A stretch of 41,497 bases of DNA, taken from positions 1 to 41,497 of IMG/VR virus record IMGVR_UViG_3300023284_000411; one strand, given 5' to 3'. This stretch comes from a virus. The position numbers and the translations under genes were made by a program. The notes below the pieces were generated by a model, which saw only the letters and a program-made list of their open reading frames with translations, ran no database searches and was not told the DNA's origin. Numbering within the stretch: position 1 is the stretch's first letter; every line of letters starts with the position of its first letter. Shown here in pieces: positions 1-41,497 of the stretch.

Positions 1-90
1 GTTGTCATAGTCACCAGTGAAAAAAAATGGAGATTTACTATAAAATTTAAAATGTCATGTCAGTTCAAATTAAGCAAAATACTGTCTTAA
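1..90 (+). CDS. Possible C-terminal tail of an upstream protein (partial)
   Basis: An open frame enters from the left edge and stops at 88-90, giving about 29 residues rich in Lys and Phe. It overlaps the next gene by 34 bases, more than the 1-4 base overlaps usual here, so it may be chance. No function can be assigned. Confidence 0.25.
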   Translation, partial: VVIVTSEKKWRFTIKFKMSCQFKLSKILS

Positions 91-1502
91 ATATAGAGAT
101 AGTTCAAACCAACTCAGCAACAATAATTTTGCCATCTGGCGCTGAATTAGCAAAAGGAGGGAACTCTGTTCGATTTATACGTAAAAACGGGACTTTGATT
201 GCTGAATATTTAGCTACTGATGTAACTACTCTCACAGACAAAGATGGTAATGTTACAAACGTAGCAGGAGACAATGATCTTTTATTTAATACGTTAAGAG
301 ACACTTTTTTTTTTAGTGTAGCGGGTGGAGTAGCTCAGACATTACAAGAAACTACGAATGCAGGAAACACGACTACTGATGATATAATTCAAATCGGAGG
401 GAAAATGGTTGCTCCAGAGTTTGAAGTATCAGGAGCATCGTTAGATTTATCTCAACGAGTAAAAATATTTGCTTTTGGATCTTCTTATTCTCAATTAGAC
501 AATGTAGTAGAGGAAAAAAGTCTTATATTAAAAATTCCATTTACAACATCAGGAACAAGTGATGTTATTAAACCAATTCTAGGTGCTAGACAAAATATTG
601 TAGCTCAATCTGATGATACAAGTGTTTTTTCAGGATCCTTATTAGTTACGGATGATGTAACTGCAACAGCGGATTTTGTTACTGAGATAATTACCTATAG
701 GTTTCAAGATGCTGGGAAACCAGTAAAACTAAGAATTGTAGGAGATAATGGAACATCAACGTTTGATTTATTTGGAACAAGTGAAGATCCGTTTATACGA
801 TTTATTACTGTTTCTGGAGATAACGTTTTATTATTAAGTAGTCCGGTACCTTCAACTACAGGTGTTACGTTTGATACAACTTTAGAAACAGAAGACGGAT
901 CACCATTAAATATTTTGGGAGACGAACCAGGAGAAGCATATGTTTTTGCATTAGGGTCTGTAGGGGCATCTAGTTTTGCGCCTTATTTAGAAGTAGACAG
1001 TTATCCATATTCAGAGGAAGTTTTTGATGTTTCTTTTTTAGGAAGTTACAACGCTAATAGTAGAAATTTAATGATTTCGGGTTCTAATCCTGCACCTGCT
1101 TTTTCAAGAAATGATCAACCAGTTTTGAATTTTGATGATGATGTTACTTATGAAGTAGCAATTAGCGATGCAATATCTTCTGATTATTTAGGAGGGGATA
1201 TAATCTTTAATATTGATTGGATAGCTAAAACCGCAACAACTGGAGATGTCACATGGGGAGTAAGTGTTGAAAGAGGGAATGGAAATATTGATTCAGACTC
1301 ATTTGCAACAGAGCAGACGGGAACAGATACGACCAATGTAGTTAATGGTGTTCCTACAAGAACGAATATAACTCTCACACAGGCACAAGCAGACGGAGTA
1401 TTGGCAGGAGAATCATGGAGATTCAAGATAAGGAGAGGTACTCTATCTGGTGATACTATGACGGGTATTGCACAAATTAAGAATATAACCTTAACTCAAT
1501 AA
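57..1502 (+). CDS. Virion-associated appendage protein (fibre-like)
   Basis: 481 residues, Ser/Thr/Gly/Asp-rich and low in Lys and Cys, as expected of a beta-rich phage surface protein. The last roughly 110 residues (a Trp-Gly-Val-Ser-Val strand, an Asp-Ser-Asp-Ser-Phe-Ala turn, an Ala-Gly-Glu-Ser-Trp-Arg-Phe strand) resemble a jelly-roll-like module seen at the C-terminus of many phage fibre or head-decoration proteins; this is recalled from family experience, not an alignment. The start is the ATG at 57; an ATG at 52 is in another frame. It lies two bases before the LamG gene and just upstream of the sheath gene. It could be a head-tail or collar appendage rather than a tail fibre. Confidence 0.6.
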   Translation: MSVQIKQNTVLNIEIVQTNSATIILPSGAELAKGGNSVRFIRKNGTLIAEYLATDVTTLTDKDGNVTNVAGDNDLLFNTLRDTFFFSVAGGVAQTLQETTNAGNTTTDDIIQIGGKMVAPEFEVSGASLDLSQRVKIFAFGSSYSQLDNVVEEKSLILKIPFTTSGTSDVIKPILGARQNIVAQSDDTSVFSGSLLVTDDVTATADFVTEIITYRFQDAGKPVKLRIVGDNGTSTFDLFGTSEDPFIRFITVSGDNVLLLSSPVPSTTGVTFDTTLETEDGSPLNILGDEPGEAYVFALGSVGASSFAPYLEVDSYPYSEEVFDVSFLGSYNANSRNLMISGSNPAPAFSRNDQPVLNFDDDVTYEVAISDAISSDYLGGDIIFNIDWIAKTATTGDVTWGVSVERGNGNIDSDSFATEQTGTDTTNVVNGVPTRTNITLTQAQADGVLAGESWRFKIRRGTLSGDTMTGIAQIKNITLTQ

Positions 1503-1504
1503 CC

Positions 1505-2167
1505 ATGGCTAGAAATTTTGATAGTTCAAATAATGATTTCCTTGATGCTGGCAATCCTTCTGCCTTAAACTTAACAGGAGATAAAGTAACAGTATCAGCA
1601 TGGATAAGGCTAGAGTCAACCAGTGTGGAGGGGAAGATTATTGCTAAATGGTCGGATTCAGGTGGTGACTTCCAGTACCTACTTTCAACTGACAGTGGTG
1701 ATAAATGTCAATTTGCTATATTTGATGGTGGTACTAAGATTGCGTTAGGAACAACAATTTTAGTTGTTGGAGTGTGGTTTCATTTAGTTGGAACTTATGA
1801 TGGCTCGAATTTGCGAATTTATTGTGATGGAGTAGAGGAAGCATCTACTTTAGCAACTGGTAATATGTCTTCGACAACAGCACCTGTCAGAATTGGCGCT
1901 GGCTCTGGAGGTTCTGGCACTGAAGGCCCTTTTGATGGAGATATTGGACATTGTGCGATATGGGACAGGGCTTTATCCAGCAATGAAATTGCAAGTTTAA
2001 GTAATGGTACGAATCCTTTACAACTTAATAGAGATAATTTAATTTCTTACTGGCCTTTGAATGGTAGAAGTCCAGAACCCGATGTTGTTGGAGGGCTTGA
2101 TATGACATTAACAGGTTCAATCAAGGCAGAAGAACCACCAATACCAAATAGTATAGTGGCACCTTAA
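1505..2167 (+). CDS. LamG/concanavalin-like domain virion protein
   Basis: 220 residues forming one LamG-type jelly roll (laminin-G-like, LamG_3): an N-terminal Phe-Asp-Ser-Ser-Asn strand, the VSAWIRLES strand near residue 30, WFHLVGTYDGSNLRIYCDG near residue 90, and the AIWDRALSSNEI segment near residue 150, followed by YWPLNG. Domains of this type bind carbohydrates or act as virion surface adhesins. It starts two bases after the previous stop, so the two probably act in one structure. Host-glycan binding is an inference. Confidence 0.8.
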   Translation: MARNFDSSNNDFLDAGNPSALNLTGDKVTVSAWIRLESTSVEGKIIAKWSDSGGDFQYLLSTDSGDKCQFAIFDGGTKIALGTTILVVGVWFHLVGTYDGSNLRIYCDGVEEASTLATGNMSSTTAPVRIGAGSGGSGTEGPFDGDIGHCAIWDRALSSNEIASLSNGTNPLQLNRDNLISYWPLNGRSPEPDVVGGLDMTLTGSIKAEEPPIPNSIVAP

Positions 2168-2239
2168 GATATAACTTTTTAAAGTTGAGAAAAAGTATTA
2201 CCTTTAATGCAGATATTTTAAAACACAAACAACAAATCA

Positions 2240-3766
2240 ATGGGTGTTAGCAATGCAGTAGGCTCAGAAAGAGTTGCAAAAATTGTTGGTTATGAATTGG
2301 AGACATTCAATGCATTAAATGAAACTCCAAATTTACCTATGAGTGTAGCTGTTTTCGGACAAGCAAACACAGACAAACAGGGAGGATTAACTAATGCTGC
2401 CGTACAGGTAACGAGCGAAAAACAGGCCGGAGATTTGTTTGGTTTTGGAAGTCAGATTCATATCCAAATGCGAATACTACGCAACAGATTGACTGATTTA
2501 ATGGGTGGAATTCCAACATGGATTTATCCGCAATTAGCTCCAGGAGGAGGAGCTGCACAAGTTGATGATATTACCATCACTGTTGGCCCGGCAAGCGCGG
2601 CAGCGGTTCACGTCGTAGAAATCAATGGGAGAAGGAATTTTGACGGAGCAAGTTTAGAGTTTTCTATTGCAACTGGTGATGCAGTTGCAGTTGTTGCAAC
2701 GAAGATTGCAGATGTTATCAATAATGCTTCATCTTGTCCCGTATCTGCTGTAGCAACACTTGGAGTTGTGGCATGTACTACCAAGTGGGTAGGAGAGTCA
2801 GCGGCAGAGCTTGACATTGTAATCGATACACAAGACAATCCGGTTGCGCTCGTATATGCGGTGACAGAAGATACGCCAGCAGCCGGAGACAGTTCTGCTG
2901 AAATAACCACATCATTAGCCCTATTCGGAAACCAATGGAATACAATTATTGTAAATCCTTACCTAATCGCAAGAGACTCATTATTTGAAGATTTTAACGG
3001 AGTGCCTGGAGTAGTTCCTGCATCCGGAAGATATGCCGGAGTCGTATTTAAACCGTTTGTTTGTTTAAGAGGAAGCGTGATAGATGATACTGTTGCAAAT
3101 GTTGTTGCAAATCTTGATAAGGATGAAGCAACTATTGTCCAATGTCCAGCACCCGGAAGTACAGGATGGACAGCTGAAGCGGCGGCAAATGTTGGAGTAC
3201 TATTGGCCAGACAAGCTCAAGATAGTCCACACTTGGATGTAGCTGGAAAAGCATATCCAGACATGCCAGTCCCTAGCGATAACATGGCGGGAATTTATGA
3301 TGCTTATAACGATAGGGATTTAATCGTTAAGAGCGGAGGTTCAACTGTCATCATTTTAAACAGCAAATATCAAATTGAGGATCTTATCACAACCTACCAT
3401 CCAGACAACGAAACACCTCCTCAATTCAGATATGTAAGGACACTCATTCAGGATTGGAACATCAGATTTGGATATCTCTTGTTAGAAGAAACAAATGTTG
3501 TGAACAAGGCACTTGTAGAAGATGGTGTGATTGTAACGGTTAGGGATACGATTCGTACGAGTCAGTGGATTGGAATCCTTGACAAATATTTTATAAATCA
3601 AACTGAAAGAGGGATACTTGTTGAACCTGAATTCGCCACTGCTGGACTTCAAGTTCAGATTGGGGACACTAATCCGGACAGGTTTGAAACAAGATTTCCA
3701 TACAAGAGAAGTGGATTCACTAGAATTGCTGCCACTTCTGCTGTAGCAAGTTTTAATTTCGGATAA
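2240..3766 (+). CDS. Contractile tail sheath protein (Mu gpL-like)
   Basis: 508 residues, the usual size for Mu-type sheath proteins. Ala/Gly-rich, with an N-terminal SVAVFGQA strand, a central domain opening near residue 100 with repeated D-I-T-I-T-V type strands, a WNTIIVNPY strand near residue 235 and a C-terminal half containing YKRSGFTRI near the end. It is followed at once by the tube gene, the order seen in Mu and P2 relatives. The sheath shortens to drive the tube into the host envelope. The upstream gap (2168-2239) contains an AACTTT-TT-AAAGTT palindrome but no convincing promoter. Confidence 0.85.
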   Translation: MGVSNAVGSERVAKIVGYELETFNALNETPNLPMSVAVFGQANTDKQGGLTNAAVQVTSEKQAGDLFGFGSQIHIQMRILRNRLTDLMGGIPTWIYPQLAPGGGAAQVDDITITVGPASAAAVHVVEINGRRNFDGASLEFSIATGDAVAVVATKIADVINNASSCPVSAVATLGVVACTTKWVGESAAELDIVIDTQDNPVALVYAVTEDTPAAGDSSAEITTSLALFGNQWNTIIVNPYLIARDSLFEDFNGVPGVVPASGRYAGVVFKPFVCLRGSVIDDTVANVVANLDKDEATIVQCPAPGSTGWTAEAAANVGVLLARQAQDSPHLDVAGKAYPDMPVPSDNMAGIYDAYNDRDLIVKSGGSTVIILNSKYQIEDLITTYHPDNETPPQFRYVRTLIQDWNIRFGYLLLEETNVVNKALVEDGVIVTVRDTIRTSQWIGILDKYFINQTERGILVEPEFATAGLQVQIGDTNPDRFETRFPYKRSGFTRIAATSAVASFNFG

Positions 3767-3785
3767 TTATTAAACAAATAAAAAA

Positions 3786-4202
3786 ATGGCTACTAACAAC
3801 GGCGGTGATATTTTAGAAGTAACTTTCAAGCATCCAACAGTTGGAGACGGTGTATTTACTGTGAAGTCTGGAGAGGACACTAGTTTTGATGCAGGAGGTT
3901 TCAGAAATGATGACGATGCAAATGGTATAACTGGCAATGGGCAACCTATATATAAAAAGAACAACATGAGATGGAGCTTTGAAGCACCATACTCCTGGGA
4001 CATGAATATAAACAATGAGATTGATTTGTTGAAGCAAATAGCAGAATCTCCATTAGAGGCTGATTGGACTATCTCTCACGTCAATGGAACCGTTTGGGCT
4101 GCCACAGGTCAAGTTGTTGGAGACATAGTTGGAGCTATGCAAGATGCATCAATTCCGATCAAGCTTTCCGGAGGTGGGGGAGCTAAAAAGATCGTTGGAT
4201 AA
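3786..4202 (+). CDS. Tail tube protein (Mu gpM-like)
   Basis: 138 residues, typical for a Mu/P2-type tube protein. It starts with a strand plus KHPTVGDGVFTVKSGEDTSFD, has the central MRWSFEAPYSWDMN segment and a late WTISHVNGTVWAATGQVVG hairpin, consistent with the tube beta-barrel fold. It directly follows the sheath and precedes the chaperone pair. The leader is an A-rich TTAAACAAATAA type without Shine-Dalgarno sequence. Tube identity rests on size, position and strand pattern. Confidence 0.75.
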   Translation: MATNNGGDILEVTFKHPTVGDGVFTVKSGEDTSFDAGGFRNDDDANGITGNGQPIYKKNNMRWSFEAPYSWDMNINNEIDLLKQIAESPLEADWTISHVNGTVWAATGQVVGDIVGAMQDASIPIKLSGGGGAKKIVG

Positions 4203-4220
4203 GTAACAAACAAACATAAT

Positions 4221-4658
4221 ATGCATAATAAAGCACAAGCGGAAAATACCGCAACAATTCCATTTGACAAAGCCCTTGAGGAGGTCAATAAATGGTTAGA
4301 TCATAAACGATACCCACAAAGCAAGCGAGAAACCAACATGGACAATGTCGAATTACTTGCTAATGCAATCTCAGATGGTTATGTTGTCATCAAGGAAGAC
4401 AAGCAGATTGAGCACACACTTTTGATCCCAATCGAAAACAAAGAAGGAGAGATCACTGTCACTTCAATAGAATACAGGGACAAATTGAATTCTCTTGATA
4501 TTGATCCTTGGTTGAAGGGAGTTAAATCCGATGATGGAATCGGTCTTATCAATGCTCACATTTGTGCACTCACTAAAAAAAATCGAAATATTATCAAAAG
4601 TCTGGACACAACAGATCTGCATGTTGCCCGGGCAATAGCAGGTTTTTTTTTACAGTAG
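4221..4658 (+). CDS. Tail assembly chaperone, zero-frame product
   Basis: 145 residues, helical and charged, in the slot between tube and tape measure where phages encode tail-assembly chaperones (Mu gp41, P2 gpE, lambda gpG analogues). The last codons read GGT TTT TTT TTA CAG TAG, so the stop lies three bases after a T-TTT-TTA heptamer. It is expected to coat the tape measure during tube polymerisation and to be absent from the virion. The longer frameshift product is listed separately. Confidence 0.75.
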   Translation: MHNKAQAENTATIPFDKALEEVNKWLDHKRYPQSKRETNMDNVELLANAISDGYVVIKEDKQIEHTLLIPIENKEGEITVTSIEYRDKLNSLDIDPWLKGVKSDDGIGLINAHICALTKKNRNIIKSLDTTDLHVARAIAGFFLQ

Positions 4659-4861
4659 GCTTTTACAGTTTGGAATCCTTGCATGCGAAAATCAAATCGG
4701 TTGCAAGGGTTTTTCATTTCGACCCCTTTAAGTTATCTTTACTGAGGATCGACGCAGGATCAGATGATTTCCTAAGTTTAGAGTTTTGGTATCAAGATGC
4801 ACTTGCGTATAACGAAGAGGTAAAAAAAGCAATAAAACCAAAAAAGAAAGGGGAAAAATAA
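4221..4861 (+). CDS. Tail assembly chaperone, -1 frameshift fusion product
   Basis: A -1 slip on T-TTT-TTA (4646-4652) would re-read base 4652 and continue in the overlapping frame to the TAA at 4859-4861, adding 69 residues to the first 144 (213 in total). The extension holds FDPFKLSLL and LEFWYQDALAYNEE and ends in a Lys-rich tail, like chaperone C-terminal parts that contact the tape measure. The second frame has no ATG near its beginning, only a TTG at 4670, which favours frameshifting over independent initiation. The mechanism is well established for this gene pair in lambda and P2-like phages; here it is inferred from sequence. Confidence 0.75.
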
Positions 4862-4862
4862 A

Positions 4863-6842
4863 ATGGCTGCATTCCAAATTCCATCAGTATTTACAGCGGT
4901 TGACAGGTTGACAAGACCTGTTCGAAGGATGGGAAAGGGAATTGTTAGAAATTTTAGAACGGCAAAAAATGTAGTCACAAGAGTTGACCGGGCATTCTTT
5001 TCATTAGGCCGCACAATTAATACAGTAGCCGGGGGATTTGGTTTATTCCTAGGGGGTGCGGCACTATTCGCGGTGCTGAGTTCCGGTATAGGGATAATTG
5101 CGGACTATGAGCAAGCCAATGCAAATCTAGCGTCAGTATTGGGCATTAATATTGAGCAAACCTCATCCTTACAAAAAGCCAGTCAATTATTAGGTGCCAC
5201 TACAGCATTCACAGCGTCAGAAGTTTCCGGATTACAAACAGAATATGCTAAGTTAGGATTTCAGGTTCCACAAATTCTAAACATGACAGAGGCAACTTTG
5301 GCACTGGCGGCAGCAACAAGAACAGAACTACCTCAAGCAGCCCTACAAGTAGGATCAGCAATAAAAGCATTTGGATTAGCCTCCACAGATGCCGCAAGGG
5401 TATCAGATGTATTCGCATCGGCCACCAGCAAATCAGCGCTAAACATGGAGATACTTAATGTGTCTATGTCTAAGGTTGCACCAATATCTAAACAGTTTGG
5501 ATTCTCTATTGAAAACACTGTTGCATTCATGGCCAAACTTGCAGATGCAGGATTTGAAGCCTCAACGATAGCAACAAGTACTAGAAGCATATTCTTGAAT
5601 TTGGCTGATGCCAATGGCAAGTTAGCCAAAGCTCTTGGAGGGCCAGCCAGGAACATGAATGAAGTGACTGGTGCAATGATCCAGATGAGGAAAAAGGGCC
5701 TCGATCTTTCCAAGATGTTGGGATTGACAGACAAAAGAAGTGTTGCGGCATTCGCTACTTTCCTAGATCAAGCTGAAGGGATCCGAACCATGAACAAAGC
5801 TATGGAGCAAGCCAGGGGTACGGCGAAACTAATGGCCTTGAAACAACTCGATACATTAACAGGATCTTTGACCAAAGTGAAAAGTGCCTACCAGGGATTT
5901 ATATTATCACTCGAAGATGGGACGGGGCCATTCGCCAAAAATCTAAAAATGATTTTAGCTGTCATTACTCAGCTTCTAGCCATGGCCGGAGGGTTTGACG
6001 ATGTAGAAGCAGCTGAAGCAGCGGTAACAGCTGGAACTAATAAAGTGAATAAGTCCCTTTTAACAGCTGCACAACAATTGAAAATAGCTGAAGACAAAGC
6101 GAAGAAATACGCAGCGCAAGTGAAAGTAGTTGCTTTACAGACATTGAAATGGATCAAAGTAATTGGGGCTCTAGTTGCTGTATTTGTAGCGGTGAAATTA
6201 GCAATTTTTGCCGTGACTACTGCAGTTGCTGCATGGGCAATTGCGGTAAAATTAGCATCTGCTGCAATGATAGCTTTTAATTTCATTATGGCAGCGAATC
6301 CAATCGGTTTGATTATTGTAGCAGTAGCAGCATTTATTGCATTGTTGGCTATCATTATAAACAAATGGGATGAATGGGGTGCAGCCGTTGCTCTGTTCTT
6401 AGGCCCAATTGGACTGGTGATCAGTCTTATTCAATCGTTCCGTCGAAATTGGGAATTGATAAGTAAGTCATTCAAGACAGGGGGAATTTTATCTGGTATT
6501 AAATCCATTGCTCTTGCTATTGCAGATGGGCTATTGCAGCCTATTGAACAATTGTTGTCATTGGTCAACAAGTTTACTGGCATTGATCTTGGAGTCGCGG
6601 CGGTGTCAGGACTCAGACAAACAATATCAGCAAGCCTTGATAATGCAGCAGGAGTTGAAGGAGATGCAACAACTGTAAATCCGGTAGCAACCAGAGAGAG
6701 AGCTTTAATTGAAAGGAGCGAAACGGTTGAGGAGCAGCGATTGAAATTGCTCATTGAATCAGATAAACCAGTCTCAATCGAAGAGAATCAGACCAACGGA
6801 GTAGAGGTTCAATTACCCAACACATTTAATTTTACGAACTAA
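4863..6842 (+). CDS. Tail tape measure protein
   Basis: 659 residues. The N-terminal half resembles the TP901-type tape measure core: a DYEQANANLASVLGI start near residue 80, alternating Ala-rich helices, and a NMEILNVSMSKVAPISKQFG segment. Residues about 430-560 are strongly hydrophobic (several Val/Ile/Ala-rich stretches), as in tape measures that insert into the host membrane. By the usual rule of about 1.5 angstrom per residue the tail would be near 100 nm (inference). It follows the chaperone gene and overlaps the next gene by one base (TAATG). Confidence 0.9.
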   Translation: MAAFQIPSVFTAVDRLTRPVRRMGKGIVRNFRTAKNVVTRVDRAFFSLGRTINTVAGGFGLFLGGAALFAVLSSGIGIIADYEQANANLASVLGINIEQTSSLQKASQLLGATTAFTASEVSGLQTEYAKLGFQVPQILNMTEATLALAAATRTELPQAALQVGSAIKAFGLASTDAARVSDVFASATSKSALNMEILNVSMSKVAPISKQFGFSIENTVAFMAKLADAGFEASTIATSTRSIFLNLADANGKLAKALGGPARNMNEVTGAMIQMRKKGLDLSKMLGLTDKRSVAAFATFLDQAEGIRTMNKAMEQARGTAKLMALKQLDTLTGSLTKVKSAYQGFILSLEDGTGPFAKNLKMILAVITQLLAMAGGFDDVEAAEAAVTAGTNKVNKSLLTAAQQLKIAEDKAKKYAAQVKVVALQTLKWIKVIGALVAVFVAVKLAIFAVTTAVAAWAIAVKLASAAMIAFNFIMAANPIGLIIVAVAAFIALLAIIINKWDEWGAAVALFLGPIGLVISLIQSFRRNWELISKSFKTGGILSGIKSIALAIADGLLQPIEQLLSLVNKFTGIDLGVAAVSGLRQTISASLDNAAGVEGDATTVNPVATRERALIERSETVEEQRLKLLIESDKPVSIEENQTNGVEVQLPNTFNFTN

Positions 6843-8569
6843 TGGATTTAAGTATTCAAGATAATCGCAATGGGGGAGATGTAGTGGTCAAAGGAAATGA
6901 TTTTGAGCTCGTAACATCGATATTCAATCAACCGTATCTTGGATTGTTTGGAGGTAATGTTGAAATGAGCACTACGGAGGGAACGAAAGATTTAAATCAG
7001 CGTTTCGATTATTGGGGCAATGAGTTGTTTTTCCAAGAGGATACAGGCCAACAATTTAATAGTAACTTTGAGAGAGAACTGCAAAACGTAAGTTTAACCA
7101 GTGCCGGAATACAAAAACTTGAATCTGTACTCAAAGACGATTTAAAATATTTGGCACCATTGGGAACGGTGACCACAAACATATTCATTGATACAGTTGA
7201 TAGAATAAATATTGAAGTCTTCATTCAGGAACCGGGACAACTTGCTGAGCAACTATTCAAAATGATTTGGGACGGAACTAGGATTGAGGAAATCAAAAGG
7301 GTAGATGATGTAATTATTCCAGCACCTGCACCATTAGCGGCTCCTACTTCATTTGCATTTAATACACCAGCATTCAACACGTTAGATGCGTCTTTAACAT
7401 CTAATAGTGGAGGTCAGGAAAATGGATTTGAATGGGAAATCAGTACTGATATTAATTTTACAGTCATAATTCAAACAAAAAATACAGGATCAGGTATTGT
7501 AACTACTCAATTTACAGGACTAACAGACGGGATAAAATATTTTGGAAGAGCAAGAGCAAAAGCATCAGGGGGTAATAATTCAGAATTCTCTAATATAGAT
7601 TCAGCATTCACCCTATTCGAATTTGTTAATAAAGTAGTATTTAATGATGGTGTAAATGACTCAATGGCTATACCTACGATCGACGAACCAAAAGGTAATT
7701 CATCAACAATAGTAGGTTGGTGGACAAGGAAGGATGCTAATTCAAGCAATCAATTTCAAAAACTTTTAGCACTTCATTCCCAAGCGGACTTAATACCTCA
7801 CTTAGGCCTATACGACACCTCAATTTTAAACGATGAGTTCCATGCAGCTTGCGTATTCGATGATTTCTACTCTATAGATACCATTACAATCGGAACGAGT
7901 ACTGTTTCTACAGAAGTTAGAAGCACCGTTAAAATAACGGGAAACAAAGAAAAACACGTTTATGTTTTTAATATGGATTATGCGGCAAAAAGGGTAACAA
8001 TTTATGCCGATAATTTGGGTAAGGTGGTTGACTTCACTTTTAATGAAGCAGTAGCAGAGGCGGACATTGTGAAAATAAGTCAATCGGGAACGGGAACCAC
8101 GTCTAATTTCCACGGAGACCTAATCGACATGCACCTTATAAAAGACAGAAAAATAGAAGACGTGGACGAAGTAGCTAATATTTACGGTAATGGCGGTGGT
8201 AGTCGATGGATCCAAGACAATATACCGGGAGCGAATATTGTATCTCATTGGAAATATGATGAAAGCAGTGGGACAACAGCTGCGGACGAAACGACAAATA
8301 ATAACGATTGGACATTAGTTAATTTTGCCGCAACAGGATTAGGACATGACATTACCTTTAGCGCGGCATCTGGTAGTTTTACCGTTGGTAAGATTGTAAC
8401 AGGTGGCACATCTGGAACCACTGGAATTATAGTTAGTGAGATTGCGGCGGTATTAAAAGTTAAAGCGGTCAATGGAAGGTTTACTAATACTGAAACAATA
8501 ACAGAATCAGACACGGGAGAGACAGCAACAGTAGATAGCGTTGTGGTCAACGCATGGGACGAAGTATAA
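6842..8569 (+). CDS. Baseplate gp46-like protein fused to FN3 and LamG domains
   Basis: 575 residues. Residues 1-150 fit the Mu gp46 baseplate family: D-L-S-I-Q-D near the start, FDYWGNELF, a helix beginning SLTSAGIQKLES, and IEVFIQEPGQLAEQLFKMIWDG. A Pro/Ala linker leads to a fibronectin type III-like module (about 165-250), then a LamG-like jelly roll (about 255-475, with the typical VSHWKYDESSGTTAADET end). The last 80 residues repeat GxxVTGGTSGTTGxIV and TxTETITESDTGETATV, a small beta module common in marine phage structural proteins. gp46 normally ends near residue 150, so the remainder is an added adhesin arm. The start overlaps the tape-measure stop (TAATG). Confidence 0.75.
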   Translation: MDLSIQDNRNGGDVVVKGNDFELVTSIFNQPYLGLFGGNVEMSTTEGTKDLNQRFDYWGNELFFQEDTGQQFNSNFERELQNVSLTSAGIQKLESVLKDDLKYLAPLGTVTTNIFIDTVDRINIEVFIQEPGQLAEQLFKMIWDGTRIEEIKRVDDVIIPAPAPLAAPTSFAFNTPAFNTLDASLTSNSGGQENGFEWEISTDINFTVIIQTKNTGSGIVTTQFTGLTDGIKYFGRARAKASGGNNSEFSNIDSAFTLFEFVNKVVFNDGVNDSMAIPTIDEPKGNSSTIVGWWTRKDANSSNQFQKLLALHSQADLIPHLGLYDTSILNDEFHAACVFDDFYSIDTITIGTSTVSTEVRSTVKITGNKEKHVYVFNMDYAAKRVTIYADNLGKVVDFTFNEAVAEADIVKISQSGTGTTSNFHGDLIDMHLIKDRKIEDVDEVANIYGNGGGSRWIQDNIPGANIVSHWKYDESSGTTAADETTNNNDWTLVNFAATGLGHDITFSAASGSFTVGKIVTGGTSGTTGIIVSEIAAVLKVKAVNGRFTNTETITESDTGETATVDSVVVNAWDEV

Positions 8570-8579
8570 AAATTAAATC

Positions 8580-8936
8580 ATGGCACATAAATACGGATTA
8601 TTAATAAATAACGATGCAGTAGCTCAAAGTGGTAACTTTGATGTTGTGACGTTAGGAAACACATATTTTTGGAAAAACGGATACATTGGACGTGCTGTCG
8701 ACAAGAAAGGACAAACACAGCCTATATGGGATAGTGGAAAGACTATACCAATGATAATCGTAGAGGATGCCAACTGGACGGGGGCTCATGACGACATAAT
8801 TAATAATTCGGCGGCAGCATGGAACTTAGCTAATCCAGACAATCAAACAGGATCAATGCAATTAATATTTGATTCGACCGAAACATCGAAAATCAACAAT
8901 CAACAAAAGTCTAGAGAGGAAGCTTTAATAATATAG
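8580..8936 (+). CDS. Unknown small virion-module protein
   Basis: 118 residues, Asn/Asp/Ile-rich, with aromatic strand-like segments (TYFWKNGYIG, QPIWDSGKTIP, NSAAAWNLANPDNQTGS). No family recognised. It sits between two baseplate genes, eleven bases after the gp46-like fusion and 58 bases before gp47, so it may be a baseplate accessory or a chaperone for the adhesin arm. Confidence 0.65.
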   Translation: MAHKYGLLINNDAVAQSGNFDVVTLGNTYFWKNGYIGRAVDKKGQTQPIWDSGKTIPMIIVEDANWTGAHDDIINNSAAAWNLANPDNQTGSMQLIFDSTETSKINNQQKSREEALII

Positions 8937-8994
8937 GTAAAACGCTTAGAAAGAAATATGAATATATTGGAAAGTTTGATTAAATAATAAAAAG

Positions 8995-10173
8995 ATGGCA
9001 CAGATTCCAACCCTAAAAGAATTACAAGACGATATCATTCAAGATTTGGAAACAGCTCTTGGATTCACAATTCCTTCATTTGGTAAGTCTTTTCTTAGAG
9101 CCATATCTCAAACGCAAGCGGCTAAATTAAAATTATATTGGCTTGCCATCGCTCAAACGCAGAAGAACATTTTTGTAGATACAGCGGATCCGGTTGAAAA
9201 CGGAGGCACCCTTGATAGATTTGGAGAAGTCAAACTTGGTAGAGGTCGGTTTCCTGCAACTCAAGGATTGTATCAAGTTCAAGTGACAGGAACAATATCA
9301 GCAGTCATTCCTGCAGGAACAACATTCAAATCAGATGACACAAGCAGTTCTCCAGGGAAACTATTCATATTGGATGTTGAGAAAACATTGATTTTAACAA
9401 CAGACACAATGGAGCTCCGAGCTCTTGAAGGGGGTGTTGATAGCAGATTGATCATTGCGGACACGCTCACATCTACCTCTCCATTGCTAAATGTTGATGA
9501 TCAAGTTGAGGTAACGGCGGAGAACGCAATTCCATTATCTGAAGAAACGATCGAGGATTACAGAGCTAAAACAGTAGCGGCATTTCAACTTGAAGCACAA
9601 GGAGGTGCGGCGACTGATTACAGAGTTTGGTCAGCAGATGCTCAGGGTGTGCGTTTCGTTTTTCCTTATGCAAAAAGCGGGGTATGTAATCAAGAAGATG
9701 TATTTGTAGAAGCTAACCAAACCGATAGCACTGACGGAAAAGGGACTCCGACTGCTGCCATTCTTAGTGAAGTTGAAGAAGTGATTGATTTTGATCCTGA
9801 TGAAACTCAGGTGATCGGAAATAGAGGAAGAAGACCCGACACTGTAATTGTCAATGTGTTGAGCATAACACCAAAAGACGTTATCATTACGGTTGTCAAT
9901 CCCGTAAACATCGACGCAGCGACTCAATCAACGATTGTGGCTAGTCTAACTCAGCTAATTGACGATATCAGACCTTTTGTTGAAGCGGCTGACATTATAG
10001 AGAACAAGAATGATATTTTAGATGTAAACCGGGTCATCAGTACGATTCAAGAGTTGCTTTCCGGAAATCAACAATTTGATAGTATAACCATGACCGTTGA
10101 TGCTGTACCTGTACTAACCTCCATCACTTTTACAGATGGTGATATTCCATTTTTAGATGCAGTGAATTTCTAA
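8995..10173 (+). CDS. Baseplate wedge protein (Mu gp47 / baseplate J-like)
   Basis: 392 residues, usual for the family. Recognisable features are the N-terminal LKELQDDI helix, FGKSFLRAISQTQAAKLKLYW near residue 30, NGGTLDRFGEVKLGRGRFPATQG near 65, the GGVDSRLI hairpin near 145, and ETIEDYRAKTVAAFQLEAQGGAATDYRVWSAD near 185, a hallmark of J-like proteins. It builds the baseplate wedge around the hub. It ends in TAATG, overlapping the gp48-like gene by one base, so the two are probably translationally coupled. Confidence 0.9.
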   Translation: MAQIPTLKELQDDIIQDLETALGFTIPSFGKSFLRAISQTQAAKLKLYWLAIAQTQKNIFVDTADPVENGGTLDRFGEVKLGRGRFPATQGLYQVQVTGTISAVIPAGTTFKSDDTSSSPGKLFILDVEKTLILTTDTMELRALEGGVDSRLIIADTLTSTSPLLNVDDQVEVTAENAIPLSEETIEDYRAKTVAAFQLEAQGGAATDYRVWSADAQGVRFVFPYAKSGVCNQEDVFVEANQTDSTDGKGTPTAAILSEVEEVIDFDPDETQVIGNRGRRPDTVIVNVLSITPKDVIITVVNPVNIDAATQSTIVASLTQLIDDIRPFVEAADIIENKNDILDVNRVISTIQELLSGNQQFDSITMTVDAVPVLTSITFTDGDIPFLDAVNF

Positions 10174-11735
10174 TGGCTACGTTAACAGAAATAATATTGA
10201 AACTAACAAAACGCATGTACTCTACAGGTCGTGCGTTTCTTATTCCTGCATCAAGTGATATTGAAAAGATGCACATTGGATTGAATGTGTCAGAGGAAGA
10301 GGCATTTGTAGCCGCAACAAGTGGAATACTTGATACGATACTTGCTGACAACGATAATTTTACAACGGATGATGCTGCTGATTGGGAAAGAAGGCTAGCA
10401 ATCAGAAGCACTCCACTAACATCACTTGATGATAGAAAGACAGCTATCTTAAGAAAATACGCAACACCGGGCGACATTCCTGCACGGCAACACTGGCTTT
10501 ATATACAAACACAATTACAGGCATCGGGATTTAATGTTTTCGTTCATGAGAATAAATTCCCTGTTATTGGAACATGGGTAAATCAAAGTGCTGCTTCGGC
10601 AATCACCTGGGAGGACATAGCCAAGGGTAACGGAAAATTTGTGGCCATAGCATCAAGTGGTGCCGACAGGGTTCAGACATCTCCAGATGGCATCACATGG
10701 ACAATCAAAACAGCAGCATCTCTTGATACATGGAGAAGCATCACATTTGGAAATAACAGATTCGTTGCTGTCTCTGATGAAGGGACTATTATGCATAGTG
10801 ATGACGATGGAGATACCTGGACGCTAGGAACTACAGAAGTAGCAAATCAATTCACAAGTGTGACATTTGGAATCAATATATTTGTCGCTTTGACATCAGA
10901 CGGAACGAGACGAGTTCAAACATCAACAGATGGAATTAATTTTGTATTGAGGGATGCATCTGACAATGCATCTGTATGGAAGACAGTAGCATTTGGAAAT
11001 CAGAAATTTGTTGCCTTTGCATCAACTGGAACTGTGCTTTGCATGACCTCACCTGATGGACTCAATTGGACTTCTCAATCGATACCTAACACAAATGTTT
11101 TCACTTCGGTCACATTTGGAAATGGAAAATATGTAGCGGTTAGTAATACAGGGACTAAGAGAGTTCTGACATCTTTGGATGCAATCACATGGATTGAAAG
11201 AGATGCGGCTGATAATACGTTGACGTGGAGTTCAGTCACATTTGGAAAGGGAATATTTATTGCGGTAGCTTCAAGTGGTGCAGGACTTAGAACAATGCGA
11301 AGCATTGATGGAGTCAGTTGGATTGGATTAGCAGCTTCTCAAGACAACACATGGAATGCAGTTATATATGGAGCAACTAAATATGTTGCCATCAGTTCAG
11401 ATGGAACCAATAGAGTCATGACACTCGACGGGCCAACTACATATACAACAGTTGAACCGTCAATTGTGATTTCAAATCAATATGGATTATTGCAATATGG
11501 ATTCTCACAATACGGGCCTGGAGTATCAACTGCTTTAGTTGCAAATTTTGTAGACACAGCAAAAGACAGTTTATTTGTATTACCTTCAGATTTAGCAGCA
11601 ACATTTTTCATAGGTGCAGAAGAATTTGGGGTTAATGCTGATGTGTCTGCATCACGCGAAGACGAATTTAGGCAATTGATTTTAACATTAAAGCCTGCAC
11701 AAACAATTGGAGTTTTGTTAATAAATTATACTTAG
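10173..11735 (+). CDS. Baseplate gp48-like protein with an inserted seven-blade beta-propeller
   Basis: 520 residues. Residues 1-125 match the Mu gp48 (DUF2313) N-terminal half (DWERRLAI, DDRKTAILRKYATPGDIPARQHWLYIQTQL), and the last 40 its C-terminal end (EDEFRQLILTLKPAQT). Between them lie seven repeats of about 42 residues with the pattern W-x2-V-x-F/Y-G-x3-F/Y-V-A-x5-G followed by S-x-DG-x-x-W, as in sialidase or BNR-type propeller blades. gp48 proteins are normally about 200 residues, so the propeller is an internal insertion. It probably displays a host-binding disc at the baseplate edge (inference). Confidence 0.8.
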   Translation: MATLTEIILKLTKRMYSTGRAFLIPASSDIEKMHIGLNVSEEEAFVAATSGILDTILADNDNFTTDDAADWERRLAIRSTPLTSLDDRKTAILRKYATPGDIPARQHWLYIQTQLQASGFNVFVHENKFPVIGTWVNQSAASAITWEDIAKGNGKFVAIASSGADRVQTSPDGITWTIKTAASLDTWRSITFGNNRFVAVSDEGTIMHSDDDGDTWTLGTTEVANQFTSVTFGINIFVALTSDGTRRVQTSTDGINFVLRDASDNASVWKTVAFGNQKFVAFASTGTVLCMTSPDGLNWTSQSIPNTNVFTSVTFGNGKYVAVSNTGTKRVLTSLDAITWIERDAADNTLTWSSVTFGKGIFIAVASSGAGLRTMRSIDGVSWIGLAASQDNTWNAVIYGATKYVAISSDGTNRVMTLDGPTTYTTVEPSIVISNQYGLLQYGFSQYGPGVSTALVANFVDTAKDSLFVLPSDLAATFFIGAEEFGVNADVSASREDEFRQLILTLKPAQTIGVLLINYT

Positions 11736-11746
11736 AAATAAATATC

Positions 11747-12838
11747 ATGGCAAAAGACTTAGCAAACAGATCGAACATTGAAGGGCCGAACTCAGAGTTT
11801 CCAAGTGGTCAAATAAAAGATGAAACATCAGCTGGAGCACAAGACGGAACACCAATAAACAGGGATATTGCAGCTGATGCTCATCAGTTTTTTGCAAAGA
11901 TTATGAGGATTGCCGGGATTACTCCAAATGAAATAGAAGAGAGTGAGGTGAATGGTTTTCAACTTATTAACGCTTTAGATGCTTTTGCATTTGGTGATAG
12001 AATTTGGAAGCAAGTAGGAAATGATTTGAATATTGTTGGAACTGATACTCCTGGGATCGCAGCTCTTAGTGGTAACAGAATTGCTTTTGTTGACTCAACA
12101 AATAACGATTTAAGAACCTATGATTTTGACGGTGCCGATTGGGCTCAAGTTGGAAATGATTTGAATATTTCTGGAATGGACAATCCTGCCATCGCCGCGC
12201 TCAGTGGTAACAGAATTGCTTTTATAGACGATGCAAACCTAGATTTAAGAACCTATGATTTTGACGGTACCGATTGGGCTCAAGTTGGGAATGACTTGAA
12301 TATTACTTTAGTAGAAAATCCCGCTATGACCGCGCTCAGTGGTAACAGAATTGCTTTTATTGACACCGTAAACCTAGATTTAAGAACCTATGATTTTGAC
12401 GGTACCGATTGGGCTCAAGTTGGGAATGACTTAAATATTGTCGGAATGTCAAACTCTGGACTCGCCGCACTTAGTAGTAATAGAATTGCTTTTATTGACC
12501 AAGGAAATGACGATTTAAGAACCTATGATTTTGATGGTACAGATTGGGCACAAGTTGGAAATGATTTAAATATTACAGGAGTAACATTCCCTGCCATAAC
12601 CGCACTTAATAGCCGTAGAATTGCTTTTGTTGACTCAGCAAATGATAATTTAAGAACCTATGATTTTGACGGTGCCGATTGGGCTCAAGTTGGGAATGAC
12701 TTAGATATTACTGGAATAAGTATACTATCCGTAACCGCGCTTAGTAGTAACAGGATTGCATTTGTTGATACCTTAAATGATGATTTACAAACGTATGATT
12801 TTGCGGTAATTCCTAATCCATCACCTGCATTAAGCTGA
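11747..12838 (+). CDS. Tail fibre/adhesin with six propeller repeats
   Basis: 363 residues. The first 85 form an attachment domain following the baseplate gene. Then come six repeats of exactly 45 residues starting W-A-Q-V-G-N-D-L-N-I and containing L-S-G-N-R-I-A-F-I-D and L-R-T-Y-D-F-D-G (DNA 12005-12814). The repeats end eight residues before the C-terminus. The pattern suggests a six-bladed propeller made from near-identical blades, with differences concentrated in residues 11-18 and 31-35 of each unit. The place after gp48 is the normal tail-fibre slot. Receptor binding is inferred. Confidence 0.75.
   Translation: MAKDLANRSNIEGPNSEFPSGQIKDETSAGAQDGTPINRDIAADAHQFFAKIMRIAGITPNEIEESEVNGFQLINALDAFAFGDRIWKQVGNDLNIVGTDTPGIAALSGNRIAFVDSTNNDLRTYDFDGADWAQVGNDLNISGMDNPAIAALSGNRIAFIDDANLDLRTYDFDGTDWAQVGNDLNITLVENPAMTALSGNRIAFIDTVNLDLRTYDFDGTDWAQVGNDLNIVGMSNSGLAALSSNRIAFIDQGNDDLRTYDFDGTDWAQVGNDLNITGVTFPAITALNSRRIAFVDSANDNLRTYDFDGADWAQVGNDLDITGISILSVTALSSNRIAFVDTLNDDLQTYDFAVIPNPSPALS
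12005..12814 (+). repeat. Six tandem 135-bp repeats
   Basis: Unit starts (TGG codons) fall at 12005, 12140, 12275, 12410, 12545 and 12680, exactly 135 bp apart. Long stretches such as those coding LRTYDFDG and WAQVGNDL are almost identical in DNA, which implies recent duplication or gene conversion between units. Confidence 0.95.
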
Positions 12839-13590
12839 TGGCTACAATAGATGTAAATACTGACAATTTAATCAAGTTCTCAAAAAAGCTGGACAAGTTG
12901 AGCAGGAGCGCACTTCCTGTTGCGGTCAGACAGACACTGAATAGTGTGGCATTTGAGACGAAAAAGAAAACACTCCCACGAGAAGCCGCCAAATCATTCG
13001 AAAACAGAAACCCATCATTTTATAAACGATTCAGTAGGGTTGAAACGGCACAAGGTTTTGATATCAATAGAATGCAATCCAAAGCAGGAATGGTTGATAG
13101 TGCGGGAGGGAAAAAGGAACAAGCCGGAGAAGATCAAACACAACAGCAAATAGGAGGGAATATTTCGGGACGTACATTTATTCCATTGGATCAGGCCAGG
13201 ACTGGAGGAAAGCATTCGAAGAATGTGAAAAAGAAAAACAGGATATCAAATATTAATATTGTTCTGGATACCAAAGACAGCAAAGCCTCAACACCTACCA
13301 AAAAGTTGATACAAACTTCAATACAGGCGATAAAAAAGTTTGGCAGTGGCTCCGTTATTAAGCACAAAGGAGATAAAAGTGAAATATTATACAGAGTTCA
13401 AAGGGGTAGCGGTATCAAAACAAGAGAATTCAATATCAAATTAATACCTCTCTACACTGTCAAAAAGGGAAGGTCAGTGAGAATTAAAAATCCTATTCCA
13501 TTTACATTAAATGCTGGAAAAAGAGCGCAGTTGCAAGCAAATAAGTTTTTTAGATCACATGCCAAACGAGCATTAAACAAAGTCAGATGA
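12838..13590 (+). CDS. GPZ-like minor tail protein
   Basis: 250 residues, very basic. The start (a helix with FSKKLDKLSRSALPVAVRQTLNSVAFETKKK and NRNPSFYKR) resembles prophage minor tail protein Z / tail completion proteins, and the end (RAQLQANKFFRSHAKRAL) is a basic helix. The middle holds a GRTFIPLDQAR loop. P2-type GPZ relatives act at tail completion; the exact role here is uncertain. The start overlaps the fibre stop (TGATG), and the end overlaps gpN by four bases. Confidence 0.55.
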   Translation: MATIDVNTDNLIKFSKKLDKLSRSALPVAVRQTLNSVAFETKKKTLPREAAKSFENRNPSFYKRFSRVETAQGFDINRMQSKAGMVDSAGGKKEQAGEDQTQQQIGGNISGRTFIPLDQARTGGKHSKNVKKKNRISNINIVLDTKDSKASTPTKKLIQTSIQAIKKFGSGSVIKHKGDKSEILYRVQRGSGIKTREFNIKLIPLYTVKKGRSVRIKNPIPFTLNAGKRAQLQANKFFRSHAKRALNKVR

Positions 13591-14819
13591 GTTGGGTAGA
13601 AAGAGTAAAACAGGGCATGAGTATTGAAACTGGAGACGGGAAAGTTTTCTTTCCAGATTATATGAATGCCGTAATGGATGAGGAATTCGAAATGTCAACC
13701 TTTAATTTTAGAGGGGTCAGAGGAACTTTGGTTGATCGAGGTGAAACGAAAGGCAGGGCATTTTCATTACAATTGTTTTTTCAAGGTGATGATAATCTTG
13801 ATGTATCTGAAGAATTTAGGATCAGTACTCAAAACAGAAACGAATGGAGGGTCACACATCCGTTGTATGATGAACTAATAGTTCAACCACGTCGAATAAA
13901 ATACGACAATAGAAAGATGAATGTGAGCGAAATCACGGCGCTTGTACTTGAAACTATTGTTGGGCCTTTTCCGGTTGGAGAGGTTTCAGCAATAGAAACA
14001 ATCGAAGAACAAAAAACTTCGTTGGATGAAATATCTGCTGCAAACTTTGATATCCAAACACTAGATATTCAGCCCTCTGAAATCACAACTATTTCAGAGG
14101 ATATTGATATTGGACAATCGTTGAATGAAGATCTGATTGAGACTGAAGAAAACAAAATAGAATTTAGAAACAAAGTTAGAGATGCGCAGCGTGATTTGAC
14201 CAACATCACAACAGCGTCAGCACAGTCAATCAGATCGATACAAGAAGCAGTCGAATTTCCTGCCAGGACAATACAGAATGCAAAAGGTAGTATTAGGGCT
14301 CTTTCTGATCAACTTGAGAGGTTGGCCGTGTCACTTGGAAATTTAACGGGGCTTACCAGGAATGAAAAGGTATATTTTGAAACTCAAGGTTCAAATCTTG
14401 TGTCAACATCCGCCATCGCTGCGGTAAACAATCCGGAAGGGTATAATAGTAGAGTTGATGTTGATGATGTAACCAGGCAAGTTTTGGATTTCTACAACTT
14501 TTATATTGAAAGCCTTGATAGTTTACAAACCGTATCTCAAACTGAAATTGATAGTTATGCTCCGAATCCCGACGTGATCACCGGAGTAGATAATATTGTT
14601 AATTTCACACTCAGTAAATTAGGTGAAATTGCAATAAATAGTGAGTTGGAAACTATAGTGATTGTTGAAGCAGACACGAATGCTATAATATTGAGTCACA
14701 GATTTTATGGACTGGACGAAGATGATGTGAATCTCGATAGATTCATAGACACGAACAACATCGGTTTGAGTGAGATATTGGAAATAAAAAAAGATCGGGA
14801 AGTTGTATATTACAAATAA
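13587..14819 (+). CDS. Mu gpN-like baseplate/DNA circularisation protein
   Basis: 410 residues. The N-terminal 120 match the DNA_circ_N (Mu gpN) pattern: a strand from FEMSTFNFRG, GRAFSLQLFFQGDDN, and WRVTHPLYDELIVQP before a Lys/Arg-rich strand. The rest is helical with long Glu/Gln/Ile-rich stretches and a FYNFYIESLDSL segment. In Mu, gpN is a baseplate component around the hub despite the family name. It is followed immediately by the gpP-like gene (TAATG overlap), as in Mu. Confidence 0.75.
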   Translation: MSWVERVKQGMSIETGDGKVFFPDYMNAVMDEEFEMSTFNFRGVRGTLVDRGETKGRAFSLQLFFQGDDNLDVSEEFRISTQNRNEWRVTHPLYDELIVQPRRIKYDNRKMNVSEITALVLETIVGPFPVGEVSAIETIEEQKTSLDEISAANFDIQTLDIQPSEITTISEDIDIGQSLNEDLIETEENKIEFRNKVRDAQRDLTNITTASAQSIRSIQEAVEFPARTIQNAKGSIRALSDQLERLAVSLGNLTGLTRNEKVYFETQGSNLVSTSAIAAVNNPEGYNSRVDVDDVTRQVLDFYNFYIESLDSLQTVSQTEIDSYAPNPDVITGVDNIVNFTLSKLGEIAINSELETIVIVEADTNAIILSHRFYGLDEDDVNLDRFIDTNNIGLSEILEIKKDREVVYYK

Positions 14820-15874
14820 TGGCAATCACTCTACAATTAGGATCAGATAAATATAATCTCTTCACAAAAGGGACAATCACTTTGAAGTATGCATCCGTTG
14901 GAAGTAAGTTTATGTTAAGTGGTGTTTTTGATACAACGAATGCACTTCATAGGAGACTTTTCAAACCGTTATCATATCCAAATGTAAAGCTAATAGTCAC
15001 AGAAACTGACGAATTGGTATTAACCGGCACTGTATTGAGTGTAGCGTTCAGTTCTGAATCAAAAAAGAAAATTGCAACGATTAGCGGTTATAGCAAAACG
15101 GGAGTTATAAGTGATTCAAAAATCCCTCTATCAAGTTATCCGTTTGAATTCAATGGATTGACGCTTAGACAAATTGCAGAACAACTTTTAAAGCCCTTCA
15201 ATTTGAGTGTTGTTGTCAGTAATGATCAAGGGATAGCAGATCAGGTAATTGATGAGGTGACTGCAAAATCAAGTCAATCAATTGCAAATTTTCTTGATCA
15301 AATAGCCTCTCAAAGAAATTTGATTATCACTCATAATCAATTTGGACAATTAGTAATCACCAGGGCCAACACCAATGTAAGATCGATTGCAACATATCGA
15401 GATGGAGTTCCAGCTAAGAGTATATCATTGAGAGTTGATGGTCAAAACATGCATAGTGAATTGTCAATACTAAAACAAGCGGATTTGTTCACAGACAATG
15501 CAGCCGAAGAAACGATCACTAATTCATTGATAGGATCCTTCCGGCCAACTACAGCAACTCAAACTCAGGGAAACGATAATACCGCAATCGATGCTGTAAA
15601 AAATATTAGAGCAAACGAATTGAGAAACATAAGAGTGAGCATTATTTCTGATCGTTGGGAGTGGTTGAATTCTTTCAATAGAAACAAACCCGAAGTAGTC
15701 AAGCCAAACAACATTGTTGATGTAATATCTGCAGAGATATATTTGGCAAATAGAACAGCATTCTTTGTAGAGGAAACTGTGTTGTCATTTGATTCAAAAC
15801 AAAAGACAGCAGCTCTTGCGTGTGTTCCTCCTCAAGTGTATAATAATCAAGATCCAAAACAGTTGTTCTCGTGA
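14819..15874 (+). CDS. Baseplate hub protein (Mu gpP / gp44-like)
   Basis: 351 residues, usual for the family. Features: an N-terminal two-layer beta domain, a KIATISGYSKTGVISDS segment near 85, TLRQIAEQLLKPFNLSVVV near 120, and QSIANFLDQIASQRNLIITHNQFGQLVITRA near 160, the hub or late-control signature. It forms the trimeric hub under the spike. Its stop overlaps the GTG start of the spike gene (GTGA at 15871). Confidence 0.85.
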   Translation: MAITLQLGSDKYNLFTKGTITLKYASVGSKFMLSGVFDTTNALHRRLFKPLSYPNVKLIVTETDELVLTGTVLSVAFSSESKKKIATISGYSKTGVISDSKIPLSSYPFEFNGLTLRQIAEQLLKPFNLSVVVSNDQGIADQVIDEVTAKSSQSIANFLDQIASQRNLIITHNQFGQLVITRANTNVRSIATYRDGVPAKSISLRVDGQNMHSELSILKQADLFTDNAAEETITNSLIGSFRPTTATQTQGNDNTAIDAVKNIRANELRNIRVSIISDRWEWLNSFNRNKPEVVKPNNIVDVISAEIYLANRTAFFVEETVLSFDSKQKTAALACVPPQVYNNQDPKQLFS

Positions 15875-16428
15875 GAATAGTCACAACCATATCACACCTC
15901 ATACAAGACGGATTCAGACGAATTAAAGCAGTTGTGAGAGGAAAGGGAGATGTGCAAACTCCGTATGAGGTTATGCCTTTTGGCGTGGATGCTGTTGCTC
16001 CTCAATCATGGCGAGCAGTCTATTCAGAAACAGGAGAGGATGGAAAGTCAATAATAATTGGATACTTCAATCTTGCACAGCTTGATTCATTAGTGAGGGG
16101 AGAGCACAGAATATATTCAACGGATACTAATGGAGTTGTCAGCACATCAATATATTTGAGAGGAGATGGCACCATGGAGGTTGGAGGAGCTACAGACTTC
16201 ATGGTCAGATATAATGAACTAGAAACAGCATTCAATCAATTAAAAACAGATCGTGATGATACAGCGACTAAATTGAATGCACTTTTAACTGCAATACAAA
16301 CCACTTGGGTAGTTGTTCCAAATGACGGAGGTGCTGCATTGAAAGCAGCAGCAGCAGGCTTGTCTTCAACATCATCATCAACAGCAGACATCACTCCAGC
16401 TAAAATTGAAGAAATAAAAACCCTTTGA
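15871..16428 (+). CDS. Baseplate spike protein (Mu gp45-like)
   Basis: 185 residues from a GTG start that overlaps the hub stop by four bases. Residues 5-115 contain an OB-like region (RRIKAVVRG, VMPFGVDAVAP, KSIIIGYFN) and a short beta-prism-like segment (IYLRGDGTMEVGGATDFMVRYNELETAFNQL) typical of gp45-type membrane-piercing spikes. The C-terminus is a coiled coil followed by an Ala/Ser/Thr-rich tail. It is the last gene of the tail module, with a terminator 25 bases downstream. I see no His-x-His iron-binding tip motif. Confidence 0.75.
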   Translation: MRIVTTISHLIQDGFRRIKAVVRGKGDVQTPYEVMPFGVDAVAPQSWRAVYSETGEDGKSIIIGYFNLAQLDSLVRGEHRIYSTDTNGVVSTSIYLRGDGTMEVGGATDFMVRYNELETAFNQLKTDRDDTATKLNALLTAIQTTWVVVPNDGGAALKAAAAGLSSTSSSTADITPAKIEEIKTL

Positions 16429-16452
16429 TATAATCGATATTATGTTTGTTTG

Positions 16453-16490
16453 CCCTCGTCGATTTTTATCGGCGGGGGTTATTTCATTAA
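16453..16490 (+). terminator. Hairpin terminator after the tail module
   Basis: Stem CCCTCGTCGA (16453-16462) pairs with TCGGCGGGGG (16469-16478) with two G-T wobbles around a six-base loop, followed by a T-rich tract. It separates the tail module from the lysis genes. Confidence 0.8.
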
Positions 16491-16526
16491 AAATGACTAC
16501 CTTTAAAAAAAGAGTAAAATTAAGGT

Positions 16527-16703
16527 ATGAAAAATTTGAAAAAAGTAAATGGGAAATGTTACATCAATGACGAAAAAGTGTCAGTGAGTGAAATGATTTG
16601 TGCATTATTTGAAAACTTGGTAGTGGAAGATAATGTCGAATTTATCATAAAAACAACAGATCCAGGACAATTGCCACCAGATCCTAGGGAGGGTGACGAC
16701 TGA
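16527..16703 (+). CDS. Small unknown protein (58 aa)
   Basis: 58 residues from the ATG at 16527: a basic start (MKNLKKVNGKCYINDEKV), a central helix and an acidic Pro/Asp-rich end. The stop overlaps the GTG start of the membrane protein by eleven bases, suggesting coupling. No family recognised. A TACCTTTA at 16498 could be a promoter -7 element, but a matching -33 element is missing. Confidence 0.55.
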   Translation: MKNLKKVNGKCYINDEKVSVSEMICALFENLVVEDNVEFIIKTTDPGQLPPDPREGDD

Positions 16704-17046
16704 AAAGAAAATAGTATTATTGATGCTTCTTTCATTGGCCTTCATGTTTTTGTGGTGGCCATTTGAAGACATCAAAGAGAAGGTCGATATATTTTTATTT
16801 AGAGACTTTGCTGACCTTCCAAAGTGGATTGCGCATGATATAGGCAGTCTTTGCTCACAGATAATTTTGTCATACTGTATTTACCTCCAATCTAAAAGTT
16901 GGAAATTTTCAAGAGTAACAAAGGTTTTACTTTGGTTTGCAATATTCAGGTTGGTTGAATACTTACTATTTAGAGGTATGATTCCGATGTTGCCTATTGT
17001 TGGAGGTTTATGTATTTATAGTTTGTTACTTACATTCAAAAAATAA
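16693..17046 (+). CDS. Small membrane protein, lysis region
   Basis: 117 residues from a GTG start. Three or four hydrophobic segments (about 8-24, 52-67, 77-93, 97-113) separated by short charged loops. It lies in an overlapping run with a second membrane protein and the amidase, so a holin or lysis-accessory role is plausible but not shown. It overlaps the next ATG by one base (TAATG). Confidence 0.6.
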   Translation: MTTEKKIVLLMLLSLAFMFLWWPFEDIKEKVDIFLFRDFADLPKWIAHDIGSLCSQIILSYCIYLQSKSWKFSRVTKVLLWFAIFRLVEYLLFRGMIPMLPIVGGLCIYSLLLTFKK

Positions 17047-17471
17047 TGACAAAAGTGATATTTAGCGCAAAGGTGGTTATGATTTGGTTGTACAATGTAT
17101 TATTGGCGCCAGCACCAAAAGTTTTACAAATGACACTAACACCAGGACAAAACAGCCCTCCCGAATGGTTACTAGGAATACTTGTTCTATTAATGTTTGT
17201 ACCCGAATTCATGGTAATGTTTTCAAAAGACTTCCGTACTTGGATAAAAGAAGGAATTGAAGACAGTGACGGAAAACTCAGCAAGAAAGATACCAGAGAC
17301 ATGATTGTGTTATACGGATCTCTTTGGTGCTTGAGAGTATTCTTATTGATGAGTTGGGCAATTATATTTTATGACAAAGAAATAGATTGGTTTATTTATG
17401 TCACGCCTCTAATTGGAAGTTTCGGAATCAGTGGTTTAACGGTTATACAAAGCATAATAGGTAGGAAATGA
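17046..17471 (+). CDS. Small membrane protein, possible holin
   Basis: 141 residues with an N-terminal hydrophobic segment, a second around 43-60 (LLGILVLLMFVPEFMVM), a charged KDFRTWIKEGIEDSDGKLSKKD stretch read in two halves, and two C-terminal segments around 90-110 and 116-135. It ends three bases before the amidase gene. This could be the holin partner; the 3TM candidate downstream of the amidase is the alternative. Confidence 0.55.
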   Translation: MTKVIFSAKVVMIWLYNVLLAPAPKVLQMTLTPGQNSPPEWLLGILVLLMFVPEFMVMFSKDFRTWIKEGIEDSDGKLSKKDTRDMIVLYGSLWCLRVFLLMSWAIIFYDKEIDWFIYVTPLIGSFGISGLTVIQSIIGRK

Positions 17472-17474
17472 ACT

Positions 17475-17939
17475 ATGAATGTAATAAAAAGATATTCAGG
17501 AATAGGAGGAGGAACACAAACACCTACTAGATTAATCATTCATTCTATGGGTGAAATAATCAATGGGATGTATGCAGATGAGTTTTTACAGTCTGTAGGG
17601 CTTTCCGCTCATTTCCTATTAAGACCTAACGGAGAGTTTATTAAGTGCCGGAAAACCACCTTAAAAGCATGGCACGCCAAAGCTCACAACACTAACACAG
17701 TAGGAATAGAGGTTCTAATAGAAGGAGAACACGACTATGCTAGTTTTGTAGATGGAATTAAAGCCGATTGGGTTAAGCCTGAACAAATGGATGCATTGAT
17801 AGAGATGTCTAATGGGATAATTACCCACTACGATATAAAAAAAGAGGATGTATTGAGGCATTCAGATATAAGTCCAGAAAGAAAAGTAGATCCTGGGAGT
17901 GGATTTGATTGGGCTTACTTTAAAAGCAAGTTGATATAA
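17475..17939 (+). CDS. Endolysin, N-acetylmuramoyl-L-alanine amidase (Amidase_2)
   Basis: 154 residues, a single-domain T7-lysozyme-like amidase. His23 (in IIHSMGE), His129 (in RHSDISPERK) and Asp139 (in KVDPG) occupy the usual zinc-ligand places, with Asp where T7 lysozyme has Cys; GIEV around residue 78 is the conserved core strand. It cleaves the bond between N-acetylmuramate and L-Ala of peptidoglycan at lysis. No signal peptide is visible, so export should depend on a holin. It is flanked on both sides by membrane-protein genes. Confidence 0.9.
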   Translation: MNVIKRYSGIGGGTQTPTRLIIHSMGEIINGMYADEFLQSVGLSAHFLLRPNGEFIKCRKTTLKAWHAKAHNTNTVGIEVLIEGEHDYASFVDGIKADWVKPEQMDALIEMSNGIITHYDIKKEDVLRHSDISPERKVDPGSGFDWAYFKSKLI

Positions 17940-17992
17940 TCCAGTACGTGCAAATAATGCACACACTGAAAAAGAATTGATATAAATATAGT

Positions 17993-18430
17993 ATGTTCAA
18001 AAAGATAACAGAATTACTTGGTGGAGGATTTTTAAAGGGGGCAACCGGACTAATTGATGAATTGGTCACCAGCAAAGAGGAAAAAGGAAAGTTAAAGCTT
18101 AAAATGCAACAACTCTTGAATCAGACTCAATTGCAAGCACAACAATTTGCATTGGAAGGAGAACGAGAATTGAGCAGGAGACATGAGAATGACATGAAGT
18201 CTGACAGCTGGCTCAGCAAGAACATCAGACCCCTCGTATTGATAGTTATTATCACGCTGTATTCAATCTTTGCAGTAACTGATGGAAACATAGATGGATT
18301 CAACATCAGTGACGCATACGTGAGTTTATTGGGTCAATGGGGTATGTTGATTATGTCCTTCTACTTTGGAGGCCGTACATTAGAAAAGACAACTGCTATA
18401 TTCAAGAAAAAAGATATTGAGAAAAGTTAA
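17993..18430 (+). CDS. Holin candidate of the 3TM type
   Basis: 145 residues: a Gly-rich amphipathic start, a Lys/Gln-rich helical stretch (about 25-60), then RRHENDMKSDSWLSKNIRPL leading into hydrophobic segments around 80-95 and 108-125. The W-x4-RPL entry to the membrane part is characteristic of the 3TM holin family known from gene transfer agents. It lies downstream of the amidase and before a terminator. A small GTGCA-AATAA-TGCAC hairpin lies in the upstream gap. Confidence 0.65.
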   Translation: MFKKITELLGGGFLKGATGLIDELVTSKEEKGKLKLKMQQLLNQTQLQAQQFALEGERELSRRHENDMKSDSWLSKNIRPLVLIVIITLYSIFAVTDGNIDGFNISDAYVSLLGQWGMLIMSFYFGGRTLEKTTAIFKKKDIEKS

Positions 18431-18458
18431 TTGATTAAGTTTGTATAACGTGGTTTTA

Positions 18459-18489
18459 GAGAGTGTTATGGTTGGCACTCTCTTTTTTT
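18459..18489 (+). terminator. Rho-independent terminator after the lysis module
   Basis: Perfect stem GAGAGTG (18459-18465) with CACTCTC (18476-18482), ten-base loop, followed by seven T. It closes the late transcription unit. Confidence 0.9.
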
Positions 18490-18511
18490 ATGCAATAAAA
18501 ACACAAAAACA

Positions 18512-18543
18512 TTTGCATAGTAATTTTAATGTTTGTAGTTTTG
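18512..18543 (+). promoter_or_regulatory. Promoter of the early region (TTTG-N20-TAGTTTTG)
   Basis: TTTG at 18512-18515 and TAGTTTTG at 18536-18543, spaced by 20 bases, match the Bacteroidota primary sigma consensus (TTTG, 19-21, TAnnTTTG). Transcription would start near 18549, just before the first copy of the ACCAAGAGCAA motif. It lies directly after the late terminator, as expected for a new transcription unit. Confidence 0.75.
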
Positions 18544-18586
18544 AAACATAATTAATACCAAGAGCAAACAAATAAAAACCAAGAGC

Positions 18587-18700
18587 ATGTATTCAATAAA
18601 TAAATTACTATCTTTGAATTCCTATCGAACAAGTTGCTCTTGGTTGATGGAAAAAGCCGATTCAGATCCATTCTTTTTCGGCTTTCTTTTTTTAAACTAA
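18587..18700 (+). CDS. Possible 37-residue leader peptide
   Basis: An ATG preceded by the AACCAAGAGC leader motif opens a 37-codon frame that runs through the antisense segment and the terminator hairpin and stops at 18698-18700, eleven bases before the next gene. The peptide is Ser/Leu/Phe-rich. Ribosomes here would cover the antisense segment and melt the terminator, as in leader-peptide attenuation. It could equally be fortuitous. Confidence 0.35.
   Translation: MYSINKLLSLNSYRTSCSWLMEKADSDPFFFGFLFLN
18653..18692 (+). terminator. Hairpin terminator inside the early leader
   Basis: AAAGCCGA (18653-18660) pairs with TCGGCTTT (18678-18685), 17-base loop, followed by C and seven T. It lies upstream of the first early gene, so full transcription of the operon would need read-through or antitermination. 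Confidence 0.75.
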
Positions 18701-18710
18701 ACCAAGAGCA

Positions 18711-19100
18711 ATGAAACAACTAAAAGACGTAATTCATCATTATATGCCTTATGGGTTAATATGTAAAGACCATAATTCAGAGGATTGTATTCTTAATTCA
18801 CATACTCTTTTGATGTATTATAGCGAAAGTATAGATTTATTTCCCAAGCTAAGACCCCTCGACCTTACTAAAGAGATAGAGCATAACGGGGAGAAGTTTG
18901 TTCCATATGATAAAGCCAAATCAGTTGTAAGTAATGATCAGTGGGTTAAGATTCTTGGTAGCATTGATCTTGATGAAGGGATGTATTCAAAGCTTTGTGA
19001 TATGCCGTATTGGTGGTTTGAATTACTGGTATCATGGCACTTTGATGTATTTGGATTAATAGAATCAAATCAAGCAATAAAGAAATTCAGAGAAGAATAA
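18711..19100 (+). CDS. Unknown early protein (129 aa)
   Basis: 129 residues with a basic start leading into HHYMPYGLICK, a central KAKSVVSNDQWVKILGSI and PYWWFELLVSWHFDVFGL. I associate this type of protein with early regions of Bacteroidota phages, but no function is known to me. First gene after the structured leader; the start is preceded by AACCAAGAGCA. Confidence 0.7.
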   Translation: MKQLKDVIHHYMPYGLICKDHNSEDCILNSHTLLMYYSESIDLFPKLRPLDLTKEIEHNGEKFVPYDKAKSVVSNDQWVKILGSIDLDEGMYSKLCDMPYWWFELLVSWHFDVFGLIESNQAIKKFREE

Positions 19101-19114
19101 TTGAAAACAATAAT

Positions 19115-19429
19115 ATGCTATTTCATTTAGACAAATGTAGGCGGTTATACAACGCCAGAACCAAAGCTCAAAACGCTATTGATAAGAAACCCTTGAATCA
19201 AGGTAAGATCACACAGCAAGCATTTGGACACAAATTATATCCGGACAACAAAGATTATCATCAAGTGGCCGGACTCATTCGAAAGGTGAAAGAAAATGAA
19301 CTTGTCTACCTCAAAAGAGCATGGATCAAGGAGGTATGTGATATTTTTGGAGTGGATCCAAACTTTGTATTTGGTAAACCATCGGTATTCGATGAAGAGT
19401 ATGAAAAGTATTTTCCAACAAAAAAATAA
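19115..19429 (+). CDS. Possible DNA-binding protein (XRE-like)
   Basis: 104 residues, basic. The central part (ITQQAFGHKLYP then IRKVKENELVYLKRAWIKE and VCDIFGVDPNFVFG) resembles the end of XRE-type helix-turn-helix regulators, in which a Gly-Val-x-Pro-Asn-Phe motif follows the recognition helices. A regulatory role in the early operon is plausible; the first helices are poorly defined, so the assignment is tentative. Confidence 0.55.
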   Translation: MLFHLDKCRRLYNARTKAQNAIDKKPLNQGKITQQAFGHKLYPDNKDYHQVAGLIRKVKENELVYLKRAWIKEVCDIFGVDPNFVFGKPSVFDEEYEKYFPTKK

Positions 19430-19437
19430 AGTATATC

Positions 19438-19842
19438 ATGACATTACAAAACACAATGCTATTTTTCGCATGCGCAAGTATTATTGCTAACTACCCTCAC
19501 ACCTATTGGGCTATTGATTACATCTCAAATGTGAAAGAGAGTTTCATTATTTTAGGTAAGTGGGAGGTAAATCCAAAAGCCATTCAGAACTACATCTTTT
19601 GTGTGATCATATCGACTGCAATCATGTTTTTGATATTCTTGGAGCTCACTGAATACGCAATCGCTGGTTGTGCTCTGGAGATAGTTATAAATTGCTACTA
19701 TGTTTATTGTTCGTATGAGGAAAAGTTCTCAAGGTCTGACAGTAAAATTAAAAAGAGAAGAAAACTTGTTGGTGCCTATTTCTTTGCAATAGTCTATCCA
19801 ACAGCCATCATCACATTTTCACTAATTTATCACAACTTGTAA
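19438..19842 (+). CDS. Small membrane protein, early operon
   Basis: 134 residues with hydrophobic segments near 5-20, 53-75, 77-92 and 112-132, and a Lys/Arg/Ser-rich loop (FSRSDSKIKKRRK) before the last one. No family recognised. It ends one base before the annealing-protein gene, within the replication and recombination operon. Confidence 0.6.
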   Translation: MTLQNTMLFFACASIIANYPHTYWAIDYISNVKESFIILGKWEVNPKAIQNYIFCVIISTAIMFLIFLELTEYAIAGCALEIVINCYYVYCSYEEKFSRSDSKIKKRRKLVGAYFFAIVYPTAIITFSLIYHNL

Positions 19843-19843
19843 A

Positions 19844-20551
19844 ATGGAAACATTAGATCCTATAAAAATACCAAATGAAAACGACAGAAAGGATTGGCTG
19901 AGAGAATTGCAATCATTTACTGCATTCCTAAATAAACCAGTTGATCCAAAGGAATTGAAAGAACATCCACTTGTAAAAGGAGCAAAGTATCTTCCTATTT
20001 CGAGAATGGAAATGAGATTGGACACATTGTTTTTTGGATTGTGGAAAACTGAAAATTTCAGATGGGAGGTAATTGAAAATGAAGTTGCAGCGTCAATTGA
20101 TTTAAGTGTTTATCATCCATTTGCTAAGATGTGGATTACAAGAACTGGTGCGATGGCCACTCAAATCATGGTCAACTATCCGAATGCTATTCCAAAAGAT
20201 AAGAAAAATGAATGGGCTAATGAAATCAAGCATAAGAAGCCAACTGCTCTACAGATGGGCATGTTTTCCAGTCTCAAAGCTGATTGTTTCAAAAATGCTT
20301 GTCTGAGTTTAGGAAAGACATTTGGAAGAGATATCAATCGGGATGACACCGCTGAATATCATGCGTTGATCAAAGGAACTGGGGACAATAGGGAGATCAT
20401 TGATTTGAGACAGAAGCTGTCAGATGCCATTCAAGAATGTCAGGTGGAGGAACTGAAGAAAGAAATCATTGATAAGATAAATGAAGAGGAAGATGGAGGA
20501 ATGGCCAGTGCTGAATTCTACACTGATGAGCTGGCCAAACTTCAGAAATAA
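19844..20551 (+). CDS. Single-strand annealing protein candidate (RAD52-like)
   Basis: 235 residues. The core (SRMEMRLDTLFFGLWKTE, WEVIENEVAASIDLSVYHP, a WITRTGAMAT turn, then MFSSLKADCFKNACLSLG and TFGRDI) follows the strand-strand-helix pattern of phage RAD52/Sak-type annealing proteins, with a helical acidic C-terminal tail. Such proteins coat and anneal single-stranded DNA during phage recombination. The next gene is a PD-(D/E)XK exonuclease, the usual partner, which supports the call. Confidence 0.65.
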   Translation: METLDPIKIPNENDRKDWLRELQSFTAFLNKPVDPKELKEHPLVKGAKYLPISRMEMRLDTLFFGLWKTENFRWEVIENEVAASIDLSVYHPFAKMWITRTGAMATQIMVNYPNAIPKDKKNEWANEIKHKKPTALQMGMFSSLKADCFKNACLSLGKTFGRDINRDDTAEYHALIKGTGDNREIIDLRQKLSDAIQECQVEELKKEIIDKINEEEDGGMASAEFYTDELAKLQK

Positions 20552-20572
20552 GTAAGTTAACCAAGAGCAATT

Positions 20573-21427
20573 ATGAGTGATATAATAACAGTTGACCAAG
20601 CATTCATTGAAAATAGGCCATTGAGTGTGTCTTCATTGAAGGCTTTTGGAAAGTCGCCTAAACACTACATCCAATACTTGAACAAGCCGTGGGAGCCAAA
20701 GGATGCATTCATATTAGGTTCTCTGATTGATTGCTTGGTATTGACTCCAGAAGACTTGGAGAAAAAGTTCATTGTTTATGAGAAGTTCGCAAAGAGATCC
20801 AACGCGGACAAAGAAAAGTGGGCTGGTATGTTGGCAGATGCTCAGGAGAACAAACAGACATTGGTCACAAAGGAAATGATGGTCATTGCTAAAACTTGTC
20901 GAACTGCATTGATGGACAATGAACAGGCGAGAACGTTGATTGAACACAAAAAGAATGTTCAGCGGAAATTGCTATGGAGGGACAAAAGTAGAGATCTTCC
21001 AATCGTTAGCTATGTAGATTTTGAGAGCACAGCCTGGGATACAGATTTCATTGTGGATCTCAAGAGCTCCAAGAGTGCTGACCCAAAGGATTTTGTGAGA
21101 GATGCTGTAAACTATGGCTATCAGATTCAAACAGGAGGATATCTGGAAGGATACAAAAACATTGAATTCAGATTCCCTCAATTTATTTTCTTGGTAGTAG
21201 AGACTGACGAGCCCTTTAATGTGAGCATCAATTTCTGTGATACTAGATATGTTGATGCCGCTGTCAAGGAATGGAATGGATTGTTGCAGGCATTCAGATA
21301 TTGTCTTGACAACAAGCATTTTGACATGGGCTATGATTTCAGATTATTTGGTCTAAAAGAGTATTTCAATATGGAGATACCTAAATATTATAAACCTAAT
21401 TATCCGGAAGGATTTGGAGACGAATAG
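20573..21427 (+). CDS. PD-(D/E)XK exonuclease (RecE/Exo VIII-like)
   Basis: 284 residues. LSVSSLKAFGKSPKHYIQYL at the start, GSLIDCLVL near 49, Asp149 in SYVDF, and Asp162-x-Lys164 in IVDLKSSKSADP followed by YGYQIQTGGY near 181 form the nuclease core of the RecE-type family (DUF3799 relatives). It resects double-stranded ends to supply single strands to the neighbouring annealing protein. The leader is TTAACCAAGAGCAATT before ATG, a full copy of the recurrent motif. Confidence 0.85.
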   Translation: MSDIITVDQAFIENRPLSVSSLKAFGKSPKHYIQYLNKPWEPKDAFILGSLIDCLVLTPEDLEKKFIVYEKFAKRSNADKEKWAGMLADAQENKQTLVTKEMMVIAKTCRTALMDNEQARTLIEHKKNVQRKLLWRDKSRDLPIVSYVDFESTAWDTDFIVDLKSSKSADPKDFVRDAVNYGYQIQTGGYLEGYKNIEFRFPQFIFLVVETDEPFNVSINFCDTRYVDAAVKEWNGLLQAFRYCLDNKHFDMGYDFRLFGLKEYFNMEIPKYYKPNYPEGFGDE

Positions 21428-21434
21428 TAAAGAC

Positions 21435-21626
21435 ATGGATAGTTGCGAAAATTGTGGATGTAGGGTTTACAGCGGTGCTTGCGTCAACTGTAACGAAGAG
21501 ATATTTATTGCTGAACAGTATGAAGATTTAGGCATGGATTTACCTGAAGAAAATACTGACTTTAGAAAAAGATTGGACAAAAGTGAAAAAGAACAATTTG
21601 AAAGACTAACACGAATAAAACCATGA
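21435..21626 (+). CDS. Small protein with four-Cys zinc motif
   Basis: 63 residues from the ATG at 21435. Cys-x2-Cys-Gly-Cys then Cys-x2-Cys within the first 22 residues suggest one treble-clef or ribbon zinc site, followed by an acidic helical tail. It overlaps the next gene by four bases (ATGA). Function unknown. Confidence 0.6.
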   Translation: MDSCENCGCRVYSGACVNCNEEIFIAEQYEDLGMDLPEENTDFRKRLDKSEKEQFERLTRIKP

Positions 21627-21898
21627 AAAAATTACTAAGAAAAATTGCTTTAATAATATTGAAGTATAACGATGAATACTCTTTCAATGATTTCTATGAA
21701 GACATGATGAAAGTAGCACATCAAAATGGGGAGGATTTTTGTCGGGTAAACGTTGAACAGAACACTATTGAAGGAATAACATTCGAGGGATATTTCCACA
21801 AATCAGCAATATTTACAGGATCTACTCCAAAGGAAGTAATAGACCAATTCAAACCGAAAAAGAAAGGTGAACTGAAATGCTACGATGTTCATTTTTAA
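21623..21898 (+). CDS. Unknown small protein (91 aa)
   Basis: 91 residues with a basic N-terminal helix (MKKLLRKIALIILKYND), alternating strands and FKPKKKGELKCYDVHF at the end. No family recognised. It overlaps the preceding zinc-motif gene by four bases; a promoter begins inside its 3' end. Confidence 0.55.
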   Translation: MKKLLRKIALIILKYNDEYSFNDFYEDMMKVAHQNGEDFCRVNVEQNTIEGITFEGYFHKSAIFTGSTPKEVIDQFKPKKKGELKCYDVHF

Positions 21899-21923
21899 CT
21901 CAGGATTAATATTTGTATATTTG
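21892..21923 (+). promoter_or_regulatory. Promoter upstream of the replication initiator
   Basis: TATATTTG at 21916-21923 fits TAnnTTTG exactly; a T-tract (21892-21896) lies 19 bases upstream in place of TTTG. Transcription would start near 21929, leaving a leader of about 90 bases before the ATG at 22017. Confidence 0.55.
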
Positions 21924-21928
21924 CAGTA

Positions 21929-21996
21929 CAAGGGCTTGAACGGACTGATCCCCGTTGACAAGGCTACCGAGAGGGCTGCCCATCTTTTTTATCTCT
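21929..21996 (+). promoter_or_regulatory. Structured leader of the replication initiator gene
   Basis: The leader has an AACGG/CCGTT hairpin (21939-21956 region), a second GC-rich segment (GGCTACC and GGGCTGCC around GAGAG) and then a run of T (21985-21990), so it could form an attenuator-like hairpin before the initiator gene. Noncoding status is inferred: the open frame through it lacks initiator-like sequence. Confidence 0.45.
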
Positions 21997-22016
21997 CATC
22001 ATTTAATTCTCTCGGA

Positions 22017-22667
22017 ATGAATACATATGACATATCTAGGAACTTTTGGAACTGGGCTTTTGATAACCCAGAAAAGATTTCACCCAATCATGCAGCTATT
22101 TACTTCTTTGCTATTGAGCATTGTAACCGTTTAGGAGACAGGGAAAAGTTTGGTTTTCCTACTATGATGGTGTGTGATGCAATAGGTATAAAGAAGGCCA
22201 GCACCTACATTAGGTATTTCAACGACTTAATTGAATGGGGTTTTATTGATTTAATACAAAAAAGCTCTAACCAGTACTCTGCAAACATTATTTGCTTAAC
22301 GAGTGCTTTACCAAAAAAGGTAAAAGCATTGGACAAAGCAATCATGAACCATAGGGATAAGCAAACGGAAAACATGGGGATAAGCAATGGACCTGTAGAC
22401 AAACCACTAAACAACATAACCACTAAACCATTTATAAAAGGTATAAATAGATCTTTCGATCATCTATCAATTACTAATGATGAATTTAACAAGCTAACCC
22501 AGATCTATAGCACATCAGATGTAAATGAAATATTAGACGATATAAAAAACTACAGTAAAAACAAGCAATATAAAAGCCTTTACCTAACCGCTAATAAGTG
22601 GTTGAAGAAAAACAAAAAGGAAATAGTAAAACAAACTTCTAACAACGCTCATTACTTCCAATCATGA
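22017..22667 (+). CDS. Replication initiation protein (winged-helix type)
   Basis: 216 residues from the ATG at 22017. The N-terminal domain (MNTYDISRNFWNWAFDNPEKI read as a start, AAIYFFAIEHCNRLG, FGFPTMMVCDAIGI, TYIRYFNDLIEWGFI) is a winged-helix replication module common in Bacteroidota phages and mobile elements. A linker rich in Asn and Lys leads to a DnaD-like C-terminal helical domain. It probably binds the origin and loads the helicase encoded just downstream. A longer frame begins at 21885, but its first 44 residues cover a promoter and a hairpin leader, so I reject that start. Confidence 0.75.
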   Translation: MNTYDISRNFWNWAFDNPEKISPNHAAIYFFAIEHCNRLGDREKFGFPTMMVCDAIGIKKASTYIRYFNDLIEWGFIDLIQKSSNQYSANIICLTSALPKKVKALDKAIMNHRDKQTENMGISNGPVDKPLNNITTKPFIKGINRSFDHLSITNDEFNKLTQIYSTSDVNEILDDIKNYSKNKQYKSLYLTANKWLKKNKKEIVKQTSNNAHYFQS

Positions 22668-23191
22668 AAGAACTAGAAGCATTAATAATAGGAAGTTGTT
22701 TTGGCGAAGACAAATACAAAATGGTTTCATTCTTAGAGCCATATGATTTCACAAATTACCCAGGTAAGCCATATCGATATTTTTTTGAAATATTAAAAAA
22801 GGCCAATGCAGAAAGTCTATGTTTGGTAGAATGTATTTCAAAAACCAAACACGAAGGACTACGGGATCTTCTTGTTTCTCAAATACATTCACTAGGAGCC
22901 AACCACCCGGATATGTTAGGCCTTAAGTTGCTAGAGGGTAGATTTAAAACACTTTTATCGAGCTTACTTATTCAGCTATCAATTAACAGCAAAAAAACAG
23001 TAGAGACAGAATTATTAAATGAAGCAACAATGCTCGTGATTCGAAAAGATGTATTTGAATTATCAGATCATTTGCTTGAATATTTAGGAGTTCACGCCTC
23101 ACAAACTACGGTTTCACGAATTGTTGCCTTTTTGGACTACAGGAATAAAAGAGTTGCCAACGCTAAAAAAGTAATCAATGGGATTAGATGA
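22664..23191 (+). CDS. DnaB N-terminal-domain-like helicase partner
   Basis: 175 residues, helical: ELEALIIGSCFGE at the start, YPGKPYRYFFEILKK near 35 and paired helices after residue 85, matching the DnaB N-terminal domain in layout. It overlaps the ATPase gene by 14 bases. Together the two genes equal one DnaB-type helicase split between two polypeptides. It may also be a helicase loader. The homology is inferred from pattern and position. Confidence 0.55.
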   Translation: MKELEALIIGSCFGEDKYKMVSFLEPYDFTNYPGKPYRYFFEILKKANAESLCLVECISKTKHEGLRDLLVSQIHSLGANHPDMLGLKLLEGRFKTLLSSLLIQLSINSKKTVETELLNEATMLVIRKDVFELSDHLLEYLGVHASQTTVSRIVAFLDYRNKRVANAKKVINGIR

Positions 23192-24236
23192 GTTTTTAAA
23201 AGGCAAAAAGAGCCTAAACGGATTCAAGGAGGAAAAAGATCCGGATGTAATTAGTCTTGATTTAGAGATAATGAAGCAAGATCATGCCAACGGTGTACAG
23301 ATTGCAGACCCTTGTATGATTGGTCATATGAATAAACATTTCGCATGGATGCGAGGTCATCAAAATTGCTGGACCGGATTCCCTAATGATGGAAAGACTC
23401 AATTCACATTGTTTATGATGACGATAAAATCATTAATGAGTGATTGGAAATGGGTTATTTGGTCGCCTGAAATGAAGGGAGCCAACTTTGTAGACGGCAA
23501 AGTAAAAGTTCATTACAACGTATTGGCCTATGATATAATGGCTAGTGTGACTGGAAAAACTCCATACAAGCATATTCACGAAAAATACAACGGGAGAATA
23601 CCATTGATGACCATAGATGAAATTAAACAACAAAAAGAATGGATAGAAAGCAAATTCATTTTTTTAGACCCAAGAAAAAAGAAAGTTGAAGACATAGAAA
23701 TAATTTTAAAACGTGTCTATGAGCGTGAAGGATACGACGGAATATTAATTGATCCATTCAAAAACATAGAGCCTGAAACTAATAAGAGAGACGATCAACA
23801 TTTAAACGATGTATTTTCCAGATTCAAAGAGTGGGCAATTAAAATCAACGCTTCAATGAATTGGATTGCCCATCCAAAGAGCGGAGTATCTAGGATTGTA
23901 AAAAAAGGGAATGAAGAAATATTAGTCCCTTGCAATCAATACATGTTGTCCGGTGGTGCGGCGTGGGATAATGGAATGGATGCAATTTATTCTATTCAAA
24001 GGCCAAATTCAATACATGAGATAACAAGCCCTGAAGTAATATTTCACAATCTTAAACAAAGAATGCAAGATTTAGTTGCAGAACGCGGATCTGTACAGGA
24101 AATTCAATTTGATAAAAAAAAAAGAAGGTATATTTTTGATGGTTACAGTCCTCTAGGAAAGGAACATATGACCAATAAAGAAATGTATGATATATTGGAG
24201 GAATCAGAGCATAAAATACCAGAGTTGAAATTTTAA
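23178..24236 (+). CDS. Replicative helicase, DnaB/RecA-fold ATPase
   Basis: 352 residues. Walker A is GFPNDGKT at residues 67-74, Walker B is GILIDPF near 190, followed by the sensor-like NWIAHPK near 230 and a GGAAWDNGMDAIYSIQR segment near 260, all in DnaB-family order. It unwinds the fork ahead of replication. It lacks the usual N-terminal domain, which the preceding overlapping gene seems to supply. No primase is visible in this window. Confidence 0.85.
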   Translation: MGLDEFLKGKKSLNGFKEEKDPDVISLDLEIMKQDHANGVQIADPCMIGHMNKHFAWMRGHQNCWTGFPNDGKTQFTLFMMTIKSLMSDWKWVIWSPEMKGANFVDGKVKVHYNVLAYDIMASVTGKTPYKHIHEKYNGRIPLMTIDEIKQQKEWIESKFIFLDPRKKKVEDIEIILKRVYEREGYDGILIDPFKNIEPETNKRDDQHLNDVFSRFKEWAIKINASMNWIAHPKSGVSRIVKKGNEEILVPCNQYMLSGGAAWDNGMDAIYSIQRPNSIHEITSPEVIFHNLKQRMQDLVAERGSVQEIQFDKKKRRYIFDGYSPLGKEHMTNKEMYDILEESEHKIPELKF

Positions 24237-24251
24237 ACTAAAACCAAGAGC

Positions 24252-24773
24252 ATGTATAATTTAATAATTGGAATTGATCCCGGCGTATCTGGTGGAATAG
24301 CTGTGATTGTAAACAATAAAGTTGCTATAATGAAAATGCCAAAAAGAGAAGTAACTGTCAACGGCAAAAAAAGAAATGAAACTAATGTTGGCATATTAAT
24401 AGAGATGTTGTCTATATACACAAAAGGACACAATGCAATTGTATTCATTGAAAAAGTATCCATGCGTCCAAGTGACAATAAAGGAAAGCAATTTCAAATA
24501 GTTAAGATGCTTGCAAATTATGAAGCACTCAAAACTATCATCAATATTCTTGGAGTCCCTATGATCCAAGTCATGCCAAGAGTCTGGCAGAAATATTTGA
24601 ACCTAGTCAAAGCAAAAGAAGAATCAAAGGATCGTAAAAAGAGGTACAAGAGGTTTGCTTCAGACATCACAGGAATGAAGACAGCTCTTTGGAATTCGGA
24701 TGCAATATGCATTGCTGAATTTGGCAGGAGAAAAGTAAAATTAGAACCAGATTGGATACTTGAGAAAATATGA
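24252..24773 (+). CDS. RuvC-like Holliday junction resolvase
   Basis: 173 residues with the RNase H-fold RuvC signature: Asp9 in GIDPGVSGG, Glu67 in VFIEKV, and Asp near 149 in WNSDAICIAEFG. It resolves four-way junctions before packaging. The leader is AAACCAAGAGC directly abutting the ATG. The C-terminus (WILEKI) seems altered: a relic at 26158-26205 encodes the same segment but ends WILKQLE. It overlaps the next start by four bases. Confidence 0.85.
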   Translation: MYNLIIGIDPGVSGGIAVIVNNKVAIMKMPKREVTVNGKKRNETNVGILIEMLSIYTKGHNAIVFIEKVSMRPSDNKGKQFQIVKMLANYEALKTIINILGVPMIQVMPRVWQKYLNLVKAKEESKDRKKRYKRFASDITGMKTALWNSDAICIAEFGRRKVKLEPDWILEKI

Positions 24774-25000
24774 ATTGGATATTAACAAAAGATAAGCTGC
24801 CAGAACTTGAAACGAATGTGGAAACATCAGAAGATGGTATTAATTCTGCGGAAACAATGGACTATACTGCATATCGAAGATGTATGTTGGCTGGTGTTGG
24901 TGGAGGAAATGGATATTTTGGTGAAGGATTTGCTACTGACGGATCAACAGGATGCGACACTAATTTAATACTAGATGCTCCTAAATATTGGAGATATTAA
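24770..25000 (+). CDS. DUF551-like small protein, possibly truncated
   Basis: 76 residues. MNWILTKDKLPE fits the DUF551 N-terminal signature (W-I-x3-D-x-L-P-E), but the usual closing W-M-P-L-P is replaced by APKYWRY. Its last bases (24993-25014) are repeated at 26184-26205 as part of a RuvC-type C-terminus, so the gene appears inserted into the resolvase 3' end. Function of DUF551 is unknown. Confidence 0.55.
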   Translation: MNWILTKDKLPELETNVETSEDGINSAETMDYTAYRRCMLAGVGGGNGYFGEGFATDGSTGCDTNLILDAPKYWRY

Positions 25001-25086
25001 AACAACTAGAATAACGTCTGGATAAGAAACGAATACCCCTTTTTTGATCGTGGGGATTTATGCTCAAAACTTAAATATATCGTAAA

Positions 25087-25278
25087 ATGAGTGATTTTAA
25101 AACAAGGCTTGCAGAAGAGGAAAGCCAACTACAAGAGAAAATTGAAAAACTGTATGACTTTACCCAAAGTGATAAAATTGATACGGTAGGAGATTTTCAA
25201 AAAACAATGCTTCTTATTCAGCTAGATGCAATGAGAACATACTGGAGATGCTTGACAGCAAGAGTTAATGCGCTATAG
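25087..25278 (+). CDS. Small phage protein, crAss001_48-related type
   Basis: 63 residues: M-S-D-F-K-T-R-L-A-E-E then Gln/Lys-rich helices, F-Q-K-T-M-L-L-I-Q-L-D-A-M-R-T-Y near 40 and a final Arg-Val helix. This resembles a short helical family widespread in phages (crAss001_48-related). Function unknown. The upstream gap contains a CCCC/GGGG hairpin around 25036-25056. Confidence 0.6.
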   Translation: MSDFKTRLAEEESQLQEKIEKLYDFTQSDKIDTVGDFQKTMLLIQLDAMRTYWRCLTARVNAL

Positions 25279-25288
25279 GTGTGGGTGG

Positions 25289-25315
25289 CAAGGGGTATTT
25301 GTTTTTTATCCCTTG
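25289..25315 (+). repeat. Perfect intergenic hairpin
   Basis: CAAGGGGTA (25289-25297) pairs fully with TATCCCTTG (25307-25315), one G-T wobble, nine-base loop. There is no strong T-tract afterwards, so it may be an RNA-processing or stabilising hairpin rather than a terminator. Confidence 0.6.
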
Positions 25316-25337
25316 TTATCGTTTTGTTTCAATAAAC

Positions 25338-25398
25338 TATAACGCCTGTATATCAAGCGTGTGACGATAGGAACATGATTTGATCATACCGTGTTATG
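25338..25398 (+). repeat. attC-like imperfect palindrome a
   Basis: Ends AAC (25341-25343) and GTT (25393-25395, in GTTATG). Arm GTATATCA (25348-25355) pairs with TGATCATAC (25381-25389) with one extrahelical base. The middle is 25 unpaired bases. It lies between two small ORFs. Confidence 0.55.
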
Positions 25399-25436
25399 TG
25401 CTTGTCGGTTTATCAGAACTAAATTTAATTAAAAAA

Positions 25437-25634
25437 ATGGATAACAAAACAACATTTTACACGGAAGGATTTATGGAATCAATAGCCGAAATTGAAGGGA
25501 TAATTCAATTAAACAAAGGCGATGATTTTCTTGGAAAAGATGGACAACACTATACTATTATTTGGAAGGTGTACAATCCATTTTTGAACATAATGATATA
25601 TCACGGAAAATTGACTATCGAAGCACTAACGTAG
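25437..25634 (+). CDS. Cassette-type small protein (65 aa)
   Basis: 65 residues from the ATG at 25437 behind an A-rich leader; an upstream extension to 25380 covers palindrome a and is rejected. Contains KGDDFLGKDGQHYTIIWKV and YHGKLTI, strand-like. No family recognised. It is bracketed by palindromes a and b. Confidence 0.6.
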   Translation: MDNKTTFYTEGFMESIAEIEGIIQLNKGDDFLGKDGQHYTIIWKVYNPFLNIMIYHGKLTIEALT

Positions 25635-25640
25635 CCTTGC

Positions 25641-25707
25641 ACATAACGCTAAATCTATGTTATCGGATTTGCTTTTTAGCAAATATGGAATATAGATAAT
25701 GTTGCCA
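25641..25707 (+). repeat. attC-like imperfect palindrome b
   Basis: AAC (25645-25647) lies ten bases after the preceding stop; GTT at 25701-25703. Arms ATCTAT (25653-25658) and ATAGAT (25692-25697), inner hairpin ATTTGC/GCAAAT with a TTTTTA loop. Its outer 15 and 13 bases are identical to those of palindrome e, while the middle differs. Confidence 0.65.
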
Positions 25708-25742
25708 GTATTACGGTGAATTAAAAACTAAAGATAATTGAA

Positions 25743-26018
25743 ATGGACAAAATAATAGAATGGTTCGATGAGAACTACATAGAAGAAAAAATAACGATAT
25801 TTAAAATACTAGAAGAGGCATCTATAAAACACGCCTGTAATTTTGAATCGTTGTTTGAATCGTGCCAAATGATGAAACAAGCATACCCAGAAAAAACATC
25901 GCTTAGACGAGAGGTACAATACTTTGCGAAACTAGCGGATCACGGGATTAGTGGATATAACGCAGGTAAAAAACTAAGATCATATTTTGATGTAGGTCAA
26001 GTAATACGCAGTAAATAG
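25743..26018 (+). CDS. Cassette-type small protein (91 aa)
   Basis: 91 residues, helical, with EWFDENYIEEKITIFKIL at the start, several Cys and His (KHACNFESLFESCQMM), and a basic GKKLRSYFDVG end. No family recognised. Bracketed by palindromes b and c, with the stop ten bases before the AAC of c. Confidence 0.6.
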   Translation: MDKIIEWFDENYIEEKITIFKILEEASIKHACNFESLFESCQMMKQAYPEKTSLRREVQYFAKLADHGISGYNAGKKLRSYFDVGQVIRSK

Positions 26019-26026
26019 TATTACTG

Positions 26027-26075
26027 GTAACACCAAAATAAGAAGCGTTTTAATGCTTTCTTGTTGACTGTTATG
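26027..26075 (+). repeat. attC-like imperfect palindrome c
   Basis: AAC (26029-26031) ten bases after the stop; GTT at 26070-26072 (GTTATG). AAGAAGC (26040-26046) pairs with GCTTTCTT (26055-26062) with one extrahelical T; outer AACA/TGTT and CAA/TTG also pair. Loop GTTTTAAT. Confidence 0.65.
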
Positions 26076-26076
26076 A

Positions 26077-26136
26077 TGCGTTTTAATGCATCAAAATTTA
26101 ATTCCGTCTTGTACGGGTAAACAATAAAACCATGAA
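26077..26136 (+). repeat. 60-bp direct repeat, copy 1
   Basis: Matches 26470-26529 at 57 of 60 positions. It contains a TGCGTTTTAATGCATC hairpin, a CCGT-CTTGT-ACGG hairpin, the GGTAAACAATAAAACC leader and an ATG. The ATG opens only a ten-codon frame here. Confidence 0.9.
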
Positions 26137-26157
26137 AAAAGCAATAAGAGAATTGAT

Positions 26158-26205
26158 AGAAAAGTAAAATTAGAACCAGATTGGATATTAAAACAACTAG
26201 AATAA
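26158..26205 (+). pseudogene. Relic of a RuvC-type resolvase 3' end
   Basis: Bases 26158-26187 repeat 24729-24758 of the resolvase gene (30 of 30), and 26184-26205 repeat 24993-25014 (22 of 22). Read in the resolvase frame the joined piece encodes KLEPDWILKQLE and a stop, a plausible original C-terminus. There is no start or catalytic part, so it is a fragment left by duplication or cassette exchange. Confidence 0.8.
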
Positions 26206-26259
26206 TGGTAAGGCTATGTGTAGTGCCTGAGAACTACGCTAACTATAAAAACACAGACA

Positions 26260-26469
26260 ATGACTAACGAAGAAGCATTCCAACAGATAGCAGATAATCA
26301 GGCATTACATATAGCTAATGTTATGCACTGTTTGAAACAAGACCCTGACGCAAGTGAACACCATATAAACTACAAAAGAACTCCCGAATACTTACAGGAG
26401 CTAATTGATAAAGATGGAAGTTTATTGAGTGGGTTACTTGGTGCCATTGAAACATACTTAGAAAAATAG
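26260..26469 (+). CDS. Cassette-type small protein (69 aa)
   Basis: 69 residues, acidic and helical (MTNEEAFQQIADNQALHI read as a start; LQELIDKDGSLLSGLLGAIE near the end). No family recognised. Copy 2 of the 60-bp repeat begins one base after its stop. A 20-codon frame from 26204 overlaps its start. Confidence 0.6.
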   Translation: MTNEEAFQQIADNQALHIANVMHCLKQDPDASEHHINYKRTPEYLQELIDKDGSLLSGLLGAIETYLEK

Positions 26470-26529
26470 TGCGTTTTAATGCATCTAATTTTAATTACGT
26501 CTTGTACGGGTAAACAATAAAACCATGAA
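26470..26529 (+). repeat. 60-bp direct repeat, copy 2
   Basis: 57 of 60 bases match 26077-26136. It carries the same two small hairpins and leader, and its ATG (26525) opens a 33-codon gene. Two copies flank the 26.14-26.47 kb segment, so recombination between them could delete or insert it. Confidence 0.9.
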
Positions 26530-26626
26530 CAATATTAACGAAAGAACAAAACAACTGATCGAATTGGATATGATTCCAGGCGGAGACGGTTTCATAGGTA
26601 AACTTGCTACTCAAATAGGAAACTAA
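26525..26626 (+). CDS. Very small protein (33 aa)
   Basis: 33 residues: a polar helix, then a Gly-rich MIPGGDGFIGKLATQIGN end. It starts at the end of direct repeat copy 2. No family recognised; it precedes the DUF551-like gene by ten bases. Confidence 0.4.
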   Translation: MNNINERTKQLIELDMIPGGDGFIGKLATQIGN

Positions 26627-26636
26627 ATAAAAAATA

Positions 26637-26861
26637 ATGGATTGGATAAATGCAGACAAAAATACACCAAATGCATACAAAACGGGCAATTGGGATGGTA
26701 GAAACAGTGACGAAGTAATAGCTGAAGACAAAGCAGGAAAAAGGTATATTGCACATTTTTGTAAAGGTACTATCGATGGATCAACGTTTGAAGATTGGTA
26801 CGATAATAACGATTTTTTAATATTCACAAAAATAGTTAGATGGGTAGACCTACCTGAATAG
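26637..26861 (+). CDS. DUF551-like small protein
   Basis: 74 residues. Starts MDWINADKNTPN and closes with IVRWVDLPE, fitting the DUF551 pattern of an N-terminal W-I and a C-terminal W-x-x-L-P. In between are VIAEDKAGKRYIAHF and a FEDWYDNNDFL segment. Function unknown; the family is common in phage early regions. Confidence 0.6.
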   Translation: MDWINADKNTPNAYKTGNWDGRNSDEVIAEDKAGKRYIAHFCKGTIDGSTFEDWYDNNDFLIFTKIVRWVDLPE

Positions 26862-26899
26862 TTAAACTCTTAAATAATTAGTAAATAAACAAACATATT

Positions 26900-28246
26900 A
26901 TGTACATCAAGAAACTAGAATTAAAAAACTTCAAAGCCATCGAAGAGTTCGAGCGCGAGTTTGAAGGAAATGTATATCTCGTCACCGGGGAAAACGAAAT
27001 TGGCAAATCAACATTGCTAAACGCCATCACAACATTATTAACTGGAGACAGATCTAGCAATCTTCTGAAGCAGGGCAAGGAAAAGGGATTTGCCCGGGCT
27101 ACCGTCAAGGACAAAGACAGTGAGTATGATGTGGAGCTCAGGTTCTCAGAGACAAATCCAAGAGGTACGTTGACCATAAAAAATTCTGATGGCATGAAGT
27201 CTGACAACAAGACCATGATTCAGAAGATCTTCAACTATAGTGCATTTGATGCAAATGAGTTCATTGGTTGGAGTTCATCAGCTGAGGGCAAGAGAAAGCA
27301 AGTCAAAATTGTCAAGAGCCTATTAGATTCAGATGTGGTGAAACGACTTCAAGAGATTGAAACTGAAGTTGAAGAAACCAAGGAATCAAGAAAAGAAGTG
27401 AACGCCAAACACAAAGCCAACAAATCTATATTAGACAAATCTGAAATCACTCCGGACGATGTCAAAAATTTCTCTGACAAAAAGAGCATTAAGGATCTTT
27501 ATAATGCCAAGGAAAAAGCCATTACAGCGAACAACAAAATATTGGATGTTGAAACAAGAAAGGGGGAACGTTCAAGAGAGATTGAGAAATTTGATGAAGA
27601 GACTATCGAATATTCTCAGGCAAGTCTTATGACCATCGACGAACAGAAGAAATATATCAAAGGACTTGAGAAGGAAGCTGAAAAATATAAATTTGATAGG
27701 GTAGTTGAACTTAACAAGCTGAATGAAAAACAAAGAGCGGCAACAGAATGGTTGATGGAAAATCAAAGGCAAGACTCGATTGCAATTGAAACTGAGATCC
27801 AAGAGGCGGAGGTACATAATGATAAAAGTCATTCGGTCAAAGAATATGTTGTTGTCAAGGATGAATTGGATATACTTGAGACATCTCGTTCAGAATACAA
27901 TGATCAAATTGTAAAGCTTGAAGACGAGAAAACAAAGCTGATGAAAAACTCCCCTCTTCCAGTCAAAGGATTGACATTCACAGAACAAGGATTGTTTCTC
28001 AATGGAATACCATTTTCTCATGGAGAGGTTTCAAGTTCTCAAGAAATGGAAGTGGCAGTGAAATTGATCATTGCCATGAATCCAACTGTAAAAGTTTTCA
28101 AGATTGCACAGGGCGAATCTCTTGGAACCCAAAAGATGAGAGACATTGTGAATTTTGCCAAAAAGAATGGTTACCAGGGATTTATAGAGGAGGTGAAGAG
28201 GGGACAGGATGAATTGATAATCAACGAATATATTGAAGGAAAGTAG
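26900..28246 (+). CDS. RecF/Rad50-like ATPase with coiled coil
   Basis: 448 residues. Walker A is GENEIGKST at 30-38 after the KKLELKNFKAIEEFE strand; a long Lys/Glu-rich coiled coil spans about 140-350; the C-terminal part (LPVKGLTFTEQGLFLNG, EVSSSQEMEVAVKLIIAMN) contains the signature-like SSSQ region of SMC-type ATPases. It lacks a clear acidic Walker B pair. Such proteins act with a nuclease in DNA end processing; no SbcD-like nuclease is visible nearby. The TAAACAAACATATT leader lacks a Shine-Dalgarno sequence. Confidence 0.75.
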   Translation: MYIKKLELKNFKAIEEFEREFEGNVYLVTGENEIGKSTLLNAITTLLTGDRSSNLLKQGKEKGFARATVKDKDSEYDVELRFSETNPRGTLTIKNSDGMKSDNKTMIQKIFNYSAFDANEFIGWSSSAEGKRKQVKIVKSLLDSDVVKRLQEIETEVEETKESRKEVNAKHKANKSILDKSEITPDDVKNFSDKKSIKDLYNAKEKAITANNKILDVETRKGERSREIEKFDEETIEYSQASLMTIDEQKKYIKGLEKEAEKYKFDRVVELNKLNEKQRAATEWLMENQRQDSIAIETEIQEAEVHNDKSHSVKEYVVVKDELDILETSRSEYNDQIVKLEDEKTKLMKNSPLPVKGLTFTEQGLFLNGIPFSHGEVSSSQEMEVAVKLIIAMNPTVKVFKIAQGESLGTQKMRDIVNFAKKNGYQGFIEEVKRGQDELIINEYIEGK

Positions 28247-28265
28247 TGTGTTTATTTTTTTATTA

Positions 28266-28302
28266 GGAGTAGCGTGTGTCGAAATCCGCTACTCCATTTT
28301 TA
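28266..28302 (+). terminator. Hairpin terminator after the ATPase gene
   Basis: Perfect 9-bp stem GGAGTAGCG (28266-28274) with CGCTACTCC (28287-28295), followed by A and five T. It may end or attenuate transcription before the next gene, which starts 18 bases past the stem. Confidence 0.75.
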
Positions 28303-28312
28303 AACAAATATT

Positions 28313-28735
28313 ATGAAAGACAGAGATTTTATATTGTTCGGACAGACAAACAATAAAGGTCAATTGATGTTCGGAAATGCTCCTGAGTTAAGTAAATTTT
28401 TAAGCCAATGGCCAAACCAACAATTTGTCATGGACATTACAGTCATCGAGACTGGAACCAGTGAAGCACTAATCGGATATTACAAACGGGTAATAGTTTC
28501 ACAATTCCAAAAAGCTTACAAACACAAACAAGGAGAGCGACTGACCCCGAAGGAAGTCGACTTGAGATTAAGGAAGATGAGTTCAATCATGCATGAGACA
28601 GACAGAGAATTTAATTTGAAATACACAATCACGATTGAAGCTGCTGGAAATCACAGAGCATCTGAATTTATAGAAGATTTGATATTTCTAGGAGCTGAGA
28701 ATTTTGGCATAGCCATAAAAGAACCTAATTCATAA
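28313..28735 (+). CDS. Unknown protein (140 aa), possibly recombination-related
   Basis: 140 residues: strands DFILFGQTNNKGQLMFG, FVMDITVIETGTSEALIGYYKR, then Lys/Arg-rich helices and LKYTITIEAAGNH. The layout (beta hairpin, I-T-V strand, GYY helix) loosely resembles NinB-type recombination proteins, but I cannot establish this. It follows the ATPase gene after a terminator. Confidence 0.6.
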   Translation: MKDRDFILFGQTNNKGQLMFGNAPELSKFLSQWPNQQFVMDITVIETGTSEALIGYYKRVIVSQFQKAYKHKQGERLTPKEVDLRLRKMSSIMHETDREFNLKYTITIEAAGNHRASEFIEDLIFLGAENFGIAIKEPNS

Positions 28736-28745
28736 ATTAATTAGA

Positions 28746-29045
28746 ATGAAAATACCAAAAAAATTTAACGTGTTTGCTTCTACAATAAATGTACGATTTG
28801 ATAACGTAAGATTAAGCAATGAGGGCATGTTAGGTGATTGTAGCTTTACAGATAACCAAATAAATATCTGCTCTGAATACAAAGGCAAAAAAGTAACTGA
28901 GTGTATTACAGTAGACACATTCTACCACGAAAAAGTACATATTATTTTAGATGCAATGGGTGAACACAAACTATCAAAAAAAGAAAAATTTGTAGAAGTA
29001 TTTGCAAGACTTCTTAAGCAATCTGATGAAAGCGCAGAGTTTTAG
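28746..29045 (+). CDS. Mini-metallopeptidase with HExxH motif
   Basis: 99 residues. HEKVH at 61-65 is a zincin-type metal and catalytic motif, with Glu84 in KFVEVFARLL placed as a possible third ligand, the layout of small phage or ImmA-like peptidases. The N-terminal half is a beta sheet (INVRFDNVRLS, DNQINICSEY). Substrate unknown; cleavage of a host regulator would be a plausible early role. Confidence 0.65.
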   Translation: MKIPKKFNVFASTINVRFDNVRLSNEGMLGDCSFTDNQINICSEYKGKKVTECITVDTFYHEKVHIILDAMGEHKLSKKEKFVEVFARLLKQSDESAEF

Positions 29046-29103
29046 CATTACACACAATGGTAAGGCTATACGCTGTTTTTAATAACCACAAAAGATTTGA
29101 ATT

Positions 29104-29307
29104 ATGAGCAAGACTAAGAAAAATGGCGATATAGCCAGTGTTAGCAATCGTTACATAGTAACAGCTATTCAATTAGCCGATTGGGAAAATGTAGCGATAG
29201 GAGACAATACAACTGGAAGAGTAATCTGCCATATTAGTAATGAATTAGATTTTGAAGATGCTAAAAAATTAGCGGATAAAATAGCAGATCATCTTAATGA
29301 TTGCTAA
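29104..29307 (+). CDS. Cassette-type small protein (67 aa)
   Basis: 67 residues: basic start, strands VSNRYIVTAIQLADWE and GRVICHISN, then an acidic/Lys helix (DAKKLADKIADHLND). An alpha/beta mini-domain of unknown function. The downstream 90 bases contain weak palindromes I could not resolve. Confidence 0.55.
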   Translation: MSKTKKNGDIASVSNRYIVTAIQLADWENVAIGDNTTGRVICHISNELDFEDAKKLADKIADHLNDC

Positions 29308-29398
29308 CAACCATATATCATCATTGACTATATTTTTCTACGTAGTTGAAAACGCCCGTATAGGAGGTGTGGAGTGAAATGTTATGATTAGTTGATTT

Positions 29399-29587
29399 AT
29401 GGAAGAAAAAGAAATTAAATGGTTATCAGGATTTATTGAATGTGATTTATGTGGGTGTATTTATTTGTGCTGTTATCATATAGACACTGAAAAAATTCAA
29501 TGTAAGGTATGCGAGAACATGGTAAGATTCGAGCCAAAAACGGTTCAAGAATGGAAGAATGCTCCTGTCCGAAAACGGATAAAGTAG
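29399..29587 (+). CDS. Small Cys-rich protein (62 aa)
   Basis: 62 residues with CDLCGC, CCYH, then CKVC, enough ligands for one or two zinc sites, and a basic tail. Function unknown. A second zinc-motif gene begins inside its 3' end in another frame. Confidence 0.55.
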   Translation: MEEKEIKWLSGFIECDLCGCIYLCCYHIDTEKIQCKVCENMVRFEPKTVQEWKNAPVRKRIK

Positions 29588-29685
29588 CAGAAAGAGAATT
29601 TTATTATAAACAAAAAAATAAGTTCTCAGGGACTAGGATTTTTTGTAAATGTGGTCATGATTGGTTTATACCAGATGGATCATAA
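29551..29685 (+). CDS. Small zinc-motif protein (44 aa), overlapping
   Basis: 44 residues from an ATG inside the preceding gene (37-base overlap). Cys-Ser-Cys near the start and CKCGHDW near residue 33 form a plausible zinc ribbon. Its stop overlaps an ATGGTAAG start. Small size makes it less certain. Confidence 0.45.
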   Translation: MEECSCPKTDKVAEREFYYKQKNKFSGTRIFCKCGHDWFIPDGS

Positions 29686-29725
29686 TGGTAAGTGTATCAA
29701 TAGTGCGATTTAAAACAACAAAACT

Positions 29726-29842
29726 ATGAATCAAGATCAGAAAATAATAGAAGTATTACATGACTTTGAAACTTTCAAAATGTCAGAAAAAGAGCAAGGA
29801 GTGTATGCCCACACAAGCAGCTATAAGCCGTATATAGAATGA
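29726..29842 (+). CDS. Very small protein (38 aa)
   Basis: 38 residues: an acidic/Gln start (MNQDQKIIEVLHDFETF) and AHTSSYKPYIE at the end. Its stop overlaps the next ATG by four bases, which supports a real, coupled gene. No family recognised. Confidence 0.45.
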   Translation: MNQDQKIIEVLHDFETFKMSEKEQGVYAHTSSYKPYIE

Positions 29843-30084
29843 AAAAAGTTAAAATAATTGAAGGTGTAGTTGCTGAGTATGACGGTAAATATTGGGGAAA
29901 ACAAGAATGGGATAATATGGACTTTGGCGATATAGAAAGAGCTGATATAAGTAACCCTGAATTTTGTAAAAAACCAACAGATAAAACGTCAGAAAACCAA
30001 ATAAGTTATTACAACGCTTTAAGCAATGCGAAATTAATTAAGATTAAGAAGACAATAACTACTGAGTTTGAAATGCTGACGTAG
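29839..30084 (+). CDS. Cassette-type small protein (81 aa)
   Basis: 81 residues: strand start MKKVKIIEGVVAEYDGKYWG, an acidic middle, and a KLIKIKKTITTEFEM strand at the end. No family recognised. Its stop lies ten bases before the AAC of palindrome e. Confidence 0.6.
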   Translation: MKKVKIIEGVVAEYDGKYWGKQEWDNMDFGDIERADISNPEFCKKPTDKTSENQISYYNALSNAKLIKIKKTITTEFEMLT

Positions 30085-30090
30085 TATTAA

Positions 30091-30157
30091 TGCTAACGCT
30101 AAATCTATAATGCAGCGTTAGCGACCCGACAGGGTGCATTTATAGATAATGTTAGAA
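30091..30157 (+). repeat. attC-like imperfect palindrome e
   Basis: AAC (30095-30097) ten bases after the stop; GTT at 30151-30153 (GTTAGAA, closest here to the GTTRRRY box). Arms ATCTAT/ATAGAT and AATGCA/TGCATT. A 9-bp inverted repeat GCTAACGCT/AGCGTTAGC offers an alternative fold. Shares both ends with palindrome b. Confidence 0.65.
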
Positions 30158-30190
30158 TGAATACGGATTTAACAACCAAAATATTTTAAG

Positions 30191-30370
30191 ATGAAAAAGT
30201 TAACACAAAAAGAATTAGAAGCAAGAGTATTAATCGCAGGAGATTTAATGAGAGAAGGCGAAGTGAAAAGGTTAGAATGTTTTAGGGTAGAGGTAGACGC
30301 TGCTCTTGGTGAAAATACGGGAGATTTGAAGTTTGACAAAAATAAAGATTACGATAAGAGTGAAATGTAG
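30191..30370 (+). CDS. Cassette-type small protein (59 aa)
   Basis: 59 residues from the ATG at 30191: helix LTQKELEARVLIAGDLM, strand VKRLECFRVEVDAALG and an acidic/Lys end. No family recognised. It sits alone between palindromes e and f, the clearest single-gene cassette layout. Confidence 0.6.
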   Translation: MKKLTQKELEARVLIAGDLMREGEVKRLECFRVEVDAALGENTGDLKFDKNKDYDKSEM

Positions 30371-30376
30371 TATTCA

Positions 30377-30491
30377 TTCTAACGATCTAATAAACCCCGT
30401 GCAGCTAACGTCATGCTGTATGGTGCCGCTCACGGGTAGCAATTTAGTTTCTCACATCGGCTAAAGCATGGGGTTTTATTTTATGTTATAG
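30377..30491 (+). repeat. attC-like imperfect palindrome f
   Basis: AAC (30381-30383) ten bases after the stop; GTT at 30485-30487. AAACCCCGTGC (30392-30402) pairs with GCATGGGGTTT (30466-30476) with one wobble. The 63-base middle has its own CCCGTG/CACGGG pairing. The longest element of the set. Confidence 0.7.
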
Positions 30492-30508
30492 ATTTTTAAT
30501 TTAAGAAT

Positions 30509-30748
30509 ATGGAGGAAGCTGAAATGTTAGGGTATTTACTAGCCCGAAAAAAGAGACTAGAGGACAGTAAAAGTTCTTTAACAAGCGGTAGATTTTCTTC
30601 GGCAATAAGACCAAGAATACGAGAGCTGGAATCTATAATCAGAGACTTACAAGATGGGACTTTATGTGAACATGATATGAAAGCCGTTAGGGATAGTAGA
30701 TACCCGTATAAACCAATAAGGTGTATTAAATGTGGTTACGAACCGTAA
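30509..30748 (+). CDS. Cassette-type small protein (79 aa)
   Basis: 79 residues: helical Arg/Lys/Glu-rich first half (LLARKKRLEDSKSSL, IRELESIIRDLQ), then CEHD and CIKCGYEP, a possible C-terminal zinc site. No family recognised. It lies between palindromes f and g. Confidence 0.6.
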   Translation: MEEAEMLGYLLARKKRLEDSKSSLTSGRFSSAIRPRIRELESIIRDLQDGTLCEHDMKAVRDSRYPYKPIRCIKCGYEP

Positions 30749-30754
30749 TTCACT

Positions 30755-30807
30755 ACAACATCAAGCTAAAACGCGTTTTTTCAATGCATTTTGAGCGTCT
30801 GTTATCG
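30755..30807 (+). repeat. attC-like imperfect palindrome g
   Basis: AAC (30757-30759) and GTT (30801-30803, GTTATC). GCTAAAACGC (30765-30774) pairs with GCATTTTGAGC (30786-30796) with one extrahelical base and one wobble. Loop GTTTTTTCAAT. A CGAGC-GTTTTAAT-GCTCG hairpin follows at 30806-30823. Confidence 0.65.
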
Positions 30808-30859
30808 AGCGTTTTAATGCTCGTTCTAATAAATAATTTTTAAACAAATAAATAATACA

Positions 30860-31450
30860 ATGAATATGAAACCAGAAAAAAAGGATTTCACTTTGAAGAA
30901 ATTAAAAATCAAAGCTGGAGTCGTTCACATTGAAGCAGAAGCTCAATTCAGTGAAGAGAACACAGTACATACTCAGAAGATAAACGATGATTTCACGTTT
31001 GTCCCTCACGATGATTTGACAAGCCAACTGGAATTATTGAAAGACCCTCTCGCAAGAGTTCACGGATTGTTGAATGCTGAAATTGTCATCAAGGCTTCTG
31101 ATTTTAAGGCAACAGCAGCTCAGAAAAAGGTCGCAGAAATATCAAGTGCAAGTGCATTGATGGATACTTCTGTCACAGGAGTTGCTCTATCAGGATCAGA
31201 TCAAAACAAAGGATGTGTGATCACTGGAGTTTATGATGGCCAGGCAATCAATTCCAAGAGGATCAAATTCATTGGAAGTAGTCTTGGATTTGAAGATAAA
31301 ATCGAGGGTGCAACAAAAGCAATCTATGATGAGGTGTTTGCTTATCTATATGAGGAAAAGAGAGGAGAGGTTGAAATGTTGGTAGATGCAAATCAAACCA
31401 GCATTCTTGATGCAGAAGAGGAAAAGGAGCTAGCAGAGATTGAATCTTGA
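30860..31450 (+). CDS. Unknown protein (196 aa)
   Basis: 196 residues: N-terminal strands (FTLKKLKIKAGVVHIEAEAQF), HDDLTSQLELLKDPLARVHGLL near 50, a Ser/Ala-rich centre with ITGVYDGQAINSKRIKFIG, and an acidic C-terminal helix. I associate this type of protein with Bacteroidota phage early regions, function unknown. The TTTTTAAACAAATAAATAA leader is typical here. Confidence 0.65.
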   Translation: MNMKPEKKDFTLKKLKIKAGVVHIEAEAQFSEENTVHTQKINDDFTFVPHDDLTSQLELLKDPLARVHGLLNAEIVIKASDFKATAAQKKVAEISSASALMDTSVTGVALSGSDQNKGCVITGVYDGQAINSKRIKFIGSSLGFEDKIEGATKAIYDEVFAYLYEEKRGEVEMLVDANQTSILDAEEEKELAEIES

Positions 31451-31472
31451 GAAAATTCATAGTATATTACAA

Positions 31473-31534
31473 AGGGCTCAGTCATGGAGTAATTACCTGA
31501 TGAAAGCGGTTACTGAATCCGTTGCCCTATTTTA
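31473..31534 (+). repeat. Structured intergenic element
   Basis: AGGGC (31473-31477) pairs with GCCCT (31524-31528) around a 46-base interior that has AGTAA/TTACT pairing, followed by ATTTTAATT. It could be a weak terminator or an RNA element before the homing-endonuclease gene. Confidence 0.4.
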
Positions 31535-31559
31535 ATTCAGTCCACAAAAATTCAGAATC

Positions 31560-32111
31560 ATGGAAAAAGAAGTTTGGAAATCAATAAAAGGATTTGATAA
31601 TTATTTAGTGTCAAACCACGGCAGAATATTTTCAGTAAAGCGAAAGATATTATGCAAGCATAAGTCAACATTTTATTATAGAAAGTGGCCTTCAAAAATG
31701 CTGAGGCTTGGTGATCATAAAGATGGGTATCCTCTTGTGAAGTTAGTAGATAGTAACCGACGAATATGTCCGCGCAAAGTTCATAGGCTTGTTACAATTC
31801 ATTTTGTAAGAAATTTAAATCCTGAAAAATATAATGTTGTGAATCACTTAGATTCAGATCCAAAAAACAATCATTATTCAAATTTAGAATGGACTGACGC
31901 AATAGGTAATATGAAACATTGTATTGCTATGGGTAGAAATACCCCAGCACTTGGAGAAATTAATGGCAATTCTAAATTAACCAGTAATCAAGTTCAAGAA
32001 ATAAGAGAAAAACGTAACTTCTCACGTTTAAAGGATTTGGCTATTGAATATAATGTATCTGTGTCAGTCATTAGCCAAATTTGTAATTTGAAAACTTGGA
32101 AACATGTTTAG
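31560..32111 (+). CDS. HNH homing endonuclease (NUMOD4-HNH type)
   Basis: 183 residues. Residues 3-50 fit the NUMOD4 motif (VWKSIKGFDNYLVSNHGRI), 70-115 the HNH core (KVHRLVTIHF then VVNHLDSDPKNNHYSNLEW), and the C-terminal 50 a NUMOD-like helix-turn-helix (KLTSNQVQEIREK, DLAIEYNVS). Free-standing homing endonucleases of this kind spread into phage genomes. It overlaps the next gene by eight bases. Confidence 0.85.
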   Translation: MEKEVWKSIKGFDNYLVSNHGRIFSVKRKILCKHKSTFYYRKWPSKMLRLGDHKDGYPLVKLVDSNRRICPRKVHRLVTIHFVRNLNPEKYNVVNHLDSDPKNNHYSNLEWTDAIGNMKHCIAMGRNTPALGEINGNSKLTSNQVQEIREKRNFSRLKDLAIEYNVSVSVISQICNLKTWKHV

Positions 32112-32508
32112 GCCCTATCCAAAAAAAACTAGCAGAAAAAAGAGTTGTTACAAAACAACTACGGGCGAAGAATTAACACAAACACAAATTAATAGTAGAA
32201 GGGCAAAGGCTTATTCAGAAAATACGAAACCGATAGAATCAATGTGCAAGTGCTGTGATAAAAGACATGCAGAGCATAGGGATCACTCGATATCTCAAGC
32301 AAGATGTAAGCAATTGCACAAAGTAGAGTTGATATGGGATCCTCTTAATTGGTCACTGAGTTGTTCTGTTTGCCATAATTCTTGGGAATCGTACAAAAAT
32401 AGTGCTTTTAAAGAGCATAAAAATTATTCAATACGGATGAATTTCGTGAAATTACATGATCCGGAGGGATACCGTAAAAGAATTAATTTACCAAGATTTA
32501 AACCGTGA
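32104..32508 (+). CDS. HNH-type zinc-binding nuclease candidate
   Basis: 134 residues, basic. CKCC near 48, HRDHSISQARCKQL near 57, LNWSLSCSVCHNSWE near 82: a zinc-bound beta-beta-alpha HNH-like layout with paired Cys. A role in recombination or nicking is possible. The overlaps on both sides suggest one transcription unit with the homing endonuclease. Confidence 0.6.
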   Translation: MFRPYPKKTSRKKSCYKTTTGEELTQTQINSRRAKAYSENTKPIESMCKCCDKRHAEHRDHSISQARCKQLHKVELIWDPLNWSLSCSVCHNSWESYKNSAFKEHKNYSIRMNFVKLHDPEGYRKRINLPRFKP

Positions 32509-32807
32509 TGTTGTATTTGAATAGAAATAACGAATTGTGCGAATGCTCCAAGCATGATTTTAAAATGTTTGTGAACGCTAAAAATGTAAAAAAAATGACT
32601 CTTACTTCAAACGAGAACGGGTTTATCAAGATGTGGCAAGACAGAATCAGAGAGATAGAACAGACGGGAAACTGTATGAACGGGAATGTTCATAATCAAA
32701 TGCCATATTTTGGTGAGAAAGTACCAAAAGAAAGAAAGATTGCTTTTTGCGAAAATATGATCTATAGACTTGAAAAAAGAGAATTACAAAAAAAAAACTT
32801 GATATAA
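32505..32807 (+). CDS. Unknown small protein (100 aa)
   Basis: 100 residues: NRNNELCECSKHDFKMFV at the start, FIKMWQDRIREIEQTGNCMNG in the centre, and a helical Lys/Arg-rich end. No family recognised. It overlaps the HNH-like gene by four bases; a promoter begins at its stop. Confidence 0.55.
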   Translation: MMLYLNRNNELCECSKHDFKMFVNAKNVKKMTLTSNENGFIKMWQDRIREIEQTGNCMNGNVHNQMPYFGEKVPKERKIAFCENMIYRLEKRELQKKNLI

Positions 32808-32838
32808 TTTGTTTTTATGATTTAAAAGTATAAATTTG
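32808..32838 (+). promoter_or_regulatory. Promoter of the hexapeptide-repeat gene (TTTG-N19-TAAATTTG)
   Basis: TTTG at 32808-32811, 19 bases, then TAAATTTG at 32831-32838, a full match to the Bacteroidota consensus. Transcription would start near 32844, placing the AATCAAGAGCAA motif (32849-32860) at the very 5' end of the mRNA. Confidence 0.75.
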
Positions 32839-32865
32839 ATATAGAATTAATCAAGAGCAAACATC

Positions 32866-33471
32866 ATGAAAGTAATATGTTTAAGAGGTAAAAATTACAA
32901 TTGGAAATCATTTGAGTACACCTCTATTAAAGACTTATCAAGTGAGCTTATAGAAAGAAGTATAAGCATAGGAGACCGTGCCTGCATAGGAGACGATGCC
33001 TTCATAGGAGACTATGCCTTCATAGGAAACGATGCCTCCATAGGAGACCGTGCCTCCATAGGAAACCATGCCTTCATAGGATACCGTGCCTCCATAGGAA
33101 ACCATGCCTTCATAGGATACCGTGCCTCCATAGGAAACGATGCCTCCATAGGAAACCATGCCTTCATAGGATACCGTGCCTCCATAGGAGACCGTGCCTC
33201 CATAGGAGACCATGCCTTCATAAGATACCGTGCCTTCATAGGAAACTGTGAAAATATAGTAACAGGATTCTATTTATCAGGATCTAAACACACAATTAGC
33301 TATGTAGGTTCTGGTAAAATATCTATAGGATGTCACTGTAAGTCAATATCTACCTTCAAAAAGGTGTATAAAAAGCTAGGAAAAAAAGAAGGTTATTCAG
33401 ACAATGAGATTAAAGAATATTACTCCTATATAAAACTAGCAGAACAGTTTTATAAAAACCTACAGTCATGA
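32866..33471 (+). CDS. Left-handed beta-helix (hexapeptide repeat) protein
   Basis: 201 residues. Residues 34-129 are sixteen perfect-register hexapeptides of the form S/F-I-G-x-x-A, the signature of a left-handed parallel beta-helix of about five coils. The C-terminal 70 residues contain SYVGSGKISIGCH and a helical GYSDNEIKEYYSYIK tail. Hexapeptide proteins are often trimeric acyltransferases, but no catalytic His is evident, so enzymatic function is unproven. It has its own promoter and the leader motif. The last four bases overlap the next gene. Confidence 0.75.
   Translation: MKVICLRGKNYNWKSFEYTSIKDLSSELIERSISIGDRACIGDDAFIGDYAFIGNDASIGDRASIGNHAFIGYRASIGNHAFIGYRASIGNDASIGNHAFIGYRASIGDRASIGDHAFIRYRAFIGNCENIVTGFYLSGSKHTISYVGSGKISIGCHCKSISTFKKVYKKLGKKEGYSDNEIKEYYSYIKLAEQFYKNLQS
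32965..33252 (+). repeat. Sixteen tandem 18-bp units
   Basis: The sequence coding the hexapeptides repeats every 18 bases (core ATAGGA-A/G-AC then GCCTCC or GCCTTC). High DNA identity between units makes length change by slippage likely. Confidence 0.95.
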
Positions 33472-33662
33472 AAACTAATAAGTTGACAGAATGTCCTCAA
33501 TGCCAGGCTATTTGGGGATTTGACGAAATACAATTCCAAGAATGCGATGCATGCGAATACCAAGCATTGCAAGACGATGAAGATCCCAACGATCTAATAC
33601 CACCAGACCTTTCTGAACAAGGAAATTCGTTTGGAACAGGAGTAGGTTTAAAGTGGGATTAA
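33468..33662 (+). CDS. Small zinc-ribbon protein (64 aa)
   Basis: 64 residues with CPQC (9-12) and CDAC (27-30), a standard zinc-ribbon spacing, then an acidic, Pro-rich tail. It overlaps the hexapeptide gene by four bases (ATGA). Function unknown. Confidence 0.6.
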   Translation: MKTNKLTECPQCQAIWGFDEIQFQECDACEYQALQDDEDPNDLIPPDLSEQGNSFGTGVGLKWD

Positions 33663-33752
33663 CGTTGAACTAAAATGAGTTTTATCGATATTGAATACTT
33701 CATGAATCGACAATACAAATAAGATTATTGTAACATTAAAAACAAAAAAAGG

Positions 33753-34091
33753 ATGGTAGAAATTAAAAGAAAGGAGTTCATTAATCACGACGTGTACTCG
33801 GTTTTACACGGACAGTTGAAGGAAAACCACAAAGTACCTGACTACGCTATTGAGTTATTTAGCCAAAACAAGAACGTCAATGACTTTTGGCAGCAATCTA
33901 AGCATTTTGCCTTTATAAAAGCTAAGAGCCCATTGTATATGCATTATATCGTAATATCCAGGGTTAAAGATCAGCACATCATAACAAACATAGTTTCTAT
34001 ATCGATATACGATAATCAAGCTGAGTATGAAATTGCTAGGGTTGGTACCTTACAAAGTGCCAGATACTCAGACATAACAGAAGCGGCTTAG
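33753..34091 (+). CDS. Unknown small protein (112 aa)
   Basis: 112 residues: basic start (MVEIKRKEFINHDVYSVLHG), helix with YAIELFSQNKNVNDFWQQS, and strands MHYIVISRVKD and ITNIVSISIYD. An alpha/beta domain of unknown function. Palindrome h lies 40 bases downstream. Confidence 0.6.
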   Translation: MVEIKRKEFINHDVYSVLHGQLKENHKVPDYAIELFSQNKNVNDFWQQSKHFAFIKAKSPLYMHYIVISRVKDQHIITNIVSISIYDNQAEYEIARVGTLQSARYSDITEAA

Positions 34092-34128
34092 TAACAGTAG
34101 CTAATTATGGATGTGTTAAATCATGAGA

Positions 34129-34183
34129 CATAACGTGGTTTGTATCATCCGTTTTTTCAATGGATTGATACATAATGTTATCT
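34129..34183 (+). repeat. attC-like imperfect palindrome h
   Basis: AAC (34132-34134) and GTT (34177-34179, GTTATC). TGTATCATCC (34141-34150) pairs with GGATTGATACA (34162-34172) with a single extrahelical T. Loop GTTTTTTCAAT, the same as in palindrome g despite unrelated stems. Confidence 0.7.
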
Positions 34184-34236
34184 TCTGGTTTCTTTTTTAG
34201 GGAGGCAATTTTTATTAAATAAATAAGACAAAAGAC

Positions 34237-34267
34237 TTGCATATATAAGACTAATGTCTTATCTTTA
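34237..34267 (+). promoter_or_regulatory. Promoter with operator palindrome (TTG-N20-TATCTTTA)
   Basis: TTG at 34237-34239 and TATCTTTA at 34260-34267, spacer 20. The spacer contains TAAGAC-TAAT-GTCTTA (34246-34261), a perfect inverted repeat touching the -7 element, a likely repressor site. It drives the small-gene run starting at 34295. Confidence 0.65.
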
Positions 34268-34294
34268 CTTCATAATCAATTAAACAATACGAAG

Positions 34295-34495
34295 ATGAAA
34301 GGATTAGCAGACAAAATCAACAAACTAACAGGAATGCCAACGGTAACAGTTTCACAGAAAGAATTAGCTGGCGAAATGAGGTTTGTAATAACTGTAAACG
34401 GAAAAGTGACAGTCAAGCTGGATGAGGATAATTGTATATCATTTTTGGACGGATTTTATTCTTGCTTAATGATGAACGAAAATATTAAATTTTAG
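34295..34495 (+). CDS. Unknown small protein (66 aa)
   Basis: 66 residues: helix MKGLADKINKLTG, strands TVTVSQKELAGEMRFVITVNG and KVTVKLDEDN, then FLDGFYSCLM. First gene behind the operator-type promoter. No family recognised. Confidence 0.6.
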   Translation: MKGLADKINKLTGMPTVTVSQKELAGEMRFVITVNGKVTVKLDEDNCISFLDGFYSCLMMNENIKF

Positions 34496-34499
34496 AGCA

Positions 34500-34697
34500 A
34501 TGGTAGAAGATAAAAAAATAAGATACAGGGAGTTTATTATTGAAAAAACATGGATTTCGAGTACTCACACAGAGTGGGTCTTTTATAGTGAAAATTCAGG
34601 GGGTGAAACTTCCGCAACAGGGATAGACCTAAATGATATTATTGACGAAATTGATGAGATGATCATAGTGGCTAAAGCGGATGGGATAGTACTATGA
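34500..34697 (+). CDS. Unknown small protein (65 aa)
   Basis: 65 residues: YREFIIEKTWISSTHTEWVFY strands, then an acidic Ile/Asp-rich helix (DLNDIIDEIDEMI). Starts four bases after the previous stop and overlaps the next ATG by four bases. No family recognised. Confidence 0.55.
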   Translation: MVEDKKIRYREFIIEKTWISSTHTEWVFYSENSGGETSATGIDLNDIIDEIDEMIIVAKADGIVL

Positions 34698-34882
34698 TCC
34701 ATAAAGCATACAACAAAACCGAAATAGCGGAACTCTACTATAAAAAACTAGGTCGATTCACAACGAGGGATCAGGCAAAAAAGAACTTTTCTTTATTAAA
34801 ACATCCAGACGCCAAGCTGATAGCAGAAATATTGGATGAAGTACATAAGGAGGCTAAACAGCTTATACGCACAGGCGGGTAG
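34694..34882 (+). CDS. Small DNA-binding-like protein (62 aa)
   Basis: 62 residues, helical: YNKTEIAELYYKKLGRFT then RDQAKKNFSLLKHPDAKLIAEIL, reminiscent of a short helix-turn-helix but without a clear match. It overlaps the preceding gene by four bases. Confidence 0.5.
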   Translation: MIHKAYNKTEIAELYYKKLGRFTTRDQAKKNFSLLKHPDAKLIAEILDEVHKEAKQLIRTGG

Positions 34883-34931
34883 GCAAAAGAAACCATCTGT
34901 ACGGAGAATTAACAACTAAAATTATATTGAA

Positions 34932-35138
34932 ATGGATATTTACGAAAAAAAAGGAACAGAAGTAAAATACACTGGTAAAGGTGGTTATGATCACCATAAG
35001 GAACACGCAGACAAACACCTAACTGTGGGGGGAATATATACAGTAGATCATACAGAAGTGGGAAGATGGCACACTGATGTTTATTTGATTGAGGTAAAAA
35101 ATGAGGGGTTCAACTCTGTCCATTTTGAGCAATTGTAG
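34932..35138 (+). CDS. Cassette-type small SH3-like protein (68 aa)
   Basis: 68 residues: Gly/His-rich start (GTEVKYTGKGGYDHHKEHAD), then strands HLTVGGIYTVDHTEVG, DVYLIEVKNEG and VHFEQL, a small beta-barrel-like layout. Function unknown. Its stop lies ten bases before the AAC of palindrome i. Confidence 0.6.
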   Translation: MDIYEKKGTEVKYTGKGGYDHHKEHADKHLTVGGIYTVDHTEVGRWHTDVYLIEVKNEGFNSVHFEQL

Positions 35139-35145
35139 TATAGCT

Positions 35146-35198
35146 GCTAACATCGGCATAATCGCTGTGGGTAGCATTGCGAATTATAGAGTATTATG
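35146..35198 (+). repeat. attC-like imperfect palindrome i
   Basis: AAC (35149-35151) ten bases after the stop; the right end reads ATT (35193-35195) instead of GTT. ATAATCGC (35158-35165) pairs with GCGAATTAT (35179-35187) with one extrahelical A. A TGATGC-GTTTTAAT-GCATCA hairpin follows at 35197-35216. Confidence 0.6.
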
Positions 35199-35239
35199 AT
35201 GCGTTTTAATGCATCAAATTTTAAACTTTAAGAACTAAA

Positions 35240-35428
35240 ATGGTAGGATATTTAGAAACTCCGAGTGGAGAATCAATAAAAATTGAAGGTGAAGTAGCCA
35301 AATATATAGAACAAATTCAACAAGAAAACAGTGAATTGAGAAGAGAACGATCCAAACTAAAACTAGAATTAATATTTGGTACAACTAAACATAAAAAAAA
35401 ATGGTGGCACTCACTGATACCTCAATAA
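35240..35428 (+). CDS. Small coiled-coil protein (62 aa)
   Basis: 62 residues: strand GYLETPSGESIKIEG, then a Gln/Glu/Lys/Arg-rich coiled coil (about 20-45) and a Trp-containing end. No family recognised. The next gene starts inside its 3' end. Confidence 0.5.
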   Translation: MVGYLETPSGESIKIEGEVAKYIEQIQQENSELRRERSKLKLELIFGTTKHKKKWWHSLIPQ

Positions 35429-35607
35429 TGCAATTTGGAAAGTACAAAGGTGAAAAATTGGCTAACGTGCCGGATTACTGGTTGAAAGAGTTTTGGGGTG
35501 AAAACGTCACTGCATTTCAATTCGAATCCGGGAAACGCTTAATGCGGACAGACAAGGTAGAAATAATGGAGTATATTGAGGACAATTTTGATGAAAAAGA
35601 ACTATAG
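35401..35607 (+). CDS. DUF3820-like protein
   Basis: 68 residues. MQFGKYKGEKLANVPDYWLK near residue 10 is the hallmark of the DUF3820 family (F-G-K-Y-K-G-x-x-L-x-x-x-P-x-x-Y), often fused to exonucleases in phages; here it is free-standing. The start could be the ATG at 35401 or the later one at 35428. Confidence 0.65.
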   Translation: MVALTDTSIMQFGKYKGEKLANVPDYWLKEFWGENVTAFQFESGKRLMRTDKVEIMEYIEDNFDEKEL

Positions 35608-35628
35608 AATTAAATTTAACTAAAGGTT

Positions 35629-35832
35629 ATGAAAGTACCAATTTCGAAAAAAGAAGCACAGGAGTTATTTAAAAAAAGTGTAAATGTTACAATGGTAACA
35701 TTAAATATCAGTAGAAAGCAAGCTGAAAAGAGAACTAGGGCATTACTCGATAGCGGGATATTGGACAATGGGAATCCAAATAATCCTGATTCTCAAAAAT
35801 TGATTGATAAATTTATGACAACACCAATTTAG
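35629..35832 (+). CDS. Unknown small protein (67 aa)
   Basis: 67 residues: basic helix with ISKKEAQELFKKSV, NISRKQAEKRTRALLDSG, then an Asn/Pro-rich linker. The repeated Lys/Arg helices suggest nucleic-acid contact, unproven. Confidence 0.5.
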   Translation: MKVPISKKEAQELFKKSVNVTMVTLNISRKQAEKRTRALLDSGILDNGNPNNPDSQKLIDKFMTTPI

Positions 35833-35838
35833 AAGACT

Positions 35839-36138
35839 ATGACAGAGTTAAATTTCATAACACCTCAATCAATGTTCCTAGTGCATACTCCATTTATGAC
35901 TGAAGCCGTGGGAGTTAAAGTCCATTGGAAAATAGTATTAGATGTTAGGGACACTCACATTGAGCATAGATATACTCAAGTCGATAAGATTGAAGGAAAT
36001 CTAGTGAGTACTGAAGAGGGTAACGATGAATGCCTTGACATATCAAATATTGATATAATCAATGAAATGGATCCATCAGCCATTGGTATTCAGCAAGTAA
36101 TAATTGATGACGAAAACACTGCTTATGTTCAAGGATAG
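35839..36138 (+). CDS. Unknown small protein (99 aa)
   Basis: 99 residues: FITPQSMFLVHTPFMTEAVG, strands VHWKIVLDVRDTHIEHRYTQ, acidic end with IIDDENTAYVQG. Beta-rich; no family recognised. The following membrane-peptide gene overlaps its 3' end by 14 bases. Confidence 0.55.
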   Translation: MTELNFITPQSMFLVHTPFMTEAVGVKVHWKIVLDVRDTHIEHRYTQVDKIEGNLVSTEEGNDECLDISNIDIINEMDPSAIGIQQVIIDDENTAYVQG

Positions 36139-36253
36139 GAATGATTTTGGTATTGTGTTATTACATTCACTGATGTGGATATTGATATGGACTGCAGGAT
36201 TCTTATCCTCGATGTATATTTTTCACTTAATTATAAAGTTCTTATCAAACTAA
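36125..36253 (+). CDS. Single-span membrane peptide (42 aa)
   Basis: 42 residues: polar start (MFKDRNDFG) followed by about 30 hydrophobic residues (LLHSLMWILIWTAGFL, MYIFHLIIKFL). Overlaps the preceding gene by 14 bases and is followed by a second membrane peptide. Function unknown. Confidence 0.5.
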   Translation: MFKDRNDFGIVLLHSLMWILIWTAGFLSSMYIFHLIIKFLSN

Positions 36254-36259
36254 ACTAAA

Positions 36260-36406
36260 ATGAGAGATGAACCATTGAAAGATGATTTTGGGCCTCGCCC
36301 ATTCATAAAAGCTAAAACAAAATTGATTATAAAATTTCTTATCCTGGGTTTCGGATTTGGATCAACAATAACTTATTTAATATTATACTATTATGGAACG
36401 AGCTGA
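36260..36406 (+). CDS. Single-span membrane peptide (48 aa)
   Basis: 48 residues: a charged cytoplasmic-type start (MRDEPLKDDFGPRP) and one hydrophobic span (LIIKFLILGFGFGSTITYLI). The acyl carrier protein gene starts 13 bases before its stop, so the pair is translationally coupled. Confidence 0.55.
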   Translation: MRDEPLKDDFGPRPFIKAKTKLIIKFLILGFGFGSTITYLILYYYGTS

Positions 36407-36629
36407 AATAGCAATGAAAACAAAAAAAATCATTTGTGAAATACTCGATGAGAGTCCCATTAAATTAAATTCCCGTTTCAAGGAAGATCTTGATGGTGAC
36501 TCATTAGATAAACTCGATGTAGTTATGGAATGCGAAAAAGAATTTAACATATCAATTGAGGACAAATTGTTGGATCACGAATTGAACACCGTTGAAGATT
36601 TTGTCAATGTAATTGAATCGAAACTCTGA
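36393..36629 (+). CDS. Acyl carrier protein
   Basis: 78 residues, the normal ACP length. DLDGDSLDKLDVVMECEKEF contains the D-S-L phosphopantetheine attachment site (Ser37); helix II follows, and TVEDFVNVIE forms helix IV. The carrier holds acyl groups on a 4'-phosphopantetheine arm added by the host transferase. No fatty-acid or polyketide enzyme is visible nearby. The start at 36393 overlaps the upstream membrane-peptide gene. Confidence 0.85.
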   Translation: MERAEIAMKTKKIICEILDESPIKLNSRFKEDLDGDSLDKLDVVMECEKEFNISIEDKLLDHELNTVEDFVNVIESKL

Positions 36630-36632
36630 GCA

Positions 36633-36713
36633 ATGGAATTATTAATTGGAATAATATGTGGAGCATCAATTGTTTGGATTGTACAATATTTGAGTAAAAG
36701 ATTGGGCCTTTAA
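36633..36713 (+). CDS. Single-span membrane peptide (26 aa)
   Basis: 26 residues, almost entirely one hydrophobic span (LLIGIICGASIVWIVQYL) with a basic end. It starts three bases after the ACP stop. Very short, so existence is tentative, though the spacing favours it. Confidence 0.4.
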   Translation: MELLIGIICGASIVWIVQYLSKRLGL

Positions 36714-36752
36714 TTATATGTATTCTGGTCAGTAGCACTCGGCAATTTACTT

Positions 36753-36784
36753 ATTGATATTCAATTTAATAATCGTTATCTTTA
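36753..36784 (+). promoter_or_regulatory. Promoter with palindrome (TTG-N20-TATCTTTA)
   Basis: TTG at 36754-36756 and TATCTTTA at 36777-36784, spacer 20. ATTGA-TAT-TCAAT (36753-36765) overlaps the -33 element and is a candidate operator. Transcription would start only a few bases before the ATG at 36796, giving a near-leaderless mRNA. Confidence 0.6.
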
Positions 36785-36795
36785 AACAAACAAAC

Positions 36796-37095
36796 ATGAA
36801 AATCCTTGACAAACTCGCTCAAGTACTAAGCGTACTTTATTACATAGCAATGGTATCAATTCCGGTAGTGCTATACTTCTACTCACTACAATTAGTAGCA
36901 TATGCATTTTTTTTAGTCATCGCAAACATGATGGTCTTGCAATTCAAGTTGGCCAAATTATCCAGAACGAATCAAAACATAGTTGGAAATCAAGTCAGTC
37001 TGACTGAAGGAGTAAACGCTATGAATCAAGGCCGTAATATTAGGCTGAAAATAAAAAAACAACGATCATTTAACACAGGTCCTAAGAATAAATGA
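36796..37095 (+). CDS. Two-span membrane protein (99 aa)
   Basis: 99 residues from the ATG at 36796; a 14-residue upstream extension would lie inside the promoter and is rejected. Hydrophobic segments near 12-27 and 30-47, then a basic, Asn/Gln-rich cytoplasmic tail. No family recognised. It overlaps the next ATG by four bases. Confidence 0.6.
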   Translation: MKILDKLAQVLSVLYYIAMVSIPVVLYFYSLQLVAYAFFLVIANMMVLQFKLAKLSRTNQNIVGNQVSLTEGVNAMNQGRNIRLKIKKQRSFNTGPKNK

Positions 37096-37280
37096 AACTC
37101 TTGCAACGATATTGTTCAGATTGCGACAAGGTGACTGATCAGGAGATTGTCAAGATCCAGGAGTCCAGAATCTACAGTCTAAAAGGCTATGCATGTAGAT
37201 CATGTAAAACCATAATAGATGAGATTCCGGAGACAATAGAGGAAATTCAAAAGAGAGTAGACCAAGAGCAAAAATTATGA
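37092..37280 (+). CDS. Small zinc-ribbon protein (62 aa)
   Basis: 62 residues with CSDC (8-11) and CRSC near 35, a ribbon spacing, and an acidic helical tail. Its last codons contain the ACCAAGAGCA motif that precedes the next ATG, showing the motif can sit within coding sequence. Confidence 0.6.
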   Translation: MKLLQRYCSDCDKVTDQEIVKIQESRIYSLKGYACRSCKTIIDEIPETIEEIQKRVDQEQKL

Positions 37281-37645
37281 AAACCGAAGAAATAATTTTA
37301 TTTACATTCCAAACTATAGGATCATCCGTTGAATTTCGTCCTACGGTTACGCTACAAGGAAGTGAGGAGCTTGAAGGCAAAGACACTAAGAAACTGTATG
37401 ACTTGATGAATCAAATCAAGTTAGAATGCTTGAATTTAAAGGTACATTTTGAATCAAAAGTGTACACGGTAAAAACGGGACCTATCGAGTTATCTGATTG
37501 GGAAATTGTTGGCCCTGATAATATTGTCCTCGCACGAGGCAGGGCATACAAATCAAGAGACGGCAGTATAAAACCAGCTTTCATTCATCATGAGGGAGAC
37601 AGAAAAATATACTATGCACCAAGAGGTGATCAATTTCAAGGATAA
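37277..37645 (+). CDS. Unknown protein (122 aa)
   Basis: 122 residues, beta-rich: IILFTFQTIGSSVEFRPTVTL, LKVHFESKVYTVKTGPIELS, a GRAYKSRDGSIKPAFI hairpin. No family recognised. Overlaps the zinc-ribbon gene by four bases; leader motif ACCAAGAGCA at 37261-37270. Confidence 0.55.
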   Translation: MKTEEIILFTFQTIGSSVEFRPTVTLQGSEELEGKDTKKLYDLMNQIKLECLNLKVHFESKVYTVKTGPIELSDWEIVGPDNIVLARGRAYKSRDGSIKPAFIHHEGDRKIYYAPRGDQFQG

Positions 37646-37678
37646 TGGAAAAGAACTAAAACAAATCAAGAGCAAATT

Positions 37679-37897
37679 ATGAAAAAGAAGAAATTCACAA
37701 TTACATTCATAGAAGAGGAGACAACGAGACACATAATTGTCAAAGCTCTGACATGTACTGAAGCAATATCAACAGCAGCTATCTTGTGTGCTGAGAAATC
37801 GAAAAATCCAGCAATCACATCAGAATACTTGTTGAGAGAGTGTGTAATCAAAGTGCTACCGGAAGGGTGGCAAGAGAAACAATTTATCAAGGTATAA
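37679..37897 (+). CDS. Unknown small protein (72 aa)
   Basis: 72 residues: MKKKKFTITFIEEETTRHII strand start, an Ala/Thr/Cys-rich helix (CTEAISTAAILCAEKSK) and a C-terminal VIKVLPEGW strand. Preceded by AATCAAGAGCAAATT. No family recognised. Confidence 0.55.
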   Translation: MKKKKFTITFIEEETTRHIIVKALTCTEAISTAAILCAEKSKNPAITSEYLLRECVIKVLPEGWQEKQFIKV

Positions 37898-37910
37898 TCA
37901 AGAGCGAAAT

Positions 37911-38318
37911 ATGATACTATCATTCAAACAGAAATTTGTTGATCTAATCAAATCAGGGTCAAAGATTCACACCATCAGAGAAGACAAGATGAACAGATGG
38001 CGTGCTAAAATATCAATAGAGCATGCCACCGGAGTAAGGACAAAGAACTATAATCAATTCCATTCCGGAACATGCCAGTCAATACAATTCATTCGCATTA
38101 GATGGATTGACGCAATAGTCTCCGTTGATATCGGGAACAAAAAGGATGAAATGAGATTGATTTATTACTCAAATCCATCAGATAACAGAGAGTTTGGAGT
38201 AATGGAAATGAAATGCCTCTCTCTAAATGACGGGTTCGAGTCAATAGATGATTTCTTCAAGTGGTTTGACAAGGACTTTAAAGGAAAGATCATTCATTGG
38301 ACAAATCATAAATATTGA
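37911..38318 (+). CDS. ASCH-like domain protein
   Basis: 135 residues. The start (MILSFKQKFVDLIKSGSKIHTIREDK) and the following WRAKISIEHATGVRTKNY and CQSIQFIRI strands match the PUA-like ASCH fold common in Bacteroidota phages, proposed to bind RNA or modified bases. The C-terminal half has LNDGFESIDDFFKWFDKDF, also seen at ASCH ends. Leader AATCAAGAGCGAAAT. The biological role is unknown. Confidence 0.65.
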   Translation: MILSFKQKFVDLIKSGSKIHTIREDKMNRWRAKISIEHATGVRTKNYNQFHSGTCQSIQFIRIRWIDAIVSVDIGNKKDEMRLIYYSNPSDNREFGVMEMKCLSLNDGFESIDDFFKWFDKDFKGKIIHWTNHKY

Positions 38319-38321
38319 ATC

Positions 38322-38738
38322 ATGAAAGGAAAATTCGATAACATATCAAAAGGAGAGTGGGAAACCATAACATGGTTGTCAGATGAAGAAGATCTTGATA
38401 GTCAAAATTATCAAGTTGCAATAAAAGACAAACCAAATGGGAGTTTTCAAGATACTCTTATTTCAGAATGTATGACTGGTTGTGTTCCTCAAGATGAAGA
38501 AAAGACTAATGCTGAATTCATAACCTTTGCAGGAAACCTAGCCCAGAAAATAAATCTTGAGGCTGTAGAGGATGTTGTAGAGGCTTTGAAAAGGGTATTG
38601 GATCTTGCTGATTTATGGGCGCCAAATTATTCAGACGAACGAATACACGAAACGGACATCTCTGAATTTGTTGCATTATCTGAGATGAAACGAAAAACCA
38701 AACAAGCCCTTAAATCAATAGAGAAAGAACAACATTAA
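38322..38738 (+). CDS. Unknown protein (138 aa)
   Basis: 138 residues, acidic, with a helical middle (AEFITFAGNLAQKINLEAVEDVVEALKRV in two halves) and a Lys-rich C-terminal helix. No family recognised. It starts three bases after the ASCH-like gene. Confidence 0.55.
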   Translation: MKGKFDNISKGEWETITWLSDEEDLDSQNYQVAIKDKPNGSFQDTLISECMTGCVPQDEEKTNAEFITFAGNLAQKINLEAVEDVVEALKRVLDLADLWAPNYSDERIHETDISEFVALSEMKRKTKQALKSIEKEQH

Positions 38739-38755
38739 ACCTTAATCACACGATA

Positions 38756-38911
38756 ATGAAAGCTAATTATATGCAACGCAGGAAGCCAATTTCAAAATTA
38801 AATCTTATGAATAGAACATTGCAAAATAGATTTGTTCAGGAAGGTAAAATAAACTCTTTTCACATCATGAGTTTTTTCAATGAGTTATGTAAATCTATAA
38901 CACGATCATGA
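38756..38911 (+). CDS. Very small basic protein (51 aa)
   Basis: 51 residues, basic (MQRRKPISKLNLMNR, NRFVQEGK). Its stop overlaps the next ATG by four bases. The DNA around 38869-38882 contains a GTTTTTTCAAT stretch like the palindrome loops, but the flanks pair poorly. Confidence 0.45.
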   Translation: MKANYMQRRKPISKLNLMNRTLQNRFVQEGKINSFHIMSFFNELCKSITRS

Positions 38912-39102
38912 AATATAAAGCACTGATTAATATAGTACTGGAAGACGGATATGTAGATAAATCTTTTGTAATAAAAGCAGGTCAGGAATTTACAATCACA
39001 GAAGTAGTTTGTTGGAAAGGTGATTTAACCTACATCCAAGGAGAACAGGGAAATATGTCTATTGATTGTCTCAAGTTCTGTGAAAAAGTAGAGAATGAGT
39101 GA
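38908..39102 (+). CDS. Unknown small protein (64 aa)
   Basis: 64 residues, beta-rich: ALINIVLEDGYVDKSFVIKAGQEFTITEVV read as paired strands, then GDLTYIQGEQGNMSI. An SH3-like barrel is possible. No family recognised. Confidence 0.55.
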   Translation: MKYKALINIVLEDGYVDKSFVIKAGQEFTITEVVCWKGDLTYIQGEQGNMSIDCLKFCEKVENE

Positions 39103-39154
39103 AAGAGCCAAAATAGAAGTTCACAATATAATGAATTAGGTAAATGGATTGTAG

Positions 39155-39427
39155 ATGATGAATGAAACAAAAATGTATAGATTAGAAGCCCGTGTTTCTG
39201 ATCGTGACAAAAAACTAATTGAAAAAGCTGTTTTATATAGTGGTTTCAAAAGTGTTTCGGAATTTATTATTACCTCTTCGGTAAAGAGGGCAAAGGAGAT
39301 TATTCAGGAACAAGAAGAGTTTTTGATTTCTAAGCGCGACGCGGAAATATTCTTTGATGCTATAATAAATCCTGATTCAGCTAATGAAACTCTAACAAAG
39401 GCTTTTGAAGAACATGAAAATATCTAG
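39155..39427 (+). CDS. DUF1778 (TacA-type) antitoxin, unpaired
   Basis: 90 residues. RLEARVSDRDKKLIEKAVLY is the ribbon-helix-helix start of DUF1778 antitoxins; SVSEFIITSSVKRAKEII and FLISKRDAEIFFDAIINP complete the family pattern, including the C-terminal toxin-binding part. Known partners are GNAT acetyltransferase toxins encoded directly downstream; here the next genes are a 42-residue basic protein and a 70-residue acidic one, neither GNAT-like. The start may be the second ATG at 39158. Confidence 0.75.
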   Translation: MMNETKMYRLEARVSDRDKKLIEKAVLYSGFKSVSEFIITSSVKRAKEIIQEQEEFLISKRDAEIFFDAIINPDSANETLTKAFEEHENI

Positions 39428-39460
39428 ATCAAATTCATATTTAAGAAGAAACACACAATT

Positions 39461-39589
39461 ATGAAAGTAAGAACAGCAAAAGGTATACTAAAGAAGAATT
39501 GGGAAAAAGTTACGTGGTTAAAAAAAAAGAAAGTGTTTAGAGTGTTTCATAAGGGGCAAGTATCGCTTGTATCATCCGTAAGAATATAA
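39461..39589 (+). CDS. Very small basic protein (42 aa)
   Basis: 42 residues, very basic (MKVRTAKGILKKNWEKV, LKKKKVFRVFHKG). Nucleic-acid binding is possible. It is followed by the AATCAAGGAT leader of the next gene. Confidence 0.45.
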   Translation: MKVRTAKGILKKNWEKVTWLKKKKVFRVFHKGQVSLVSSVRI

Positions 39590-39599
39590 AATCAAGGAT

Positions 39600-39812
39600 A
39601 TGAAAAACGAAATTAATATGGCAAAAATACACCCGCATACGACAATTGAAGACGGGATGATTATGGGTAAAGTAAGTACAAATATATTGGGTAGTGAATG
39701 CCAATTTCCGGTATGCCCATTGAGTGATTATGAGAAGATGACAGAAGAGGAAGCATACGAAGCGCTAGAGCAAGCTATGTGGGAAAGTGGATATTGTAAT
39801 GTGAATTTTTAA
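39600..39812 (+). CDS. Unknown small protein (70 aa)
   Basis: 70 residues: HPHTTIEDGMIMGKVSTNIL strands and CPLSDYEKMTEEEAYEALEQA helix. Leader AATCAAGGAT directly before ATG, a variant of the recurrent motif. No family recognised. Confidence 0.55.
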   Translation: MKNEINMAKIHPHTTIEDGMIMGKVSTNILGSECQFPVCPLSDYEKMTEEEAYEALEQAMWESGYCNVNF

Positions 39813-39902
39813 CTCTCTTTATACAGACATAAAACCAAGGATATGAACCTCCAATATTATCCCAGTGTTGTTGAAATAAATAATAAATAAATTAGAATAT
39901 GC

Positions 39903-39932
39903 TTGACTTCTAATAATATTAGTGTATCTTTA
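39903..39932 (+). promoter_or_regulatory. Promoter with operator palindrome (TTG-N19-TATCTTTA)
   Basis: TTG at 39903-39905, TATCTTTA at 39925-39932, spacer 19. CTAATAATATTAG (39910-39922), a perfect 13-base palindrome, fills the spacer. Transcription would start near 39938, before the ATG at 39957. Confidence 0.65.
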
Positions 39933-39956
39933 CCGTATAACAAAAACACTAAGACG

Positions 39957-40139
39957 ATGACTTACAAAGAAATAGAAACTAGCTTAACAGAAAACAACTT
40001 CAAATTAGAGTTTGGTTTTTCTCCACTAAAAGGAATGAGATTCAACAACGGCAAACAATTAGCTTTTGTATTTTTAGTAAAGGAAGAAAGATCAATAAAG
40101 CATAAAGTTGAATATGTTGACATTATTGCAGAAGCTTAG
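39957..40139 (+). CDS. Unknown small protein (60 aa)
   Basis: 60 residues from the ATG at 39957; the 18-residue upstream extension overlaps the promoter and is rejected. MTYKEIETSLTENNFKLEFG, then strands GKQLAFVFLVKEE and KVEYVDIIA. No family recognised. Confidence 0.6.
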   Translation: MTYKEIETSLTENNFKLEFGFSPLKGMRFNNGKQLAFVFLVKEERSIKHKVEYVDIIAEA

Positions 40140-40314
40140 AAATAAGCTACAGAAAGTAGAAAAAGAACTAGAAAAAGTAAGGGGGTGTAATCCTCTTACT
40201 GATGGGTGGCAAACTCAAAGGTATGCTAAGAAATCACGTAAATGGGATATGTTAGCTAAAGAAAGAATGAGTCTAATAAATGAAATATACGACCATGAAA
40301 ATACACCACGTTAG
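40114..40314 (+). CDS. Small coiled-coil protein (66 aa)
   Basis: 66 residues from the ATG at 40114, overlapping the previous gene by 26 bases. Two Lys/Glu-rich helices (LRNKLQKVEKELEKVRG; DMLAKERMSLINEIY) around a GCNPLTDGWQTQRY loop, an antiparallel helical hairpin. Function unknown. Confidence 0.55.
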   Translation: MLTLLQKLRNKLQKVEKELEKVRGCNPLTDGWQTQRYAKKSRKWDMLAKERMSLINEIYDHENTPR

Positions 40315-40453
40315 AGAGTACTTATTTACAGGAAAAAGAAAAACACATTTTAGAACTACTTGCGGCAAGTTAAGACATATGTGTACTAATCTTCAAATTA
40401 CAGAAATAAAACAAGAATCAACTTGTAAGATTTGTAACTACAAAGCAATATGA
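40295..40453 (+). CDS. Small zinc-motif protein (52 aa)
   Basis: 52 residues, basic; Cys24 and Cys31, then CKIC near the end could form one zinc site. Overlaps its neighbours by 20 and 4 bases, which supports a compact operon. Function unknown. Confidence 0.45.
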   Translation: MKIHHVREYLFTGKRKTHFRTTCGKLRHMCTNLQITEIKQESTCKICNYKAI

Positions 40454-40626
40454 GAGACTTCGATAAAATGCTAAAAGCCCTAGATTTGGACTATAAGAAA
40501 CTTTCAGTTATTTTGGGCATGAAGTATACAAGCGTAACAAATCAATGCGCTCCGGCAAAGGAACTGCCCAAATGGGCTAAGACTATGCTCTGGGTTTATG
40601 AGAATCAAATAAAATCAAGGATATGA
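40450..40626 (+). CDS. Small helix-turn-helix protein (58 aa)
   Basis: 58 residues. LDLDYKKLSVILGMKYTSVTNQ fits a helix-turn-helix (conserved Leu-Gly-Met turn), followed by KELPKWAKTMLWVYE, an arrangement seen in small phage XRE-like proteins. It may regulate nearby operator-type promoters (inference). Overlaps both neighbours by four bases. Confidence 0.6.
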   Translation: MRDFDKMLKALDLDYKKLSVILGMKYTSVTNQCAPAKELPKWAKTMLWVYENQIKSRI

Positions 40627-40802
40627 AAGTAACTAAAACATTAAACTCAAGACATATAAAACTTTGCCCTGTTATAGGGTTCGGATACTGGAAAGATGAT
40701 TTCAACTTAGCCAATGTAAGAGGGTACACCCACAATATAATAATCCCATTTATTCGCATTCAGTGGGGTTTTATTGAAGGAGGGGATCCTATACATCTGT
40801 GA
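40623..40802 (+). CDS. Unknown small protein (59 aa)
   Basis: 59 residues: CPVIGFGYWKDDFNLANVRG and a hydrophobic/aromatic IIIPFIRIQWGFIEGG end. Leader AATCAAGGAT overlaps the preceding coding sequence. No family recognised. Confidence 0.5.
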   Translation: MKVTKTLNSRHIKLCPVIGFGYWKDDFNLANVRGYTHNIIIPFIRIQWGFIEGGDPIHL

Positions 40803-40872
40803 TTAAGCGTAACAATAACCATAAAGAGAGGGAATCAATGACAATATATTGAATGTTATAAACTTTTAAGCG

Positions 40873-41130
40873 ATGGAAATACCAGAAGAATATCAACAAC
40901 TATGTAAAGACCTAGCAAAGGTTTTGAGAAAATTTAATAATGATCATGGATTTATTGAACAGGATCAGAGCAGTGAAAAAACTATCTACAGTTTTTCAGG
41001 TAAAATATCAATAAGTGATTATAAAATGTCAGACATCCATTTCAGATGGGAAAGCGGTAGGCACGGAGGGGGAGAGGGTAAAATTTCTATAAATACAACC
41101 ATCAGAGTAGAAACTAAAATAGATGAATAG
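40873..41130 (+). CDS. Unknown small protein (85 aa)
   Basis: 85 residues: helical start (YQQLCKDLAKVLRKFNN), then strands TIYSFSGKISISDYKM, IHFRWESGRHGGGEGKISI and TIRVETKI. An alpha plus beta-sheet layout. No family recognised. Confidence 0.55.
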   Translation: MEIPEEYQQLCKDLAKVLRKFNNDHGFIEQDQSSEKTIYSFSGKISISDYKMSDIHFRWESGRHGGGEGKISINTTIRVETKIDE

Positions 41131-41174
41131 CCGTGTGTAAGCTAATTGTTCATACAGACATAAAGATAAAAACA

Positions 41175-41497
41175 ATGAAACCAGTATATCAAACAAACAA
41201 CACAGTAGAGGAGGGCAACTGCTTAGCTGCATGCCTTGCTTCAATACTAGAAGACGATATCGAATCGTATCCAACATTACCAGAGAATGGCACATGGCTA
41301 GGGGTCATCAATGATCATCTATTAACCAAGGGCTATGTCATCGTTACATTACTCAAGCCACCAACAAATGTATTTGATACCTATTACATTGGTATAGTAC
41401 ACAACAATACAAAACATTGTGATCATGCTGTTGTTATGTTGGATACGATTCGATATCGTCTTCTAGTATTGAAGCAAGGCATGCAGCTAAGCAGTTG
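41175..41497 (+). CDS. Cys-peptidase-like protein, truncated at the window end
   Basis: Open from the ATG at 41175 to the end. GNCLAACLASILEDDI near residue 15 and CDHAVVML near 82 resemble a small Cys-His family in phages and bacteria (papain-like, C39-type layout), in which the motif is followed by a closing strand. From 41436 the sequence is the reverse complement of this gene's own 5' part, so residues after about 87 are not trustworthy. Confidence 0.55.
   Translation, partial: MKPVYQTNNTVEEGNCLAACLASILEDDIESYPTLPENGTWLGVINDHLLTKGYVIVTLLKPPTNVFDTYYIGIVHNNTKHCDHAVVMLDTIRYRLLVLKQGMQLSS
41216..41277 (+). repeat. Left arm of a 62-bp perfect inverted repeat
   Basis: Exact reverse complement of 41436-41497. 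Lies within the coding region of the last gene. Confidence 0.95.
41436..41497 (-). repeat. Right arm of a 62-bp perfect inverted repeat at the sequence end
   Basis: Exact reverse complement of 41216-41277, ending at the last base of the window. Most likely a fold-back assembly or amplification artefact; a genuine terminal hairpin is less likely. Confidence 0.95.

Follow-up and report, generated by a model that had tools for sequence, protein, structure and literature searches.

An integrase-less array of attC-like sites in a viral genome, very likely part of a phage-borne integron-like cassette system

Analysis of a viral DNA stretch of 41,497 nucleotides (IMG/VR record IMGVR_UViG_3300023284_000411; hereafter the window, to which all coordinates refer unless stated otherwise) indicates that it very likely holds a cassette array from an integron-like system carried by phages; no experiment has shown that the phage enzyme itself carries out recombination. 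Integrons are bacterial gene-capture platforms. The window array is of the CALIN type, since the window has no integrase: neither a recombinase gene nor an attI-like site is present in it. The system appears to be phage-borne rather than simply host-derived, because related viral contigs bearing such arrays encode an integrase with its own attI-like site.

The window contains eight palindromes, and the evidence supports reading them as the attC-like sites of a cassette system that resembles an integron (the left coordinate is the first base of the AAC):

25341..25395, + strand: attC-like palindrome 1 (AACGCC...CGTGTT), stem with UCS 4+3
25645..25703, + strand: attC-like palindrome 2, AAC exactly 10 nt past the stop codon
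26029..26072, + strand: attC-like palindrome 3, 10 nt past the stop codon, apical loop CGTTTTAATG
30095..30153, + strand: attC-like palindrome 4, 10 nt past the stop codon
30381..30487, + strand: attC-like palindrome 5 (107 nt), 10 nt past the stop codon, strongest stem (score 19.3)
30757..30803, + strand: attC-like palindrome 6 (weak), AAC 8 nt past the stop codon, apical loop GTTTTTTCAAT
34132..34179, + strand: attC-like palindrome 7, stem score 17.0, UCS 4+1, 40 nt past the ORF stop codon
35149..35195, + strand: attC-like palindrome 8 (weak, ends in ATT), 10 nt past the stop codon, a single extrahelical base in the stem ATAATCGC / GCGAATTAT

A sequence-only reading had already interpreted these palindromes as attC sites of gene cassettes, and this integron-like interpretation is supported. 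Its coordinates held only in part, the true AAC starts lying 2-4 nt to the right. It was correct that one right end reads ATT (the 35149 site), that the AAC starts ten bases after the stop codon in five of the eight (25645, 26029, 30095, 30381 and 35149), that all face the same way (8/8 on the + strand, as are the ORFs) and that no integrase is visible. The weakest folds are those at 30757 and 35149. Scanning all of the window for palindromes of any kind gave a result near background, which is not used as evidence; folding alone is therefore weak proof. Palindromes near stop codons exceed chance in a scan restricted to an AAC at most about 25 nt from a stop codon, with a paired stem running from it to a GTT: matches occurred in 6 of 34 gaps, against 0.51 expected from shuffled gaps (maximum 4 in 300 shuffles), and at a higher threshold 4 matches were obtained against 0.11 expected (maximum 1). 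Because the sites range from 46 to 133 nt, too wide a spread to be aligned directly, they were evaluated with a pairing score compared with shuffles. The window sites are clustered, with ordinary phage genes between the clusters.

Several of these sites have counterparts elsewhere. The apical loop of palindrome 1, TGACGATAGGAAcATGA, matches a palindrome of Polaribacter phage P12002L at 16 of 17 bases (E 0.03), and that of palindrome 3 recurs in many integrase-linked sites. Palindrome 2 is 98.3% identical to positions 385-443 of locus L005 across exactly AAC..GTT (59 bp), with both flanks different, while both 19-nt arms of palindrome 4 are identical to those of a site in locus L004, the loop differing.

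The integron signature is that the two end boxes of a unit, GTT+N on the 5' side and N'+AAC on the 3' side, are complementary, with a sequence that differs from unit to unit. Three window ORFs display it; the mobile cassettes listed after them are predictions by analogy with the insertion in contig L187 described below:

25393..25647, + strand: 65-aa ORF unit, own inverted repeat GTTATGTGC / GCACATAAC, complementarity score 6
25701..26031, + strand: 91-aa ORF unit, bounded by GTTGCCAGTATTA / TATTACTGGTAAC, own-unit complementarity score 6
30151..30383, + strand: 59-aa ORF unit, perfect 13-bp repeat GTTAGAATGAATA / TATTCATTCTAAC, complementarity score 10 of 10
25343..25646, + strand: predicted mobile cassette 1 (palindrome 1 and the 65-aa ORF)
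25647..26030, + strand: predicted mobile cassette 2 (palindrome 2 and the 91-aa ORF)
30097..30382, + strand: predicted mobile cassette 3 (palindrome 4 and the 59-aa ORF)

Own-end complementarity reaches a score of 6 or more in 17 units among 239 ORFs taken from the window and from nine viral loci, against a permutation mean of 0.9 (maximum 5 of 200); neighbouring units compared across a site gave only 3. The result was replicated in integrase-linked loci, where 73 of 1294 ORFs score 8 or more (1.06 expected, maximum 4 of 100). The complementarity often extends over 10-13 bp, not 7. Furthermore, the same 73-aa ORF, and likewise the same methyltransferase frame, is found again flanked by the same boxes but next to other hairpins.

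Both the window sites and 101 integrase-linked sites are imperfect palindromes with an unpaired central spacer, as in attC. In the integrase-linked sites the left side of this spacer is 5 nt in 78 and the right side 2 nt in 58; as to the extrahelical stem bases that give strand choice in integrons, a net one-base bulge is seen in 22 (19 left, 3 right) and none in 77. The window sites, with 4-6 nt on the left and 1-5 nt on the right, have their spacer geometry in common with most of these sites but lack their AACGGTTG/AACGTTTTG sequence. The window right ends mostly read GTTATG, GTTATC, GTTGCC or GTTAGA. The GTTRRRY core box fits only 6 of 69 cassette units, about the chance level. An Rfam search gave no match.

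In other viral contigs, the 3' end of such an array directly adjoins a gene for a member of a family of XerA/IntI-like tyrosine recombinases. The family resembles XerA and IntI4, is of two-domain length (about 265 aa), and its profile is nearest by sequence to XerA structures (PDB 4a8e and 5hxy, E 3e-52 and 1e-41). The IntI-specific catalytic-domain insert is absent: about 31 residues occupy the region that has about 79 in IntI4 (2a3v), where the profile alignment breaks. The recombinase also does not pass the curated integron-integrase model TIGR02249 (147.8 bits, cut-off 265). This insert is described as essential for integron function, yet not fully conserved (PMC8138268). Behind the array and just upstream of the integrase gene lies an attI-like site, AAC-TATTATATATA, found at 60 of 62 recombinase loci versus 13% in shuffled sequence, its AAC a median of 59 bp before the match start. 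The cassette ORFs are oriented toward the integrase, and 69 of the 72 units with an own-end score of at least 7 are on the recombinase's strand and upstream of it, with 1 downstream and 2 on the other strand. Except for P12002L, LR756500 and plasmid or genome records, the comparative loci are metagenomic contigs, in which repeats can mis-assemble; the locus counts are not fully independent, as several loci are near-duplicates.

Near-identical contigs show precise gain and exchange of cassettes. Between L187 and L189, a single 797-bp cassette is inserted exactly at the AAC/GTT core, the upstream flank being identical at 118/118 positions and the downstream flank 98% identical over 2.6 kb; the point of insertion is the integrase-adjacent attI-like site. 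Three further pairs diverge exactly at TAAC: L197/L198 after 99.97% identity over 5.85 kb, L188/L189 after 100% over 2.65 kb and L145/L146 after 100% over 1.23 kb. The classical reading in the direction of the ORF, in which a hairpin always moves with the ORF on its left, was rejected, since the hairpin downstream of one and the same ORF varies and the L187 unit has its hairpin upstream. The sequence-only reading had proposed comparing related phages for gains or losses of units with their boundary exactly at the GTT. Related viral contigs fulfil this expectation; for the window itself, no relatives were found. That reading's statement that most right ends are not GTTRRRY also held, as did its guess of a separate system, with a GTT/AAC core lacking RRRY and a XerA/IntI-like recombinase lacking the IntI insert. 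Its host-derived alternative did not hold as such, given the integrase and attI-like site encoded by the related viral contigs.

Together these observations suggest the following mechanism. Written in gene direction, a cassette would be [hairpin site]-GTT-leader-ORF-AA. In a circular intermediate, which is inferred, its ends would join and re-form the complete hairpin, with the ORF-specific GTT-N / N'-AAC repeat as its base. The recombinase of related phages may then insert the cassette at the AAC-TATTATATATA site that immediately precedes the integrase gene, with strand exchange inside the TAAC/GTTA core; both its catalysis and recognition of a single-strand hairpin are inferred. Insertion at this integrase-side site would stack new cassettes beside the integrase, with ORFs pointing at it. 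The window's sites could be served in trans by a co-infecting phage or prophage, which is likewise an inference.

The system resembles integrons (IntI/attI/attC) in having a tyrosine recombinase with one attI-like site beside it and an array of mostly single-ORF units. It also shares with them, including the phage CALINs (Qi et al. 2023, PMC9892861), spacer-bearing hairpins, mutually complementary unit ends and attI insertion inside the GTT core. It differs in that its recombinase lacks the IntI-specific insert, its box is GTT(A) without RRRY, its spacer is asymmetric (5+2 nt) in most sites, its ORFs run toward the integrase and its carriers are phages. Transcription of intI runs toward attI and the cassettes in the Treponema-type integrons, whose intI is non-divergent (PMC3607928), whereas the phage cassettes lie upstream of intI with ORFs pointing at attI and intI. 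The XerA/Xer-type recombinases, nearest in sequence and of similar two-domain length, act on dif in chromosome dimer resolution according to the literature; unlike them, the phage recombinase gene is tied to cassette arrays. The isolated phage P12002L, of a CALIN-bearing group of Flavobacteriia phages, has own-end repeats, TAAC..GTTA hairpins 3' of ORFs and methyltransferase cassettes, as here, and recombination of its attC2 with attI1 by IntI1 has been published (PMC9892861). Unlike the integrase-linked loci, this group has no recombinase of the phage family at useful identity, the best isolated-phage matches being at most 37%.

Of the alternatives, the one that survives best, though still unlikely, is that these are ordinary IntI-type CALIN cassettes, acquired from a bacterial integron and moved by a standard IntI of the host. 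In its favor are the published CALINs with IntI1-active attC sites in virulent phages including P12002L (PMC9892861), whose architecture is the same as here, and the integron type of own-end complementarity. Against it stand the scarcity of GTTRRRY, the co-located integrase without the IntI insert and far below the integron-integrase cut-off, the ORFs running toward that integrase, and the absence of exact leader and site patterns from 395 and 118 Bacteroidota genomes, respectively. Somewhat less probable is an RNA-level explanation, in which the hairpins serve as terminators or in 3' processing, the repeats pair mRNA 5' and 3' ends, and 'moron'-like modules are shuffled by phage homologous recombination via shared leaders. 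The leaders are indeed strongly conserved between cassettes (about 45-50 bp), exonuclease VIII-type functions are encoded in the window, and methyltransferase cassettes have extended own complementarity inside the transcript. However, this explanation predicts neither an attI-like site fused to a recombinase gene (60/62 loci), nor near-identical phages losing homology exactly at TAAC, nor single-unit insertion there. That the palindromes are small REP/MITE-like elements moving independently of the ORFs, as palindrome 2 between different flanks and the same ORF with different hairpins on both sides might suggest, was already disfavoured and is very unlikely, since the stems are diverse with no common terminal recognition sequence beyond AAC(G)/GTT, and ORF-specific end complementarity and the L187 unit of hairpin plus ORF would remain unexplained.

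For the preferred reading, a phage-borne integron-like system, mobility of the window's own units has not been directly seen, because its cassette ORFs are essentially absent from the integrase-linked loci and no further contig with its 91-aa ORF was found. There is also no close relative of the window phage to compare, as IMG/VR yielded no relatives of its SbcC-like ATPase, 196-aa and 91-aa proteins. The exact leader pattern had 0 matches in 395 Bacteroidota genomes and the exact site pattern CACATAACG..GTTATGTG 0 in 118. Three matches to TAACGCTAAAT..ATAATGTTAG in the genome collection, two of them inside one conserved gene, were judged to be chance.

Related viruses carry both the enzyme and its docking site, and single genes are seen inserted precisely at that site, so viruses seem to have an integron version of their own. 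A bolder reading, which we consider likely, is that phages of Bacteroidota-type hosts have their own integron lineage, in which a XerA-type recombinase that lacks the IntI insert and has an attI of its own has turned into the cassette integrase. In this reading, unrelated phages exchange cassettes, some of them for DNA methyltransferases, from a large pool carried by viruses, and many phages, like that of the window, carry the array only. Phages appear to carry complete integrons, with attI and an integrase lacking a part held essential for cassette recombination. This makes a long-standing question testable, namely which features a tyrosine recombinase must have to act on attC sites folded from a single strand. 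The system could also explain how small phage accessory genes, such as methyltransferases, are gained and lost one at a time at fixed boundaries, and the attI motif and own-end repeats provide anchors for finding arrays that canonical integron searches would miss. The window phage is itself a virus of Bacteroidota-type bacteria.

The window, 41,497 bp long, spans an entire virus record of IMG/VR; its tail sheath has its closest relatives, at 46% identity, in the FCV-1 group of Flavobacterium phages. All eight attC-like palindromes claimed by the sequence-only reading were found in it, and the claim that the AAC of five of the eight begins exactly 10 nt downstream of a stop codon also held.

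AttC-like sites and ORF units of the window
AAC starts of palindromes 1 to 8: 25341, 25645, 26029, 30095, 30381, 30757, 34132, 35149
ORF 25437-25634: unit with ends GTTATGTGC/GCACATAAC
ORF 25743-26018: unit with ends GTTGCCAGTATTA/TATTACTGGTAAC
ORF 30191-30370: unit with ends GTTAGAATGAATA/TATTCATTCTAAC

The left spacers of the eight sites measure 4-6 nt. Scanning the window for any AAC..GTT hairpin gave counts near background; hairpins directly following a stop codon occupy 6 of 34 gaps versus 0.51 in shuffles (maximum 4 in 300 shuffles), and 4 gaps versus 0.11 at a higher threshold.

Examination of the ORF units reveals that each starts with GTT and about seven to ten unit-specific bases, whose reverse complement, followed by AAC, forms its end. 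This own-end complementarity scores ≥6 in 17 units when the 239 ORFs from the window and nine loci are examined, versus a permutation mean of 0.9 (maximum 5), and pairing of neighbouring units across a site yields 3; the window alone contributes 3 units versus 0.2. In viral loci with an array-linked recombinase (integrase-linked loci, below), 73/1294 ORFs score ≥8 versus 1.06 expected (maximum 4 of 100). The two ends of an integron cassette meet within one attC when the cassette is circular; because of this joining, own-end complementarity is an integron cassette trait, and one that these phage units share.

Searching IMG/VR with palindromes 2 and 4 recovered two unrelated contigs (L004, L005) that share these hairpins with the window, with the same arms in other surroundings and, after them, a leader (TACGGATT..AACAACTAAA) that the window has as well. 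Searches with this leader, and later with the tail TAGTATTACTGCTAACG, retrieved numerous phage contigs of Bacteroidota type in which hairpins lie between small ORFs; the stems of these hairpins are unrelated in sequence but their ends are identical (TAACG, TGTTA). A 73-aa ORF common to many viral contigs invariably spans GTTAGCAGTAGTACGG to TAGTATTACTGCTAAC when it is a cassette, with different flanking hairpins on both sides. DNA methyltransferase cassettes in about fourteen contigs (L063, L073, L076, L081, L089, L090, L092, L100, L102, L105, L106, L115, L118, L123) likewise have one common frame and varying hairpins.

The 73-aa gene is also found lacking boxes, as a regular gene of an operon (L044, L045, L046, L047, L052, L058); in L044, L046 and L052 it seems half-converted, and these forms might show how a gene turns into a cassette. 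Different methyltransferases in the shared frame have the same leader and C-terminal tail (KEKEFNVVTSFGDGM), as though the enzyme core were exchanged inside the cassette, and the leader CTTTTTCTTTTCTTTTTT is complementary to the 3' coding end. A 462-kb jumbo phage (L040, LR756500.1) has own-end repeats and an array of the same type; its stems include TATATTTG, a sequence similar to the -7 promoter element of Bacteroidota.

A tyrosine recombinase is encoded in 4 of 24 array-bearing records, in two of them on the strand of the cassettes and immediately past the last one, and a search seeded with it yielded 80 viral loci. The motif AAC-TATTATATATA is conserved in 60 of 62 usable loci (13% in shuffled sequence), at a median of 59 bp upstream of the recombinase gene; the bases preceding the AAC of this attI-like site vary, as cassette ends do. 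Units scoring ≥7 number 72; 69 precede the recombinase gene on the same strand, 1 follows it and 2 are on the opposite strand, although more sequence was searched downstream than upstream. In one locus (L163) the order is eleven small ORFs, most of them separated by sites, then attI, then the integrase. Integrase-linked sites start with AACG in 99/101 cases, with a left spacer of 5 nt in 78/101, a right spacer of 2 nt in 58/101 and no net stem bulge in 77/101; GTTRRRY fits 6/69 units, about chance. An apical loop, CGTTTTAATG, recurs in window and integrase-linked sites.

The same loop is also seen in ORF-less mini units adjoining attI (L152, L161, L163, L183, L207). A close recombinase copy (49%) with an attI-like site was found in 1 of 198 Bacteroidota genomes, where the locus looks like a prophage. 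In L252 (G108:C1:248000-267000), a prophage-like stretch of a Bacteroidota chromosome, the recombinase and attI occur together with a cassette-like region, and the array contains an apparent reverse-transcriptase element (group II intron-like) in three copies.

By sequence the recombinase is nearest to XerA, and its predicted fold (model pLDDT 89) is nearest to IntI4 and XerA. It has about 31 residues in place of about 79 in IntI4, and thus lacks the IntI-specific insert, which has been described as essential for integron function (PMC8138268). It scores under the integron-integrase cut-off, and its best matches among INPHARED isolated phages are 37% or less.

L187 and L189 are identical over 118 bp of left flank and 98% identical over 2.6 kb right of the site, and L187 has an excess of 797 bp, exactly one cassette.

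Cassette present in L187 and absent from L189
797 bp: hairpin, GTTATGTACAGGTGC, 169-aa ORF, GCACTTGTACATAA

Four further pairs split exactly at the TAAC before the integrase: L197/L198 (99.97% over 5.85 kb), L188/L189 (100% over 2.65 kb), L145/L146 (100% over 1.23 kb) and L181/L183 (99.7% over 5.85 kb). In these pairs the exchange point lies inside TAAC/GTTA and cannot be placed more finely. All are metagenomic contigs and mis-assembly at repeats is possible, yet the pattern repeats in independent pairs. The L187 insertion shows that, in gene direction, the hairpin forms one unit with the ORF that follows it; from the attI side the ORFs read as antisense, and hairpin polarity is that of a classical attC.

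Neither a recombinase gene nor an attI-like site was found in the window, so its array is of the CALIN type (a cassette array without integrase), and the earlier observation that no integrase is visible held for the window. What moves its cassettes is inferred; the window is tied to the system by own-end repeats, spacer geometry, hairpins shared with L004/L005, shared leaders, and an apical loop common to the window and the isolated Polaribacter phage P12002L. One of two tested attC sites of P12002L recombined with attI1 under IntI1 (PMC9892861); its methyltransferase genes carry the same repeats as the window system, although these sites were not matched to the tested ones. CALINs in phages are already published. 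This recombinase family, its attI and the reversed phage arrays were not described in the literature searched, which excluded preprints and most subscription journals, and a prior description remains possible.

Several other repeats occur in the window. A leader-like segment is repeated at 26077-26139 and 26470-26532 (94% over 63 bp), with 26071-26101 and 35194-35224 grouped with it; these repeats contain a small hairpin (GATGCGTTTTAATGCATC) and are located before small ORFs. The record closes on its right side with a 74-bp inverted repeat (95%; 41216-41289 and 41424-41497), which could mark a genome end or reflect a fold-back artefact of assembly. ORF 32866-33471 contains an 18-bp tandem repeat (ATAGGAgACCrTGCCTcC) encoding a short repeated peptide, and long tandem repeats of ~135 bp lie at 11990-12808 within a structural-region ORF.
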